A DNA stretch of 64,000 nucleotides from positions 5,601 through 69,600 of the forward strand of contig DYJN01000002.1 in NCBI GenBank assembly GCA_020723085.1, given 5' to 3'. The notes beneath the pieces are model-generated. The model did not search any database. It worked only from the letters and a program-made list of their open reading frames with translations, and was not told the origin of the DNA. The stretch comes from Arcobacter sp. (GTDB lineage: Bacteria; Acidobacteriota; Terriglobia; Bryobacterales; Bryobacteraceae). The translations under genes and the position numbers were made by a program. Below, one piece after another: positions 1 to 64,000 of this stretch (positions are counted from its first letter, which is position 1; every line of letters begins with the position of its first letter).

Positions 1-1257
1 GGCGCGCGCAGCCTTGCCTGGAAGGGAAGCTACGAGATGGACGGCATCAGGATCACCACGCACCCGCCAGGGTTGCCCTTGCTGCTGGCAATTCCTGTCC
101 GCCTCACAGGCGATAGCAGCCACGAATTCCTCGTCCATTTCATCCCGCTGTTCGGAATTGCGGGGCTTCTGATCTGGCTCCGGGTGCTGGCGAAAGCCGC
201 GGGCCTTCGCCCTGCTGCGGCAGTCATCCTTGTGGTCGCGGTCTCTCCCGTCTATTACCATCTGGCCACACGATATGTCATGGCCGATCTTCCGTATCTC
301 CTGTTTAGCGGCATGGCCCTTCATGCTTGTTATCGCATGGCTGCAGCAGGGACTCTCGCGGCAGGTTGGGCATGGTGCGCATGGGGCGTTTCGGCTGTCT
401 CGCTTGCTGTCCTGACGCGAAGTGCCGGTGTTGCACTGGCCGCGGGCCTCCTCGCATGGTCGTTGTGGCCTGGGATGCTGCAAACGGGCGGGCGTCCCCC
501 GCTTCGCGTCCGGTTATGGTGCGCCCTTGCAAGCCTCGCAGGCCTCGCCGTGTTTGGCGGTTGGATAGCCTGGGCGAAGGCGATGGAAAACCGCGAGGAA
601 ATGGGGGGGCATATGGCAAGTTATTCCTCGCAATTCATGCTCAAGGACCCGCAGCAACCGGATCTGGGACCTGCGTCCCCGGCCGATTTGGCGGCGCGGG
701 TTGCGAAGTCTGCACCGCTCCGCGCTGCTCAGACAGCCGAAATCCTGACCGGCCTCCCGTGGGTGTCGTCGAAATGGTACAACCCTCTCGCCCTTGGCCT
801 TCTCCTGTTGCCCTTGGCGGCATTCGGAAGCGCAAGGAGGGAGCCTTTCCTGATGTTGGCGTGGTGGTATTTCGCGGCTTTTTTGGGGCTTTTCTGTCTC
901 TGGCCGTTTGCGGAGACGGCCCGCTTTATGGCGCCCATCGCACCGCCGCACTTGCTCCTTTCCTGGATTGGCGCCCGCCGGCTCCTGACGGCTGCCCGCC
1001 GCGCAAGGGCAGGGTGGATCGCCACGCTGCTTCTGTCCATTGGAGCGGGCGCGCTCTGGAGCGAGGCCCGTTCTCCGGCCCCGAGAGGAATGCAGGACTG
1101 GATTTCGCTGTTCTTCTGGCCCGCCGCTGCGGCGGCCTGGCTCCTATTCCGGAAGGCCGCTTCCTCTCCGCGAGCGGCATCGGCGATGAGCGCCGCGCGG
1201 AACATATTCGCGCCGGCCTCCCTGTCCATCCTCATCGTGGCAGGGCTTGCCGGATAG
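1..1257 (+). CDS. Glycosyltransferase family 39-like membrane protein, 5' incomplete, ends at an in-frame TAG
   Basis: The frame is open to the left window edge, so the true start lies outside; the first ATG inside is at 37. The protein is hydrophobic with repeated membrane segments. Just after the ATG comes an H-P-P-G-L-P-L stretch, as in PMT/ArnT-type GT-C transferases, which move sugars from lipid-linked donors at the outer face of the inner membrane. The reading frame stops at TAG 1255-1257, but the same frame continues with family-like sequence to 1674. This is therefore most likely the front part of a longer, interrupted protein. Acceptor and sugar cannot be told. Family assignment is by general pattern, not by catalytic residues, which would lie upstream. 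Confidence 0.7.
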   Translation, partial: GARSLAWKGSYEMDGIRITTHPPGLPLLLAIPVRLTGDSSHEFLVHFIPLFGIAGLLIWLRVLAKAAGLRPAAAVILVVAVSPVYYHLATRYVMADLPYLLFSGMALHACYRMAAAGTLAAGWAWCAWGVSAVSLAVLTRSAGVALAAGLLAWSLWPGMLQTGGRPPLRVRLWCALASLAGLAVFGGWIAWAKAMENREEMGGHMASYSSQFMLKDPQQPDLGPASPADLAARVAKSAPLRAAQTAEILTGLPWVSSKWYNPLALGLLLLPLAAFGSARREPFLMLAWWYFAAFLGLFCLWPFAETARFMAPIAPPHLLLSWIGARRLLTAARRARAGWIATLLLSIGAGALWSEARSPAPRGMQDWISLFFWPAAAAAWLLFRKAASSPRAASAMSAARNIFAPASLSILIVAGLAG

Positions 1258-1674
1258 GCCCGGCATGCAAAAGCGAACCTTCAGCCCCAGCTGGAGAGAT
1301 ACGCGAACGCTCATCTCCGTGAACTGGCCGCGTGGTTGGGACAAGCTCCCCCCGGCGCTGTGATGTGCGGATCATTTCCGTATATTTACCGCATGACAGG
1401 GCGCAGGAGCGCCGCTTTTCCTGTCACAGAAGATGTCCGCGCCATCCGCAATTCCATTTCAAGGTATGGAATCCGATATCTGGTGGCGGCCGGAAGGGCA
1501 GGTTCAGAGGCCTATTTCCGTCCGAGCGAGCCGGAAAGAGTCGCCGCTCTGTCGGCAGCCTTTCCTCGCCTGCTGCGAATCGCTCATGCGGGAAGGGGCT
1601 GGACCGTTTATGAGATAGTCCCCGATCCGCCGTCCGTAAGGACCGGCCTTGCAGCCGATACGGCCCGTCGCTGA
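1258..1674 (+). pseudogene. C-terminal continuation of the GT39-like protein after an in-frame amber codon
   Basis: Directly behind the TAG at 1255-1257 the same frame stays open for 138 codons to a TGA at 1672-1674. It reads as the usual soluble tail of GT39-type proteins: a helix rich in Leu/Arg, a short segment ending in C-G-S-F-P-Y-I-Y, then T-G-R and an R-Y-L-V strand. A GTG or ATG inside (1336 or later) could start a separate small protein, but no ribosome binding site favours that. I infer one gene split by a nonsense mutation or a base-calling error, not two genes. Confidence 0.6.
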
Positions 1675-1748
1675 GCTAGGCGGAACAGGTGCGCGTCTCC
1701 GGCGCGAGCACAGGGCGCCCCGAGGACGCCCATGCTCCGGCTGTCCGC

Positions 1749-2999
1749 TCAGAACGTGATCCGCCCCGACAGCTGCAAACTTCGGTTGTCGCCCACGGTC
1801 GAGGTGATGCGACCAACCGTCGGCGAGCCGATCGACGCGTTCGGGAAGCTGAAATAGGGTGTGTTGAAGAGGTTGAACGCCTCGAAGCGGAAGTGGAATT
1901 TCAGCCGCTCCGTGATGGGGAACGTCTTCACCACGCTCATGTCAATGTTCACGACCCCCGGCGAATACAGCACGCCGCGGGCGACGTTGCCGTAGTTGTT
2001 CGGTTGAGGCGCCACGAAGGCAGTGGCGTCAAACCAATAGTAAGGATCCGGATCGTCGAGGCGCCCGTCCCTAATCCGGTTCGGCCAGCTCGGGGCGCCG
2101 TTGTTCACCCCGTTTTGCAGCCCGACGTTGAACGGGCGGCCAGTGGTCGCCGTGATAATGCCGCCCACCTGCCAGCCGCCGAGGATCATGTCGGTTACCG
2201 GGTTCTCAATATTCACCAGGCGCCCCTTGCCGAACGGGAGGTCATACAGCCCGTTGATCACGGCGCGGTGCTTCACATCAAACCCCGATGGGCCGCGATA
2301 GCACTTGATGCAGGTCACCGTCAGCGGACCGCCGCTCTGCCCTCCGCCGCTCGCCACCGAGCCGCCGGTATCGAGGCTTTTGCCCCAAGTGTAAGTGGCC
2401 AGGAGCTGGAAGCCCTGCGCGAAGCGCCGTTCCGCCTTGGTGACGAGCCCGTGGTAGGTGCTCGAGTTCATCGGCTCGAAGATCAGCACGCTCGGGATGT
2501 TCCGCAGCGCCTGGATGGGGCGCCGGTCCTCCACCTTCCCCGAGCCGAGCCGCGCCTCGTTGTGGTTGAAGCCGTACAGCAGGTTCACGCCGCGGCTGCC
2601 CGCGTAGCCAATCTCGGCCATCCAATCCTTCGTGATCTGCCGCTGGATGTTGAACGTCCAGGTCTGCGCATACTGAGTCTGGTTGTTGAACGAATATCCC
2701 CGCACGACGGGACGGCGTGAGTTGATCTCGGCAGTCGACTGCGGCTTCAGTGGCACGAGCGGCCCGAAAGGCTGCTCGATGCGCGGAACATTCGTGTAGT
2801 CCAGCAGGAAATCACTCAGGCTGAAGCTCTCGCTGAACAGGTGCGGCGGCCCCTGTGTCAGCATGCTCGAGGCTGAATACGGCTCCGGGAAGTAGCTCAG
2901 CCCGTAGCCTGCCCGGATGACGGTCCTCTGATCGCCGAGGACATCATAGGCAAGCCCGAAGCGCGGGACGGCGCCTGCCTCCGGCTGGCTCAGTATCAT
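1749..2999 (-). pseudogene. 3' remnant of an Oar-like TonB-dependent receptor
   Basis: About 415 residues of the outer part of a beta-barrel are present. They begin close to a P-R-F-G-L-A-Y-D motif and end in the terminal aromatic residue typical of outer-membrane barrels (G-R-I-T-F). Recognisable Oar/carboxypeptidase-regulatory-type receptor motifs follow in order: R-A-G-Y-G, W-M-A-E-I-G-Y-A-G-S-R-G, T-W-G-K-S-L-D, H-R-A-V-I-N-G-L-Y-D-L-P-F-G, F-E-A-F-N-L-F-N-T-P. Intact members are around 1000-1200 residues, so the signal peptide, regulatory domain, plug and most of the barrel are missing. The frame stays open upstream to about 3512, but that part lies opposite the next receptor gene and does not look like the family. 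The fragment is unlikely to be functional. Confidence 0.7.
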
Positions 3000-3030
3000 A
3001 TGGCAGGAACCGTCCGAGTGGAAGGGCAGG

Positions 3031-5658
3031 GTGGGTCTCCTCGCACTCTCTTTATGGATTCTTGGGTCCGTGACCGATCCTTCCGGACGTCCCGTGGCCA
3101 ATGCGCTCGTCCGGTTGCAGACAGCGCACGGCGACATCGCCGCGCAGCGGACGGGCGCTGATGGTTCCTTCCGGATCCCGTCCGCGGCTGCGGGTTCGTT
3201 TGTGCTGCGGATCGAGAAGGAAGGCTTCGCTCCGTGGATTCGGCCGGTTGTGGTTGATGGGCGCACGGAAACGCGCATCGCCGCGGCGCTCGAAATCGGC
3301 GCGCGCGTGGAGCAGTTGACGGTTTCGGCGGAAGCCGGGGAAATCCTCGAGCCGCACCGTACGCCCCAGCGGCTTACGTCCATCACCCGTCCGGCTGTGG
3401 AAGCACAGGCGACGCGCACGATCAGCGAAGCCGCCACGGGCGAGCCCGGCGTCGCCGAGCAGCGCACCGCGCCCGCCATGGGCGCCGTCTTCGTGCGCGG
3501 GCTGACGGGCAAGAACGTCAGCCTCTACCGTGATGGCATCCGGCTCACGACATCCGCCCAGCGAGGCGGCGTGAGCACGTTTTTCAATCTTCTGGAGCCT
3601 TCAACCATCGAAGCCGTGGAGGTCCTCCGCGGTCCCAACAGCGCTCAGTATGGGTCGGACTCCGTGGGCGGCGCTGTCCATGTATTCAGCCGGGGCGCGC
3701 CGCTGGCGCCGGTGCGGTTCTTCACTGCCGGCAGCGGCGCCTTTTACGACTCCGCCACGCATGGGTTTGGCCAGCAGCTCTCTCCTGTCCTGTCCGGTCC
3801 CCGGTTCGCGCTCGCCGCGCACGTCGCCGCGCGCCGCATCAACACCGCGCGGACCGGCGGCGGTCTGGATTCCCACAGCGCCATCACGCGCTTCCTCGGA
3901 TTGCCCTCCTCGATCCTCGGCTCGCGCCTGCCCGACACCGCGTTTACGCAATACGGCGGCAGCCTTCATGCGCAGGCCGTGCTCTCGGAACGGCTGCGCC
4001 TCTCCGCCCACTATGACCGCAGCCAGCAGGACGGCGCAAAGCGCTACGACCAGCTTCTTGGAGGGGACGGCAACCTGATCGCCGGTCTGCACAATCTCAT
4101 GGCCGACTTCGGCTATATCCGCATTCAGGTTCTGCGCGCGCGCCTGTTCGACCGCGCATCCGCCTCGCTCAGCTACAACGCGCAGCGCGAAGAACGCGTC
4201 AATCAGGGCGGCAATGGCAATCCCGCGGCCTCCATCACGCATCAGCACGAGCGCATGGCTGTCTGGGGCCTGCAATGGGCCGGGGAGCGCCGCACCGGCG
4301 CCCATTCGGTGCACGTGGGCGGCGAAGGATACCTGGAGCGCACTCGCGCCCCTGCGTTTACATGGAGTCCTGTCTCTGGAGCGGTTGCGTTGACGCGCCC
4401 GCGCATCCCGTCTGGAGCGCGCTATATGAATTACGGCCTTTTTGTGCAGGAGGCATGGGAACCGGAAAGAGCTCCGCGCCTTCGCCTCACGGGCGCGCTG
4501 CGATTCGGCGGGGCGTCCTATCAGTCGCGGGCTTCCGCATCCCCTCTTGCAGACGGCAGCCCGCTCTGGCCTGATGATTCGCTCTCGGCCAACGCCCTGA
4601 CAGGGCGCGCCGGTGCAACTTTCCGGGCTGCCTCTGCCATCTGGCTTCACCTGAACTACGCGCGCGCCTTCCGCGCGCCTTCCATCACCGACCTCGGCAC
4701 GCTGGGATTGCAGGGCAACGGAAGCTACGAAGCCTCCTATTCCGCAGTGGCTTCGCTCGGCGGCTTCATCGGCTCGGACGCCTCGCCCGGCGCGGTTTCC
4801 ACGGGACGGCCAGTGGATCAGCTCCGCCCGGAGTCCAGCGACAGCATCGACTATGGCGTCACGCTCCAGTCAGACCGCATCCGCTTCAGCCTGGACGCCT
4901 TCTGGTCGCGTCTTTCGAATGCCATCATCTCCCAGACGTTGATCCTGCCGCCGGGAGCCGCCGGGATGCGGCTCGGCGACCAGGTGATCTTCGCGCAGTC
5001 GCCCAGCGGCGCTGTTTATGTGGCAGCGGCGACAAATCCCGTGCGGGTCCGCGCCAACTACGGGGGCGCGCGCCTGCGTGGTTTCGAGCAGTTGCTCGAG
5101 TGGCGCATGAATGAAACATGGCGCTTGCGCCAGACCTGGAGCTGGGTGCACGCCGCCGATTCGGCGACCGGCGCTCCTCCCGACATCGAACCCGGCATCC
5201 CGGCGCCGCAGGGACGGCTTTCGCTGCGCTATGCGCCGCCGCGGTTCCGCCTGTATGTCGAGGCGACTGCCGATGCTGCAATGCGCCAGCCGCGCCTGTC
5301 CACGCTCGCGCTGTCCGACCGCCGTATTGGCGCCACGCGCTCGCGTTCGAATATTGCCAGTTTTTTCACGCGCGGCGCGAAGGCGCGCGGTCTTACCGAC
5401 GGGACTTTGCTGCTGGCTACGGGCGAGACGCTGGCTCAGGTGCAGCGGCGTGTCCTCGGCGGAGCGAGTTCCGCTCCAATGTTTACGGCCATTGCCGGCT
5501 ATGCGGTCTTTGGCGTCCGCTTCGGCGCGCCGCTCGGTTCACGCACGGACGTGCTCGTGGATCTGCACAACCTCGGCGACCGCAACTACCGCGGCGTCGG
5601 GTGGGGGATGGACGGACTCGGACGCGGCGTCGTACTGAAACTTCGCCACCGCTTTTGA
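3031..5658 (+). CDS. TonB-dependent outer-membrane receptor with N-terminal regulatory-like domain
   Basis: An 875-residue receptor. After a short hydrophobic stretch comes a carboxypeptidase-regulatory-like beta-sandwich (G-S-V-T-D-P-S-G-R-P-V, about residues 12-95). A TonB plug follows (V-F-V-R-G-L near 150; E-V-L-R-G-P-N-S-A-Q-Y-G-S-D near 195), then a barrel ending in R-H-R-F. The late R-N-Y-R-G-V-G-W-G-M-D-G motif resembles the haem/haemoglobin receptor branch, but the substrate is not shown. The start is GTG; an in-frame stop at 2947 rules out much extension. The signal peptide is short and lacks a positive N-region, although Lys and Arg codons lie just upstream in frame. The 5' end may have been altered when the neighbouring receptor was truncated. 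Confidence 0.85.
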   Translation: MGLLALSLWILGSVTDPSGRPVANALVRLQTAHGDIAAQRTGADGSFRIPSAAAGSFVLRIEKEGFAPWIRPVVVDGRTETRIAAALEIGARVEQLTVSAEAGEILEPHRTPQRLTSITRPAVEAQATRTISEAATGEPGVAEQRTAPAMGAVFVRGLTGKNVSLYRDGIRLTTSAQRGGVSTFFNLLEPSTIEAVEVLRGPNSAQYGSDSVGGAVHVFSRGAPLAPVRFFTAGSGAFYDSATHGFGQQLSPVLSGPRFALAAHVAARRINTARTGGGLDSHSAITRFLGLPSSILGSRLPDTAFTQYGGSLHAQAVLSERLRLSAHYDRSQQDGAKRYDQLLGGDGNLIAGLHNLMADFGYIRIQVLRARLFDRASASLSYNAQREERVNQGGNGNPAASITHQHERMAVWGLQWAGERRTGAHSVHVGGEGYLERTRAPAFTWSPVSGAVALTRPRIPSGARYMNYGLFVQEAWEPERAPRLRLTGALRFGGASYQSRASASPLADGSPLWPDDSLSANALTGRAGATFRAASAIWLHLNYARAFRAPSITDLGTLGLQGNGSYEASYSAVASLGGFIGSDASPGAVSTGRPVDQLRPESSDSIDYGVTLQSDRIRFSLDAFWSRLSNAIISQTLILPPGAAGMRLGDQVIFAQSPSGAVYVAAATNPVRVRANYGGARLRGFEQLLEWRMNETWRLRQTWSWVHAADSATGAPPDIEPGIPAPQGRLSLRYAPPRFRLYVEATADAAMRQPRLSTLALSDRRIGATRSRSNIASFFTRGAKARGLTDGTLLLATGETLAQVQRRVLGGASSAPMFTAIAGYAVFGVRFGAPLGSRTDVLVDLHNLGDRNYRGVGWGMDGLGRGVVLKLRHRF

Positions 5659-6007
5659 GGGGGCTGGGTGCGATACCGGCAGCGCCGCGCCTGAGGAATG
5701 ATCCGGATCCGCCCTTCGGTTCGTTTCGCAATTCTTGGAAACTCCCCCATGAGCAGATGCCGCGGGTTCTAGGAAGGGGCATGCAAGCCACAGGGAGCGC
5801 CGCCCGGGGTGTGTCGCGTCTCAGCCTGAGCAGGTCAGGCGTTCCAGCTCACGGCTGTCAAACAGAACGACCGGAGCCGGCGCAATGCAGCAGTGTTCTG
5901 ATCCCCATCGCCCGCCGGCGCCAAAAAAACGGGCAGCCGCATGGCGGCTGCCCATCAGCCAGTGAACCGGGCGGAGTCATGGCTCCGCCCGGGAAGCCGT
6001 GTGAATC
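5659..6007. other. Intergenic region between receptor and pgk
   Basis: No convincing gene. The right half holds two perfect hairpins downstream of pgk: a 10-bp stem 5967-5976/5983-5992 and the terminator stem at 5931-5953. The left part (5659-5900) shows nothing I can assign. Confidence 0.6.
5922..5953 (-). terminator. Intrinsic terminator of the pgk operon
   Basis: A perfect 10-bp stem (GGGCAGCCGC at 5931-5940, GCGGCTGCCC at 5944-5953) with a three-base loop is followed on the minus strand by a run of seven T (plus-strand A at 5923-5929). It lies 55 bases past the pgk stop and closes the nth-to-pgk run. Confidence 0.85.
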
Positions 6008-7177
6008 CTACTTGTCCGTGAGCGCCGCCACGCCCGGCAGCACCAGCCCGGACAGATACTCCAGAGATGCGCCGCCGCCCGTGGAGATGTGGCTGATCCT
6101 GTCCGCCACGCCGGCTGACTTCACCGCCTTCTCGCTGTCGCCGCCGCCGACCACCGACAGCGCGCCGCTCTCGGCGACAGCTTTCGCCACAGCAACCGTG
6201 CCCGCGTCGAAGGGCTTCTTCTCGAACACGCCCATCGGTCCGTTCCAGATGATCGTCTTCGCGCCGCGAAGCACTGCGGCATAAGCCTCACGAGTCCTGG
6301 GTCCGATGTCCAAGCCCATCTTGCCCTCGGGGATCTCTTCCGCCACTTGGCACGGCGCGTTCTCTTCCAGCACTTCGGCCACGACATGGTCGCTGGGCAG
6401 CAGGATGCGGTTCCCGGCTTTTTCCAGCAGGCTTTTTGCGAGTTCGAGCTTATCCTCTTCCACGAGGCTCTTGCCCGTGGGCTTGCCCATCGACTTGAGG
6501 AACGTGTAAGCCATGGCCCCGCCGATCAGGAGACGGTCGGCGAATTTCAGCAGGTTTTCGATCACTTCGATCTTGTCGGAAACCTTTGCGCCGCCCAGAA
6601 TACCCACGCACGGACGGTCCGGATTCGCCGTGCATTTCTCCAGGTATTGCAGTTCTTTCTCCATCAGCAGGCCGGCGGCGGCGGGCTTGAGAAATGCGAT
6701 GATGCCAACGGTGGAGGCGTGCGCGCGGTGCGCCGTGCCGAACGCGTCGTTCACGTATACGTCGCCAAGCCGCGCCAGCTTCTTCGAAAACTCCGGGTCG
6801 TTCTTTTCTTCTTCGGGATGGAACCGGAGGTTTTCGAGCAGCAGCACTTGCCCCGGCTCCGGCAGCATCTTCTCGACTTCCTGCCCGATGCAGTCCGGCG
6901 CCATCGACACGGGCTTGCCGAGCAGTTCGCTCAGGCGCTGCGCCACGGGCTTCAGGCTCATCTCGGGGTTCGGTTTCCCCTTCGGGCGGCCCAGGTGGGA
7001 CGCCAGGACCAGCGAGGCGCCTTTCTCCAGCGCATACTGAATGGTCGGCAGCGCCGCCCGGATCCGTTTGTCAGAGGTAATTTCCTGCCCGCCTGGCGCC
7101 AGCGGCACATTGAAATCCACGCGCATGAACACGCGCTTGCCCTTGAGATCAAGATCGCGAATGGACAGTTTCGGCAT
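6008..7177 (-). CDS. pgk: Phosphoglycerate kinase
   Basis: A 389-residue protein of normal length that transfers phosphate between 1,3-bisphosphoglycerate and ADP in glycolysis, in the cytoplasm. Family landmarks are the N-terminal substrate site ([10 protein letters not shown]), [18 protein letters not shown], the hinge region G-G-A-K-V-S-D-K and the nucleotide site V-V-G-G-G-D-S. The C-terminus retains the T-G-G-G-A-S-L-E-Y motif. The start ATG at 7177 gives the standard N-terminus. It is last in a minus-strand run and is followed by an intrinsic terminator. No gapA or tpi is adjacent, so it has left the usual glycolytic cluster. Confidence 0.97.
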
Positions 7178-7228
7178 GCAATAAGGCCCTCATCCAGATG
7201 GTAACATCCGGAATCGGGCCTCTGGCGG

Positions 7229-8179
7229 TTACTTCTCAGGCGGCGCGCCCTTCAGTTCCACGGCCAATCCGGCGGCTCTGTAAGCCTCCAACAGCGCGCC
7301 CGCCGCGGGTCCGAACAGCGGCGGATGAACCTGCGTGTTGCCGCCGCGCTCGACGCGCTGCCGGTACTCCTCGTACAGCCGCCCGCACTTGAACACGCCG
7401 CCGATCGGCGCTGCGCGGACCTGGTCCTGAGGGGTGAACACCTGCATCCGGGCTGCCATTGTGAGCCCGGCCAGGTGCTGCGCCGCTTCCAGCAGAATGT
7501 CCGCCGCCACATCGTCGCCTTCATCAGCCGCCTGCTCCACGACGCGCGACAGCTCCGCAATGCGCGGGCGCGGATATTCAGGGGTGTAGAACCGGTGCAG
7601 CAGTTCGTTGGCGTCCCGCGCGCCCGTCGCCTCCAGCAGCCTCTGCCGGAGCGAGGTGGGCGGTCCCCATCCTTCCTCCATGCGCAGCGCCGCGCGCAGC
7701 GCCTGCCGGGTCAGATCGAATCCGCCGCCTTCATCCCCGAAGATGAAGCCCCACCCGCCGGCGCGCGCGAACTTGCCCTCCGCATTACGCGCAAAGGCAA
7801 TCGATCCCGTGCCTGCGATCGTGATGATTCCGGGCTGTCCGCCATGCGCCCCGCTGAGTGCAATCCAGGCATCGTGCGTCACGACACGCTTCTTCAGGCG
7901 GAACATTTCCGCGATCAGCGTGTCCTTGTCCGCCGGTCCACCGGAGAACCCGAAACAGCCGGCTTCAAACTCCAGTGCGTCAAGAGCGAGTCCCGCCTCC
8001 TCCGCCGCCAGCTTCACGGCGCCGCCGATCGCAGTGCGGAACTTTTCCCTCGCCTGGTCTCCCGAGACATGGTTGCAAGGACCCCCGCGCCCCTGCCCGA
8101 GGACCTGGCCCGTCTCGTCTCCGATAAGCGCCGTCGTTGACGATTGCCCGCCATCCACGCCAAGAAAATACTTCGGCAT
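7229..8179 (-). CDS. BadF/BadG/BcrA-type sugar kinase (N-acetylglucosamine kinase-like)
   Basis: 316 residues. The N-terminus Y-F-L-G-V-D-G-G-Q-S-S-T is the phosphate-1 motif of the ASKHA kinase fold, and I-T-I-A-G-T-G-S-I-A and G-W-G-F-I-F-G-D-E-G-G-G are the matching phosphate-2/adenosine-side motifs. These fit N-acetylhexosamine kinases rather than the benzoyl-CoA reductase activators, which carry an iron-sulphur cysteine pair. The ATG at 8179 places the motif at residue 4; the frame is open further upstream but without family sequence. It begins 4 bases after the stop of the upstream membrane protein and is likely translated with it. The substrate is inferred to be an amino sugar; this is not proven. 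Confidence 0.82.
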   Translation of the reverse strand: MPKYFLGVDGGQSSTTALIGDETGQVLGQGRGGPCNHVSGDQAREKFRTAIGGAVKLAAEEAGLALDALEFEAGCFGFSGGPADKDTLIAEMFRLKKRVVTHDAWIALSGAHGGQPGIITIAGTGSIAFARNAEGKFARAGGWGFIFGDEGGGFDLTRQALRAALRMEEGWGPPTSLRQRLLEATGARDANELLHRFYTPEYPRPRIAELSRVVEQAADEGDDVAADILLEAAQHLAGLTMAARMQVFTPQDQVRAAPIGGVFKCGRLYEEYRQRVERGGNTQVHPPLFGPAAGALLEAYRAAGLAVELKGAPPEK

Positions 8180-8183
8180 CTCT

Positions 8184-10382
8184 CTATTCCAACTGATACA
8201 GATGATAAGCGTCCACTGACCCGATTTCGCGGATGCCCCACGCCCTGGCATGGCGCGACAGATCCGCCCAGGCGTAGTCCTGCTCCTGGACCAGCAGGTG
8301 CGTCACCCCGCCGCGGCGCACTTCGCGCATGGCCATCCGCCGCAGCGTCAGCGGCGCCGGGAAGCCCTGCTTTAGCGGTTCTCCCGCCAGTTCGCGCCAG
8401 CCGCCGCCGGGCGGCTTGCCCTCCAGCCGCATCCGCACGCCGTACTGGTCTTCGCTCATCAGCAGCCGCACTTCGTCCAGTGCGAGCTCCGCGGCGAATT
8501 CCGCCTGCAGGAACATGCCCGCCCGGATCCGCTCCCAACTGCGCCAGCGTGTCGCCGGGGAGCCGTCGAAAGCCAGCCCGGCGCCCCAGGGATTCGGGCT
8601 CGCATGGATCCGCCAGGAGGGCAGGGGGCGGAGCTCCTTCCCCGCGTCGTACAGCCTCATCTCGAAGATGCTCCACAGATCCTTGCGGCGTTCATCGCCG
8701 GACGCGGGAGAATGGGTTTCCACGACGCGTACGCCTTCCAGCTTCCGGCGCCGGAAACGGAACACCGCCTCCGTCTGTGGCCGCATGTCGGAATACATCG
8801 CCGCGTGAATCAAGTCCAGCAGCCGTTCGCCGCGCCCGCTCTGGAAGCCTACGGCGATCTGCCTCGACGTATAGCTCTCCGGAATTGACGCGAAGGCGAG
8901 CACCAGCGCATCCGGCGGCGTGAGCGCCTCCACCAGACGCGCCGCCTTGTACCCCGAGGACTGCCGCGCCAGCCACTGCTGCTCCTCTTCAATCCGCAGA
9001 GCCGCCTTCCAGGGGATCCTGGACAACCGCCATCCCGGCGCTTGCATATATTTCCGCGGCATGTCCGGGAAGCTCGCCACAGCGTGAGCCGCCGCGAGCG
9101 CGGGCAGCATTGGAGCGGGCAGCGCGAGAGCCATCGCGTAACTGGCGAAGGGCGCGGCGGGCATCAGAAAACGCGCGCCGGTATTGGTGAAGTAGGTGGA
9201 CCCGAACAGCAGCACCGCCATCACCATGCGCCGTCCCAGCGGGCGCCTCAGAGCCAGCAGTCCTGCAGGCGCCAGCAGGAACAGCGGTCCCCAGAACCCG
9301 CCCAGCAGCCGCCCCTTCACCGTCAGTTCCAGCGGCAGTTGCGCATACGACTCAACTCCGGGATAGCGTCGCATGAATTCGACATAGTCCTGCTCGAAAC
9401 TCGCATGGACGAAGGCATTGGGCCAAAGGCGGTTCATCAGGGGAGCAGCCGGATTGCCGTAATGGATCCAGTTGCGCAACGGCCACGGCGCAGCCACCAG
9501 CGCTGCCGCAAGGCAGAGCGGCGCCAACGCCTTCCACTGCCGCCGCCACGCGTATCGCGCCAGTGGATACAGCAGAGCCACTGCCGCCGTGTACTTCAAC
9601 GCGTAAGCGAAACCGCACAGCATGCCCGCCAGCCACGGCGGCGCGTCCTGCTCCGCCAGGTACACCACGGCGAAGACCACGCACGCCACCGCCGCGTCCG
9701 TGTAGGCGCTTGTGCCGTCGATCAGCGCCACCGGCGCGCATAAAAAGAACAGCGCCGCCGCCGCTCCCGCGCCCGGCGCCCCGAGCCGCTGCCCGAACCG
9801 CAGCATCAACAACGGCGCCGTCAAATAAAACGCGCAATGCACCACCGCCGCCGCCGAGTGCCGCCCGAAGGCGTACGCAAACAGAAACAGCATCTCCAGT
9901 CCCTGCGACAGCGCTGCGTACATGTTGGTGTCGATCCGCGCAAATCCGTGCGCGCGGTAATACCGGGACACGATCCCGAGATGGTATCCGCTGCCGTCGG
10001 GACTGATCTCCGGCGCCATGGCAGCCAGCAGCGCCGATGCTCCGTAGACGGCGAAGATGGTCCAGAACAGCCACTGCCACAGCCGCGGCAGCGCCGGCAG
10101 CCGCTCCGCCGCCGATGGCCGGAAAGCGCCGTCTCTCCAGGCGGCAGTCAGGATCAGAACGCCGAGAAGAAGAAACGAAGCGTCATACACGGCGCGCACG
10201 GCGCACAGCCCCGTGATCAGCAGGCTCAACACCGGCGCGCCGCACACGAACGCCAGCGGATGTTCTTCCTCGCGTGCCAGCGGGAAGCGCGCCCGCTTCA
10301 GCAGCATGCGCCCCAGAGCCCAGGCGCAGCCCACGGCGAATCCTGCTCCGAACAGCACCGAAAGGGCCTTCGGCATCGCCAT
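8184..10382 (-). CDS. Polytopic GT-C-like membrane protein with C-terminal discoidin-like domain
   Basis: 732 residues. The first ~450 contain about ten to twelve hydrophobic segments. An early loop P-E-I-S-P-D-G-S-G-Y-H-L lies where GT-C glycosyltransferases keep acidic catalytic residues after the first membrane helices, and A-L-K-Y-T and L-R-N-W-I-H-Y-G-N-P follow as in related bacterial proteins. The last ~150 residues look like an extracytoplasmic beta-sandwich of the F5/8-C (discoidin) type: A-F-D-G-S-P-A-T-R-W-R-S-W is the typical core motif. The likely role is sugar transfer or polymer work at the cell envelope. It sits between a lipoprotein (4-base gap) and a sugar kinase (4-base gap), so all three probably act together. 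Confidence 0.7.
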   Translation of the reverse strand: MAMPKALSVLFGAGFAVGCAWALGRMLLKRARFPLAREEEHPLAFVCGAPVLSLLITGLCAVRAVYDASFLLLGVLILTAAWRDGAFRPSAAERLPALPRLWQWLFWTIFAVYGASALLAAMAPEISPDGSGYHLGIVSRYYRAHGFARIDTNMYAALSQGLEMLFLFAYAFGRHSAAAVVHCAFYLTAPLLMLRFGQRLGAPGAGAAAALFFLCAPVALIDGTSAYTDAAVACVVFAVVYLAEQDAPPWLAGMLCGFAYALKYTAAVALLYPLARYAWRRQWKALAPLCLAAALVAAPWPLRNWIHYGNPAAPLMNRLWPNAFVHASFEQDYVEFMRRYPGVESYAQLPLELTVKGRLLGGFWGPLFLLAPAGLLALRRPLGRRMVMAVLLFGSTYFTNTGARFLMPAAPFASYAMALALPAPMLPALAAAHAVASFPDMPRKYMQAPGWRLSRIPWKAALRIEEEQQWLARQSSGYKAARLVEALTPPDALVLAFASIPESYTSRQIAVGFQSGRGERLLDLIHAAMYSDMRPQTEAVFRFRRRKLEGVRVVETHSPASGDERRKDLWSIFEMRLYDAGKELRPLPSWRIHASPNPWGAGLAFDGSPATRWRSWERIRAGMFLQAEFAAELALDEVRLLMSEDQYGVRMRLEGKPPGGGWRELAGEPLKQGFPAPLTLRRMAMREVRRGGVTHLLVQEQDYAWADLSRHARAWGIREIGSVDAYHLYQLE

Positions 10383-10386
10383 GCTC

Positions 10387-10896
10387 CTACAGCGTGAAGC
10401 CCGCGCCGATCAACATGTAGCTGGGCTTCTCGCCGCCTTGCGTCCACTCGGCGTCAGCCAGCAGCACAACCTCGATGCCAGAGCCCGGCGTCAGCCACTG
10501 CTCGGGCACAGGCTGCTTCCATGCCTGATAGCCTGCCTGGTCCGCGGCGATCGTGCCCAGCAGCTTCCCGCCGATCCACACCTCGATCCTGCGCCCTCCC
10601 GCCTGCACATATTCGTGGGGCACAATCAGCGCTGCCCCGAACTGAATCCCTTGCGATTCCTCCACGGCGCACCGCAGTTCCGCGCGCCTTCCCGCCCAGC
10701 GCCAGCCGTCATGAATCTCGCGGCTGATCCCCGCAACCATGTGGCGGGCGGCTGCGGCATCCCCAAGGAAGACGTAATGCGCGGGATGGTCCTCGATCTG
10801 TCCGCGATAGGGCGGCGGCGCCGCCGGTCCGGGCAGCCGCGCGCATCCAGCCAGCAGCGCCAGCCAGCATGCCAGGAAGAGCGCAGCCCGTCTCAC
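10387..10896 (-). CDS. Small lipoprotein of unknown function
   Basis: 169 residues from a GTG at 10896 whose last two bases form the start of the nth TGA (GTGA overlap), a strong sign of coupled translation. The N-terminus has two Arg, a hydrophobic stretch and the lipobox L-L-A-G-C, so it should be lipidated and exported. The mature part is predicted as mostly beta strands (R-R-I-E-V-W-I-G-G-K-L-L-G-T-I) and could be a galactose-binding-like fold similar to the C-terminal domain of the next gene, but this is a guess. A longer frame reaches upstream to 11016 inside nth; the lipobox argues for the short form. Confidence 0.65.
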   Translation of the reverse strand: MRRAALFLACWLALLAGCARLPGPAAPPPYRGQIEDHPAHYVFLGDAAAARHMVAGISREIHDGWRWAGRRAELRCAVEESQGIQFGAALIVPHEYVQAGGRRIEVWIGGKLLGTIAADQAGYQAWKQPVPEQWLTPGSGIEVVLLADAEWTQGGEKPSYMLIGAGFTL

Positions 10897-11636
10897 GGCA
10901 GGCTCTTGTCCGGCGCACGGCAGATGGATTCCAACGGGCACCGGCCGCATTCCGGCCTCCGCGCCTTGCAGATGTCGCGGCCGAAAAGGATCACCTGATG
11001 CGAGAACAGAATCCACCGTTTCTGGGGCAGCATTTTCATCAGGTCCTGCTCGATCTTTTCGGGCGTCTTCTCCCGCGTCAATTCCAGCCGCTGCGCGATC
11101 CGCGTCACATGCGTGTCCACCACCACGCCGCTGGGAATTCCATATGCCGTGCCCAGCACCACGTTCGCCGTCTTGCGCGCCGCTCCCGGCACGGTCAGCA
11201 ATTGCTCCATTTTCCGGGGCACTTCGCCGCCGAAATCCGAGACGATTTTCTTCGCAGCTCCGACGATATTCTTCGCCTTATTATTAAAAAATCCAGTGGA
11301 CCGGACAATTTCCGCCACTTCGGCCACGTCCGCCTTCGCCATCGCTTCCGGGGTTGGGAAGCGCGCGAACAGCGCCGGCGCGACCATGTTGACCCGCTCG
11401 TCGGTGCACTGGGCGGAAAGAATGGTCGCCACCAGCAGCTCCCAGGCATTGCGGTGCCTGAGCGCGCAGGCGGCGCTGGGATAAAGCTGGTCCAAAGCCG
11501 CCAGGATCGCGGTGAGACGGCCCGCGTCCGGCGCTGCCTTGCGGCTGGCGGCGCGCGGGGCTTTGCGTGCGCCGGCGGTCTTCTTCGGCTGAGGCTGCTT
11601 TCCCGCCGCCTCTCGCGGCGCGCGTGATTTCGCCAT
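10893..11636 (-). CDS. nth: Endonuclease III
   Basis: 247 residues; a DNA glycosylase/AP lyase that removes oxidised pyrimidines. The helix-hairpin-helix carries the catalytic lysine at residue 155 (R-K-T-A-N-V-V-L), the catalytic aspartate is D174 (V-D-T-H-V), and the 4Fe-4S cysteines C223, C230, C233, C239 keep the C-X6-C-X2-C-X5-C spacing. Two differences from textbook Nth are visible: a ~35-residue Lys/Arg/Ala/Pro-rich N-terminal tail, and P-G-A-A-R-K-T in place of the usual P-G-V-G-R-K-T hairpin, replacing the second hairpin glycine. First gene of the nth-lipoprotein-GT-kinase-pgk run; 23 bases separate it from a divergent gene. Confidence 0.95.
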   Translation of the reverse strand: MAKSRAPREAAGKQPQPKKTAGARKAPRAASRKAAPDAGRLTAILAALDQLYPSAACALRHRNAWELLVATILSAQCTDERVNMVAPALFARFPTPEAMAKADVAEVAEIVRSTGFFNNKAKNIVGAAKKIVSDFGGEVPRKMEQLLTVPGAARKTANVVLGTAYGIPSGVVVDTHVTRIAQRLELTREKTPEKIEQDLMKMLPQKRWILFSHQVILFGRDICKARRPECGRCPLESICRAPDKSLP

Positions 11637-11659
11637 CGGTTCCTCGCTGCCGAACTAAC

Positions 11660-13075
11660 ATGGTAGCATTGCGCCTCCAGATTGCCGCCGCATTGCTGGC
11701 CATCGCCGTGTTTCTGCCTCTGCTCGGCATCCCTGCGTCCCCGCTGCCGGACACTCCGCCGCATCTGCCGTGGTCGAGCCGCCCGGGTGCGGCCGCCCTG
11801 CTCTGGCTCGTCTACATGACCGACCTCCCGTCCTGGGCTTCCGCCGCTGCCGCCTTGATGCTCCACGCATTAAACAGCGCCCTGCTTGCAGCGCTGCTCC
11901 CTGTTCTTTTCACCGTCCGCGCTGCCGTGCTCGCCGCGCTGATGTACGCGGCGCATCCTTTGCTGGCGGACACTCTTGCCCTGCCGTCTCTGGCCGCCAC
12001 ATTGCCCGCCATGGCTCTGGCTCTGGCGGCGGCCCTTGCTTTCCTGCGCCACCGCCCTTGGGCTGGCGCGGCGCTCGCGATTCTGTCTTTGCCGTTTGAG
12101 CCCGCCGCTGCCGCGATTCCGCCGGTTCTGCTCCTGCTGGCTGGCAGGAGCGCCAGCGGCAGGGCGCTCTATTGGCTTATGGCGGCGGGCGCTGCCGCGT
12201 GGCTTGCGGCGTTCCGATCCTCGTGGCCGCAACTGGCCGGCGAATGGCCGTGGTTCGGCATCTTCGCTCTCCGCGCGGTCTTCCTGGCGCTGTTCCCGCT
12301 TGCCCTGACGCCGGCGCCAGACCTGCGCGTGGCGCCGGAGCAGGCAGCTCTTGCCGCAGCAGCGGTGGCCGCTGTCGGATGGATCGCCTGGACGGCGGGG
12401 CGCCGCCACGCGCTCGGCGCCTGGTTCCTCGCCGCAATCGGGCTGCTGGCTTCGGTGTATTGCCTGCCAGAAGGCGGAGGAGCGCGCAGCCTGGCCCTTC
12501 CCCTCGCCGCCCTGGCGGCATTTGTCGCTTTGATGCTCGAGCACGCGGACTGGCGCCTGTCCGCCATATACATCTCCGTGCTCGCCTTGCTCTCCTTCTC
12601 TTATGCGCGGCTCTGGCGCGATCCGGTGGCGATCGGAATGGAAGCGGTGCGGCTCGCTCCGCGTCTGCCCGCGCCCGCGCTCGCGCTCGCTCCGCGATTG
12701 CCCCCTGTGCAGGCGCTGGAGCTGCTGGCCGAAGCACGCCGCCACGCGCCGCCGGGGCCGGAACTGGCCGCCGCATACGGCCGCGCCCTCCTGCGCGCGC
12801 AGCGCCCGAACGAAGCCCTGGCAGAGTTCGATAGCGCCCTGGAATCCAACCCGCGATATTACGCGGCGCTCTCCGGACGGGCAGCGGCGTGGCTCGCCCT
12901 GGGCCAGCCAGAGGCCGCACGGGCCGATCTGGCGCGCTCGCTCGCCATCGAACCGTGCTCGGTGGAAGCGCGGGCCGCACTCCTGCGTTTAGGCGGGCCT
13001 CTGCCTTCCGATTCCCATTGCGCCTGGACGCGCGCCCAGAGGCGCGCTCTCGCCGGCGCTACTTCGCGTCGATGA
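11660..13075 (+). CDS. Polytopic membrane protein with C-terminal TPR repeats
   Basis: 471 residues from the ATG at 11660. About ten hydrophobic, Ala/Leu-rich helices fill the first ~330 residues. The last ~130 residues form roughly three tetratricopeptide units (for example P-N-E-A-L-A-E-F-D-S-A-L-E-S-N-P and A-R-A-D-L-A-R-S-L-A-I-E-P). This layout is common in membrane proteins linked to glycan transfer or polymerisation, but no catalytic motif is visible and I leave the function open. It diverges from nth with only 23 bases between, and its 3' end overlaps the next, convergent gene by 17 bases. An upstream in-frame start at 11567 would overlap nth and adds no family sequence. Confidence 0.72.
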   Translation: MVALRLQIAAALLAIAVFLPLLGIPASPLPDTPPHLPWSSRPGAAALLWLVYMTDLPSWASAAAALMLHALNSALLAALLPVLFTVRAAVLAALMYAAHPLLADTLALPSLAATLPAMALALAAALAFLRHRPWAGAALAILSLPFEPAAAAIPPVLLLLAGRSASGRALYWLMAAGAAAWLAAFRSSWPQLAGEWPWFGIFALRAVFLALFPLALTPAPDLRVAPEQAALAAAAVAAVGWIAWTAGRRHALGAWFLAAIGLLASVYCLPEGGGARSLALPLAALAAFVALMLEHADWRLSAIYISVLALLSFSYARLWRDPVAIGMEAVRLAPRLPAPALALAPRLPPVQALELLAEARRHAPPGPELAAAYGRALLRAQRPNEALAEFDSALESNPRYYAALSGRAAAWLALGQPEAARADLARSLAIEPCSVEARAALLRLGGPLPSDSHCAWTRAQRRALAGATSRR

Positions 13076-13811
13076 TCTCCACCCGCACGCGCACGAATTG
13101 CCAATCCGGCAGCTCGTAAACCCGCAGGTGCGTCACCAGCGGCGCCTCCATGTCTTTCACGCCGTAGGCCGGGATGGCGCCGGGCGAGGCGTCGATCACC
13201 GCGATCACGGCTTCGGAGGGCGCCGCATTCACCGCTTCCAGGGTGATCCGCAGCCGGAACCCCGCCAGCTCCGCCGGCGCGTGATTCACGACCACGAACC
13301 GGGTTCTCAATTTCTTGTCTGGGCCCTCCAGCACCCGCACGCCGGTCACTTCGACGTACTTGGCGAAGGGATGCGCCGATGCCTGTTGCTGCGGGGCTTC
13401 AAACGGCGTGGTCTTTTGCGCCGCCGGCGCGCCGGCGCGGTTCGAGGAGAGATAGCGGTACAGCAGAAACAAGCCGCCGCCGATCAACACGAGAGTCAAC
13501 AGCGCCGCCAGCCAGGCAGGCGTTCCGCGGCGCCTTGCGGTTTCTCCAATCACATAGACAGGCTGCCCCTGCGGCGGTGCGGCTGCCGGAGGAGGGGGAG
13601 CAGGCCATGCCGGCGGTGGTGACGGCACGGACGCTCCAGTCTCCCATGAGGGCGGCGCCGTGGGCGCAGGCGGCGGCGCGGGCGTCTGCACAGGTCCGGG
13701 CGGCGCCGCGGGCGGTGCTGCCGCCGCTCTTTTCCGCTCCGCGCACCGCGGGCATTCCGCTTCCGACGGCGGCACCTCGGCGCCGCAGACCGGACAGATC
13801 CAGGTGAACAT
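13059..13811 (-). CDS. Zinc-ribbon, proline-rich, single-pass membrane protein
   Basis: 250 residues. The N-terminus has a rubredoxin-like zinc ribbon: C-P-V-C at residues 6-9 and C-P-R-C near 20. A Pro/Ala-rich linker of ~65 residues follows, then one membrane helix (about residues 99-121). A C-terminal ~110-residue beta-rich domain (V-L-E-G-P-D-K-K-L-R-T-R-F-V-V-V-N-H) resembles FxLYD/DUF3426-type extracellular domains. The topology implied is zinc ribbon inside, beta domain outside. Function is unknown. Such proteins may sense or scaffold at the envelope, but nothing here proves it. Confidence 0.75.
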   Translation of the reverse strand: MFTWICPVCGAEVPPSEAECPRCAERKRAAAAPPAAPPGPVQTPAPPPAPTAPPSWETGASVPSPPPAWPAPPPPAAAPPQGQPVYVIGETARRRGTPAWLAALLTLVLIGGGLFLLYRYLSSNRAGAPAAQKTTPFEAPQQQASAHPFAKYVEVTGVRVLEGPDKKLRTRFVVVNHAPAELAGFRLRITLEAVNAAPSEAVIAVIDASPGAIPAYGVKDMEAPLVTHLRVYELPDWQFVRVRVEIIDAK

Positions 13812-13862
13812 CTCAGCTCCTTCTCCTGACTATAGGACGCGCCCGGCCGGGCATCGGACACA

Positions 13863-14969
13863 CTAAGCGATCCGGTAGCGGTTTACCGCTGCCCCGTCGA
13901 GCTCGATGCCGAAGCCCGGGGCGGTGCGCGGCTCGATCCATCCGCCCACGACTTTCATGGGATCCTGCAGCAGGGCGTCGAACATCTTGACGCCGGAGGA
14001 AGCCGGGAAGTACTCGATGAAAATCGCGTTCGGCTGCGCCGCGCACAACTGCGTATGGATATCCCAGTGGTAATGCGGCGCCACCGGGATGTCGAACGCC
14101 GCCGCCATGTGCGCGATCTTCAGCCATTCGCTCACGCCGCCGCACACGGTGGCGTCCGGCTGCAGAATCGACGCCGCCCTGCGCTCCAACAGCCCGGCAA
14201 AGGCCCAGCGTGTCGCCTCGAGCTCGCCTGTCGCCACCGGAGTCCGGATTGTCTCCGCGATCCGCGCCATCGCCGAGAGGTTGTCAGCCCGCACCGGCTC
14301 CTCGATCCAGTAAGGCCGGAACTCCTCCAGCCGCTCCATCGCCGCGACCGCCTCCGGCGCGCTCTTCCAGCCGCCGTTGGCGTCGAGCAGGATCTCGAAC
14401 TCCTCTCCCAGCGCCCTGCGCACCGCGCCCACGCGCCGCGCGTCCTCCGCCGCCGTCAACGCGCCCACCTTCAGCTTCACCGCCGTGAAGCCCATCTCCG
14501 CCGCCGCCGAGACCTCGCGCACCAGTTCTTCAATGGACTGCCCGGCGCGGTAGTAGCCGCCGGTGGCGTAGCAGCGCAGCTTCCGCCGGTGCACGCCCAG
14601 CAGCTCCATCACGGGCATGCCGGCGGCCTTGCCGCGCAGGTCCCATAGCGCGATGTCGATGGCGCTGATGGCCCGCAGCGCCGCGCCACGCCGGCCCGCC
14701 TGAATCGACTGACGGTACATTTCCGCCCACAAATGTTCCGTGTCGAACGCGTCCGCGCCCAGCAGGATGGGACGGTAGATCTCATCGATCAGGCAGAGCA
14801 TCGCGCGCGAGCCGTCATAGCCGAGCGCGAATCCCAGCCCTTCGGCGCCTTCCTCGGTGCGGATCTTGACGATCAGGTGATCGCGGTGCGTGATGCGGCG
14901 CACCGCGTCCGCCACCGGCTGCGGCAGCGGAATGGAAACGGCCAGCGCTTCGACTTCCCGGATCTTCAT
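13863..14969 (-). CDS. Enolase-superfamily enzyme, mandelate racemase subgroup
   Basis: 368 residues from the ATG at 14969. The capping domain is followed by a barrel with K-L-K (K165, K167), metal ligands D196, E223 and E249, and the D272/H299 dyad (Q-P-D and A-P-H-Y-H). The Lys pair plus His-Asp dyad is the mandelate racemase arrangement, so it should abstract a proton alpha to a carboxylate. Sugar-acid dehydratases and racemases both fit; the exact substrate cannot be read. It diverges from a NadD-like gene with 17 bases between. The open frame continues upstream opposite that gene but without family sequence. Confidence 0.88.
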   Translation of the reverse strand: MKIREVEALAVSIPLPQPVADAVRRITHRDHLIVKIRTEEGAEGLGFALGYDGSRAMLCLIDEIYRPILLGADAFDTEHLWAEMYRQSIQAGRRGAALRAISAIDIALWDLRGKAAGMPVMELLGVHRRKLRCYATGGYYRAGQSIEELVREVSAAAEMGFTAVKLKVGALTAAEDARRVGAVRRALGEEFEILLDANGGWKSAPEAVAAMERLEEFRPYWIEEPVRADNLSAMARIAETIRTPVATGELEATRWAFAGLLERRAASILQPDATVCGGVSEWLKIAHMAAAFDIPVAPHYHWDIHTQLCAAQPNAIFIEYFPASSGVKMFDALLQDPMKVVGGWIEPRTAPGFGIELDGAAVNRYRIA

Positions 14970-14986
14970 CTCGCTACGATGATGGC

Positions 14987-15574
14987 ATGGAGCTGCTTGC
15001 CGGCGCGCTGAACGCTTCGGTAGCGCTGCTGGCGGGCGCCTGGAACCCGCCGACGCGCGCGCATCTCGAGCTCGCCCGCGCCGCGCTTGGATGGGCCCGG
15101 CGCGCCGTCTTCGTGCTGCCCCGCGCCTTTCCGCACAAGCCGCTCGAAGGCGCTTCCTTCGAGCAGCGGGCCGCATGGATCCGGGATCTCGCCTCCGGCC
15201 ACCCGCTTTTCGCCGCCGCCGTGAGCAGCGGCGGGCTGTTCCTCGAGATGGCGCGGGAGGCGCGGGCGCTCGGGGCGCAGCGGGTCCTCCACGTCTGCGG
15301 CAGCGATGCCGCGGCGCGGGTTCTGGGCTGGGACTATGGCGGGATGGAGTCCATTGAACGGCAACTGGAGGAGTATGAGCTGCTGGTGGCCCCGCGCCCA
15401 TTGCCATTCACGCCGCCACCCCGTCTCCGCGCCCGCATCCACACGCTCATCGTGCCGGCGCTGCTGGACGGCATCTCCTCGACGGAAGTCCGCCGCCGCA
15501 TCCGCGAAGGCGAGCCGTGGCGCCACCTTGTTCCGGACGCCATAGCGGATCCGGTGGAACGGGCCTGCCGTTGA
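14987..15574 (+). CDS. NadD-like nucleotidyltransferase
   Basis: 195 residues. G-A-W-N-P-P-T-R-A-H-L-E-L-A near the N-terminus corresponds to the HxGH-type nucleotide-binding loop of nicotinate-nucleotide adenylyltransferases, although the first His of that motif is replaced by Thr. F-P-H-K follows. The C-terminal I-S-S-T-E-V-R-R-R-I-R-E-G matches the I-S-S-T-x-I-R signature. The protein is somewhat short for NadD and the middle is divergent. It may be a second, specialised member rather than the housekeeping enzyme. It precedes two oxidoreductase-like genes on the same strand. Confidence 0.7.
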   Translation: MELLAGALNASVALLAGAWNPPTRAHLELARAALGWARRAVFVLPRAFPHKPLEGASFEQRAAWIRDLASGHPLFAAAVSSGGLFLEMAREARALGAQRVLHVCGSDAAARVLGWDYGGMESIERQLEEYELLVAPRPLPFTPPPRLRARIHTLIVPALLDGISSTEVRRRIREGEPWRHLVPDAIADPVERACR

Positions 15575-15612
15575 GCCACCCCGCGCCGCTCTGTTCTCGA
15601 TAGACTGTGCCC

Positions 15613-16779
15613 ATGCAGCGCCGTACGTTTCTCTGCTCCGCCGGCGGCTTCGTCCAGCCGCCGGACCGCATTCGCGCCGGCGTCATCGGATCGGGCGGCC
15701 GCGGCCGCCTTCTCACGGCCGAGTTCAAGGAGATCGGCGCGGAGATCGCCGCCGTCTGCGACGTCTACCAGCCGAACCTCGACGCCGGGCTCAAAGCCGC
15801 CAGCACGGGCGCGCGCGGATACAGGGATTACCGCCGCCTGCTGGAAGATCCGGACCTTCACGCCGTCATCATCGCCACCCCCGACCACTGGCACGCCCGC
15901 ATGGTCATCGACGCCGTCGAAGCGGGCAAGGACGTGTACGTGGAAAAACCCATGACTCACGCTATCGGCGAGGCGTTTCAGGTAGTCGACGCCGTGCGCC
16001 GCACGCGCCGCATCGTACAGGTGGGCACGCAGCGGCGCAGCGCCCCGCTGTTTCAGGATGCCAAGGGCATCGTCTCCTCCGGCCGCCTGGGCGAGGTGCG
16101 CCTGGTCAACTCTTGGTGGCTGAATCATCAGGCCTCGCTGTCGCACGGCAAGCTCGAGGGCGAGCTCGATTGGGAGCGGTGGCTTGGCCCCGCGCCGCGC
16201 CGCCCCCTGGACCCGATGCGCTTCTTCAACTGGTATTACTACTTCGACTATTCCGGCGGCCTGCTCATCGGGCAGGCCGCCCATATGGTCGATGTCTTTC
16301 ACTGGTTCATGAACTCCGCCGCGCCGCTCGCCGTCACCTGCTCCGGCGGGCGCGTGAACCTGGAAGGCGCTGAGGTCACCGACACGGCTTCGATCCTCAT
16401 CGAGTATCCCGAGAATTACTTCGCGGTCTTCACCCTCGGCTACAAGGCGATGCGCTACCACCCGAGGCAGGACCAGCTGGCGCAGTTTCACGGCGCCCGC
16501 GCGCGGCTCGATGTGGGTCGCGAGCACTTCCGTCTTTACCCGGAAACCAAGGCGCCGGAACTGACGCCTGAACGGGAGGACAGCCGGCCGGGTTCGTTCG
16601 CCGCGGCGACGCGCAATCATATCCGCAACTTCCTCGATTGCGTCCGCACGCGCCGCGAGCCCAACGCGCCCGTCGAGGCCGGCCTGTCCGCCGTGATTGT
16701 GCTGTCCATGACGCTCGATTCGCTCCGCACCGGCCGGCGCCTGAAGTGGAATGCGGCCGCCCGCCGTGTGGAAATATAA
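15613..16779 (+). CDS. Gfo/Idh/MocA-family oxidoreductase (EKP type)
   Basis: 388 residues from the ATG at 15613 (a GTG six bases upstream is possible). A Rossmann fold begins G-V-I-G-S-G-G-R-G, with A-T-P-D-H-W-H-A and the family's V-E-K-P motif, whose Lys is catalytic. It then has the C-terminal beta-sheet domain seen in sugar and inositol dehydrogenases. The N-terminus M-Q-R-R-T-F-L looks like a Tat signal, but the hydrophobic part is short and broken by Pro, so export is doubtful. It probably oxidises or reduces a sugar-type substrate with NAD(P). It lies 23 bases before a paralogue. Confidence 0.88.
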   Translation: MQRRTFLCSAGGFVQPPDRIRAGVIGSGGRGRLLTAEFKEIGAEIAAVCDVYQPNLDAGLKAASTGARGYRDYRRLLEDPDLHAVIIATPDHWHARMVIDAVEAGKDVYVEKPMTHAIGEAFQVVDAVRRTRRIVQVGTQRRSAPLFQDAKGIVSSGRLGEVRLVNSWWLNHQASLSHGKLEGELDWERWLGPAPRRPLDPMRFFNWYYYFDYSGGLLIGQAAHMVDVFHWFMNSAAPLAVTCSGGRVNLEGAEVTDTASILIEYPENYFAVFTLGYKAMRYHPRQDQLAQFHGARARLDVGREHFRLYPETKAPELTPEREDSRPGSFAAATRNHIRNFLDCVRTRREPNAPVEAGLSAVIVLSMTLDSLRTGRRLKWNAAARRVEI

Positions 16780-16802
16780 GAGAGAGGTTCTGGTTTTTTC
16801 AA

Positions 16803-18170
16803 ATGAACACTGACAACATCTCCTCCCGCCGCCTGTTTCTGGCCGCCGCCGGCTCGCTGGCCGCCGCGCGTTCCGTCCAGGCGAAGAAAATCAAGCCCAC
16901 TGTCCCGGCCCGCTCCGCAGCGCGAACGATCGGCGCCAACGACCGCATCCGCGTTGGCATGATCGGCGTCGGCATCATGGGCACCGGCCACCTGCGCGCC
17001 TTCGTCCGCCAGCAGGAGCAGGACAAGGACATCGAAGTGGCCGCCGTCTGCGACGTTTACAAGCGCCACCGCGAGCGCGCCAAGGCCATCTCGAAGCTCG
17101 AAGACAAGGACATCTACATCGACTACCGCGAGCTTCTTGCCCGCCCCGACATCGACTGCGTCCTCATCGCCACGCCGGATCACTGGCACGCGCAGATGAC
17201 GATCGACGCCTTCGCCGCCGGAAAGGATGTCTATCTGCAAAAGCCCAGCACGCTCACCGTCGATGCGAGCGCCGAGGTCATGGAGGCTGCCGCCCGGTAC
17301 AACCGCGTGCTTCAGGTGGGCAGCCAGTTTCTTTCCGATGCGCGCTGGCACAAGGTGAAAGAGCTGATCGGAGAAGGCGCCATCGGCGAGGTTCTCTGGG
17401 GGCAGACCACGTACAGCCGGAACTCCGTCGCCGGCGAATGGAACTATTACATCGACGAAGAGGCGTCGCCGGAAACCATCGACTGGAAGCGCTGGCTGGG
17501 ACCCGCACCGAAACGCCCCTTCAGCGCGGAGCGCTTCTTCCGCTGGCGGAAGTATTGGGAGTATTCCAACGGCATCGCCAGCGACCTTTACTACCACCGC
17601 GTGGGCCCGATGCTGTTCGCCATGGGGCCCGCGTATCCCACGCGCGTCTCGGGCGGCGGCGGCATCTACGTGCAGAAGGACCGTGCCGTGCCGGATACGC
17701 TGGCGATGATCGCCGAATACCCGAATTTCATGATCGTTGTGGCCGGCTCCATGGCCAACGGCGCCCCGAACCAGTACCTGCCGCAGGTGATCTACGGCCA
17801 CTCGGGCACCATCGTCGTTGAAAACGACCGCGTCCTGGTCACGCCGGAGATGTTCGTGGCCAAGGCATTGAAGCGGCCCACGGAGGCGCAGACATTCGAA
17901 TTCAAGAACGCCATGCGCGAGATGAGCCGGCGCCACACGGACAACTTCTTCGAGTGCATGCGCACGCGCAAGACCCCCGTGCTGGGACCTGAGCTGGCCC
18001 ATCAGGTGATGCTGTCCGTGATGCTCGGCTGCGAAAGCTACCGCGAGGGCCAGATGAAGCTGTATGATCCGGCTGCCCGCAAGCGTACGCGCCGCGCCTC
18101 AGCCCGCCCGGCATACGAAGGCGACGGGAAGAACCACCCGCTGGGGCCGAAGAAGCAGCCGTCCGTCTGA
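16803..18170 (+). CDS. Gfo/Idh/MocA-family protein with Tat signal (QKP variant)
   Basis: 455 residues from ATG 16803. The N-terminus S-S-R-R-L-F-L-A-A-A-G-S-L-A-A-A is a good Tat signal, so the protein is expected to fold with cofactor and be exported. The Rossmann motif G-M-I-G-V-G-I-M-G-T-G is followed by T-P-D-H-W-H-A. The usual E-K-P is L-Q-K-P here, with the Lys kept and the Glu replaced. Compared with its upstream paralogue it has insertions and a charged C-terminal tail (R-K-R-T-R-R). Exported members of this family are common in Acidobacteriota and Planctomycetota and act on carbohydrates. The substrate is unknown. Confidence 0.87.
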   Translation: MNTDNISSRRLFLAAAGSLAAARSVQAKKIKPTVPARSAARTIGANDRIRVGMIGVGIMGTGHLRAFVRQQEQDKDIEVAAVCDVYKRHRERAKAISKLEDKDIYIDYRELLARPDIDCVLIATPDHWHAQMTIDAFAAGKDVYLQKPSTLTVDASAEVMEAAARYNRVLQVGSQFLSDARWHKVKELIGEGAIGEVLWGQTTYSRNSVAGEWNYYIDEEASPETIDWKRWLGPAPKRPFSAERFFRWRKYWEYSNGIASDLYYHRVGPMLFAMGPAYPTRVSGGGGIYVQKDRAVPDTLAMIAEYPNFMIVVAGSMANGAPNQYLPQVIYGHSGTIVVENDRVLVTPEMFVAKALKRPTEAQTFEFKNAMREMSRRHTDNFFECMRTRKTPVLGPELAHQVMLSVMLGCESYREGQMKLYDPAARKRTRRASARPAYEGDGKNHPLGPKKQPSV

Positions 18171-18483
18171 CGCGGATTGTCTGACCGCGGTCTGAAAATG
18201 GTGCGGGGACCATGGATTCCCGCTCTCTGAACGGTGCACGAAGGCCGGAGTTGCATCCGTCCTTCCGGCCGGAGCGGGCAGCGATCCGCGCGGCGCGGAG
18301 CGCCGTTCGCTTCGTTCGTGGCGCAGATCCCGCCCCACCCGAGTCCCGGCGCCGCGCCAATCGTTCCGCGTCCGCCCGCTTCGCGCTTGCCCTGCCGCGC
18401 CCGGAACCCGGAAGAACAAAAAGCCCGCGGCCACGCCGGAAGGCGCAGCCGCGGGCTGGAGGTGGTGATGAGCCGATGCGGGA
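18171..18483. other. Intergenic region between Gfo/Idh gene and groL
   Basis: No gene. It contains the groL terminator on its right side and, near the left, a 7-bp stem (18243-18249 with 18264-18270) without a T run that might end the upstream transcript. Confidence 0.6.
18415..18457 (-). terminator. Intrinsic terminator of groES-groL
   Basis: AGCCCGCGGC (18422-18431) pairs perfectly with GCCGCGGGCT (18448-18457), with a small inner CGCC/GGCG stem in the loop. On the minus strand it is followed by a T-rich run (plus-strand A-rich 18415-18422). It lies 26 bases after the groL stop. Confidence 0.85.
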
Positions 18484-20124
<1,641 letters not shown>

Positions 20125-20143
20125 CTATCTCGTTTGTGAACCC

Positions 20144-20434
20144 TTACTTCTCCAGAACGCCGAGAACTTCGTCCTCGCGCAAAATCAGGAACTCCTCGCC
20201 GTCGATCTTGATGTCGCTTCCGGAGTACTTGCCGAACAGGATCCGGTCGCCCACCTTCACGTCCAGAGGAACCACGGTGCCGTCCTCGAGCCGCTTGCCG
20301 CGGCCTGCGGCCACCACCTCTCCCTCCTGCGGCTTCTCTTTAGCCGTGTCTGGAATGATGATGCCGTTCTGCACCGTTTCCTGAGCTTCGATCCGGCGTA
20401 CGACGAGCCGGTCATAGAGCGGACGAATCTGCAT
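20144..20434 (-). CDS. groS: Co-chaperonin GroES
   Basis: 96 residues, standard size. It contains the [11 protein letters not shown]-terminus, a mobile loop region ([14 protein letters not shown]) that docks on GroEL, G-K-R-L-E-D-G in the roof, and I-L-F-G-K-Y-S-G-S. It is first in the groES-groL operon. Confidence 0.97.
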
Positions 20435-20739
20435 CGCTTTGCTTTACCTCCACGATTGTGTTGTCGATTCTCGCTTCGGCGCGTGAAATCGATGTGGAAC
20501 CAGGGCGGTCCCTCGCACCGAACCTATTATTAGCACACTCGGCCAAGGAGTGACAAGATGAGCCTGTAAGTGGTTGAAAAAATGCCAATTGCTTGGCTTC
20601 TATCCGCGGCCGGGCCATACGAGTCGCTGTCGCTCCGGCTTGCCGAGGAGAAGATCTTAGCGTGTCGCGCTCAAAAGGCGGATCGCGCCGCGCCTCCGCA
20701 GCGGAGGGGGAATTCGGGCCGCGGTGCTATTCTGGCGGT
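20435..20739. other. Intergenic region between groES and the lptC-like gene
   Basis: It holds the groES promoter with a CIRCE-type operator (20527-20556) and a ~90-base leader before groES. The rightmost ~150 bases should contain the divergent promoter for the lptC-like gene, but I see no clear boxes there. Confidence 0.6.
20527..20556 (-). promoter_or_regulatory. groES-groL promoter overlapped by a CIRCE (HrcA) operator
   Basis: On the minus strand a -35 TTGTCA (20551-20556) and -10 TAATAA (20527-20532) are 18 bases apart. Between and over them, on the plus strand, lie arms TTAGCACAC (20530-20538) and GAGTGACAA (20548-20556) with exactly nine bases between. This matches the CIRCE consensus arms TTAGCACTC and GAGTGCTAA at 15 of 18 positions. 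CIRCE is the binding site of the HrcA repressor, so heat-inducible derepression of groES-groL is inferred. No hrcA gene is in the window. Confidence 0.8.
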
Positions 20740-22989
20740 ATGCTGCGGCGCGTCCGCTGGATGCTGCTGTTGGCCATGGCCGTGGTGGCGGCGGGTGTGG
20801 GCTGGGTGTACTGGCGGGAACGGGAATTGCGGCGGCAGTCTCATCAGGCGCCTCCTCCCCCGCTGCCGGAGAACACCTCGGCGGTGGCGGCGCAGTGGGA
20901 ATACGAGATCAAGTCCGGGGCGCAATCCCGGATTCTGATCCGCGCCTCCCGGTTCGAACAATCGAAGGCTCCGCCGGTGATCCGCCTGGAAGGGCTCGAA
21001 ATGGAGATCCGGCACGTGGATGGTCCGCGCTATGACGTGGTCCGGAGTCCCCGCGGCACGTTCAGCCAAAAGGAAGGCGTGCTGTCGGCTGACGGGGCGG
21101 TGGAGATCACTCTGGGCCTGTTGCGCGATGCGGCGGCGCCGCCGGGCAGGATCATGAAGATCCGGACTTCGGCCGTTCGGCTGGATGTACAGACGAACCG
21201 CGCCTGGACAGAGAAGGAAGCGGCGTTCGAATTTGGAAGGGCCCGCGGCCGCTGCCTGGGGGCGTCTTATGACCCGGGAGCCCGCGAGATCATCATGGAA
21301 GCGCAGGCAGAACTGGAGTGGGAGGGCTCGGCCGGGAAGCCGCCTTTGCAGGTTTCCGCGAGCCGGGTGCTGTATCGCGAGCAGTCAGATGAAGTGGCGC
21401 TGACGGCTCCCTCCCGGCTGGTGCGGGGGGCATTCGAACTGCGGGGGCGGGACGCCTTTGTCAAGCTGAACGAGGACGGAGAGATTGAAAGGGTTGAGAC
21501 GACCGGGGCGGCGGGGACGGACCGGATGCCGGGCAGACGGCTCGATTATGAAGCGGATCAGTTGACGGTGCACTTCGGGGAGAAAGCCGAGGTGCGCAAG
21601 ATCGAGGCGACGCAGGGGGCGAGGTTGCTCTCCACGGCGGCGGCGGGGGCGACAGAGGTGAGGGCCGACCGGCTGTACCTGGACTTTGCGGCAGGCAAGT
21701 CCGGCTCTGAGCTGCGACATGCGCTGGCCATGGGGCAGGGCCGCGTGGAGAACCGGCCGGCGGCGATTCGGGGCCGGCCGCCTCAGCCCGTGCGCGTGCT
21801 GGAAGGCGAAGCCATTCACATGGCGATGCGCCCCGGCGGCGAAGAGATGGAGCGGGTCTCCACGGACGGGCCCGGCCGCGTCGAATTCCGCCCGGCGCGC
21901 GCGGAAGACCCGTTCCGCGAAGTGAAGGGCCACCCGCTGACGCTGGACTATGGCCGGGAGAACGCTCTGGAGTCGTTCCGCGCGGTTCAGGCGGAGACGC
22001 GGACCGTGAAGCGCGGCCGGGACGGCAAGCCTGTGGAAACGAGGACCCGGAGCGCCGAGCTTCTGGCGCGGTTCGATCAGAAAACCGGGGCTCTTGAGCA
22101 GCTGGAGCAGCGGGGCGCATTCCGGTACGAGGAGGGGCCCAAGAGGGCGCAGTCGGAGCGCGCGCGTTACGAGGCGAAGACGGAGAGGATGGAGTTGCGG
22201 GGCGCAGCGCGGGTGTGGGACGCATCCGGGGTGACGGCGGCGCCCGAGATCACGCTCGAGCAGAAGCAGGACGTCATGACCGCCTCCGGCGGCGTGAGCG
22301 CCGTGATGCAGTCGCAGGGCGGAGGGGGCGGTTTGATCGAGGGCGGCGAGCCGCTGCGCGCGACCGCCGAACGGATGCGGGTGGAGGACCGGAACAACCG
22401 TGTCCTGTTTGAGGGGAACGCCGTGCTGTGGCAAGGGCAGATGCGGCTGAGGGCGCAGCGGGTGCGCATCTTCCGCAAGGAGGAGCGGCTGGAAGCCGAG
22501 CAGGACGTGGTGGCCGAGATTCCCGACGCCCGCGGAGGCGCGCGCGGCGCCTCCTCGCAACGCGTCTCCGTCGTGCGCGCGCCGTCGATGGTGTATGAGG
22601 GGAAGGGGAAGCGTGCGCTTTTCACCGGCGGCGCCCGCCTGGAGCGCCCGTCGATCACGGTCGAGGCGCGCGAGCTGGCGGGCTTCTTCCGCGAGGAGAG
22701 TGCCTCGGGCAGGAAAGAGACCCGGCTGGACCGGCTGGACGCGAGGGGCGCCGTGGTGATCCGCTCGGAGGCGAAAGCCCGCAGGCGCACTGGGCGCGGC
22801 GAGCATGCCGACTATTTCCTCGACGAAGAACGGATCGTGCTCAGCGGAGGCAATCCGAGCGTGGAGGACTCGGAGAAGGGAATCACGCGCGGCGCCGTAA
22901 TCACATGGTTCGGCAGGCAGGACAGGATGATCGTCGACAACGAGGGCGCCGGACCGGCAGTCAGCCGCGTGAAGCAGAAGGGCAGGTAA
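20740..22989 (+). CDS. LptC/LptA-like lipopolysaccharide export protein (large, multi-OstA)
   Basis: 749 residues from ATG 20740. One N-terminal membrane helix (residues ~5-25) anchors a long periplasmic part made of repeating short beta strands, as in the LptC and LptA/OstA jellyroll family that passes lipopolysaccharide across the periplasm. Repeated E-x-I/V-x-M-A and R-x-D-x-x-V patterns such as G-E-A-I-H-M-A and N-R-V-L-F-E-G-N-A-V-L-W recur. It is far longer than LptC (~190) or LptA (~180), so it appears to join both roles in one protein. It is followed 49 bases later by lptB, which supports the assignment. Confidence 0.75.
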   Translation: MLRRVRWMLLLAMAVVAAGVGWVYWRERELRRQSHQAPPPPLPENTSAVAAQWEYEIKSGAQSRILIRASRFEQSKAPPVIRLEGLEMEIRHVDGPRYDVVRSPRGTFSQKEGVLSADGAVEITLGLLRDAAAPPGRIMKIRTSAVRLDVQTNRAWTEKEAAFEFGRARGRCLGASYDPGAREIIMEAQAELEWEGSAGKPPLQVSASRVLYREQSDEVALTAPSRLVRGAFELRGRDAFVKLNEDGEIERVETTGAAGTDRMPGRRLDYEADQLTVHFGEKAEVRKIEATQGARLLSTAAAGATEVRADRLYLDFAAGKSGSELRHALAMGQGRVENRPAAIRGRPPQPVRVLEGEAIHMAMRPGGEEMERVSTDGPGRVEFRPARAEDPFREVKGHPLTLDYGRENALESFRAVQAETRTVKRGRDGKPVETRTRSAELLARFDQKTGALEQLEQRGAFRYEEGPKRAQSERARYEAKTERMELRGAARVWDASGVTAAPEITLEQKQDVMTASGGVSAVMQSQGGGGGLIEGGEPLRATAERMRVEDRNNRVLFEGNAVLWQGQMRLRAQRVRIFRKEERLEAEQDVVAEIPDARGGARGASSQRVSVVRAPSMVYEGKGKRALFTGGARLERPSITVEARELAGFFREESASGRKETRLDRLDARGAVVIRSEAKARRRTGRGEHADYFLDEERIVLSGGNPSVEDSEKGITRGAVITWFGRQDRMIVDNEGAGPAVSRVKQKGR

Positions 22990-23038
22990 TGCCGGGGGGA
23001 GAGCCTGCCGGAAGCTGGCGGCCGCATAATAAGAAACG

Positions 23039-23791
23039 GTGACAGGGATTTCGGGCAACGGCAGGAGCGTGCTGCGCACGGAGGAGGTAAGCAAGTCCTA
23101 CCGCAAGAGGCGCGTGGTGGACAACATCAGCATCAGCGTGGCCACCGGAGAGGTGGTGGGTCTGCTGGGGCCGAACGGCGCGGGCAAGACGACGACCTTT
23201 TACCTGATCGTGGGCATGGTGACGCCGGACGGAGGACGCATCTTTTTCGACGACCGGGAGATCACGGATCTGGCCATGTATGAACGCGCCCACACCGGCA
23301 TCAGTTACCTGCCACAGGAGCCCTCGGTGTTCCGCCGGCTGAGCGTGGAAGACAACCTGCTGGCGATCCTGGAGACCCTGCCGCTGCGCCCCGCCGACCG
23401 GCGCATGAGGCTGGAGGAACTCATCGAGCAGATGGGGCTCGAAGCCGTGCGCAAGAACAAGGGCTATGCGCTCTCGGGCGGCGAGCGGCGGCGTGTGGAG
23501 ATCGCCCGGGCGCTGGCGATTGAGCCGAAGTTTCTCCTGCTGGATGAGCCGTTTTCGGGCATCGACCCGATTCAGGTTCTCGAACTTCAGAGAATCATCT
23601 CACAGCTCAAAGAGCGGGGCATCGGCATCCTGATCACCGACCACAACGTGCGCGAGACACTGGCGGTGACCGACCGCGCCTACATCATCAACCAGGGACG
23701 CATCTTCCGCGCCGGCACGCCCGAAGCCCTGGCGCTTGACCCGGACGTCCGGCGCGTGTACCTGGGCGACAACTTCGCGCTGGGGCGGTAG
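23039..23791 (+). CDS. lptB: Lipopolysaccharide export ATPase LptB
   Basis: 250 residues. An ABC ATPase with Walker [11 protein letters not shown], a Q-loop (L-P-Q-E), the signature L-S-G-G-E-R-R-R (typical of LptB rather than L-S-G-G-Q), Walker B F-L-L-L-D-E-P-F, and an H-loop [10 protein letters not shown]. The last two stretches are nearly diagnostic for LptB, which powers LPS extraction from the inner membrane with LptF/LptG. The start is GTG at 23039; an internal GTG at 23069 is possible. In many bacteria rpoN and hpf follow lptB; here they lie 25 kb away. Confidence 0.95.
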
Positions 23792-24212
23792 GGACGATCC
23801 ACCGGCACACCTGTCGAGGGCCGAATGGCCGTGCTCAGCCCTGCGCTGGCGGAGGCAGGTTGAGGGAATGCCATCCGCGGACAGGCGCCCGCCAGCAACG
23901 GCGCCGCGACAGTGGAAGGAAAACAGTGCCGGTCGCCGCGAGACTCAGGGAGCCGAATTCGAGAATTTCCGGGACAGCAGCCTCCGGGCAGAGCCGATTC
24001 GTCCAACCCCCCGCGTAGAATCCTTGCCTGGAATCCGCAGTCTCGGCGGCGCCCTGCGGGGTCGCTCGAAAGGCGCCCGGATTTCAGACCACTGGGAGCC
24101 CGCATGGATGCCACCCAGTGGAATTTGCGGCGAACCAGCGCGGCTTCCCCGCCGGCAGCCGGCACGGCGTGAGCCTTCGCGGACAGCCTCCGCACACCAG
24201 GCTGGTTCCGTT
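23792..24212. other. Intergenic region between lptB and the TPR gene (convergent)
   Basis: 421 bases between two convergent genes. I find no gene-like frame, no stem with a T run in either direction and no repeat. It may be a decayed remnant. Confidence 0.5.
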
Positions 24213-25832
24213 TCACGCTCCCAGCCCGAAGTAGTCCTTGGCCAGTTCGGGCTTGACTTCCATGGCTCGCGCCCAGCACTGGCGGGCTTCGTCGGCGCGT
24301 CCGGTGCTCTCAAGAACGTATCCCAAGCCAACCAGGGCTTCGGCGAAGTCCGGCCTCCACTCAAGCGCCTGCCGGTAGAGAAGTTCGGCTTCGTCTTTCT
24401 GGCCGAGCTGTTCATGCAGCATGGCAGCGTTGTAGAGCACCTCTGGATCGCTGTGGCCGGAATCGATGAGCTGGCGGTGGTACTGGAGAGCCGCATCCAG
24501 GTGGTTCTGCTTGAGTGCGTTTACGGCTGCCGCCCGCAAGGCGGTCTCCCAGCCGGGTTTGACGGTGAGGGCGCGCTGCAATGCGGTTTCCGCCTCGTCG
24601 TAACGTCCGGACTCGTAACATGCCAGTGCGAGGTTGAGCAGCGCCTCCGCCCAGTCCGGCTGCACGGCCAGAGCAGCGCGGTAGGCATCGGCAGCCTCTC
24701 CGAAAGCATGCCGGTCGTACTTCATGTTTCCGAGACGGAACCAGAGGTCCGCGTTGCCGGGCTGCCGCATCGCCAGTACCTCCAGGAGAGCCTCGGCGTC
24801 TTCGTTCCTCCCCGACTTCTGATGCAGGCCCACCGCCAGGAAGTAGAGGTCGGCCATATCCGGGCAAGCCTCGATGCCCGCCCGGCAGGCGTTCAACGCC
24901 TCCTCGGAGCGCCCGAGCTCGCTCAGGATTTCCGCCACGCGAAGGTGCGCCTCGCCCAGGTCCGGCTGCAGGGCAAGCGCCTGTTGATAGGCCTGCAGCG
25001 CCATCTCGAGATTGCCCTCCTTGCGCCGGCAGAGCCCGAGGTTCATCCACGGTTCGACCGGCAGCCCTCCCTTGTCGGCCAACCACTGCAGATGTGTGGC
25101 GGCTTGTGCATAGTCTTCCTTCAGGAATGCTGCATAGGCGGCCGCTTCCCGCGCTGCCGCGGATTCCGGATCCACTGCAATCAGCCGGTTGCTGCAGGAC
25201 AGAAGACCGTCTCCGTCCTTCTTCTGGCGGTAGATGGAGCAAAGATTGATCAGGCAATCCCTCCCGTACTCGGGGTCCGAAGCCAGCTGCTCGTAAATGG
25301 GGATGGCGTGCTCCACGTCGCCGGTCAATTGCAGCGCCACTGCCTGACCGAAACGCGCAGTCGCGTCATCCGGGTGGCGATCCAGGTAGCGCGTCAACAG
25401 GGAAAGAGCTTCTTCGAGGTGGTGCAGGCGCAGGTGAGCCAGGCCCAACCCCAGCAATGCATCGTCCAGATCCGGGTCGGCGTCCAGCAGGGCCTGGAAC
25501 TGCTCGGTCGCCTCCTGCCAGCGCCCCGCTTTCAACGTGCATTGCGCACGCGCCAGCCTCGACTGCACATCGCCGTAGCCGAGGCTGTGATACTTCTCCA
25601 AATCCTCCAGCGCGCGGGACTCCTCGCCCAATTCCATGTACAGCATCGCGCGCACGCGGTAAGCCGGCGCGTAGTCCGGGCGGCGGTCAAGCAACCGGCT
25701 GAGTTCGTCTGCCGCCTCAGCTTTCTTGCCCAGGAGATGCAGGGCGCCTGCCCGTCCCAATTCGGCCGGGATGGCAGACGCGTCCGCCTCGACATTCCGT
25801 TCCGGTTGCATTTCCGTGTTCCACTCTGGCAT
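24213..25832 (-). CDS. TPR-repeat protein (about 15 repeats)
   Basis: 539 residues with almost the entire length built from tetratricopeptide units, recognisable by recurring A-x-x-x-Y/L-x-x-A-L-x-x-x-P patterns (for example A-L-Q-A-Y-Q-Q-A-L-A-L-Q-P-D-L-G-E-A and A-L-L-N-L-A-L-A-C-Y-E-S-G-R-Y-D-E-A). There is no signal peptide, membrane helix or enzymatic domain, so it is probably a cytoplasmic protein-binding scaffold. A GGAGA at a good distance supports ATG 25832. It starts 17 bases after the stop of the zinc-finger protein gene upstream and is almost surely co-transcribed with it. Confidence 0.85.
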   Translation of the reverse strand: MPEWNTEMQPERNVEADASAIPAELGRAGALHLLGKKAEAADELSRLLDRRPDYAPAYRVRAMLYMELGEESRALEDLEKYHSLGYGDVQSRLARAQCTLKAGRWQEATEQFQALLDADPDLDDALLGLGLAHLRLHHLEEALSLLTRYLDRHPDDATARFGQAVALQLTGDVEHAIPIYEQLASDPEYGRDCLINLCSIYRQKKDGDGLLSCSNRLIAVDPESAAAREAAAYAAFLKEDYAQAATHLQWLADKGGLPVEPWMNLGLCRRKEGNLEMALQAYQQALALQPDLGEAHLRVAEILSELGRSEEALNACRAGIEACPDMADLYFLAVGLHQKSGRNEDAEALLEVLAMRQPGNADLWFRLGNMKYDRHAFGEAADAYRAALAVQPDWAEALLNLALACYESGRYDEAETALQRALTVKPGWETALRAAAVNALKQNHLDAALQYHRQLIDSGHSDPEVLYNAAMLHEQLGQKDEAELLYRQALEWRPDFAEALVGLGYVLESTGRADEARQCWARAMEVKPELAKDYFGLGA

Positions 25833-25849
25833 GACAAATTCTCCGATGC

Positions 25850-28312
25850 TCAGCCGATTTTTCCCTCTCTTGAAATTCCTGAAAAACGAAATTCGGACGG
25901 CCCAGCGCCGCCCATTCTCAGGCTGCCTGTCGCATGCGCTTTAGGAAACCGGCAGACCAGGTGGCGCAGCTTCAGCCGCTCCGGATGGTGAAGCGGCCCT
26001 GCGCCGGCGCCCACGATCCGCGCCGGCTCCATTCCTGCCCCGGACTCAAAGTGCCGGCCGAGGCTGCATACCCTGAACACTGGGCCGCATACCGGCAGCA
26101 TGACGGGCAAGCTTGAAATGCCATCGTTGCGCCACTCCGGGGACTCGAGTTCAGCCCTGCCCCATGCCGCTCTCCCCACCTCAAACATGCGATAGGTGCT
26201 GCAGGACTCCGGCTCCCACTGAGCCGGCTGAACTGCGGAGGCGGGAGCGGCTGTCGCCAGACTCGCATCCATAACGGTCTGGCTGGGAAGCCTCCATAAC
26301 GCGGCGGGAGACGCTGCCGGCGGGGGCGCGGTGGACCGCTCGGCTGCCCCAAGTCTGAATTCCGGACGTCGCACGGCATGGCTCAGCCCGAGGGAGCGCC
26401 ATGCGACCAAAAGAACCGCCGGCGCATGGACGTAGACCTGATTGTGGGTTCCAGAGGCGGGATGCCGCGCTGCCCCAGGGGGCCTGACTACAAATGCAGT
26501 TGATGGCCAGAAGTCCTCGCGCACCAGGGAAATCGGACCTGGATGAGCCTGCCCCGGCATCCTGAGTGCGCCCTTTGCCGATTGCCACACGGAGGCAGCG
26601 GGCGGCATGCCGCCTGCAACGAGGCGTGTTACGATCCGTTGCGGCTGATGCACCTGCGCCGCCGTGTGCCGCAGATGACGCGAAACCGGGAAAGGTTTGA
26701 AGAACCCTGGGGCATCGATCATTGCACCGCCGCCCGGCCACTTCTCACCAACCATGCCGCCTGAGCGGCTGGCGGCGATCACCTGTGGGACCGGACCGTG
26801 CTCGGCGGCGAAGTCGAAGCGAGCCGGCGGATGCACCGTCGCGCCCGGCACGCCTGGCAGGGACGCAGAGATCGCGCGCTGTGCAGCTTCCTCCCCCGTC
26901 CATGCCGGCGCTACGATCTGAAGCCGCCGCTCAGGGGTCAAGCCAACCGGCGAAAACGGCTCCTTCGGGAGCTTTCGTCCCGGCGGAAAGAGCCGTCCCG
27001 GGGAAAAGAACGACGCAGGTCTTCCGTGCGACACTGCGGTCAGTTCCGCATTCGCGGGATCCTCCTGGGAAGCCTGCCCTGCCCAGTGTTCAGCATCCTT
27101 GCGCGCCTCGGATGCCTGTCCTGAAAGGTCTGCCCTGAGAAGAGGTCTTGCGTTCTGCCATTCTGCCGGAGCCGTCCACGCCAACCGTGGCAGGGCTCTC
27201 ACGCCGCCTGTCGCCGCAGTCTGGCAGAACCCTGGAAGACGGCACATGCGGCTGTCGTCCGCCTGCTCACGGATGACGGAGTTCCTCCAATCCGCCGGCG
27301 GCTGACTGGCAGCTACCGCGCGGCTGGATTGCGGTAGCGTGAACGACGAGGCGGCGCGTGGCAGCGACCCGCCCCACCTGGCAGCCGGAGGCACAGCGCC
27401 GGGCGCCTGGCAGGGGAGGATAGACGCCCGTTCCCGCCAGAGCAAGGCAACAGCCGCGGCATCCGGCTGGACGAGCGGCAATCCCGGAATGGCTGTTGTC
27501 CTCCACCCACGGGAGGGCGGCTCTGCCGGCGTTTTCCAGCGAGAAGCATGAGACAGCCAAGGCTCCCCACGAACATTGGAAGCATCTGACTCCACCCATT
27601 GGGCAGGGCGGCCCGGGTCCGGCATCTCACTGCCTCCGTTGGCATCATAGCCCGGCACGGGCAGAATCACCAGCCCGCCGCGGCAGAGTGGCTTAGTCTG
27701 GCGCCGCGAAGCATCCGCCGGCAGTTTGACAGCCTCTCCGCCGTGTTCCCGCCAGACGCATGCCGCCGGCAGGCGGACCACGCCACGCCCCTCGCGCCAA
27801 TACGCATGACGATTCAATCTCCCCGCCCGGGGCACGCTTCCCTGCAGCGCATAGCCCGGCTCCGGGCTGCGCACCGCCGCTACGGGAAAGGTTTCCCGCC
27901 ATTGCTCCTTCAGCCGGGGAGGCAGGGACTCGTCCAATGCGCCTGGCGTCTCCTGGCGCTGTCGGCTGGGGCGAATCGTGACCTTCGTGGTCTCGGAACA
28001 AAGCCGCGACCCCCCGCCTTGGCGGCGGTACCGTCTGACCCGGTCCAGGAATCCTTCGGCTTGCTGGCGGTAATACTGCTGCTCATGCCACTCCGAGCAG
28101 AAGCGCTCTCCCTTGAGCCGCGCCAGAAACGGTAACGGCTGTCCGCACCACTGGCAACAGCCCTCCCTGGCGCCTTGGGGCCCGCTCGTTCCGCCGCCAG
28201 CCTGAAATGCCTCCGCATGTTCAGGGGAGCAGAAGCCGCCATGAAGGCGCAAGACCTCCTCAGGGAATTCCCCCTGGCAATACAGGCACCGGCTTGCAGG
28301 ACTCTCAGCCAC
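25850..28312 (-). CDS. Unrecognised 820-residue protein with two N-terminal FCS-type zinc fingers
   Basis: GTG start at 28312. Residues 9-32 and 53-76 are two copies of the same zinc motif, C-X2-C-X15-F/C pair-X3-H: C9, C12, C28, H32 and C53, C56, C72, H76, each with F-C-S before the last His. This resembles FCS/MYM/TRASH-type treble-clef fingers. A short basic stretch follows (R-R-Y-R-R). The remaining ~700 residues are low in Lys, rich in Pro, Ala, Arg, Ser and Trp, and contain about ten degenerate P-A-x(0-4)-W motifs spaced tens of residues apart, suggesting worn repeats. No enzyme domain is visible. Competing frames in the region are short and non-family, so I take the gene as real. It is paired with a downstream TPR gene. 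Confidence 0.7.
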   Translation of the reverse strand: MAESPASRCLYCQGEFPEEVLRLHGGFCSPEHAEAFQAGGGTSGPQGAREGCCQWCGQPLPFLARLKGERFCSEWHEQQYYRQQAEGFLDRVRRYRRQGGGSRLCSETTKVTIRPSRQRQETPGALDESLPPRLKEQWRETFPVAAVRSPEPGYALQGSVPRAGRLNRHAYWREGRGVVRLPAACVWREHGGEAVKLPADASRRQTKPLCRGGLVILPVPGYDANGGSEMPDPGRPAQWVESDASNVRGEPWLSHASRWKTPAEPPSRGWRTTAIPGLPLVQPDAAAVALLWRERASILPCQAPGAVPPAARWGGSLPRAASSFTLPQSSRAVAASQPPADWRNSVIREQADDSRMCRLPGFCQTAATGGVRALPRLAWTAPAEWQNARPLLRADLSGQASEARKDAEHWAGQASQEDPANAELTAVSHGRPASFFSPGRLFPPGRKLPKEPFSPVGLTPERRLQIVAPAWTGEEAAQRAISASLPGVPGATVHPPARFDFAAEHGPVPQVIAASRSGGMVGEKWPGGGAMIDAPGFFKPFPVSRHLRHTAAQVHQPQRIVTRLVAGGMPPAASVWQSAKGALRMPGQAHPGPISLVREDFWPSTAFVVRPPGAARHPASGTHNQVYVHAPAVLLVAWRSLGLSHAVRRPEFRLGAAERSTAPPPAASPAALWRLPSQTVMDASLATAAPASAVQPAQWEPESCSTYRMFEVGRAAWGRAELESPEWRNDGISSLPVMLPVCGPVFRVCSLGRHFESGAGMEPARIVGAGAGPLHHPERLKLRHLVCRFPKAHATGSLRMGGAGPSEFRFSGISREGKIG

Positions 28313-28419
28313 GGCTACCGTCTACTTCGGCAGAAACTGCCGCCAAGATTAGCCTGAACTCAGGTAAATTGCCGAATAAGGCGCCCGGGCAGTCCCCATT
28401 TTCGGGGTAGAATGCCTCC

Positions 28420-29970
28420 ATGAAACCGCTTTCGATTCTCCTGCTGGCTGCCTGTGCGCTCCTGGCGCAGCCGCCCCAGGCACGCATCAAGATCGATACC
28501 GACCGCCGCATCGGCGAGATCCATCCCCACATCTTTGGCAATTTCGCCGAGCACCTCGGCCGCTGCATCTATGGCGGCATTTACGAAGAAGGCAGTCCCC
28601 TCTCCGACGAGAAGGGCTACCGGAAAGACGTCATGGAAGCCGTGCGCGGCCTTGGCGTCACGATTCTCCGCTGGCCCGGCGGAAACTTCGCCTCCGGCTA
28701 CAACTGGAAAGATGGCATTGGCCCCAAGGACCAGCGCCCGGCGCGACCCGACCACGCCTGGGGCGACATCGATTCCAACCGATTCGGCACCGACGAGTTC
28801 CTCCAGTACTGCGAGCGGATCGGCGTCGAGCCCTACATCTGCATCAATGCCGGCCTGGGTTCGATCAACGAAGCGCGCGAATGGGTCGAATACACGAATG
28901 AATCGCGCCAGACCTACTGGGCTGATCTGCGCCGCAAGAACGGCCGTGACAAGCCTTACAACGTCAAATACTGGAGCCTGGGCAACGAGATCGACGGTCC
29001 GTGGCAACTGGGCCACAAGAACGCTGAAGATTACACCAAGTTCGCCCTGGAAGCGGCCAAGGCGATGCGCCGCGCCGACGCGTCCATCAAGCTGGTGGCG
29101 GCGGGCTCTTCCAACTTCGGTCCCGGCGCTGACTGGATCGCCTGGAACCGTGTCGTGCTCGAGCGGCTCCGCGGCGAGATCGACTACATCAGCCTGCACA
29201 CCTACATCGGCAACCGCGAGAACAATTTCGAGAACTTCCTGGCTGCCTCGGCCGACATCGATCAGCGCATTGAAATCACGGAAGGGCTGATTCGCGCCGC
29301 CTTGGCCGGGCGCCGCGTCACGCGTCCCATCTACATCGCCTTTGATGAGTGGAATGTCTGGTACCGCGCGCGCGGCGGCTCCGAGTTCGACACCGGCGCG
29401 ACGCGGCTCGAGGAGAAGTACAACTTCGAAGACGCCCTGGCCATGGGCATGTTCTTCAACTCGTTCTTCCGCCACGCCCACATCGTGAAGATGGCCAACC
29501 TCGCGCAGCTGGTCAACGTCATCGCCCCCATTTTCACCAACAAGCAGGGCCTGTTCCTGCAGCCCATCTACTTCCCCATCGCCGAGTACGGCAAGCAGAA
29601 AGGGAACGTGGCGCTTGAGGCGCTGGTCGAGTCGCCGAAGTACAAAGCCGGCTACCGCGGCGAACTCGGCTATCTCGACGCCAGCGTCACCTGGAACGCG
29701 AAAGCGCGCGCACTCTACGTGAACGTGCTGAACCGCAGCGCCTCGCAGGATATCACCACGCGGATCGAAAGCGTCGAAGGCAGGCTCGCCCCGTTGGCCG
29801 AGTTCTGGCAGATGTACCACGAGGATCTCAAGGCCGCCCACACGTTCGGAGACGACAGGCGCGTGCGGCCGCGGACCTGGAAAGAACCGCTGAAACTTGA
29901 CCGCAACGGTTTTGTGTACCGCTTCCCGAAACACTCGCTGACCATCGTGAAGCTCGCGCTGGAGCCCTGA
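28420..29970 (+). CDS. Alpha-L-arabinofuranosidase, GH51 family, exported
   Basis: 516 residues. The N-terminal ~17 residues form a signal peptide ([14 protein letters not shown]), so it is likely periplasmic. The barrel carries the acid/base E190 (S-L-G-N-E-I-D-G) and the nucleophile E310 (A-F-D-E-W-N-V-W-Y), with early motifs [11 protein letters not shown] and R-W-P-G-G-N-F. GH51 enzymes remove arabinofuranose from arabinan and arabinoxylan. A TAGAAT sits at 28408-28413, only seven bases before the ATG, so the message could be leaderless; no good -35 supports this. With the GH127 gene at 60961 it points to use of plant arabinosides. Confidence 0.93.
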
Positions 29971-29982
29971 TCCGCTCCCGCG

Positions 29983-30721
29983 ATGCTGGAGGGCATGGGC
30001 CAACTGACGGGGAAAGCGGCCATTGTCACGGGCGCAGCGCGCGGCATCGGCCGCGCCATCGCCGAGCGGCTTGCCGCCGGCGGGGCGCGTGTCGCCGTGA
30101 ACTACGCAAACTCCGCTGCCGCCGCGGAGGAGCTGGCCTTCCGCACCGGCGGCCTCGCCATCCGGGCGGACGTCTCACAGGAACAGGAAGTGCGGGAAAT
30201 GTTCGATCGCGCGGAGGCGGAGTTCGGCGGGCTGGACATCGTCGTGAACAACGCCGCAGTGGCGCTGATGAAACCGCTCGCGGAGTTCTCCGCCGAGGAG
30301 TTCGACCGGATCTTTGCCGTCAACACGCGCGGCGTGTTTTTCTGCTGCCGCGAGGCTGCGCGCCGGCTGCGCGGCGGCGGGCGGATCGTGAACATCTCCA
30401 CCGGCGCCACGGTGGGCGGCACCGCCGGGGGAGCGGTGTACTGCGCCAGCAAGGCGGCCGTGGAGCAGTTCACGCGCGCGCTGGCCCGCGAACTCGCCTG
30501 GCCGGCGGATTACCGTGAACACGGTCTCGCCGGGCTTCACGGAGACGGACATGTTCGCGTCGCTGCCGCACCTGGCGGAGCTTGCGCCGAAGCTCACGCC
30601 GCTGGGACGCGCAGGCAAGCCGGAGGAGGTGGCCGCAGTTGCCGCCTGGCTCTGCACGGAAAACGCCGGCTGGATCACGGGACAAAACATTCAGGCGGGC
30701 GGCGGGCTCACGATGGTCTGA
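29983..30721 (+). pseudogene. Short-chain dehydrogenase/reductase with a +1 frameshift
   Basis: The first part has the SDR cofactor motif T-G-A-A-R-G-I-G-R, N-N-A, and the catalytic pair Y-C-A-S-K (Tyr, Lys). After E-L-A the frame turns to nonsense. Deleting T30499 restores A-G-R-R-I-T-V-N-T-V-S-P-G-F-T, the exact family continuation, through to the C-terminus G-Q-N-I-Q-A-G-G-G-L-T-M-V and a stop at 30719-30721. The repaired protein has 245 residues, normal for 3-oxoacyl-ACP reductase-like SDRs. As read, the unrepaired frame runs on to 30861. The start may be ATG 29983 or 29995. The lesion could be real or a sequencing error. Confidence 0.82.
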
Positions 30722-30735
30722 GCTGGAGACGGCGC

Positions 30736-31590
30736 TCAACCTCTGGCCGCGGCGGCGCGCAGGAATCCGTCGGCGATCAGCGCCGCCGGGCGGAGTCCGG
30801 CAGGATCGGCGGTCCGCAGGATGTGCGCGCCCCGGGCGATGCAAAGCGCCGTGGCGGCTGAGGCGGTGGTTGCCGAGGCATCCACCTTGACTTCCGAGTC
30901 GAACGCCTGCCCGTCGAGACTCACCATCACGGGGATCCGCAGCCGCTGAAACTCATCGAGCGCCGCCAGCAACTCCGTGTTGGTCTCCTTGCGCTTGCCC
31001 ATGCCGAAGCCCGGATCCACAGCCAGGCGCGCGCGCTCGACGCCGAGCCGGTTGGCGCGGTTCAGCGCGGCGGTGAGTTCCGCCAGCACCAGCGTCACCG
31101 GGTTCTTCCAGGCGCCGAGCTTCGCCCATTTGTCCGGCGTCTCCCGCATGTGCTGCAACACAAACGCCGAGTCATGTTTCAGCACGACGCGCCCGAGATC
31201 CTGATCGAGCGTCAGCCCTGAGGGGTCGCGGATGATCAGCGCGCCATATTCAATGGCCTTTTCCGCCACCGCCGGCTTCCAGGTCTGCACTCCCGCCGGG
31301 ACGGGGAGCTTCCCGCGGAGCCGCTTCAGGATCGGGACCAGGCGGCGCAGTTCGTCGGCTTCGCTGAGCAGCGGGACGTTGGCTGCATAACGCTCCACGG
31401 TGATTTCGATGAAGTCGGCGCCGGCGTCGATCAGTTCGTTGGCGCGCACGAAGGCGCGATCCGGCTCTTCGTAAGTCCGAACTCCGCGCTCCGGCGGCGC
31501 CCAGGCTTCCACCACGCCGCAGAGCAGCGTCCGTTCGCCCAAACGCCAGACATCGCCGCCGACTTTCCACTCCACACGGTTCCGAGGCAT
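30736..31590 (-). CDS. Degenerate dihydropteroate-synthase-like protein
   Basis: 284 residues with the overall TIM-barrel pattern of dihydropteroate synthase. The pterin-site motif D-P-G-F-G-M-G-K-R-K-E-T-N (from residue 192) is clear, as are A-G-A-D-F-I-E-I and V-L-Q-H-M. Other catalytic parts are missing: the N-V-T-P-D-S-F-S-type pABA/phosphate loop is replaced by V-E-A-W-A-P-P-E-R, and the S-R-K motif near residue 225 reads S-L-D-G-Q-A-F. It may bind a pterin or another ligand without making dihydropteroate. The housekeeping folP is presumably elsewhere. It is last in the minus-strand run, 11 bases after mcrC. Confidence 0.65.
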   Translation of the reverse strand: MPRNRVEWKVGGDVWRLGERTLLCGVVEAWAPPERGVRTYEEPDRAFVRANELIDAGADFIEITVERYAANVPLLSEADELRRLVPILKRLRGKLPVPAGVQTWKPAVAEKAIEYGALIIRDPSGLTLDQDLGRVVLKHDSAFVLQHMRETPDKWAKLGAWKNPVTLVLAELTAALNRANRLGVERARLAVDPGFGMGKRKETNTELLAALDEFQRLRIPVMVSLDGQAFDSEVKVDASATTASAATALCIARGAHILRTADPAGLRPAALIADGFLRAAAARG

Positions 31591-31601
31591 CTGATTCCAT
31601 C

Positions 31602-33089
31602 CTACGCGGCCTGCAATCGCAATTCGCGAATCGCCCGGACAAGTGGGGTAGCGGCCTCATCCAGCGATGCTTCCATCGGAAATGTCGTCAGCCAGAGCTC
31701 GAATTGGAAGCCCTGGACCGGAACCTGAGCCTTCTGAATCAGTAGCCCGCGGCGTTCCAGCGAGTCCCAGGTCGACTTGTGGCAGGGATAGATGAGCAGT
31801 GCCAGACGCCTCCCCGGAGGTAGTGTGGCGGAATAGGCGAGGACCTGAAAAATATCGGCGCGGTGCTGTTCCAAAACTTCTGTGGCGACGGTGTAGCGCG
31901 GCGCCGAGGTGAATTCTTCCAGATGGCGTTTGTACTTTGCGTCAGCGATCAGTGTGAAGTCGGGAGCTTCCAGCACGAAGTCGGGAATCAGACTCATTTG
32001 CGTCCCTGCCGCGGGACGCTCCCAGCGCAGGGGGATCTGCGTCTGCCGTAATCTCCCGCGACGCAGGATTCCGCCGGTGTGCAAACTGATCCTTTCGAGG
32101 ACGCACTCGACCCACGCTTCGAAGAACAGGTCCATGTCCATTGCCCAAGGGATCCCCTCGAGATCCGACATCCCCGCGAGTCCGCGTTCGTCCGCTGTCC
32201 ACTCGATCGCTTGCAGACCCTCGTGGAACGTTTCGCTGCGCAATGGCATTCGCGCCATGCTCTGGAGATGCGTGGCTGTGGGGCGTACCGGCGCCGCGTC
32301 GCGGACCTTGTCCAGGATCCGGTTGGCGCGTTCCAGCAGCATGTGTACGAAGGACCCGTGATGAAGCTGCGTGTGAAGGCTGCGTGCCTGCCTCTCCGCG
32401 GTCCACCGGACCATCCCCTTCAAAGTCCGGTCATCGCGCAGGTCGGGGAATCGGCAAGGGACGTGATCTGGTCTGCCTTTGGCCAGATGGCGCGTGACGT
32501 ATTCCTCCCAATGAACGGTTCCCTTCGGTGCGGGAATCACAGAATCCGTAAACTCGAAACGCCGGTGCAAATGGTGCACCAATGCTTCGAGGCGCTCCAA
32601 GACCATCAAGGAAATCACCCAGGGAGGAACACGGCGCTCCGATCGGCGGAGCAAAGGAAGCCGGAGAGGACGCGGAGCTACCCGCCAGCCCATCTGTCCG
32701 AGCATGGGGCCAAGCCCACGCCAGGGAAAGCGGGGCTGGATCACGAGACCTAGGTCGGGTCGCCCGCTGAGCGGGGACAAGAGGGGAACAGCGCAAATAC
32801 TCGAACCAGATTCGAGTTCGAAGCAGACCTCGTTGCCGTCGTATGCCGTGATGGCTCGCAAACCAAGCGTTTCCAACAGCCGCTGATTCTGGCGAAGGAA
32901 CTGCCCGGCGAGGCGTGCGTGCGTAGCGCCGTCTGTTCGCCGGTCCTGGACGGGGAACAATCGGCTGGCAGGGATCCGCCGGGCACTGTGATCTTCGAGT
33001 TCCAGGCAGATCTCGCTCGCCGGCTGCACGCGCAGGAGCGGCGAGGATAAGTCCGCATTTCGCTTCTTGCCGGCTTTGGCACGGCTCAT
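31602..33089 (-). CDS. mcrC: McrC-like nuclease subunit of a modification-dependent restriction system
   Basis: 495 residues. The C-terminal half has a PD-(D/E)xK nuclease core, P-D370 in S-L-I-P-D-F-V-L-E and D383-A-K385 in I-A-D-A-K-Y-K-R, as in McrC. This subunit joins the McrB GTPase ring and cuts modified DNA. The N-terminal region is the usual McrC beta-rich part with no further motif that I can name. The ATG overlaps the mcrB stop (ATGA), so the two are translated together. Base composition is lower in GC than on either side, which suggests recent gain. Confidence 0.87.
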   Translation of the reverse strand: MSRAKAGKKRNADLSSPLLRVQPASEICLELEDHSARRIPASRLFPVQDRRTDGATHARLAGQFLRQNQRLLETLGLRAITAYDGNEVCFELESGSSICAVPLLSPLSGRPDLGLVIQPRFPWRGLGPMLGQMGWRVAPRPLRLPLLRRSERRVPPWVISLMVLERLEALVHHLHRRFEFTDSVIPAPKGTVHWEEYVTRHLAKGRPDHVPCRFPDLRDDRTLKGMVRWTAERQARSLHTQLHHGSFVHMLLERANRILDKVRDAAPVRPTATHLQSMARMPLRSETFHEGLQAIEWTADERGLAGMSDLEGIPWAMDMDLFFEAWVECVLERISLHTGGILRRGRLRQTQIPLRWERPAAGTQMSLIPDFVLEAPDFTLIADAKYKRHLEEFTSAPRYTVATEVLEQHRADIFQVLAYSATLPPGRRLALLIYPCHKSTWDSLERRGLLIQKAQVPVQGFQFELWLTTFPMEASLDEAATPLVRAIRELRLQAA

Positions 33090-34537
33090 GATAATGACTC
33101 GATCTCCTGAATCAGGGCACGCACTTCTTCTGCAAAGCCAGAAACAAACCCCTGCGCCAGATACTCCTCAAGGAGCGGAAGGAGTTCGAACTTCAGCCGC
33201 CGCACGGCCAAAGCTTCATTCTCCGCTAAAAAATAAGAGTGGCCAGGAACCAGAGACATGGCGTCTTCGGTGGCATGTTCGACAAATAGTGAGATGGTCC
33301 GTGTAAAAAATGTTTGCGACAGTTCACAGCCATGCTGCTTGACAACCTCAAAAGATGGCCAAAGGTTTACAAAGGCAAATCTTCGCCGGACGGCCACGTC
33401 CACGAGTGCGATACTTCGGTCCGCCGTGTTCATAGTCCCGAGTACGTGCAGTTGTCGCGGCAAACGGAGCCGGGAACCACCAACCTCAGGGAATGCATAG
33501 GGCAGAGTGACTTCCCGATCGGGATCCGACGCCTCGAACAGATAGATCGCTTCGCCGAGAACCTTGGCCAAGTCGGCGCGGTTGATCTCGTCGAGTACGA
33601 GCAGCCTCTTTTGCCCGTTGCTGCGCGCGATCTCTGCCATCAGATATCCGGGACGGGGCTCGAAGCGGAGCCCTGTGCCAGCGTTGTCCTGCACCGGAGC
33701 CAGACCGCCGACGAAGTTCTCATAGGTCGTATTGGCGTGAAACTGGACAACTGAGCCGCGGCGGTCATATTCCTGTTCCAGCAGGCTTTTGGCCAAGTGA
33801 GTCTTGCCCGTGCCAGGCGGTCCCTGCAGAATGACGAACCGGCGAGAGTCGAGCAGTCTGAAAATTTCGTCCCTGCTCACGGAAGGAAAAATGTGACGGA
33901 ACCATTCGCCTAGGATATTCTGTGCGTCCCCCTTGCTGCCCGTGAGCGGCTCAGATCCGCGTTCACCGATCAAAAGATCCAGAAAGGCCAAGATGGCGTC
34001 CCGTGTGAGGTCCGAGGCGTCCTCCGGAGAGAATGCGGCATAGATTTCACCACCATAGCGTTTGAAGGCGTGACCAAACTTGGGCCACCGCTTGCACACG
34101 TCGTCCGGGACACGAATATCAGTTCTAGTGGGGTCCTGTTTGGCCCAGGCAGAGTCTCCGCGCCTCTGATTCAGCCAGGAGCAGATAGCCCGGATCTTGC
34201 GCGCATGTCCCGGACGGCTCAAGATGACCTCGTCGGGACTCAGCCCCTGCGTTCCCACCACCATGGCGACCAGGCAGGGTCCGTTCCACTCCTTCGGGGG
34301 AAAGAAGACGAGAGATGTTCCTCCATAAGCTCCGCTGTCAGGATTGCCTGAATGGATGTACGCCGCGTAAGGAACGTCAATGTCGCTCGGTGCACGCAGT
34401 TTCACCGAGCCTTTCGCATCCGCTGGATATCGTCCGCCATTGGAGCCAAAGAGGCCGTTTAGAGCATCTTTATGAGACTCGGCCCAGGTTTCCTTTTGTG
34501 GTGTGCAAATGAGGCGGACAAGCTGTTCTATGGCCAT
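33086..34537 (-). CDS. mcrB: McrB-like AAA+ GTPase with an unusual N-terminal domain
   Basis: 483 residues. The AAA+ module has Walker A G-P-P-G-T-G-K-T (239-246), Walker B L-V-L-D-E-I-N-R (D316) and the McrB-type M-N-T-A-D-R-S (369-375), which in McrB relatives contacts GTP. Residues 1-190 hold a separate domain (V-P-Y-A-A-Y-I-H, S-P-D-E-V-I-L-S-R-P-G-H-A-R-K). Its position matches the DNA-reading domains of McrB proteins, but I do not recognise it as a named type. It starts three bases after a permease stop codon (TGA-AAA-ATG). Local GC falls to about 45-55% in parts, against about 70% in neighbours. Confidence 0.88.
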   Translation of the reverse strand: MAIEQLVRLICTPQKETWAESHKDALNGLFGSNGGRYPADAKGSVKLRAPSDIDVPYAAYIHSGNPDSGAYGGTSLVFFPPKEWNGPCLVAMVVGTQGLSPDEVILSRPGHARKIRAICSWLNQRRGDSAWAKQDPTRTDIRVPDDVCKRWPKFGHAFKRYGGEIYAAFSPEDASDLTRDAILAFLDLLIGERGSEPLTGSKGDAQNILGEWFRHIFPSVSRDEIFRLLDSRRFVILQGPPGTGKTHLAKSLLEQEYDRRGSVVQFHANTTYENFVGGLAPVQDNAGTGLRFEPRPGYLMAEIARSNGQKRLLVLDEINRADLAKVLGEAIYLFEASDPDREVTLPYAFPEVGGSRLRLPRQLHVLGTMNTADRSIALVDVAVRRRFAFVNLWPSFEVVKQHGCELSQTFFTRTISLFVEHATEDAMSLVPGHSYFLAENEALAVRRLKFELLPLLEEYLAQGFVSGFAEEVRALIQEIESLS

Positions 34538-34540
34538 TTT

Positions 34541-35797
34541 TCATTCATACCTTAAACTCACCACCGGGTCGAGTCGCGCGGCGCGGTCCGCGGGCCAGTA
34601 GCCGAAGACGATGCCGGTGAGAGCCGACAGCGTCACGCCCAGCACCGTCCAGAGCACGCTGACATAGGCGGGGATCGAGGGAATCGCCGAACGAACCGCG
34701 AAAGCGACGCCGTATCCCGCCGCAAGCCCGATCAACCCGCCCAGCATCGTCAGCGTCACCGCCTCCAGCAGGAACTGCACGCGGATGTCCGCCGCCCGCG
34801 CGCCGATCGCCTTGCGGATGCCGATCTCGCGCGTCCGCTCGGTGACCGAAATCAGCATGATGTTCATCACCCCGACGCCGCCGATGAGCAGTCCGACTGA
34901 AGAAATCACGGTTGTCAGAATGACGATCGCTCCGGTGAGCTGGTTCCATAAGTTCGTCAGGAAATCCGAACTGAACAACTCGAAATCATTTTCAGAATTA
35001 TGGGGCACTTTCCGGATCCGCCGGAGCGCTTCCGTCACCTGATCCACCGCCACTTCCGGCGCCACATCCCGGCGCGCCGTGAACGCCAGGAAGACTTCCT
35101 TCATGTCCGGGTTGTGCTTGCGGAACGTGCGCAACGGAACCAGCACAAACTGGTCCACGCCCGGTCCGCCGAGGAGCCCCTCATCGGGAGCGAACACGCC
35201 CACCACTTCGTAAGGCGCGCCGTTGACCAGGATGACCTTGCCGATCGGATCCGCGCTGCCGAACAGCGAGCCGGCGACGCCGGAGCCTATGACAGCCACC
35301 TGCGCCGAGCGGGCATCTTCCGCCGGAGTGTACATGCGCCCGTGCTCGATGGTGAACAGCGGGATGATTTCGCAATAATCCGCGCTGGCGCCGCGCACGA
35401 TCACGTTTTCGACCCGCTGCCCGCCGTAACGCGCCTCGTTGGCTGCGCCGAAGAAGAACGCGCGCGTGCCCAGAGCCGTGATCTTTTCCACCGCCGGCGC
35501 CAGTTCCTTCACCTTCTCCGCGTAGTCGTACTCCAGATATTTCCGCTTCCGGATGTGCTCGGGCAGCCGTGTGGGATCCATGCCGAAGCCCAGCCGCCCC
35601 ACAAAGTAAGTGCGAGAGCCGAGCTGTTCCACCTTGTCCGAGACGAACTTGTTCAGCCCGTTGATGATCGCCGCCACGCTGATCACCGACGCCACCCCGA
35701 TCACGATGCCCAGCAGCGTCAGCGACGAGCGCACCTTGTGCGAGCGCAGCGTATCGAGAGCCACCATCAGGTTCTCATAAAACTCCGAGCGCGTCAT
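34541..35797 (-). CDS. MacB/FtsX-type ABC permease
   Basis: 418 residues. One N-terminal membrane helix (L-L-G-I-V-I-G-V-A-S-V-I-S-V), a large periplasmic MacB-PCD domain (about 45-270), then three C-terminal helices with the conserved G-V-G-V-M-N-I-M-L-I-S-V-T-E-R-T-R-E-I-G loop. The C-terminus has Y-W-P-A-D-R-A-A-R-L-D-P-V. It works with a partner ATPase in mechanotransmission or export of small molecules; no ATPase gene is next to it here. It is one base from the preceding permease of the same family. Confidence 0.93.
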   Translation of the reverse strand: MTRSEFYENLMVALDTLRSHKVRSSLTLLGIVIGVASVISVAAIINGLNKFVSDKVEQLGSRTYFVGRLGFGMDPTRLPEHIRKRKYLEYDYAEKVKELAPAVEKITALGTRAFFFGAANEARYGGQRVENVIVRGASADYCEIIPLFTIEHGRMYTPAEDARSAQVAVIGSGVAGSLFGSADPIGKVILVNGAPYEVVGVFAPDEGLLGGPGVDQFVLVPLRTFRKHNPDMKEVFLAFTARRDVAPEVAVDQVTEALRRIRKVPHNSENDFELFSSDFLTNLWNQLTGAIVILTTVISSVGLLIGGVGVMNIMLISVTERTREIGIRKAIGARAADIRVQFLLEAVTLTMLGGLIGLAAGYGVAFAVRSAIPSIPAYVSVLWTVLGVTLSALTGIVFGYWPADRAARLDPVVSLRYE

Positions 35798-35798
35798 G

Positions 35799-37025
35799 TC
35801 ATTCCGACCTCAGCGCCTCCACGGGATCGAGCTGCGCAGCCCGCGCAGCCGGATAGATGCCGAAGAACAGCCCGATCGACGAAGCCAGCACAATGCCCAT
35901 CGTCGCCACGCGCCCCTCGACTGACGCCGGAAACGACGTGAAGCGGTCCAGCAGTTCCGCGGAAAGAAAGCCCAGCCCGATGCCCAGCAGTCCGCCCGCC
36001 AGGCACTGCAGCACGCTCTCGGCGAGAAACTGCCGGAGAATGTCGCCGGCTGAAGCGCCCACGGCGCGCCGGACGCCGATCTCGCCGGTCCGTTGCGTCA
36101 CGCTCACCAGCATGACGTTCATGATCACGATGCCGCCGACCACCGCGCTGATGGAGCTCACCAGAATGAACACGGCGAAGAACGCCCCGGAGATCTGGTT
36201 CCACAGCTGGATGTAGGAGTCCTTGGTTCCGACGAAGAAATCCTCTTCCTGATTCGGTCCGATGTGCCGGCGCGCGCGGAGGATCAGGCGGGCATGATCC
36301 ATGGCGCGCTCGAACCGGGCTGGATCGCCCGGCACTTTCACGCTGATGACCAGGGAGGCGCGCCGGCTGCGAATGTCCAGAAACGTGTTCAGCGGAATCA
36401 CGGCGAAATTGTCCGCGTCCTGTCCCAGCACCGCCCCGTTCTTCTCGTAGAGCCCGATCACGGTGAACTCGCGGCCTTCCAGCTTGATGATCCGTCCCAG
36501 CGGGTCCTGTCCAGGGAAGAACCGTTCCTTCAGCGTGTAGCCGATCAGGCAGACCCGCCGCCCCAGCGAGTTTTCGACCTCGGTGAAGTACCGCCCCAGC
36601 TCGATGGTGGACGAATCGATCCGCTCCATGGACGGCGTCTGGCCTGTGAGCGTCACGTCCGGCACCTCCTGATCACGGTACTGCGCCCTGGTGGTCATGC
36701 GCCCCGTCGCTCCGGTGATGGTGCAGTCGGCGCAGAGATCGCGCACCGCCAGATAGTCTTCCCACTGGATACGCTTGAACCGCAGCGCCTTGCGGACGAC
36801 ATCGAAGTCGGTCACCGCGAAAGGCATCCGCGACACCTGAAAGACGTCGCTGCCCAGGTTGGCGATCTTGGTCTCGACATAGACGTTGGCGCCCTGGACG
36901 ATGGTGACCACCGTGATCAGCGTGCCGACGCCCATCATCAGCCCCAGGATCGTGAGGGCGCTCCTCAGGCGGTGGGCGCGCAGCGCGTCCACGGCCAGCG
37001 CCAAAGTATCCTGCGGGCGCAGCAT
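35799..37025 (-). CDS. MacB/FtsX-type ABC permease (second copy)
   Basis: 408 residues, with the same four-helix plus periplasmic-domain plan as the next gene. V-I-M-N-V-M-L-V-S-V-T-Q-R-T-G-E-I-G and Y-P-A-A-R-A-A-Q-L-D-P-V are the family motifs. Sequence outside those motifs is quite different from its neighbour (for example the C-A-D-C stretch near residue 85), so this is an old duplication and probably a heterodimer pair. The gene follows tyrS by 76 bases on the same strand. Confidence 0.92.
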   Translation of the reverse strand: MLRPQDTLALAVDALRAHRLRSALTILGLMMGVGTLITVVTIVQGANVYVETKIANLGSDVFQVSRMPFAVTDFDVVRKALRFKRIQWEDYLAVRDLCADCTITGATGRMTTRAQYRDQEVPDVTLTGQTPSMERIDSSTIELGRYFTEVENSLGRRVCLIGYTLKERFFPGQDPLGRIIKLEGREFTVIGLYEKNGAVLGQDADNFAVIPLNTFLDIRSRRASLVISVKVPGDPARFERAMDHARLILRARRHIGPNQEEDFFVGTKDSYIQLWNQISGAFFAVFILVSSISAVVGGIVIMNVMLVSVTQRTGEIGVRRAVGASAGDILRQFLAESVLQCLAGGLLGIGLGFLSAELLDRFTSFPASVEGRVATMGIVLASSIGLFFGIYPAARAAQLDPVEALRSE

Positions 37026-37101
37026 TCTCCCTACCCGGTCAGACGCAGGAATCCCGAAGCGTGTTTTCCGGCCGGGCCGGAATTGCCGGGAGCGCGGCGG
37101 T

Positions 37102-38298
37102 TCACACCCGCACCCGTGCCCACTTCTTTCCGGCGCGGATCACATGTTCGCCGGGCGTCAGCCGTTCCGCGGGGGACTTGACCACGACGCCGTCCACCTC
37201 CACGGCGCCCGCCTTGGCCAGCCGGTCAGCCTCTGTTCCGGAGGAGGCGACCTTTGCCGCCAGCAGGCATTGCCGCAGGCGCGGATCGGCGCACCCCATC
37301 AAGGGCAGATCCACGGGAACCTGTCCCTGGCTGACGTCATGCATCCACTGCTCGCGCGCCGCGCGCGCCTCCGAGGCTGGATGGAAATCCGCCACGATCC
37401 GCTCAGCCAGATCCAGCTTGAGGTCGCGCGGGTTGCGGCCGCTGCGCCTCAGCGCGGCGATCTCCTCCGCGGTCAGATCCGTCAGCAGCTCGTAGTAGCG
37501 CCACATCAGGCCGTCGGAGATCGACATCAACTTCTTCACCATCACCGCCGGAGGCTCGGTGATGCCGACGTAGTTGCCCTTCGACTTCGACATCTTTTCG
37601 ACGCCGTCGAGCCCTTCGAGCAGCGGTGTCGTGGCGATGATCTGCGGCCTCTGCCCGTACTCGCGCTGGATGTCGCGCCCCACAAGCAGATTGAACTTCT
37701 GGTCCGAACCGCCCAGCTCGACATCCGCCTCCAGCGCCACGGAATCGTAGGCCTGCGCCAGGGGATAGAGAAATTCGTGGATCGCGATCGGCACGCCGGA
37801 CTGAAAGCGCTTCGTGAAGTCGTCGCGCTCGAGCATCCGCGCCACCGTGTAGCGCGAAGCCAGCCGGATCATGCCCTCGAAGCCCAGCTTTCCGAGCCAC
37901 TCGTAGTTGAACCGGACTTCAGTCTTTTCCGGGTCGAGGATCTTGAACACCTGCTGCTTGTACGTTTCCGCGTTGCGGTCGATCTCCTCGCGCGTCATCG
38001 GCGGGCGCAGCGCATTGCGCCCGGTCGGATCGCCGATCAGCCCCGTGGCGTCGCCGATGACGAAAATCACGCGGTGGCCCATGTCCTCGAAGTGCTTCAT
38101 CTTCCGGATCAGCACCGTGTGCCCCAGGTGCAGATCAGGGGCGGTCGGATCAAAGCCTACCTTCACCTTCAGCGGGCGGTTGACGCGGATCGACTCCTCC
38201 AGCCGCTCCTTCAGCTCCACCTCGCGGATGATCTCGTCGAAGCCTTTCCGCAAATAGGCCAACTGTTCTTCGACAGGTAGAAATGCCACGAAGACCAT
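37102..38298 (-). CDS. tyrS: Tyrosyl-tRNA synthetase
   Basis: 398 residues from ATG 38298. The class I signatures are H-L-G-H (57-60) and K-M-S-K-S (235-239). The motif [13 protein letters not shown] assigns it to the second bacterial TyrRS clade (TyrZ-type). The C-terminal S4 RNA-binding domain is present ([20 protein letters not shown]). An upstream open frame to 38601 carries no family residues. Divergent to the winged-helix regulator, 73 bases apart; I see no T-box leader. Confidence 0.96.
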
Positions 38299-38371
38299 TG
38301 TATCGGGCCGCCTCGCGGACGCCCCCCGCCTTGCCTCCCGCGCCCATCTAAGATGATGAGGGGCGCCACGC

Positions 38372-39217
38372 ATGCCTGGCCGCATCCACCGCTTTGGTCC
38401 GTTCACGTTCGATTCCGGGCAGCGGCAACTGCGCCGCAACGGAGAACCCGTTCCGCTGATGCCGAAGACCGCCGATCTGCTCGACGCGCTGCTGGAGCGC
38501 CGCGGCGAGGTTGTCAGCAAAGGGGAGCTGATGAAGATGGTCTGGCCGGATACGCAGGTGGAAGAGATCGGGCTGGCGCGCAACATTTCCCTCCTGCGCA
38601 AGGCTCTGGGCGATGAGGGGGCGGAGAGCCGCTACATCGAAACGATTCCGAAGCGGGGTTATCGTTTCCTGGCCGAAGAGCAGCCGGCGGATCCGGCTCA
38701 GGTGCGCCGCGCGGCGCGCCGCCTGCTGCTGGCTGCGGCGGTTCTGGCGGCCGCCGGCCTTTTCGTGTACTGGCAGTTCTACCGCCCCTCCCGGTACGCC
38801 ATTTCCGCGCTGGACGCGCCGCGGCTTGCGGTGATCCCGTTCGATTGTTCCGGCGGTCCGCTGTGCGCCTCCGCGTTCGCCCGCCCATTCGAGGATCTTC
38901 TTGCGGCAGAACTCCTCGGATCGGGTGCTGTCCGCCTCGTTTCGCCTTCCACGGTTCACCGGTATGCCGACAACAGAATCCCTACGGCTCTCATGGCGCG
39001 CCTGTTAGGGCTGGACGCCACACTGGAAGGCTCTGTCACGGTCTTCGGCACGCAGGCGCGCGTGGTCGCCCGCCTTGGCGACGTCCATTCCGGGCGTCTC
39101 ATCTGGTCGGAGAGTTTCGATGTTCCCGCCGCTGATCCAGCCGCCGCGCAACAGGAGGCGGCGCGCAGGGTCGCCGCAGGGCTGACCGCCGCGCTGCAGG
39201 CGCGCGTGGGGGATTGA
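38372..39217 (+). CDS. CadC-like winged-helix membrane regulator
   Basis: 281 residues. An OmpR/PhoB-type winged helix occupies residues ~5-105 ([17 protein letters not shown] and [11 protein letters not shown]). One membrane helix follows at ~113-133, then a ~145-residue periplasmic domain (R-L-A-V-I-P-F-D-C) of the TolB-N-like kind. Members bind promoters from the membrane and sense periplasmic signals. This one is shorter than most in the family, since the TPR repeats usually found after the TolB-like part are absent. Targets are unknown. Confidence 0.85.
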
Positions 39218-39780
39218 ACGCCGCTCCTCCCACAAGGGAGCCGGCGCCGGGTTCTGTCCGGATCGCCAACCGGCTTTTCCATCGAACGCGGTCATCGGCT
39301 CGTTCCTGCCCACCCGCGGGTTGGAGGATGAGAACCGGCCCAGCAAACCCGCAGAAGCCAAGCCGCGCGCCCCGCATCCGGATCTGGGCCCCCGGCACGG
39401 GAGGTTGCCTTCCACCGCCCCGTTTCCGCGCAAGCCGGCTCCGGCGTCCGCTCCCGCGCCGTAAGGCGCTCCTCTTTTGATCTCAACAGCTTCCGCAAAC
39501 GATCGGAAGGCAATTCGAAGCCTTTCCGAAGCTCTTTTCGCGCCGCCCGGCGCGCAGAATGTGGCTGGAGGCGATCCGATGGGGAAGAACATGGCAGCGG
39601 TTCCGGCCTCGCGCAGGCGTCAGCCGCATCGTGCTCAAGCCTCCGCATGGCGCCGGAACCGGAAATGTGACGGCGCACCTTCTCGACGCCCTTCCCGCAG
39701 GCTCTTCCACCCGGAAGACCGCCGGAGGACTGCGCCCGCGGGACTAGCGCCGAGGCTTCTGAGGAAGAAAGGATTGAATC
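39218..39780. other. Intergenic region, 563 bases
   Basis: No gene-like frame. A bulged 9-bp stem (39503-39511 with 39520-39529) followed by TTTT at 39535-39538 could end the regulator transcript on the plus strand, but it lies ~290 bases past the stop. Nothing else stands out. Confidence 0.45.
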
Positions 39781-40140
39781 ATGAAGTGGACCCGCAAGGA
39801 CTGGATCGTCTGGACGCCCCGCGTCCTCTCCATCCTGTTCATCTGTTTCATCTCGCTGTTCGCGCTCGACGTGTTCGAAGAAGGCCGCTCCTGGACGGAG
39901 ATCCTTGTAGCGCTGCTGATGCATCTGATTCCGTCCTATGTGCTGATCCTGATCCTCGTGTTCGCCTGGCGGCGGCCTTGGGTGGGGACGATCGCATACA
40001 CGGCGCTGGCGATTGCCTACGGGGTGATCGCGAGGAGGCATCTGAGCTGGATTCTCGTCATCGCCGTCCCGCTGCTGGTGATGGCGGTCCTGTTCTGGCT
40101 CTCTTGGCGGGCGTCGCGTACACCCAAAGCCGCAAGCTGA
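39781..40140 (+). CDS. Small four-helix membrane protein (DUF7670-like)
   Basis: 119 residues with about four membrane helices. The stretches I-S-L-F-A-L-D-V-F, M-H-L-I-P-S and F-A-W-R-R-P-W-V-G resemble a small family of integral membrane proteins of unknown function. A GGAAG/AAAGG purine run a few bases upstream supports ATG 39781. No operon partner is evident. Confidence 0.75.
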   Translation: MKWTRKDWIVWTPRVLSILFICFISLFALDVFEEGRSWTEILVALLMHLIPSYVLILILVFAWRRPWVGTIAYTALAIAYGVIARRHLSWILVIAVPLLVMAVLFWLSWRASRTPKAAS

Positions 40141-40182
40141 AGCAACTGCACGGCTGGCGCGGCTTGGATCCGGAGACAGGCG

Positions 40183-40422
40183 CTACTCCTCTTCGCGCGG
40201 CACGAGCGCCCGGATCCGCTTCTCGATCCGCTCCAGCCGTTCCGCCTGCCTGCGGAGCACGGCATGCAGCTCGTTGATATAGCGGTCCCGCTGGGCGAGT
40301 TCCTCACGCAGCCGGCTGAGTTCGTGCTCGCGGGCGGCGATCAGGGAGCTCAGCCGCTCGATCGGATCCAGCAGGGGCTCTTCAGGCAGGCGTGCGGGTT
40401 GCGCCGCGGAATCGGACCGCAC
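40183..40422 (-). CDS. Small coiled-coil protein, hypothetical
   Basis: 79 residues. After a short Pro-rich start (L-P-E-E-P-L-L-D-P-I-E-R-L), almost the whole length is a charged heptad helix (R-E-H-E-L-S-R-L-R-E-E-L-A-Q-R-D and R-R-Q-A-E-R-L-E-R-I-E-K-R-I). It lies 40 bases after the kinase-TonB fusion on the same strand. Function cannot be assigned. It could be a partner of the kinase or an unrelated small protein. Confidence 0.5.
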   Translation of the reverse strand: MRSDSAAQPARLPEEPLLDPIERLSSLIAAREHELSRLREELAQRDRYINELHAVLRRQAERLERIEKRIRALVPREEE

Positions 40423-40462
40423 GCATTGTAGTGGCGCGCAGCGGCAGATTCTCTCGCCCGAC

Positions 40463-42187
40463 TTACTTTTTCAGGCTCTTCAGCGACGGCGGCGTGCGCC
40501 GGGGAGCGCCGACGAGCCGGAAATTCACCTCGACGTTGGCCGTGGAAGCCACAGCCTTGCCGTCTTCCATCGCCGGGGAGAACCGCCACCCGGCCAGCGA
40601 CTCGATGGCTTTGCGGTCGAGTCCGGGCTCGAGGGAGCGCAGGATTCGCGCCCGGCGGGGGATGCCCAGATCGTCGATGTCGACCGAAAGCAACACGGAC
40701 CCCTCGATGCCCTTGCGCAGGGCCTCCGGCGTGTAGGCGGCCGGCGATGTCTGTACCACGCGGGGCGATGTGCGCGAGGGTTCGCGGGGAGGAGGCGCGG
40801 CTTCCGCTTGTACCGCGGGCGGAGCTGCGGGCATCGCCCTGGACTCCGGCGCGGCGGGAGGAAGCTGCGGTTGAGTCTCGGGCTTCGCCGCCGCCGGAGC
40901 CGGCTTTGGGGCCGGGGGTTGCTGCGCCCTGTCGGCGGCGGAAAGAGCCGGGTTCGCCGCTGCGGACGGCGCAGGCTTTGGAGATGGTGTCTGCGCCGCG
41001 GAAGGAGGCGGCTTGCGCACCGCAGGAGCCGTGCCCGGAACTGCAGACGGGGCTGGCTCCGCAACGGGTCTGGCCATCGCAGCCGGCGCCAGCCTGGATT
41101 CCGCGGGTGTAACGCCCGCCAGTGGACCCACGGTCTGTTTCGCCGAGGCACTCTGCGCCGCATCCGGGAGCTGCACCCTGGGGGCGGCGTCCTGCAGCGT
41201 CACGGCCATCCAGGCGATCAACGCGATTCCCGCGCAGACAGCTCCGGCCGCCGCCAGCGCGCGAACCGGGATGCGCGCCGGCGTGCGCGGCTTCGAAGGA
41301 CGCTCCGCCGACAGCGCGGCGGGAGGCTTTGGAGCGGCTCTGGTCTTCGCCGCCGCCGGCGCCTGCAGCGCCGCCTCCAGCGCATCGACGAACTCCATGC
41401 AGGTCGCGTAGCGTGCGGCGGGTTCCTTCGCGAGCGCCCGCATCAGCACTGGCCCGATCCGCCCGGCCAAATGCGGCGGGACGTTTTCCAGCGGCGGAGG
41501 CGGCTGCTGCGCGATTTTGTACACCAGCGACGAAAGCGTCTCCGCATCGAACGGCTTCCGGCCCGTGAACAGCTCGTAAGCCACCACCGCCAGTGAATAT
41601 TGATCCGTGCGCCCGTCGATCGGCTCCGCCTTGATCTGCTCCGGGGACATGTACGCGGGCGAGCCCAGCACAGCGCCGGTCATCGTCACCGTCTGCGAAA
41701 GGATTTTCGCCACTCCGAAATCGGCGATCTTGAGAACCCCCTCGGGCGTAACGAGGAGATTGGCGGGCTTGATGTCGCGATGGATGACGCCGCGGCTGTG
41801 CGCGTAATCCAATCCCGCGGCAGCCTGCCTCAGGAAACCGGCGATCTGTTCCGGCGGTCCGGCGCGGAGAGAGCCGAGCAGCGCCGCCAGATTCGCGCCG
41901 GGGATGAATTCCATCGCCAGAAAGGCGGTGGTCTGCCCGGGTTGCAGTTCGGCGTAGCCGATCTGATAGATCGTGACAATGTTCGGGTGGGACAGCCGCC
42001 CTGCCGACTGCGCCTCGCGCTGCAGCCGGTCCTGCATCTCCTGCCTCTCGCGCGGATCGGCGATGGCATACAGGTGGATCGTCTTCAGCGCCACTTCCCG
42101 GCCGATGAGCGGATCATAGCCGCGATACACGACGCCCATGCCGCCGCGGCCGATCTCCTCCCAGACCTGGTACTGCCCCAATTGCAT
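40463..42187 (-). CDS. Membrane Ser/Thr protein kinase fused to a TonB-type C-terminal domain
   Basis: 574 residues. A PknB-type kinase domain (1-270) has G-R-G-G-M-G-V-V-Y, K35, H136-R-D138-I-K-P-A-N, D156-F-G and the A-Y-M-S-P-E-Q activation end, so it looks active. One membrane helix (about 309-330) leads into a ~140-residue Pro/Ala-rich periplasmic linker. The last ~90 residues match the TonB C-terminal fold (Y-T-P-E-A-L-R-K-G-I-E-G-S-V-L-L-S-V-D-I, A-G-W-R-F-S-P-A). TonB domains normally touch outer-membrane receptors. A kinase inside and a TonB_C outside suggests sensing of envelope or receptor state, which is inference. A dyad overlaps its start codon. Confidence 0.88.
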   Translation of the reverse strand: MQLGQYQVWEEIGRGGMGVVYRGYDPLIGREVALKTIHLYAIADPRERQEMQDRLQREAQSAGRLSHPNIVTIYQIGYAELQPGQTTAFLAMEFIPGANLAALLGSLRAGPPEQIAGFLRQAAAGLDYAHSRGVIHRDIKPANLLVTPEGVLKIADFGVAKILSQTVTMTGAVLGSPAYMSPEQIKAEPIDGRTDQYSLAVVAYELFTGRKPFDAETLSSLVYKIAQQPPPPLENVPPHLAGRIGPVLMRALAKEPAARYATCMEFVDALEAALQAPAAAKTRAAPKPPAALSAERPSKPRTPARIPVRALAAAGAVCAGIALIAWMAVTLQDAAPRVQLPDAAQSASAKQTVGPLAGVTPAESRLAPAAMARPVAEPAPSAVPGTAPAVRKPPPSAAQTPSPKPAPSAAANPALSAADRAQQPPAPKPAPAAAKPETQPQLPPAAPESRAMPAAPPAVQAEAAPPPREPSRTSPRVVQTSPAAYTPEALRKGIEGSVLLSVDIDDLGIPRRARILRSLEPGLDRKAIESLAGWRFSPAMEDGKAVASTANVEVNFRLVGAPRRTPPSLKSLKK

Positions 42188-42198
42188 CCCGGTGCAAT
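42181..42198. promoter_or_regulatory. Inverted repeat over the kinase start codon
   Basis: ATTGCA (42181-42186) and TGCAAT (42193-42198), a perfect 6-base dyad with six bases between, overlap the kinase start codon at 42185-42187. It might bind a repressor or form an mRNA stem that limits translation. Short dyads of this size can arise by chance. Confidence 0.35.
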
Positions 42199-42260
42199 CA
42201 GTCCAGCTGAAATCCCTCCGCTATTAAATACGAATCCGCCAACCCGCCTTGCCGGGAGAA

Positions 42261-42277
42261 TTTACCAAGCAGGTAAA
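42261..42277. promoter_or_regulatory. Operator-like inverted repeat upstream of the Spy/CpxP-like gene
   Basis: TTTACC (42261-42266) and GGTAAA (42272-42277) form a perfect dyad with a five-base spacer, in the 167-base divergent region between the kinase and the Spy/CpxP-like gene. An AT-rich TATTAAAT element lies nearby at about 42222. It looks like a regulator site; which protein binds is unknown. Confidence 0.4.
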
Positions 42278-42354
42278 CCGCGGCTTCCCGGAGCCGTCAT
42301 GGAGAAGTGAAAGGCCGCATGGCTGAAACGGAAACGGAAGAAGGAGAAGCAACA

Positions 42355-42945
42355 ATGAGATACGCATGGATGGGAATCGCCGCTCTGGCGCTGGTTTTTG
42401 TTTTGCTGACGCCGGCGTCGGCGCAGCCGTTCGGGATGGGACGCGGCGCCGGGTTCATGGGGCCGGGCGCGGGCGCCGGGCTTGGGCTGGCCGCGCAACC
42501 GCAGGCGTTCACCGCTTTGAAGGACGCCCTTGGATTGACAGACGCGCAGATCCAGCAGCTCATCGAGCTGCGGAAGAAGATGGCGGAAGAGAACCGGACG
42601 CTGGCCGAGCAGATCCGCGCGAAGCGGCTGGAACTGGCCGAGTTGCTGAAGGCTGCCAACCCGGATCCGGCCAAGATCGGTCAACTGCATCTGGGCATTC
42701 AGAACCTGCACCAGCAGAGGCTGGCCCGGCTGGAGCAGCTCCGCACGCAGACCACGGCCATGCTGACGGCCGAGCAGAAGACGAAGCTGGCGGATCTGGA
42801 AAAGGCGATGGTGTCAGCCCGTGCGGCGCGTCAGGCCGTGGGGCTGGGGTTGATTGTCCCTCCGCAGCCGGTGCCGGGGACCGGTGCGGGAGCCGGCATG
42901 AGAGGCGCCCGGCGGCCCGGGCGCGCGGGCGGCGGCTGGATCTGA
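42355..42945 (+). CDS. Spy/CpxP-like periplasmic protein
   Basis: 196 residues from ATG 42355, preceded by AAGGAG at a good distance. A clear signal peptide ends A-S-A before Q-P. The mature protein has a Gly/Met-rich start, then helical repeats with L-G-L-T-D-A-Q-I-Q-Q-L and L-T-A-E-Q-K-T-K-L, the LTxxQ-type motifs of Spy/CpxP proteins. These act as periplasmic chaperones or stress modulators. The C-terminus is Gly/Arg-rich. Divergent from the kinase-TonB fusion, which hints at a shared envelope-stress role. Confidence 0.78.
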   Translation: MRYAWMGIAALALVFVLLTPASAQPFGMGRGAGFMGPGAGAGLGLAAQPQAFTALKDALGLTDAQIQQLIELRKKMAEENRTLAEQIRAKRLELAELLKAANPDPAKIGQLHLGIQNLHQQRLARLEQLRTQTTAMLTAEQKTKLADLEKAMVSARAARQAVGLGLIVPPQPVPGTGAGAGMRGARRPGRAGGGWI

Positions 42946-42982
42946 GCCTGCCAGTGCTGCAGCATCAAGGACGAGGAATGGA

Positions 42983-43016
42983 GGCCGGCGGCAGATGCCG
43001 CCGGCCTTCCCGCTTT
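42983..43016 (+). terminator. Intrinsic terminator after the Spy/CpxP-like gene
   Basis: GGCCGGCGGC (42983-42992) and GCCGCCGGCC (42997-43006) form a perfect 10-bp stem with the loop AGAT, followed by TTCCCGCTTTT. The T run is interrupted, so termination may be moderate. Confidence 0.7.
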
Positions 43017-43067
43017 TCCGGCACACGCTTTGTCACCGCTGTCCCGAAGGCATAGAATGCGATTCGG

Positions 43068-43505
43068 ATGTCCATGCCGCCACCGCGCCTCTCCCGCCTG
43101 CCGCAGGCTTGGCTTGCGCTGACATTCGCGCTGACACTCCACGTCCTGGAGGGCGCTTTGCGGAATTACCTGGACTTTTACAACCCGCTCGCCATGTCGC
43201 TGCGGGACATGCTGCTATGGACGTGGATGCCCACCTTCACTTTCGCGGCATGGATCGGCGGCTGGATCGTGATCCTTGGGGTGCTGTATGGAATGACGTG
43301 GTTCGCCTCTTACGCGGTCCGGTGGGTGGTCTGGTTCGCCTTCGCCTACGCGGAGGTGATCTTCCTGTTCGCGGCGGCGAAGCTCGGCTTCGCGATCTAT
43401 CTTCAGAAGGCGATTCCCGGCGCCTACACCGCACCTCTGCTGCTGATTGCGTCCTGCTGGCTCACGGTTGAGGCGGTTCTGTCTTTGCGCCGCCCGTCAG
43501 CGTAA
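43068..43505 (+). CDS. Small polytopic membrane protein, unknown
   Basis: 145 residues with about four membrane helices (for example W-I-G-G-W-I-V-I-L-G-V-L-Y and Y-A-E-V-I-F-L-F-A-A-A). A loop has T-L-H-V-L-E-G-A-L-R-N-Y-L, with His and Glu in positions that could hold a metal, but no named family is recognised. The 3' end overlaps a convergent Smr gene by about 44 bases. Confidence 0.6.
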   Translation: MSMPPPRLSRLPQAWLALTFALTLHVLEGALRNYLDFYNPLAMSLRDMLLWTWMPTFTFAAWIGGWIVILGVLYGMTWFASYAVRWVVWFAFAYAEVIFLFAAAKLGFAIYLQKAIPGAYTAPLLLIASCWLTVEAVLSLRRPSA

Positions 43506-43785
43506 CGAGCGTCGCGCCCCAGCCCCCCGCCTCGGCAGGCGCGTCTCCGAACCACTCCACGAATCCGCACCGCGCCAGCACCTTCCGCACCATCTCGCGC
43601 TGCACGCCGATGCCCCGCCCATGGATCACCCGCACATGCCGGTAGCCCCGCGCGCGCACCTCTTCTAGCCACGCTTCCAGCGCCGCCTTCGCATCGCGCG
43701 GCGCGAAGGCGTGCAGGTCGAGCACGTCGCCGATCTCCACCGGCGCCGGTTCGTCAAAGGGCGGCTCGTCAGCGGACGAACTCAT
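43462..43785 (-). CDS. Smr-domain protein
   Basis: 107 residues from ATG 43785. The C-terminal ~80 residues are a Smr (small MutS-related) domain: L-D-L-H-A-F at the start and V-I-H-G-R-G-I-G-V-Q-R-E-M-V-R-K-V-L in the core, which carry the H-G-x-G-x-G signature. Stand-alone Smr proteins nick or cut DNA or RNA, and some act on collided ribosomes. It begins inside the last codons of the upstream GT39-like gene (17-base overlap), so coupled translation is likely. Confidence 0.85.
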   Translation of the reverse strand: MSSSADEPPFDEPAPVEIGDVLDLHAFAPRDAKAALEAWLEEVRARGYRHVRVIHGRGIGVQREMVRKVLARCGFVEWFGDAPAEAGGWGATLVTLTGGAKTEPPQP

Positions 43786-45394
43786 GGATCTCAAAGACCG
43801 CCGCGCCGTGCCGGTCGGCGATCAGCGCCACGGAGCGCCGCTTGTAGCCGCGCGCCTCGGCGAACGCGATCAGTTTCCTGCGCGTGTCGGGGAACACGTC
43901 GCGGCCTTCGGTGAACGTGATGAAGAGCTGCCGCGGGTCGGCCAGAGCCTGCTCCAGTTCCTGCGCCGCCTGCGGGTTGCTGTCTGAGTTCAGGACGATC
44001 CCGTCGGCATGGCCGATCATCGGAATGCGGTTCTTCCCGTAAAAGATGACCTCGTGGAGGATGCCCCAGTCGGCCGCGAATGCCGCCCGCCCCGGCTGCG
44101 CCTCCAGAAACTGGACGAGCGAGCGCGAAGCATCGGTCCAGACGCTCTGGGGGCCGTAGGCGATCATGTGCGCCAAGTAAGTGCTCAGGACCGAAGCGTT
44201 TGACGCGGCGCAACCGGCGAACACGGCCAGCACTACCACCGCCGCCTTGCGGCCGGTCCGCTCGAGCAGCGCGGCCGCGGCCAGCGCCGCCTGCAGGTGG
44301 AACAGCGGCCAAAGCAGGATGGCATGGTGCACGCTGCCGCCGGCATCCCGCGTCCAGGCCATCTGCGCCCACGCCACGGCGATGGCAACCGTCACGAGCA
44401 TCGCCGGCCTTCTCCGCCCGCTCCGCCAATTCAGCAGCGGCGCGGCCGCCAGCGCCAGCACCAGCAGCACCGCCTGCCAGCTCTGCCTCGGCATGCCCAG
44501 CCACTGCGCGGCGGCCAGAAGCTTCTTTTCGCGCTCCGTCAGATCCGCGGGCGGGCCTTCCGGCGACTCGCGCACCAGGTAGCCCAGCAGCCCGCTGCCG
44601 TCCAGCGTCCGGTCCAGCACCACCGCCTTCAGAAAGAGCGCGCTCATCTGGTCGCGTCTCGCATTTCCTTCAAACGTCCGCCAGCCGCTCTTCAGGTTGT
44701 AATGCAGGAAAGGCGCCGCGCCCAGCACGAAGCCCAGCACTGCCGCGGCAGCCAGCCGCCGGTTCCGCGCGATCCGCCAGACGTCCCGCGGGAAGACCAG
44801 AAGCGCGCCCAGCCCGAAGCCGCCGAGCACCCAGAGAAACAGCGCCTTGTCCCAGACGCCGAGTCCGGCAAAGAACGCGCCCGCCAGCAGCCACCGCGCC
44901 TTCCCCTCCTGCCCGAAGCGCACCATGGCATACAGCCCCGCGGCCAGACAAAGGTGCTGAATCGCCACCGGTCCCCAGTCGAACACCGCCGTCAGCAGAT
45001 AACAGGCGTCCGTCGCCAGCAGCGCCGTGGCTGCCAGCGCCGCCTTCGCGCCGCCGAGCCTCCGACTGGTGAGAAAGAACATCCATATCGAAACGGCGCC
45101 GAGCAACAGCGCGGGCAGGCGCAGCGTCCAGTCGCTGAAGCCCCAGATCTGGAAGACCGGCTTGAACAAATGCGCTTTCAATGTGCCCAGGTAGGTCATC
45201 TGCATCGTGGGCACGCGCCCCGCCCAAGGCAGATTCACCCAGAATTCCGCCACCTCCGGACGCACCACGCCGTTCAAAAACAGCAGCTCATCGTACTGCG
45301 CGCCCGGATAGGGAAGGAACAGGAGCCCCGCCGCCGCAAACAGCCCGCACAGGAGCAGCGCCCCGGCTTCGGGCAGGCGCTTGCGCAAGGTCAT
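43769..45394 (-). CDS. Glycosyltransferase family 39-like membrane protein
   Basis: 541 residues from ATG 45394, which overlaps the moaA stop by one base (TGATG). About eleven membrane helices. After the first helix lies Y-P-G-A-Q-Y-D-E-L-L-F-L-N, whose D-E pair fits the acidic catalytic motif of PMT/ArnT-type transferases. The C-terminal ~130 residues form a soluble domain. It would move a sugar from a lipid carrier outside the inner membrane; donor and target are unknown. Its tie to moaA and nadA is positional only. Confidence 0.78.
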   Translation of the reverse strand: MTLRKRLPEAGALLLCGLFAAAGLLFLPYPGAQYDELLFLNGVVRPEVAEFWVNLPWAGRVPTMQMTYLGTLKAHLFKPVFQIWGFSDWTLRLPALLLGAVSIWMFFLTSRRLGGAKAALAATALLATDACYLLTAVFDWGPVAIQHLCLAAGLYAMVRFGQEGKARWLLAGAFFAGLGVWDKALFLWVLGGFGLGALLVFPRDVWRIARNRRLAAAAVLGFVLGAAPFLHYNLKSGWRTFEGNARRDQMSALFLKAVVLDRTLDGSGLLGYLVRESPEGPPADLTEREKKLLAAAQWLGMPRQSWQAVLLVLALAAAPLLNWRSGRRRPAMLVTVAIAVAWAQMAWTRDAGGSVHHAILLWPLFHLQAALAAAALLERTGRKAAVVVLAVFAGCAASNASVLSTYLAHMIAYGPQSVWTDASRSLVQFLEAQPGRAAFAADWGILHEVIFYGKNRIPMIGHADGIVLNSDSNPQAAQELEQALADPRQLFITFTEGRDVFPDTRRKLIAFAEARGYKRRSVALIADRHGAAVFEIHEFVR

Positions 45395-46398
45395 CAGCCT
45401 CCAATCGCGTACATCGGCCGTGGCGGCGGCACGAAGCCCGCCTGCTGAATCTCGTGGCCCAGCCACTTGGCGGCCACCGTCCGCCGGATCCTCTCGCGGA
45501 TCTCGGCGTCGCCCGCGCTTCCCCGCAGCAGGCTCTTCACCTCCGTCTCTTCGAGCGCGAAGAGGCAGTAGCGGAGGTGGCCGTCCGCAGTCAGCCGGAT
45601 CCGGTTGCAGTTCAGGCAGAAAGGCCGGCTGACGCTGGCGATGAAGCCCACCGAGCCGCGCCCGTCGGGAAACCGGTACTCGAGCGCCGGCGCCCGCGGA
45701 TCGGGATCGGGCGCCGGCTCGAGCGGACCGAACTCCTCGCCGAGCACGCGGAGGATATCCTCCATCAGCAGCACGCGGCTCCGGTCCCACAGCCCTTGCG
45801 CATCCAGCGGCATGAACTCGATGTAGCGGATCTGGAATCCGTGCTCGCGGCCGAAGCGCGCCAGCGGCACGATGTCGGTTTCGAACAGGCCCCTCACCGC
45901 CACGGCATTGATCTTGATGGATTCGAATCCGGCGCGCTCAGCCGCCTCGAGCCCGGCGAGCACGCGCGGGAGCTCATCCCGCCGCGTGAGCTCAACAAAC
46001 TTCGCCCGGTCGAGCGTGTCAAGATGCACGTTCAGCCGCCGCAGCCCCGCCCGGCGCAGGGCCTCAGCCTGCTCAGCCAGGAGCACGCCGTTCGTGGTGA
46101 GGGCGATCTCGCGGATGCCCTCGATCGAGGCCAGCCCGCGCACCAGCCTGTCCAGATCGCGCCGCACCAGCGGCTCGCCCCCGGTGATCCGCACTTTGGT
46201 CACGCCGAGGCCGGCGGCAATCCGGACAAACCTCTCGATCTCTTCAAAGGACAGGATCTCCGCCCGCGGCACGAACTCCACGTTTTTCTCCGGCATGCAA
46301 TACAAGCACCGGATATTGCAGCGGTCCGTGACGCTGACTCTCAGATTGTTGTGGAGCCTGCCGAAGCCGTCGATCAGGGGTGTCCCGTGGCTCTCCAT
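45394..46398 (-). CDS. moaA: GTP 3',8-cyclase MoaA (molybdenum cofactor)
   Basis: 334 residues from ATG 46398 (a TTG nine codons upstream is possible). The radical-SAM cluster C-N-I-R-C-L-Y-C gives the C-x3-C-x2-C motif, and a second cluster site F-C-L-N-C-N-R ... Y-C lies near residue 265. The C-terminus ends in the G-G needed for activity. It makes the first intermediate of molybdopterin from GTP, jointly with MoaC, which is not in the window. It starts 30 bases after the nadA stop. Confidence 0.96.
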   Translation of the reverse strand: MESHGTPLIDGFGRLHNNLRVSVTDRCNIRCLYCMPEKNVEFVPRAEILSFEEIERFVRIAAGLGVTKVRITGGEPLVRRDLDRLVRGLASIEGIREIALTTNGVLLAEQAEALRRAGLRRLNVHLDTLDRAKFVELTRRDELPRVLAGLEAAERAGFESIKINAVAVRGLFETDIVPLARFGREHGFQIRYIEFMPLDAQGLWDRSRVLLMEDILRVLGEEFGPLEPAPDPDPRAPALEYRFPDGRGSVGFIASVSRPFCLNCNRIRLTADGHLRYCLFALEETEVKSLLRGSAGDAEIRERIRRTVAAKWLGHEIQQAGFVPPPRPMYAIGG

Positions 46399-46428
46399 GA
46401 AGGCGCCGCGCGAGGGGCAATTCAAAGT

Positions 46429-47358
46429 TTACCGCAGCGCCAGCATTCGCTCGAGAGGCTTGCGAGCCCGCGCCATCAGGTCCGGGGCGAGATCCAACCG
46501 CGGCTCCAGCGCCAGCAGGGCGGCGCGGAGCTTTTCGAGAGTGTTCCGCTTCATGTACGGGCACTCGCTGCAGTTGCACTGCTCGTTCGGCACGAAGTAA
46601 AAGCGCTTGTCCGGCGCCCGGCGCTTTAGCGTGTACTGCACGCCGCTCTCGGTCATCACGATGAACTCGCGCGCCGGGTGGGAGGTGATCCAGTCGATGA
46701 TCGCCGACGTCGAGCCGATGAAGTCCGCAAGCTGCAGGACTTCGGGCGGACACTCGGGATGGGCAGCCACCACAGCCTCCGGATGCTCCATCTTCGCCGC
46801 GGTCACCCGCCGCGCGGCGAATGTCGCATGCACCACGCAGGTCCCCTGCCAGAGCGTGAGGTTCTCCCGCCCCGTCTGCTGCTTCACGTAACGTCCAAGG
46901 TTGACGTCGGGGACGAACAGCACCGGCTGATCCGCCGGAATCGACTCCACCACGCGCACCGCATTGCGCGAGGTGCAGACGATGTCGCTCTCGGCTTTCA
47001 CCTCCGCCGACGTGTTGATGTAGCTCACCACCGCGTGATCGGGATGCTTCCGCTTCCAGGCGCGCAACTGCTCCGCGGGGCACGCATCCACGAGGCTGCA
47101 GCCCGCCTCGGCGTCCGGCACGATGACGGTCTTGGAGGGATTGAGAATCTTGGCGGTCTCCGCCATGAACCAGACGCCGCAAAAGGCGATTACCTCGCCG
47201 CCGAAGCTCTGCGCGCGACGGGCAAGCTCCAGGCTGTCGCCGATCGCGTCCGCCAGCTCCTGAATCTCGCTCTCCTGGTAATGATGCGCCAGGAGGATGG
47301 CGTTGCGCTGCTTCTTCAGCTCCAGAATCTCATCGGCGATGGTGGTGGCGGCAGGCAT
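46429..47358 (-). CDS. nadA: Quinolinate synthase
   Basis: 309 residues. The three 4Fe-4S cysteines are in view: F-C-G-V-W-F-M-A-E-T-A-K near residue 80, a middle Cys region (G-T-C-V-V-H), and C-N-C-S-E-C-P-Y-M near the C-terminus. L-A-H-H-Y-Q is the substrate loop. It condenses iminoaspartate with dihydroxyacetone phosphate in NAD synthesis; nadB and nadC are not adjacent. It follows rapZ by 57 bases. Confidence 0.96.
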   Translation of the reverse strand: MPAATTIADEILELKKQRNAILLAHHYQESEIQELADAIGDSLELARRAQSFGGEVIAFCGVWFMAETAKILNPSKTVIVPDAEAGCSLVDACPAEQLRAWKRKHPDHAVVSYINTSAEVKAESDIVCTSRNAVRVVESIPADQPVLFVPDVNLGRYVKQQTGRENLTLWQGTCVVHATFAARRVTAAKMEHPEAVVAAHPECPPEVLQLADFIGSTSAIIDWITSHPAREFIVMTESGVQYTLKRRAPDKRFYFVPNEQCNCSECPYMKRNTLEKLRAALLALEPRLDLAPDLMARARKPLERMLALR

Positions 47359-47415
47359 CTCCCGCAGTGGCCCTACGCTTCCATTGTAACAACCGGGTGA
47401 CGGCGGCCCCGCGCC

Positions 47416-48285
47416 TCACTCTTTATCGATGTCGCGGTGCGCAGCCCGGATGGAATAGCCTGCCTTCTTGAGGCGCCGCGCCACCTCCCCGGCGATCATG
47501 ACCGAGCGGTGGCGCCCGCCGGTGCAGCCGAAGGAGATGGTCAGGTAGCTCTTGCCCTCACTCACATAGTGAGGGATCAGGTAGAGCAGCAGCGCCGTGA
47601 TCCTGTTCAGGAACTCCTTTGTCTGCGGAAAGCTGCGGACAAAGCGCGCCACTCCCGCGTGGCGCCCGGTCAATTTCCGGAACTCCGGAATATAGTTGGG
47701 GTTGGGCAGAAACCGGACGTCGAAGACGAGGTCGCTCTCTGACGGGATCCCGTGCTTGTAGCCGAAGCTCATCACGTAAACCTGAAGTCCGGCATCCTCG
47801 GGTGCGCAGAAGGTCTCGGCGACCTTTCTGCGCAGCTCGTGCACGTTCAGTTCGCTCGTGTTGAGGACGAAATCCGCCATCGCCCGAATGCCGGCGAGCT
47901 GCTTCCGCTCCAGCTGCACGCTGCGCAGCACGCTGCGCTGGCCGCCGAGCGGATGAGGCCGGCGAGTTTCGCTGTAGCGGCGCACCAGAGCCTCGTCGCC
48001 GGCGTCGAGAAACAGCAGCCGCGTCCGCAGCCTCTGGCGCAGGTTGGCGATGATCTCCGGCAGCTTCTGGAGTTGCTCGCGCTCGCGGATGTCGACCACG
48101 AGGGCGGCGCGGCGGATGTTCGGGCTGTCCCTGGTCAGCTCGGCGAATTTCTCGATCAGGTCCAGAGGCAGGTTGTCCACGGCATAGTAGCCGTGGTCTT
48201 CCAGCGTCTTGAGCACGGTGCCCTTGCCCGAGCCGCTCAGGCCAGTGATGATGACCAGCTCGGGCGAAGGGCTCGGAGCGGCCAT
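47416..48285 (-). CDS. rapZ: RNase adapter protein RapZ
   Basis: 289 residues from ATG 48285. It has Walker A G-L-S-G-S-G-K-G-T, the V-D-N-L-P and V-V-D-I-R-E-R motifs, and the C-terminal domain with S-F-G-C-T-G-G-R-H-R-S-V, the diagnostic end of the family. In enterobacteria RapZ steers RNase E and controls GlmZ/GlmS; outside that group the role is less clear. It sits in the classic rpoN-hpf-rapZ order, 5 bases after hpf, but ptsN is missing between them. Confidence 0.95.
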   Translation of the reverse strand: MAAPSPSPELVIITGLSGSGKGTVLKTLEDHGYYAVDNLPLDLIEKFAELTRDSPNIRRAALVVDIREREQLQKLPEIIANLRQRLRTRLLFLDAGDEALVRRYSETRRPHPLGGQRSVLRSVQLERKQLAGIRAMADFVLNTSELNVHELRRKVAETFCAPEDAGLQVYVMSFGYKHGIPSESDLVFDVRFLPNPNYIPEFRKLTGRHAGVARFVRSFPQTKEFLNRITALLLYLIPHYVSEGKSYLTISFGCTGGRHRSVMIAGEVARRLKKAGYSIRAAHRDIDKE

Positions 48286-48290
48286 CGTCG

Positions 48291-48893
48291 TCAGGCTTCC
48301 ACCAGATCCACCGCCCCGTCGCTGCGCCGGATGAGGATATGGGGCCTGTCGGTATCGGCGTCGCGGTAGAGCAGGTAATCGCGTCCGTCCTCCATGGCCA
48401 TCATGGCCTCCTCCAGCGTCATGGGTTTGCCGTTGGCGCCGGAGGAAGTTCTCACCACGCGCGCCGGACGCGCCGGTTCCGCTTCCTCGGCTTCCGCCGC
48501 GGCCCGCCTCTTCGCGTTCTTCTCCTTGCCAGCCGCCGGCGCCGGCTCGACCGTCTCCGCCGCCGACAGAGCCTCTTCCTTGCGCGGCGACGCCGAGCGC
48601 TTCCGTTCGCGCTTCCTCTCCAGCATGCGCTGCGCCTGTTTCTCCACCTTCTCGACCGCATCCATGATTGCCGTGAACTGATCCGGCGCCGAGCCCTTGC
48701 CGAACAGCGCATGGTCGTAGAAGTTCACGCGCACCTCCGCGTGGCGGAGGTGCCGCTCCTCGGTCAAGATGACCAGGGCTCCCTTCTCGCCGCGCCTCTC
48801 GAGCAGCTTCGACAGGCGCGCGAAGGCCAACGCGAGCTTCCGCTCCTGCGACGGAGTCAGCTTGTCCTGTTTCCCAGTGAATGTGATCTTCAT
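48291..48893 (-). CDS. hpf: Ribosome hibernation promoting factor, long form
   Basis: 200 residues from ATG 48893. The N-terminal RaiA-like domain (M-K-I-T-F-T-G-K-Q, V-R-V-N-F-Y-D-H) binds the small ribosomal subunit. A charged Ala/Glu/Lys linker follows, then the short C-terminal dimerisation domain (D-Y-L-L-Y-R-D-A-D-T-D-R, I-L-I-R-R-S-D-G), so it should drive 100S ribosome formation. It is between rpoN and rapZ. Confidence 0.9.
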   Translation of the reverse strand: MKITFTGKQDKLTPSQERKLALAFARLSKLLERRGEKGALVILTEERHLRHAEVRVNFYDHALFGKGSAPDQFTAIMDAVEKVEKQAQRMLERKRERKRSASPRKEEALSAAETVEPAPAAGKEKNAKRRAAAEAEEAEPARPARVVRTSSGANGKPMTLEEAMMAMEDGRDYLLYRDADTDRPHILIRRSDGAVDLVEA

Positions 48894-48946
48894 GGACTTG
48901 CCTTTCCATTCCCGGCGCGAGTGGCGCCGCGCCTGAGGACTGCGGG

Positions 48947-50524
48947 TCAGTCCTTGACGCGGCGGTGGTGCGTCGAGGGAATCTTCATGTCCTCCCGGTA
49001 CTTGGCCACGGTGCGGCGGGTCACCTGAATGCCCCGTGGTTGCAATGCGGCGGCGATCTGATCGTCGGTGAGAGGCTTGCTCTTGTCCTCTTCCTCGATC
49101 ATCCTCTTGACCATCCGCTTCAGCGTCAGCAGGGGGATCGACCCGCCCGACGGCCCTTGCACCGCCTCGGAGAAGAAAAACCGCAGCTCGAACACGCCTT
49201 GGGGAGTGTGAGCATACTTGTTGGCCACCGCCCGGCTCACAGTCGAGGGATGCACCCCGATCTCCTCGGCCACCTCCTTGATCATCATCGGCCGCAGCGC
49301 GTCGATCCCGTTTTCCAGGAATTCGCGCTGCCGGCGCACAATCGACTCGCACACCCGGAGGATCGTCTGGCGCCGCTGCTCGATGTTCCGGATCAGTTGC
49401 AGCGCCGACTGATACCGCTCTTTGACATAGTTCCGCGTCTCTTTGTCAGCCCCCTGCCCCGGCTCCAGCAGCCTCCGGTAGCTGCCGTTGATCCGCAGCG
49501 GCGGCAGGTCCTCGTCAGAGAGCTGAATGACGTACTCATCCCCGTTGCGGGTGATGTAGACGTCCGGCTCCACCTGCCGGGCGCCGGAGCCCGAATACTT
49601 CAGGCCGGGCTTGGGATCCAGATGGCGGATCACTTCGAGCGCGATCTCGATGTGCTCCTGCGGACGCCCCAGCAGCCTCGCCAGTTCCTTGACGCTTCGC
49701 GATTCGACGAGTTTCAGATGGCGCTCGACGATCTGCCACGCCACGCCGCCCCGCGCCCCCCGGCTTTCCAGTTGAAGCAGGAGACACTCCTGCAACGACC
49801 GCGCCCCGACTCCCGCCGGGTCCAGCCTCTGCACCGCCTGGAGCGCCTCCTCAAGCGCCGGCGCCGAAAAGCCCTCCGCCTGCGCGATTTCTTCGAGCGG
49901 CACCGACAGATAGCCGGTTTCCTCAAGATTCCCGATGATGCCGTCCGCCGCCGCCCGCACCTCCTCGTCCAACACCACGAGCGCGAGCTGCTGCCGGAGG
50001 TGTTCGCTCAGCGTGACCGGAGCGGACAGGAACAGTTCGAAAGAAGGCTTCTCCGAATCGTCGGCAGCCTGCGTCCGGAAGCCCGGATCCATCCATTCTT
50101 CGAAGTAGTCTCCGAAGTCCACCTGCTCGAACGCATCGGCCGCCTTCTCGGCCGCTGCCGCCACGGCTTCTTCCTCGGCCGGCGCCTCCGCTGTGCTGCT
50201 TTCAGCGGCGGCTTCCTCGGGCGGAGTGCTTTCCCCGGCTTCTGTCGCCGCCTCCTCGGCTGCCGCCATGGTCACTTGCAACACCTCGGCATCGGACGGC
50301 TGCGGCGTCCGTTCCGCTTCCAGCAGCGCCTGGACCTCGGCCGGAGTGAGCTCCTCGCCTTCCTCGCTCGCCTCCAGAACAGGATTCGAAGCGATTTCCT
50401 GCGCGATCTTCTCCCGCAGCTCCAGCTTGTTGAGCTGGAGCACGGTCACCATCTGCACCAGTCCGGGCGTCAGGATCTGCTGCTGCTTGACTCCCAGATG
50501 CAGACGCTGCGAGATCAGGCTCAT
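48947..50524 (-). CDS. rpoN: RNA polymerase sigma-54 factor
   Basis: 525 residues from ATG 50524. Region I is the Gln/Leu-rich start (L-K-type helices with Q-Q-Q-I-L-T-P and N-P-V-L-E). Region II is an unusually long Ala/Glu acidic stretch (about residues 55-135). Core and helix-turn-helix follow (H-P-S-T-V-S-R-A-V), and the RpoN box R-R-T-V-A-K-Y-R-E lies near the end. It directs enhancer-dependent transcription. No sigma-54 activator is in the window, and I found no convincing -24/-12 site nearby. Confidence 0.96.
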   Translation of the reverse strand: MSLISQRLHLGVKQQQILTPGLVQMVTVLQLNKLELREKIAQEIASNPVLEASEEGEELTPAEVQALLEAERTPQPSDAEVLQVTMAAAEEAATEAGESTPPEEAAAESSTAEAPAEEEAVAAAAEKAADAFEQVDFGDYFEEWMDPGFRTQAADDSEKPSFELFLSAPVTLSEHLRQQLALVVLDEEVRAAADGIIGNLEETGYLSVPLEEIAQAEGFSAPALEEALQAVQRLDPAGVGARSLQECLLLQLESRGARGGVAWQIVERHLKLVESRSVKELARLLGRPQEHIEIALEVIRHLDPKPGLKYSGSGARQVEPDVYITRNGDEYVIQLSDEDLPPLRINGSYRRLLEPGQGADKETRNYVKERYQSALQLIRNIEQRRQTILRVCESIVRRQREFLENGIDALRPMMIKEVAEEIGVHPSTVSRAVANKYAHTPQGVFELRFFFSEAVQGPSGGSIPLLTLKRMVKRMIEEEDKSKPLTDDQIAAALQPRGIQVTRRTVAKYREDMKIPSTHHRRVKD

Positions 50525-50961
50525 CTGCCCCCATGATACTCCAGCCCTCCATGGTTCCGACCCGGAATTCACCTGAGCCGCATGGGCCAAACCACGCTAG
50601 CCCCCCGCGCACGGACCAGACGGCGGAAGCCGCGCCTGTAACTGCATCTCTCCCGGTCGCTTCCACCTGCCGTTCTGCCGGCGCGCCGTAGCTGAATGCC
50701 GCGTAACCCGCAGCCGCCGCTCCCGGCTTGACCGCTGCGATGAGTCCGGCAAAAGTCCCTCCGGTTCGACCGCCGCAGCTTCAGCCACGCGCCGCAGAGA
50801 CGGGTCAGGCACCCGTAAGCCAAGGCATCACCCCCCGATGCGCACCGTTTCTACTGCTGGATTTCTCAACACATAGCCGTGCGAAGCGAGAGAGCAGGGC
50901 CGCCAGAAACGGCGATTGAGAGCATTTAATGGGAAAATCTGAAGGTTTCGCGACGGAACTA

Positions 50962-50990
50962 TTGCATTTTTCGGCAATGTACGGTTTAGT
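50962..50990 (+). promoter_or_regulatory. Possible promoter of the candidate structured RNA
   Basis: TTGCAT (50962-50967) and TTTAGT (50985-50990) are 17 bases apart in an AT-richer patch. The match to sigma-70 boxes is only partial (3 of 6 and 4 of 6). It would start RNA near 50997. Confidence 0.35.
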
Positions 50991-51177
50991 AGAAGTAGAC
51001 CTGATTTGCCGATTTGGCCGGCGGCGCAGAGTTCCGGTGCTAACTCCTCCGGCAAACGACGCTGCGGGCCAGTCGGCTGATCGGACACTGCCGTGAAGGG
51101 ATCGAAGCCCCCTCCTTCGATTCGCTTCGTGAAACCCCGGCCCGCTGGCCTCCTCCTCCAGCGGGCCGTTTCCTTTT
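50991..51177 (+). ncRNA. Candidate structured small RNA of unknown class
   Basis: About 180 bases between a promoter-like pair and a strong terminator, with no coding frame and no plus-strand gene after it. Nested stems are visible. TTTGCCG (51005-51011) pairs with CGGCAAA (51050-51056) and holds an inner GAGTT/AACTC stem. ATCGAAG (51101-51107) pairs with CTTCGAT (51115-51121), extended by an outer GAAG/CTTC. GCGGGCC (51064-51070) can pair with GGCCCGC (51139-51145), the same arm the terminator uses, so two folds exclude each other. GCGGGCCAGTC recalls a stretch of 6S RNA, but the rest does not fit. Class unknown. Confidence 0.45.
51139..51177 (+). terminator. Plus-strand intrinsic terminator in the rpoN upstream gap
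   Basis: GGCCCGCTGG (51139-51148) and CCAGCGGGCC (51158-51167), a perfect 10-bp stem with a nine-base loop, are followed by GTTTCCTTTT. No annotated plus-strand gene precedes it, so it implies an unannotated transcript. Confidence 0.75.
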
Positions 51178-51331
51178 GCCCGGACGCTTGCACTGCGGGC
51201 AGAACAACGGTGACGCCCGGGAGAAAGGCGAGCCTGACGCGCTGGAACCGCAGGCGTGAGGGACTGGATCCGGTCGGGCTGCCGGAGGACCAGCCGCAAA
51301 ACCCGAAGGCGCTCCCGGGCAGGCTGGCAGC

Positions 51332-52246
51332 TTACCGCCGGGAAGGCGTGAGGCCGATGCGGCGGACGAGGGCGTCGTGGCGCGGGTGGCCGCGGAGAGA
51401 AGCGAGGCGCGGGTCGGCCTTGATCCACACAGCCTCCGGCTCGCGCCGCTCCACCGAGACTTCCAGCCAGTGGAGAGCCTTCTCCTTCTCACCCAGTGCG
51501 GCAAAGAGGCGCGCGGCGTCGACGGCTTCTTCGCGCCCCGCAGCGGCCCCTTCGGCCAGTGCCGCCGCATCCCGGCGCGCCGTCCCCACGTCTCCGCACA
51601 GGAAGGCGTCCAGGCCATGCGGGTCGAGGTCATCCACGCCGCGGCGCTCACGGGACAGCCGGAAGGCCCTGCGCGCATCCTCGCGCCGCCCGGCGTACGC
51701 CAGAGCCATGCCGTAATCCCAGTAGACATCCGGATGGAGCCCTTCCAGTTCCAGCACGCGCTCGTACTGCCGGACGGCGTCTTCCGGGCGGCCATCCGCC
51801 AGCAGGAAGAAGCCGTAGGCGTAATTCAGAAACAGCGGCAGCGGGTCGGCATCCAGAGCGGTCCGGAATTCGGAGTGCGCCTCTTTCAGGCGAAGCTCCG
51901 GCAGCAGGACAGCCACCGCATACAGCCCCCGGGCGGTGGCCGAGCGGGGATCCGCGTCGATCGCCTTGCGGAAAGCGGACTCCGCGGCGGCCCAGTTCCA
52001 GTCCTGCCAGGCAAGGCTCAAGGCGAGCGAAGCGTGCGCCTCGGCCAGCAGGGGGTCGATCTCGACGGCACGCTGCGCCGCCTGGCGGGCGCGCGTCCAG
52101 GCTTGGGCGGGCTGGATGAGCCCATAGTAGCCGGCGATGGTCACGGCGGTGGACAGCGAAGCCAGCGCCGGCGCGTAGTTCGGATCCAGCTTCAGAGAGT
52201 CGTCGAAGTACCGGACTGCCCGGACCATGCTTTCTGCCGAGTTCAT
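51332..52246 (-). CDS. TPR protein, likely truncated C-terminal half of a TolB/TPR-type regulator
   Basis: 304 residues, about seven TPR units (L-D-P-N-Y-A-P-A-L-A-S-L, I-D-P-L-L-A-E-A-H-A-S-L). The C-terminus A-V-W-I-K-A-D-P-R-L-A-S-L-R is characteristic of the tail of CadC-like or kinase-linked TolB/TPR regulators. The same frame upstream of the first ATG reads P-D-A-Y-H-L-Y-L-R-G-R-Q-Q-A-N, which is also family sequence (52247-52288). Homology therefore extends above the start codon, while the winged helix, membrane helix and TolB-like part are gone. Either it is expressed as a bare TPR protein or it is a remnant. Confidence 0.65.
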   Translation of the reverse strand: MNSAESMVRAVRYFDDSLKLDPNYAPALASLSTAVTIAGYYGLIQPAQAWTRARQAAQRAVEIDPLLAEAHASLALSLAWQDWNWAAAESAFRKAIDADPRSATARGLYAVAVLLPELRLKEAHSEFRTALDADPLPLFLNYAYGFFLLADGRPEDAVRQYERVLELEGLHPDVYWDYGMALAYAGRREDARRAFRLSRERRGVDDLDPHGLDAFLCGDVGTARRDAAALAEGAAAGREEAVDAARLFAALGEKEKALHWLEVSVERREPEAVWIKADPRLASLRGHPRHDALVRRIGLTPSRR

Positions 52247-52394
52247 GTTGGCCTGCTGGCGTCCGCGCAGGTAGAGGTGGTAGGCGTCCGGGCTGGATCG
52301 GCGCCCTGCTGAACGGCCGCCGGATGCCCCGAGGGCTGCCCGTCGAAGCAGCCTGCGGGACAGCGCCGGCTGCGCCGCCGGAGTCGTGCGGAGC

Positions 52395-53021
52395 TCAGTA
52401 GCGCAGCCGGTAGTAGACGAGCTTGAGGTACTCGTTGTACACGCCGAGAAAGCCGTGCTCGTTGTCCCACCAGCGCTCGAGGCGATAGCGGCGGTCGGGC
52501 ACGGCGAAAAACAGGATGCGGATTCCGGCGCCGCGGAGTTCGCGGGAGATGATCCACCGGGCGCGGCGCGTGTGGATCGCGTTGGTCACGACGAGGAGCG
52601 AGCGGGCGGGATGCTGCCGCAGCCACGCCCGCAGCGCCACCGCTTCATCGCGCGTGCTGGTGACGCCGCCGGGGAAAGGCATCTCGTCGATCTCCTCCCG
52701 CGGCACTCCTTCGCGCCGGAGCATCTCCAGCGCCAGATCCGTCACGTTGGGAACCAGGCCCATCTGGACTGCGCGGGAGGATTCGCTCCGCGCGATGGCG
52801 ATGCGCGGCGCCAGGCCCCGCTTCCACAGCGCGGCAGCGGCGGCGGGGCGGGTATCGAGATCGCCGTTCAACAGCAGGATCAGATCCACGCGTTGCGGGG
52901 CGTCGGCATCGACCAGCAACGCGCCGGCGGCGGCGAGGATGCGGCCCCGGCCCAGCCATAGGGCCCCTCCCGCGGCGAGCAGAGCCGCCAGCGCCAGAAG
53001 CCAACGCCGCCGATTTTGCAT
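52395..53021 (-). CDS. YdcF/SanA-like DUF218 membrane protein
   Basis: 208 residues. One N-terminal membrane anchor (A-L-A-A-L-L-A-A-G-G-A-L-W-L), then the DUF218 domain: D-L-I-L-L-L-N-G, a T-S-T-R-D-E-A motif after P-F-P-G-G-V, and V-T-N-A-I-H-T-R-R-A. Family members (ElyC, SanA, YdcF) are linked to envelope integrity and peptidoglycan or lipid-carrier metabolism. The exact role here is unknown. Its 3' end abuts the truncated TPR gene. Confidence 0.85.
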   Translation of the reverse strand: MQNRRRWLLALAALLAAGGALWLGRGRILAAAGALLVDADAPQRVDLILLLNGDLDTRPAAAAALWKRGLAPRIAIARSESSRAVQMGLVPNVTDLALEMLRREGVPREEIDEMPFPGGVTSTRDEAVALRAWLRQHPARSLLVVTNAIHTRRARWIISRELRGAGIRILFFAVPDRRYRLERWWDNEHGFLGVYNEYLKLVYYRLRY

Positions 53022-53071
53022 CCTTTCCAGCGTAGCCTGACGGCGCGCCCTGTTACACTCGGGAAGGCCAC

Positions 53072-53452
53072 ATGGCGATGCTGCTGGATTTCCGCGTGCG
53101 TCCCGGCGAGTGGGCGGTCTGCCGGCTGGAACCGTCCGAGCCGCTCCCTTCCTGGGCGGCGGGCGAGTTCATCAGCTTGACCCGCACGCCGGAGGAGCTT
53201 TCGGTTGTGTGCGCCGCGGATGCTGTGCCGGAGGACGTGCGCGTGGAGCGCGGCTGGGCGGCGCTGGAACTTGCAGGGCCGTTTGAATTCCAGGCCACGG
53301 GAGTTCTGGCTTCGTTTCTGGCCCCCCTGGCGGCGGAAGGCGTGCCTGTGTTCGCGATCTCCACCTACGACACCGACTGGGTGATGGTTCCGGCGGCGCG
53401 CCTTGGAGATGCGCTGCGTGCCCTGAAAGCCGCGGGGCATAATGAGATTTGA
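53072..53452 (+). CDS. ACT-domain protein (CASTOR-like)
   Basis: 126 residues. The C-terminal half has F-Q-A-T-G-V-L-A-S-F-L-A-P-L and V-F-A-I-S-T-Y-D-T-D-W-V-M-V, the pattern of the ACT_7 type found in small bacterial amino-acid-binding proteins. GGGAAGG (53061-53067) is a good ribosome binding site for ATG 53072. It likely binds an amino acid and regulates something; the ligand is unknown. Its stop overlaps the next start (TTGA). Confidence 0.8.
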   Translation: MAMLLDFRVRPGEWAVCRLEPSEPLPSWAAGEFISLTRTPEELSVVCAADAVPEDVRVERGWAALELAGPFEFQATGVLASFLAPLAAEGVPVFAISTYDTDWVMVPAARLGDALRALKAAGHNEI

Positions 53453-54186
53453 CGCCCGAAAATCCCATCGAGCAGGCGCGGCAGTGGATTGCCGCCGCGA
53501 AACGGGTGGCCGCGCTCACCGGCGCGGGCATCTCTGCCGAAAGCGGGATTCCTACGTTCAGGAGCGCGGGCGGGCTGTGGCGCAACTTCCGCGCCGAGGA
53601 CCTGGCGACGCCGCGGGCGTTCGCGCGCGACCCGAAGACGGTGTGGGAGTGGTACGACTGGCGGCGCGGACTGATTGCGAAGGCGAAGCCGAACCTTGGC
53701 CACTTTGCCCTGGCGCAGCTCGAGCAGCGCCTGGGGGACCGCTTCACGCTGATCACGCAGAACGTCGATGGGCTGCACAACCGCGCCGGCTCGCAACGGG
53801 TGCTGAAGCTGCACGGCGATATCTGGTGGACGATGTGCATCGCCTGCCGCGAAGTGCGGAGCGATTTCCGCGTGCCGCTGCCGGAGCTGCCGCCCCGCTG
53901 CGGCGCCTGCGGCGGGATGCTTCGTCCCGGAGTCGTGTGGTTTGGCGAGCCCCTGCCCGGCGCGACGTGGGAGCAGGCGGAAGAGGCCGTGCGGCAGTGC
54001 GAGCTGCTGATCGTGGCGGGCACGAGCTCAATCGTCTATCCGGCGGCGTCGCTGGCGCCGCTGGCGCGGAGCCACGGGGCCCGCGTGATGGAAATCAACA
54101 CGGAGGAAACGCCGCTGAGCGGCACGGCTGATCTCTGCCTGCGGGGACCGTCGGGCGAGATCCTGCCGCAGATTATCGAATCATGA
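53449..54186 (+). CDS. cobB: Sirtuin-type protein deacylase
   Basis: 245 residues from a TTG at 53449 that overlaps the previous stop. The NAD site is G-A-G-I-S-A-E-S-G-I-P-T-F-R. T-Q-N-V-D-G-L-H and L-H-G-D hold the catalytic His. Four zinc cysteines are in C-I-A-C and C-G-A-C. The E-W-Y-D-W-R-R stretch has the Tyr and Arg of class III sirtuins, so removal of succinyl or malonyl groups is possible besides acetyl. The next start overlaps its stop (ATGA). Confidence 0.93.
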   Translation: MTPENPIEQARQWIAAAKRVAALTGAGISAESGIPTFRSAGGLWRNFRAEDLATPRAFARDPKTVWEWYDWRRGLIAKAKPNLGHFALAQLEQRLGDRFTLITQNVDGLHNRAGSQRVLKLHGDIWWTMCIACREVRSDFRVPLPELPPRCGACGGMLRPGVVWFGEPLPGATWEQAEEAVRQCELLIVAGTSSIVYPAASLAPLARSHGARVMEINTEETPLSGTADLCLRGPSGEILPQIIES

Positions 54187-55334
54187 GAATCGCCTATTTC
54201 GACGCTTTTTCCGGCATCGCCGGAGACATGACGGTGGCCGCGCTCATCGACGCCGGCGCGGACGCGCAGGCGCTGTTCGAGGCGCTCGACAGCCTGGGCA
54301 CGGGAGCGCGGTTCCGCGCGGAGAAGGTGAAGCGCAAGGGCATCGCCGCGACGCAATTCACCGTGGAGCACGAGGACCAGAAAAAGCACCGCCATCTGCC
54401 GCACATCGTGAAGATGATCGAGGACTCGCGGCTGGCCGGGAGGGCGAAACAGAACGCTGTGAAAGTGTTTGAAGCGCTCGGCGCGGCCGAGGCCAGAGTG
54501 CATGGAGTGCCCGTCGAGAAGGTGCATTTCCACGAAGTGGGCGCGGTGGACTCCATCTGCGACATCGCGGGCGCATGCCAGGCGCTGGAGATGCTCGGGG
54601 TGGAGGCCGTGCACGCATCGAAGGTGAACACGGGCAGCGGAACGGTGGAAGCCGACCACGGCGTGATGCCCGTGCCGGCGCCTGCCGCGGCGCTGCTGCT
54701 CGAGGGCGTGCCGGCGTATGCGCGCGGGCCGGAGACGGAGCTGACGACGCCGACGGGCGCGGCCATTCTGGCGGCGCTCTCGAAAGGATACGGCGCCATG
54801 CCGCCGATGACGGTCGAGCGGTCCGGCTTCGGGGCGGGCTCGAAGGATTTCCCGATGATGGCCAACGTGCTGCGCGTCCTGATCGGGCAGGCCGGCGGCG
54901 CTCTGGAAACGACGCTGGTTTCCGTGATCGAGGCCAACATCGACGACGCGCAGCCGGAGTGGCTGGGCCACGCGATGGACCGCCTGCTGGAAGCCGGCGC
55001 GCTGGACGTGACGCTGGAGCCGGTGTACATGAAAAAGCAGAGGCCGGGCGTCCGGATGGCCGTGATCGCGGCGCCGGAGGCGCGGGAGCGGCTGGCCGCG
55101 CTGCTGTTCGAGGAGACCACTACGTTGGGCGTGCGCTTCTGGGAGGCGGAGCGGCGCGTGCTGCCGCGGCGCCACGTGGAAGTCGAGACGGCTTACGGCA
55201 AGGTCCGCGTGAAGGTGACGCCCGCGGGCAGCGCGCCCGAATTCGAGGATTGCCGGCGGCTGGCGTCGGAGACGGGCAAGCCACTGAAAGAGATCTACGC
55301 CGCGGCGATCGCAGCCTACAGGAATTCGCGATGA
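54183..55334 (+). CDS. larC: Nickel pincer cofactor cyclometallase LarC
   Basis: 383 residues. Diagnostic LarC features are F-D-A-F-S-G-I-A-G-D-M at the start, the H-R-H motif near 75, H-F-H-E-V-G-A-V-D-S-I near 115, and the E-A-N-I-D-D segment that opens the C-terminal half. LarC inserts nickel into the pincer nucleotide used by lactate racemase and relatives (LarA). No larA, larB or larE is in the window. It overlaps cobB by four bases and metG by four bases. Confidence 0.95.
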   Translation: MRIAYFDAFSGIAGDMTVAALIDAGADAQALFEALDSLGTGARFRAEKVKRKGIAATQFTVEHEDQKKHRHLPHIVKMIEDSRLAGRAKQNAVKVFEALGAAEARVHGVPVEKVHFHEVGAVDSICDIAGACQALEMLGVEAVHASKVNTGSGTVEADHGVMPVPAPAAALLLEGVPAYARGPETELTTPTGAAILAALSKGYGAMPPMTVERSGFGAGSKDFPMMANVLRVLIGQAGGALETTLVSVIEANIDDAQPEWLGHAMDRLLEAGALDVTLEPVYMKKQRPGVRMAVIAAPEARERLAALLFEETTTLGVRFWEAERRVLPRRHVEVETAYGKVRVKVTPAGSAPEFEDCRRLASETGKPLKEIYAAAIAAYRNSR

Positions 55335-57283
55335 GCGGCAGGTTCTACATCACGACGCCGATCTATTACGTGAATTCGGCGCCGCATCTGGGCACGGCCT
55401 ACTGCACGCTGGCGGCGGACGCCATCCGCCGCTACCAGGGAATGCAGGGCAAGAGGACGCTGCTCGTGACCGGCAGCGACGAGCACAGCCAGAACGTCGA
55501 GCGGGCGGCGAAGAAGAAGGGGCTGTCCCCGCTGGATTTTTCCACCGAGCTGGCGGCGGAATTCCAGCGGGAGTGGAACCTCTTTGGCGTCCCGTACCGC
55601 TTCATCCGCACCTCCGACCCGCGCCATCACGCCACCGTGCAGTGGCTGTTCGAGCGCTGCCGGGCCAATGGCTATATCGAGAAGGGCGCCTACACAGGCC
55701 AGTACTGCTTCAACTGCGAGCTCTACGTCAACGACGCGCAGCCCGGCGATCCGTGCCCGGACTGCCAGCGCCCGACGGAGACGGTGACCGAGGAGAACTA
55801 CTTCTTCAGGCTCTCGGCTTTTGAAAAGCCGCTGCTCGATCTCTACGAAAAACAACCCGATTTCGTCGTTCCGGATTACCGGATGAACGAGATCCGCTCG
55901 TTCGTGAAGGGCGGGCTGCGGGACCTGTCCATCACGCGGTCGAACCTGCAATGGGGCATCCCGGTGCCGGTGGAAGGGCGCCATGTGTTCTATGTGTGGT
56001 TCGATGCGCTGATCAGCTATCTGACGGCGGTGCGCGACGAAGACTGGTGGCCCGCCGACGTTCACCTGATCGGGAAGGACATTCTGCGGTTCCATGCCAT
56101 CTACTGGCCGGCATTCCTGATGGCGGCGGACCTGCCGCTGCCGCGCCGGATCGTGGCGCACGGCTGGATTCTGAAGGACTCGGTGAAGATGTCGAAGTCG
56201 CGCGGCAACGTCGTGCGTCCGGAGCCGCTGCGTCAGGTGATCGGCGCCGGCGCGCTGCGCTACTTCCTGCTGCGCGAGATCCCGTTCGGGCAGGACGGCA
56301 ACTTCAGTTATGAAGCGCTGATCACCCGGCTGAACGCGGATCTGGCCAACGGGCTGGGCAACCTCGTGTCGCGTACGCTGACGATGATCCGGCAGTACCG
56401 TGGCGGGCGGATTCCCGCATGCGCGCCGGACGGAACGATCCGCGCGCAGGCGGAGGAGACAATCCGTGCCTGGCGGGAAGCGTTCGACGCGTTCGAATTC
56501 CACCGCGGGCTGGAGCAGTTGTGGACGCTGCTGGGCGCGGTGGACAAGGCGATCGTCGCGTACCAGCCCTGGCTGCTGGCGAAGAAAGACGATGCGGAGA
56601 GCCAGGCGAAGCTCGACACGATTCTGGGAACAGCGGCGGAAGTGATCCGGATCGCCGCCGTGCTGCTCGCGCCGGTGATGCCGGAGGCGATGCAGAAAAT
56701 CTGGTCGCAGCTCGGGCTGGCAGGCATCGTGGAAAGTGAGAGGGTCGATCGCCTCGGCTGGGGCGGCTTGCCGGAAGGCCAGGCGATCGGAGAGGTCGAG
56801 GCGGTGTTTCCGCGTCTCGACATGGCGAAGACGGTTCAGAAGATCGAGGAGCTTGACGAGGTGGAAGCCGACCGCATTCAGGCGCTGCTGGGCAAGGCTG
56901 AGGCGCCCGCGGCGGCTGCGTGGCAGCGTCCGGAAGGCGTGCCGCCGCTGGAGCCGGAGATCACGATCGAGGACTTCGCCAAAGTCGACCTGAGGGTGGC
57001 GAAAGTTCTTGCAGCGGAGCGCGTAAAGGGCGCCGACAAGCTGTTGCACCTGACGGTGGACGTAGCCGAGGAGAAGCCGCGCACGATCGTGGCGGGCATC
57101 GCGCAGCAATATGCGCCGGAAGACCTCGTGGGGCGGAAGGTGGTGATCGTGGCCAACCTCGCGCCGCGCAAGCTGCGCGGGCTGGTGTCGCAAGGCATGA
57201 TTGTCGCCGCATCGCTGGAAAACGGGCCGGCGGTGCTGGTGGCGCCTGTCAGCGACGCGCCCGCCGGAGCCAGGCTGAAATGA
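55331..57283 (+). CDS. metG: Methionyl-tRNA synthetase with C-terminal tRNA-binding domain
   Basis: 650 residues from ATG 55331. Class I signatures are A-P-H-L-G-T-A-Y (HIGH-like, 18-24) and K-M-S-K-S (286-290). A zinc knuckle uses C126, C129, C142 and C145. The last ~110 residues are the dimerising tRNA-binding EMAP-like domain (F-A-K-V-D-L-R-V-A-K). It overlaps larC before it and tatD after it. Confidence 0.97.
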   Translation: MSGRFYITTPIYYVNSAPHLGTAYCTLAADAIRRYQGMQGKRTLLVTGSDEHSQNVERAAKKKGLSPLDFSTELAAEFQREWNLFGVPYRFIRTSDPRHHATVQWLFERCRANGYIEKGAYTGQYCFNCELYVNDAQPGDPCPDCQRPTETVTEENYFFRLSAFEKPLLDLYEKQPDFVVPDYRMNEIRSFVKGGLRDLSITRSNLQWGIPVPVEGRHVFYVWFDALISYLTAVRDEDWWPADVHLIGKDILRFHAIYWPAFLMAADLPLPRRIVAHGWILKDSVKMSKSRGNVVRPEPLRQVIGAGALRYFLLREIPFGQDGNFSYEALITRLNADLANGLGNLVSRTLTMIRQYRGGRIPACAPDGTIRAQAEETIRAWREAFDAFEFHRGLEQLWTLLGAVDKAIVAYQPWLLAKKDDAESQAKLDTILGTAAEVIRIAAVLLAPVMPEAMQKIWSQLGLAGIVESERVDRLGWGGLPEGQAIGEVEAVFPRLDMAKTVQKIEELDEVEADRIQALLGKAEAPAAAAWQRPEGVPPLEPEITIEDFAKVDLRVAKVLAAERVKGADKLLHLTVDVAEEKPRTIVAGIAQQYAPEDLVGRKVVIVANLAPRKLRGLVSQGMIVAASLENGPAVLVAPVSDAPAGARLK

Positions 57284-58071
57284 ATGCTCCGCTGATCGAC
57301 ACCCACTGCCACCTGGACGCGCGCGCCTTTGACGAGGATCGCGAAGCCTGCATCGAGCGCGCCCGCGCGGCGGGTGTCGAGCGCTTGGTGGCCATCGGCA
57401 CGGGCGACGGTCCGCCGGATCTGGAGGCGGGCATCCGCCTCGCCGAGCGCCACCCATTCATCTCCGCCACGGTGGGCGTGCATCCGCATGACGCAGCCAA
57501 AGCCACGGAAGAGTCTTGGGCGGAGCTGGCGGCGATGATGGCGCACGCGAAGGTCGTGGCGGTGGGCGAGATCGGGCTGGACTATCACTACGATTTCTCG
57601 CCGCGGGAGACGCAGCGGGCGGCGTTCGCGCGCCAACTGGAACTGGCGCGCGAGGCGGGGCTGCCCGTCGTGATCCATACCCGCGAGGCGTGGGCGGACA
57701 CGGTGGATCTGATCCGCCGCCACGGAGCGGCGGGCGGCGTGTTTCACTGTTTTTCCGGCGGCCCTAGGGAGGCGGAAGAGGCGCTGGAGCTGGGCTTTTA
57801 TCTGAGTTTTTCGGGGATTGTGACGTTTCCCAAGGCGGAGGAGATCCGGGAGGCGGCGCAGCTTGTGCCGGATGACCGGCTGCTGATCGAGACCGACGCG
57901 CCCTATCTGGCGCCCGTGCCGTACCGCGGCAAGCGGAACGAACCGGCGTATCTGGTTGAAACCGCCCGCCGCGTGGCCGAACTTCGCGGCGTCGAGCCGG
58001 AGCAGATCGCCCGCCTGACATGGGACAACTGGAGCCGCCTGTGTTTGCAGGGAACCGCAACGAATCGCTAA
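57280..58071 (+). CDS. TatD-family metal-dependent hydrolase
   Basis: 263 residues from ATG 57280 (ATGA overlap with metG). Metal ligands are D-T-H-C-H-L-D at the start, G-E-I-G-L-D near 97, H-T-R-E near 130, F-H-C-F-S-G and E-T-D-A-P-Y near 205. This is the set of YcfH/TatD 3'-5' DNases. The metG-tatD order is widespread. Role is probably DNA or D-aminoacyl-tRNA clean-up. Confidence 0.95.
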   Translation: MNAPLIDTHCHLDARAFDEDREACIERARAAGVERLVAIGTGDGPPDLEAGIRLAERHPFISATVGVHPHDAAKATEESWAELAAMMAHAKVVAVGEIGLDYHYDFSPRETQRAAFARQLELAREAGLPVVIHTREAWADTVDLIRRHGAAGGVFHCFSGGPREAEEALELGFYLSFSGIVTFPKAEEIREAAQLVPDDRLLIETDAPYLAPVPYRGKRNEPAYLVETARRVAELRGVEPEQIARLTWDNWSRLCLQGTATNR

Positions 58072-58085
58072 ACTTGAGGCATCCA

Positions 58086-59087
58086 ATGCCTGCCGGAAAA
58101 CTGGGCCTGGCGCTCACGGCGCGCGAACTGACTGCTTTGGTGGCCGACGACCTGAAGCAGGTGGAAAGCGTGCTCCGGCTGGAATCCATCGGCAGCGTCG
58201 AAGCGGTTTCCAGCATCGCCCGCTACCTGCAGGGCAACGGCGGCAAGCGGCTGCGGCCCATCCTGCTGCTGGTCAGCTGCCGGCTGTTCCGCGATCCGAC
58301 GCCCGAGGCGATTCAGCTGGCTGCCGTGGCGGAGCTGATCCACACCGCCACGCTCGTCCATGACGACGTCATCGACGAGGCCAAGACGCGGCGCGGAAAG
58401 AGCTCCGCCAACGTGGTCTGGGGCAATCAGACTTCTGTCCTTGCCGGCGACTGGCTCTACATGCAGGCGTTCCAGATCGCGCTGCGGCTGCGGCGGTTCG
58501 ACATCCTCGACCTGCTGATTACCTTGACGCAGCGCATGGTGGACGGCGAGTTGCTGCAACTGGAGCGGCTGGGGCGGATCGGCATCAGCGAAGCCGACGC
58601 GCTGGAGCTGATCGACCACAAGACGGCCAGCCTGTTTGCGGCATGCACCAGGCTCGGCGGCATCGCGGGAGGCGCGGGCGAAGTGGAGTTGGCGGTGCTG
58701 AGCGACTTCGGCTGGAACCTCGGCATGGCGTTTCAGATCGCCGACGACATCCTCGACTTCACCGCGCGCGAGTCCGTGCTGGGCAAGCCCGTGGGCAACG
58801 ATCTCCGCGAAGGCAAAGTGACGCTGCCGCTCTGCTATGCGCTGGACAGCGCGACAGAAGAGGAGCGGGGGCTTGTGGACGCCGTGCTTGCCGACCGCGC
58901 CTATCAGCGGGTCACGTTCGATCAGATCAAGTCCGTGCTGGTCCGGCGCGGCGGCATCGAGCGCGCGCGCCTGCGGGCGCGCGAATTCACAGCCAAGGCG
59001 CGCGGACTGCTGGAGCAGTTCCCCGACACGCCGGCGCGCGCGGCTCTGATGGCGGCTACCGACTTGGTGGCGGACCGCGACCGCTGA
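58086..59087 (+). CDS. All-trans polyprenyl diphosphate synthase
   Basis: 333 residues from ATG 58086. First aspartate motif H-D-D-V-I-D-E, second D-D-I-L-D-F, with G-G-K-R-L-R-P and K-T-A-S-L-F. Long-chain synthases (octaprenyl or similar, for quinone side chains) have this pattern; chain length cannot be fixed from the sequence. It follows tatD by 14 bases and probably shares its transcript. Confidence 0.93.
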   Translation: MPAGKLGLALTARELTALVADDLKQVESVLRLESIGSVEAVSSIARYLQGNGGKRLRPILLLVSCRLFRDPTPEAIQLAAVAELIHTATLVHDDVIDEAKTRRGKSSANVVWGNQTSVLAGDWLYMQAFQIALRLRRFDILDLLITLTQRMVDGELLQLERLGRIGISEADALELIDHKTASLFAACTRLGGIAGGAGEVELAVLSDFGWNLGMAFQIADDILDFTARESVLGKPVGNDLREGKVTLPLCYALDSATEEERGLVDAVLADRAYQRVTFDQIKSVLVRRGGIERARLRAREFTAKARGLLEQFPDTPARAALMAATDLVADRDR

Positions 59088-59111
59088 TACGCTCAAGGCG
59101 GGAGATCCGCT

Positions 59112-60941
59112 TTGAACCGGCGCGCATTCACTGTTTCTCCGCTCATGGGCCTGGGGCTGTCCTGCCGCAGGCAGGAATCGGACGACGGCTGGCCGGCGTC
59201 CTGGGACCGGCTGCTGCTGGAGAAGGCGCTGGGGGCGCGGGATCAGCGGTTCGATGCCTCGCAGTCGATGCTGCGCGTGCTGCTGGGTCCCGAATACCGC
59301 TATCACACGCGGCTGCGGGAGTGCCAGGCGCATCCTACGCGGGAATCGCTCGAATACGCTCTGCTGCTGCTCGAGGATGGATCGAAGGAGCGGATGGCGC
59401 GGGCGCTGCGGATTCTGGACCGCGTGCTCGGGCTTCAGGTGACCGATGCCGAATCGAAGTGGTACGGCATCTGGGGCTGGTATCTGGAGGAGCCGCCGGA
59501 GAGGATGGCGCCGGCGGACTGGAACTGGGCGGACTTCAACGGCTCGCTGCTGGCGCAGATCGAGTTCCGCCACGGCGGACGGCTGCCGCGCCCGTTGCGG
59601 CAGCGCGTGCGGGAAGCGCTGCTGCATGCGGCGCGTTCGATTGTCCGGCGCGACGTGAATCCTTCCTACACGAACATCGCGGTTCTTGGCGGCTTCGTAA
59701 CGCTGGCGGCGGGGGAGCTGCTGAATGACCGAAGCCTGCTGGAATACGGGCGCGACCGGATGCGGCGGGTGTGCGCCGAAGTGGACCGCACGGGGAGCTT
59801 CGCCGAATACAACTCGCCCACCTACGCGCGGGTGACGCTGGCGGCGCTCGTGCGGATCCGCATGTATGTGAAGCACGAGGAAGCGCGGCGGCGCGCGGCG
59901 GCGGTGGAGCGCCGGCTCTGGGAGCATCTGGCGGCGCATTGGGACGCCGCGCGGCGGCAATTCAGCGGTCCCATGAGCCGTTGCTATTCGAACGACTTCG
60001 GGCGTCCGGTCTGGTTCGAGAAAGCCCTCGGCGGGCGGCTGAAGCTGGCCACTCCGGAGAACCGCACGGGCAATGATGACGGCGAAACGGCGCTGCACGA
60101 CTTCCGCTGCCCGGCGAACCTGGCGCCGCGCTTTCTGGCGCCTGCGCCGGGCAGGATGCACCGGGAGCTCTACATTGCGGACCCGCCTGTCTCGGGGGCT
60201 TCGTATTTCTCGCGGGACTTTTCGCTTGGCAGCGCTTCGCGCGGCGACTTCTGGGTGCAGCGCAGGCCCCTGTTCGGATACTTCGGCGACGCGTCGCGTC
60301 CGGCCAGAGTACTGCAACTGCGCGTCGTCAAGGACGGCTACGATTTCTCGTCGGCGGTGTTTCACAGTGTTCAGGATCAGGGCCGCGTGCTGGCGGTGAT
60401 CGGCTTCCGCAACCCGGGCGGCGACCGCCACATCTCGCTGGATCCGATCCGGGACGGGCGTTTCGAGTGCGGGCGGCTGTTCGCCGAATTTCATGTGGAC
60501 GGCTTGCCGGGCGATGCGCGGGTGGAGGGCGATGAGAAGCAGGCGGAGATCGTGAGTTCTCTCCTGCGCGTCCGCTTCCACCTGCTCGGCGGGCGGTTCG
60601 GCGCGCGGCGGCTGGCGCTGCGCCTGCACCCGCGGGAGGGAACGCTGACGGCGACCATCGACTTCAAGCCGCCGGAGGCGCCGCGCCTGGTGGAGTGGGC
60701 GCGCGTGCGGACGGGCTTTGCGGCGCTGGCACTGGAAGCGGCCGATGCCGGGGCGCCATTTTCGGGTGCGCAGCCCCGGATGCGCCTCGCCGGAGACGCG
60801 GTGGATCTGGAGTGGGGCGGCCTGTCGCTGCGTGCGCTCGCACGCGTGGCGGCGGTGGAGGACCACGAGCGCGTGTTCGACGCGCGGATCGGAGGCAAGC
60901 CCGCGCCGCAGCCCCGCCTGAGCGAGGAGAGGCTGGCCTGA
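59112..60941 (+). CDS. Secreted protein of unknown function, possibly lyase-like toroid
   Basis: 609 residues from a TTG at 59112 with GGGAGA upstream. The N-terminus M-N-R-R-A-F ... G-L-G-L-S-C resembles a Tat-type or lipoprotein signal. Residues ~80-320 are helix-rich with many Trp/Tyr (W-Y-G-I-W-G-W-Y-L, S-P-T-Y-A-R-V-T-L), like the alpha/alpha barrels of heparinase or alginate lyases. The last ~250 residues are beta-rich. No named family is certain and catalytic residues cannot be assigned. It converges on the GH127 gene with 19 bases between. Confidence 0.6.
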   Translation: MNRRAFTVSPLMGLGLSCRRQESDDGWPASWDRLLLEKALGARDQRFDASQSMLRVLLGPEYRYHTRLRECQAHPTRESLEYALLLLEDGSKERMARALRILDRVLGLQVTDAESKWYGIWGWYLEEPPERMAPADWNWADFNGSLLAQIEFRHGGRLPRPLRQRVREALLHAARSIVRRDVNPSYTNIAVLGGFVTLAAGELLNDRSLLEYGRDRMRRVCAEVDRTGSFAEYNSPTYARVTLAALVRIRMYVKHEEARRRAAAVERRLWEHLAAHWDAARRQFSGPMSRCYSNDFGRPVWFEKALGGRLKLATPENRTGNDDGETALHDFRCPANLAPRFLAPAPGRMHRELYIADPPVSGASYFSRDFSLGSASRGDFWVQRRPLFGYFGDASRPARVLQLRVVKDGYDFSSAVFHSVQDQGRVLAVIGFRNPGGDRHISLDPIRDGRFECGRLFAEFHVDGLPGDARVEGDEKQAEIVSSLLRVRFHLLGGRFGARRLALRLHPREGTLTATIDFKPPEAPRLVEWARVRTGFAALALEAADAGAPFSGAQPRMRLAGDAVDLEWGGLSLRALARVAAVEDHERVFDARIGGKPAPQPRLSEERLA

Positions 60942-60960
60942 CGACCCGCCGGCCGTTCCG

Positions 60961-62919
60961 CTACCAGCCGCAGTTGAGGCAGGGCAGCCAGACAGTGTAG
61001 TCCGCGGGGCCGCGGTCGTGAAAGGCGTAATACGGGATGAAGGTCAGCGTCACGGGTTTCAGGGGCGTGACCGGCTGGAACCCGTAAAGAGGCCGCTGTC
61101 CGAGCGGAGGGCTGTAAGCAAGCCCTCCCGCTTGAAGCCGCACGGCGCCGGCAGGCGCCGCCGCCGGGGGCAGGGAACGGATGGCGCTGCCGCCGGCGAG
61201 GGCGGCTTCGAATACGGAGATGCCGGGGTTGTCGGTCGACTCGAGGCAGTAGATGAAAGGCCCCCGCTGGAGGGCGGCCTTCCCGTAATCCTCCGCGACG
61301 CGCGGATTGGCGAAGACGCGGCGCGGCGTCAGATCGAAGACCAGCCGCACGCGGTCGCCGGGGCGCCAGAGGCGCTTCCAGGCCAAGTATTCATTGGGAC
61401 GGACCGGCCCGCCGACCCGCCGCCCATTGATCTCGACAGATGTGGACAGAGACCACGAGGGGATGCGGAGATGCAGCGTGAACTCCTCTTCTTTCTGTGG
61501 CGCGACGGTGATCTCCGTCTCCCCCTGCCAGGGCATGGAGGTCTTGATCGACAGCCGCAGAGGCGTGCCGGATTCGAGTTTCCAGTCCAGCGTGGCGTTG
61601 TCGTAGAAGTGCACCCAGACGCCGTCCTGCGACGTGCTGAAGAAATAGGCGCCGAGCGCGGCGAACGTGCGCTGGAGATTGGGCGGGCAGCAGGTGGTCG
61701 TGTACCAGGGATTGCGGATGCGGTCCGATGCCGGCGCCGCGAGCGGATTGCGGTAGCAATAAAGATCGCCGCTCGACGACATGCCGGAGCAGATGCCGTT
61801 GTATAAGGCGCGTTCCATCAGGTCGGCGTACTTCGCCTCGCCGGTGAGATGGAGCAGGCGCTGGTTGAAGAGCATGCCGGCGATGGCGGCGCAGCTTTCC
61901 GTGTACGCCTGGAGATTGGGCAGCTCGTAAGGATCTCCGAAGGTCTCTCCCGCGGCGCGGGAGCCTACGCCGCCGGTCACATACAGCTTGCGGAGGGCGA
62001 GGTCCTCCCACAGGCGCAGGATCGTGTCACGGAAAGCCCCGTCACCGGTTTCGAGGACATAATCCGCGGCGCCGGTGGCGGCGTACAGCGCACGGACGGC
62101 ATGTCCCTCGAACCGCGTGCGCTCGGGGAAAGGCTTGCCGGAGAAAAGGTAAACCAGGTCGCGCTCGCGCAGCTTCAGGCGCTCGCGCTCGATGCCGCTG
62201 AACAGGTAGGCGGCCAGATCGAGATAGCGCCGGTCGCCGGTGGTGCGGTGGAGTTCGGCCAAGGCGAGCTCCAGTTCGGGATGGCCGGTGAGCAGCGGCC
62301 GTTTGGGAGCGGGGCCGAAGTCGCGGAGAAGGTATTCGACGAACCGGATGCCCCCGTCGAGCAGCTTCCGCTTCCCTGTGGAGCGGTAGTACGCGATGCC
62401 CGCCTGAAGCAGGTGCCCGAGGCAATAGAGTTCATGGCCGCTCACCTGCTGCTGCCAGCGCAGCGGCGCGCGCTCCTCCACGAACCACGTGTTGAGATAC
62501 CCCGAGGGCTCCTGCGCGGCGAGGATCGTATCGGTGAGCTGATCGAGAGTGGCTTCGAGCTTCGGATCGGGCTTGACCTGGAGGCTCCAGGCGGCGGCTT
62601 CCATCCACTTGTAAAGGTCGGAATCGGTATAGAGCGGGCCGCGGCGCGGCGGCTGGCGGTCCGGGCGGGCGAGGCGCCGGAAGTTGTCGACGATGCCGTT
62701 CTGTTCCAGCAATTCGAGCAGCGTCGGCATGGACCGCTCGATGGTGACGTCCTGCCGGGTCTTCCAAAAACCCGTCTGGAACTGCACGGCGCGCACCGGA
62801 ACCGGATGGAGCCGCGCCTGCGGGCTCTTCTGGAGGTGAAGCAGCCCTTCTTCACGCCAGGATGGCTGTGCGAAGCAGAGCATTCCAGACGCAAACAGAG
62901 CCAGGATCGGCATGCGCAT
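60961..62919 (-). CDS. Beta-L-arabinofuranosidase, GH127 family, exported
   Basis: 652 residues with a signal peptide (I-L-A-L-F-A-S-G-M-L-C-F-A-Q). GH127 zinc ligands are present: E341 and C343 in Y-T-E-S-C-A, and the C410-C411 pair in T-T-C-C-P-P-N; one of these cysteines is the nucleophile in characterised members. An alpha/alpha barrel core is followed by beta-sandwich domains (I-P-S-W, A-L-Q-R-G-P-F-I-Y-C). It should remove beta-L-arabinofuranose from plant cell-wall glycoproteins or related glycans. Confidence 0.92.
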   Translation of the reverse strand: MRMPILALFASGMLCFAQPSWREEGLLHLQKSPQARLHPVPVRAVQFQTGFWKTRQDVTIERSMPTLLELLEQNGIVDNFRRLARPDRQPPRRGPLYTDSDLYKWMEAAAWSLQVKPDPKLEATLDQLTDTILAAQEPSGYLNTWFVEERAPLRWQQQVSGHELYCLGHLLQAGIAYYRSTGKRKLLDGGIRFVEYLLRDFGPAPKRPLLTGHPELELALAELHRTTGDRRYLDLAAYLFSGIERERLKLRERDLVYLFSGKPFPERTRFEGHAVRALYAATGAADYVLETGDGAFRDTILRLWEDLALRKLYVTGGVGSRAAGETFGDPYELPNLQAYTESCAAIAGMLFNQRLLHLTGEAKYADLMERALYNGICSGMSSSGDLYCYRNPLAAPASDRIRNPWYTTTCCPPNLQRTFAALGAYFFSTSQDGVWVHFYDNATLDWKLESGTPLRLSIKTSMPWQGETEITVAPQKEEEFTLHLRIPSWSLSTSVEINGRRVGGPVRPNEYLAWKRLWRPGDRVRLVFDLTPRRVFANPRVAEDYGKAALQRGPFIYCLESTDNPGISVFEAALAGGSAIRSLPPAAAPAGAVRLQAGGLAYSPPLGQRPLYGFQPVTPLKPVTLTFIPYYAFHDRGPADYTVWLPCLNCGW

Positions 62920-62952
62920 GGAATGGTTGTATCAAACCGGGCGGCGCTGAAG

Positions 62953-64000
62953 TCAGCCGAGCGGCGAGCGCAGTTTCCGCAGGATGAACTCGCGGTCTTC
63001 CGAGGTGGAGACCATAACAAAGGCGGCGGCGCCCGCGGCGGCGCTGAGCGAAGCGGCGAGAAAGAAGACGGTCCAATTCGACAGCGGAATCCAGTGCCGG
63101 AAAAGTGCGGCGGCTGCCGCCGTGGCGGCGCCAGCCAGCAGGCCAGGCGCAATGCTTTGCGCCAGGTAGTCCGAGGCGCGCACTCCGGCTTCCCGAACCG
63201 AGTAGGCGACGAACGCGCCGGAGATCATCACACTGGACGCCAACTTGAGCATCGCGATGCCGGCGATTCCCTGCCAGCGGACAACGAAGATGCCCGCCCC
63301 CACCAATGCGAGCGATTCCAGAAGCAGGACGGTGGTGGCGAAGCGCAGACGGCGCGTTCCCAGCAGGAACTGATAGGGGACCGCGGAGAGGGCGCGGAAG
63401 GCCATGGCGAGAGCGAAGAAGAGGAGCACGATGTCGCTGCGCGCCCACCAGTCGCCGAGGACAAAGCGTTGCCCCACCCAGAGCACGAGGAATGGCCGGC
63501 CCAGCCCGATCACGCCCGCAGCCAGCAGGGCTGCGAGCGCACAGATCCATCGGTTGAGCCGGAGGAAGATTTGCCGGATCTCATCCTGTTCGCCGGTCAC
63601 CGAGAGAGTGGTGAAGTATGGCGCCAGCACCATGCTCAGGACTGCGATCAGACTGCGCGAGTGAAGCGCAAGGAAGCGGCCGACATGAAACTGGGCGACA
63701 GCGGCAGGGCCCAACGCCTGGACGATGATGATCTGGTCGGACTGGAAGGTCAGCAGCTCGCAGATCCGCATCAGGAAGTTTGCGCCGCCGTAGGACAGCA
63801 GCCTGGAGACAAGCCTGCGCTCCACGCGCGGCGGCCAAAGATGGGCCGTGAGGCCCCAGCGCTGGATGATGAACTGTTGCGTCATCCACGGCAGTATCGT
63901 GCCCAGCCCCTGGGCGAGGGCCACCGAAAACAGTCCGAGGCCCGATTCGATAGCGGCGACCATCAGAACGGCTGTGGCCACCGAACCGGCGAGATTCGTG
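62953..64000 (-). CDS. Polysaccharide flippase (Wzx/MATE-like), 5' incomplete
   Basis: The frame is open to the right window edge; about 349 residues are visible. Around ten membrane helices, with S-Y-G-G-A-N-F-L-M-R-I and A-V-A-Q-F-H-V-G-R-F typical of MOP-superfamily O-antigen flippases. It likely moves lipid-linked oligosaccharides across the inner membrane. Only 33 bases separate its stop from the start of the downstream GH127 gene on the same strand. Confidence 0.8.
   Translation of the reverse strand, partial: TNLAGSVATAVLMVAAIESGLGLFSVALAQGLGTILPWMTQQFIIQRWGLTAHLWPPRVERRLVSRLLSYGGANFLMRICELLTFQSDQIIIVQALGPAAVAQFHVGRFLALHSRSLIAVLSMVLAPYFTTLSVTGEQDEIRQIFLRLNRWICALAALLAAGVIGLGRPFLVLWVGQRFVLGDWWARSDIVLLFFALAMAFRALSAVPYQFLLGTRRLRFATTVLLLESLALVGAGIFVVRWQGIAGIAMLKLASSVMISGAFVAYSVREAGVRASDYLAQSIAPGLLAGAATAAAAALFRHWIPLSNWTVFFLAASLSAAAGAAAFVMVSTSEDREFILRKLRSPLG

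What the first reader, a model, noticed from the sequence alone, without database searches (positions are those of the whole stretch)
24213..28312. Unrecognised gene pair: double FCS-type zinc-finger protein plus TPR scaffold
The 820-residue protein has two equal C-X2-C-X15-C-X3-H fingers and then ~700 residues with about ten worn P-A-x(0-4)-W motifs and no known domain. A 15-repeat TPR gene follows after 17 bases. The layout suggests a dedicated binding complex: zinc-finger recognition, a repeat-rich arm and a TPR platform. I know of no described system with this composition.
Basis: partly seen in the sequence, partly recalled or inferred. Interest (0 to 1): 0.7.

Follow-up and report, generated by a model that had tools for sequence, protein, structure and literature searches.

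The report
Soluble zinc-finger and TPR gene pair
Two neighbouring genes of a Bryobacteraceae-type (Acidobacteriota) bacterium encode a zinc-finger protein with a very long, floppy, tryptophan-dotted tail and a spiral TPR protein that probably grips that tail; the pair is a membrane-free copy of an undescribed gene pair found across the bacterial order.

Summary
An 820-aa protein with two C-X2-C-X15-C-X3-H fingers is followed after 17 bp by a 15-TPR protein. AlphaFold gives the TPR protein pLDDT 92; the finger protein's tail is about 30, with almost no structure predicted.

The pair is not isolated. Nearly every homologue of the TPR gene examined in the family (39 of 41 loci), and four checked in two other families of the order, has a finger-first gene directly upstream. 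The usual version has one finger, a Pro/Ala-rich low-complexity stretch, one transmembrane helix and a ~190-aa C-terminal domain without Pfam or PDB match. The window pair ("type B") is a duplicate that gained a finger and lacks the membrane helix and that domain.

Short finger-TM-domain proteins without the long stretch have no TPR gene nearby (3 of 3). The TPR spiral keeps an OGT-like asparagine ladder, and the tails carry an enriched W-[RK] motif. I infer that the spiral binds the extended tail, as OGT binds the OGA tail. What the fingers bind, and the pathway, are unknown. The tail evolves fast (omega 0.76, CI 0.63-0.90), but its frame is open in five species. I found no published description.

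The parts
25850..28312 (-). Finger protein, 820 aa, GTG start, type B (two fingers, basic segment, long disordered tail, no transmembrane helix, no C-terminal domain)
   Evidence: ORF; orthologues in all 5 genomes of the genus and in G050; no Pfam or NCBIfam match
28217..28288 (-). Finger 1, residues 9-32, C-X2-C-X15-C-X3-H; the extra finger of type B
   Evidence: Motif; C9, C12, C28, H32 invariant in six type-B proteins
28085..28156 (-). Finger 2, residues 53-76; the counterpart of the single finger of the usual, membrane-anchored proteins
   Evidence: hhalign of type-B and canonical alignments pairs finger 2 and the following helix with the canonical N-terminus, probability 97.3, E=1.7e-11
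27968..28084 (-). Conserved basic segment, residues 77-115 (HEQQYYRQQAEGFLDRVRRYRRQGGGSRLCSETTKVTIRP region); predicted helix 74-97
   Evidence: 71-81% conserved among the genus; helix H74-97 in the model
25853..27967 (-). Tail, residues 116-820: predicted disordered, fast-evolving, 22 Trp with W-[RK] motifs
   Evidence: pLDDT about 30, almost no secondary structure; W statistics; omega 0.76, CI 0.63-0.90
25943..25984 (-). C-terminal motif PERLKLRHLVCRFP, residues 777-790, the best conserved island of the tail's last third
   Evidence: Conservation 0.51 in block 781-800, highest in the tail; alignment
25839..25844 (-). Likely ribosome-binding site GGAGAA before the TPR gene
   Evidence: Read from the sequence
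24213..25832 (-). TPR protein, 539 aa, 15 TPRs plus a capping helix; Asn/Arg ladder at helix-A position 6: N196, N264, R366, N400, R433, N468
   Evidence: Pfam TPR hits; model pLDDT 91.7; N196, N264, N400, N468 identical in all 40 homologues, R366 in 98%, R433 in 93%
28313..28419 (.). 107-bp intergenic region shared with the divergent alpha-L-arabinofuranosidase gene (28420-29970, +)
   Evidence: Gene layout; same neighbour in all six type-B loci and in G518; conserved GGCTAATCTT block before the finger gene in the window, L089 and L090

Best explanation
The pair is a co-transcribed two-protein scaffold. The TPR protein forms a superhelix whose inner groove carries an asparagine ladder. It binds, in extended form, stretches of the partner's long disordered tail, with the recurring W-[RK] motifs as side-chain anchor points. 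The two treble-clef fingers and the adjoining basic helix stay free at the tail's N-terminal end and capture a cytoplasmic partner (nucleic acid or protein). The usual paralogue does this at the inner membrane: its tail continues through one transmembrane helix into a C-terminal domain that is probably outside the cytoplasm. The window copy arose by duplication, gained a finger, lacks membrane helix and outer domain, and so works as a cytosolic version. Shown: gene order, family, domain losses, predicted fold of the TPR protein, ladder conservation, motif enrichment. Inferred: disorder (prediction only), groove-tail binding, membrane topology, co-transcription. Unknown: the finger ligand and the pathway.
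For: A finger gene lies directly upstream of the TPR gene in 38 of 41 family loci, 39 with L062, and in the four checked members of two other families of the order. Three short paralogues (finger-TM-domain, about 330 aa, no long stretch) have no TPR homologue within about 4 kb, so the long stretch and the TPR gene go together. The TPR protein has N196, N264, N400, N468 invariant in 40 homologues that are mostly about 35% identical to the window protein. Its natural sequence matches and top fold matches include OGT and SPINDLY. OGT holds a segment of the OGA disordered region along its asparagine ladder (PMC10618255). W-[RK] enrichment is in the protein's frame only. Related tails are built of internal repeats that each carry a Trp: four 54-aa copies in L096; ~70-aa units with ESRPWRP in L115. 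The type-B TPR clade is 100/100 supported, with the same species order as the usual copy.
Against: No binding, expression or localisation data. AlphaFold of the tail used four sequences, so low confidence is only suggestive of disorder. The exact W motif is weak in G002, and the 3-finger relatives reach only p=0.02-0.09 for W[RK]. The ladder residue is not Asn in several window repeats where the family has it (A94, R298, L332, G502). Two TPR loci (L053 and the second in L046) lack a finger gene.
Confidence: 0.5

Rival explanations
1. The window finger protein is a decaying duplicate: after losing its membrane helix and C-terminal domain the tail is under little selection, and only the TPR protein and perhaps the fingers still matter.
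For: Tail omega 0.76 against 0.20 for the finger part and 0.09 for the TPR; tail identity 36% where the TPR is 88% identical in the nearest species; a type-B tail in G613/L092 is split by a frame change inside repeats.
Against: Tail frame open over 646-806 codons in all five species of the genus against 12-16 stops expected, none of 500 shuffles open; omega upper limit 0.90; conserved C-terminal motif; W-[RK] enrichment persists; tails of the usual, clearly retained copies vary just as much.
Confidence: 0.15
2. The finger protein is a condensate scaffold: its Trp/Arg stickers drive phase separation or higher-order assembly, and the TPR protein is a client or chaperone of that assembly rather than a stoichiometric partner.
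For: Long, low-complexity, predicted-disordered tail with 15-29 Trp and an excess of W-R; repeat-driven tail growth in relatives.
Against: No direct evidence; many usual copies are less Trp-rich; three soluble members of another family have acidic tails with about 1% Trp.
Confidence: 0.15
3. It is a transcription regulator pair: the fingers and basic helix bind DNA or RNA polymerase, and the TPR protein controls availability, like an anti-sigma or gyrase-inhibitor type zinc protein.
For: Fingers resemble YacG and FCS/DUF2116 treble clefs; basic segment RVRRYRRQGGGSRL next to finger 2; a CarD-like gene lies near the usual copy in 17 loci.
Against: Not the HxxxCxxC anti-sigma motif; no sigma-factor gene at a constant position; the CarD neighbour is absent at the window locus; treble clefs bind many ligands.
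Confidence: 0.15
4. The two genes are merely neighbours kept together by vertical descent, with no physical partnership.
For: No interaction data; 17-bp spacing alone is common in bacterial operons.
Against: Same order and tight spacing at paralogous loci in different genomic contexts and across three families; TPR presence tracks the long stretch.
Confidence: 0.05

Closest known systems
O-GlcNAc transferase (OGT) TPR superhelix bound to the disordered region of OGA
   Same: Long TPR superhelix with an asparagine ladder at helix-A position 6; proposed binding of an extended disordered segment along the groove
   Different: No glycosyltransferase domain; the partner is encoded next door and headed by zinc fingers; binding not shown
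YacG, FCS-type and DUF2116 treble-clef zinc fingers (also TniQ and Polyhomeotic)
   Same: C-X2-C-X15 spacing ending in FCS-x-x-[CH]; weak profile matches
   Different: Last ligand is His, two or three fingers in type B, none reaches a curated cut-off; YacG itself is a separate gene in the genome
Membrane-anchored paralogue in the same genome (G000:C41, locus L045)
   Same: N-terminal finger, variable low-complexity stretch, TPR gene immediately downstream
   Different: One finger, a transmembrane helix and a ~190-aa C-terminal domain that the window protein lacks
Zinc-binding anti-sigma factors (ZAS type)
   Same: Like the usual paralogue: small cytoplasmic zinc domain, one transmembrane helix, extracytoplasmic domain
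   Different: Other zinc motif, no partner sigma gene, long stretch plus TPR partner instead

Membership tests
TPR proteins | Tandem 34-residue helix-turn-helix repeats matching Pfam TPR models | tested here: met
   TPR_2 E=3.3e-46 and many others; 31 helices, pLDDT 91.7
OGT-like asparagine-ladder TPRs | Asn at helix-A position 6 along consecutive repeats | tested here: met
   N196, N264, N400, N468 invariant in 40; N298, N332, N502 in 72-85% of the family but not in the window protein. Met in part: ladder interrupted in the window clade
OGT (GT41) | C-terminal glycosyltransferase domain | tested here: not met
   The 539-aa protein is TPR repeats to the end; no such Pfam hit among those shown
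Treble-clef / FCS-type zinc fingers | Zinc knuckle C-X2-C and FCS-type second half | tested here: inconclusive
   All four ligand residues invariant in 41 fingers; best Pfam DUF2116 'probable treble clef' E=1.4e-4 in one member, zf-FLZ 0.0066; PDB TniQ E=2.7e-4; none over a curated cut-off that I saw
YacG | C-X2-C...C-X3-C finger followed by the LIDLG motif | tested here: not met
   Last ligand His, no LIDLG; hhalign probability 78% over the finger only
ZAS anti-sigma factors | HxxxCxxC motif | tested here: not met
   Motif is C-X2-C-X15-C-X3-H
ZAS anti-sigma factors | Gene next to a sigma factor gene | tested here: not met
   Sigma-like ORFs in only 5 loci at inconstant positions
DUF1080 / 3-keto-disaccharide hydrolase (for the C-terminal domain of the usual paralogue) | Profile match to PF06439 | tested here: inconclusive
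   No Pfam hit; hhalign 28-63% with ten PF06439 members from the same genome

The most novel reading that the evidence does not exclude
An undescribed, order-wide bacterial TPR-and-disordered-tail system: treble-clef proteins whose Trp-Arg motif tails are held in an OGT-like asparagine-ladder groove, normally tethered across the inner membrane, and in the window detached and turned into a cytosolic multi-finger scaffold.
Probability: 0.35. Interest if true: 0.68.

Novelty: new variant of a known kind. Interest (0 to 1): 0.52.

Why it matters
The parts are known kinds of domain, but the combination is conserved across a bacterial order and appears in none of the family libraries or papers searched. 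If the TPR groove binds the disordered tail, it would be a bacterial counterpart of the OGT-OGA arrangement, with partner and groove encoded side by side and the tail evolving quickly by internal repeats. The window pair, its membrane-anchored sister and the short TPR-free form sit in one genome, which makes the system testable by comparison.

Tried and rejected
Pfam, NCBIfam and PDB profile searches of the whole finger protein: nothing useful. PDB search of the C-terminal domain of the usual paralogue: nothing; DUF1080 kinship only weak. Apparent finger-TPR fusion of 1145 aa in L062: rejected, it is the finger gene read in the wrong frame, and the real finger gene of 604 aa lies there. DNA-level repeats in the window tail: none of 24 nt or more, although relatives have them. 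Antisense ORF 23736-25991 (+): no family match, treated as chance in GC-rich DNA. Phylum-wide search for the TPR profile at E 1e-70: only the same family among 396 genomes. Literature searches for the combination: no relevant paper.
Full report
OBSERVATION. The finger gene is 25850-28312 (-), 820 aa, GTG start; the TPR gene is 24213-25832 (-), 539 aa; 17 bases separate them, with a GGAGAA ribosome-binding site before the TPR gene. The two fingers are C9-H32 and C53-H76. No Pfam or NCBIfam model matches the finger protein. The TPR protein is a 15-repeat superhelix with a capping helix, pLDDT 91.7. In the finger protein the fingers and the helix at 74-97 are modelled with moderate confidence, while residues 102-820 are mostly near 30 with almost no structure; the alignment was shallow (4 sequences), so this suggests rather than proves disorder. 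The 5-sequence TPR alignment gave a confident model.

IS THE TAIL CODING? Between the window genome and its nearest relative G003, dN/dS is about 0.20 for residues 1-145, 0.09 for the TPR protein and 0.76 for the tail, with a bootstrap interval for the tail of 0.63-0.90. Part of the tail cannot be aligned reliably, so the ratio is rough. The tail frame is open in all five species of the genus over 646-806 codons, where 12-16 stops would be expected, and no shuffle of 500 was open. The other frames hold 8-15 stops. So it is a real, fast-evolving coding region.

THE W MOTIFS. P-A-x(0-4)-W is enriched in the window tail (9 against 1.8) but not consistently in relatives. Pooled over six type-B tails, W is followed by R 35 times against 13.9 expected and by E at +2 18 times against 7.7. 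W-[RK] is enriched in the true frame only (10 against 2.6). Related tails have visible internal repeats with a Trp in each unit: four copies of 54 aa in L096 and ESRPWRP units of about 70 aa in L115, a member of another family. The window's own tail has no DNA repeat of 24 nt or more left.

FAMILY AND ORIGIN. The window lies in a Bryobacteraceae-type genome: the named relatives are Bryobacteraceae and Bryobacterales MAGs. All five genomes of the genus carry the finger protein, and TPR homologues occur in 53 of 101 relatives at E<=1e-30. Reading upstream of 41 TPR homologues, 38 have an immediately adjacent finger-first gene of 384-1487 aa, and L062 makes 39. Four members of two further families of the order show the same layout. 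The usual protein has one finger, a Pro/Ala-rich low-complexity stretch, one strongly hydrophobic segment such as LKWIAVALPLLLVVVVYSF, and a ~190-aa C-terminal domain. That domain has no Pfam or PDB match and at most a weak profile resemblance to DUF1080; related domains outside the family follow PEGA domains, so an extracytoplasmic place is likely but not shown. The window genome holds three forms: short finger-TM-domain without TPR (C106), long membrane form with TPR (C41), and the soluble window form (C69). Finger 2 and its helix pair with the usual N-terminus at hhalign probability 97.3, so finger 1 is the addition.

PHYLOGENY. The type-B TPRs form a 100/100 clade of the five genus members plus G050, with the same branching order as the usual copy. 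G613 belongs to it, and a three-finger soluble form in genus g43 is a weakly supported sister. Type B is patchy in genus g47. A double-finger search of 200 genomes of the order gave 83 with hits, all in the same family; most are single fingers of the usual type. A phylum-wide TPR search at E 1e-70 found nothing outside the family among 396 genomes; other families of the order were thinly sampled there, so the absence outside the order is tentative.

MECHANISM. Two independent lines suggest that the TPR groove holds the tail. First, co-occurrence: proteins with the long stretch have the TPR gene next door, and three short paralogues without it have none nearby. Second, the groove: helix-A position 6 carries N196, N264, N400 and N468 in all 40 homologues and R366 and R433 in 98% and 93%, the register of the OGT asparagine ladder; OGT is the best natural sequence match and OGT and SPINDLY are among the top fold matches. 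In OGT this ladder holds an extended segment of the disordered region of OGA (PMC10618255). I therefore infer that the TPR superhelix grips the extended tail, with W-[RK] motifs as anchor points, leaving the fingers and the basic helix free to capture a partner. The finger ligand is unknown: profile matches are to treble clefs of diverse function (TniQ, Polyhomeotic, YacG, DUF2116).

CONTEXT. The type-B gene is divergent from an alpha-L-arabinofuranosidase gene in all six loci and in G518. A CarD-like gene lies near the usual copy in 17 loci. Neither defines a function.

VERDICT. A real, undescribed, order-wide gene pair of known kinds of domain; the window copy is a soluble duplicate. The mechanism is plausible and testable, at about 50% confidence.

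Noticed in passing
window 28420-29970 (+): Alpha-L-arabinofuranosidase gene divergent from the finger gene across 107 bp; the same neighbour occurs in all six type-B loci and in G518.
   Followed up: partly
L033, L035-L037, L039-L043, L045, L048, L049, L051, L052, L055, L058, L059: A CarD-like regulator gene (~170 aa) lies upstream of the membrane-anchored finger gene on the same strand in 17 loci.
   Followed up: partly
L099:4229-5209 (+), L105:4829-5821 (-), L107:4792-5793 (-): Short finger-TM-C-terminal-domain proteins of about 330 aa without the long stretch and without a nearby TPR gene.
   Followed up: partly
L096:5184-8219 (+), L097:4341-7100 (+): Three-finger soluble relatives in genus g43; L096 has four 54-aa tail repeats.
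   Followed up: partly
L095:5094-7750 (L092:3311-5922): Type-B tail with 168-253 nt direct repeats and a change of frame inside the repeats; may be an assembly error or real recombination.
   Followed up: no
G000, 20 places: The window genome has 20 matches to PF06439 (3-keto-disaccharide hydrolase / DUF1080), a sizeable expansion.
   Followed up: no
window 31602-34537 (-): Two adjacent genes that look like an McrB-type AAA protein (33086-34537) and an McrC-like partner (31602-33089), judged from the translations only; related ORFs sit at the same place in four genus loci.
   Followed up: no
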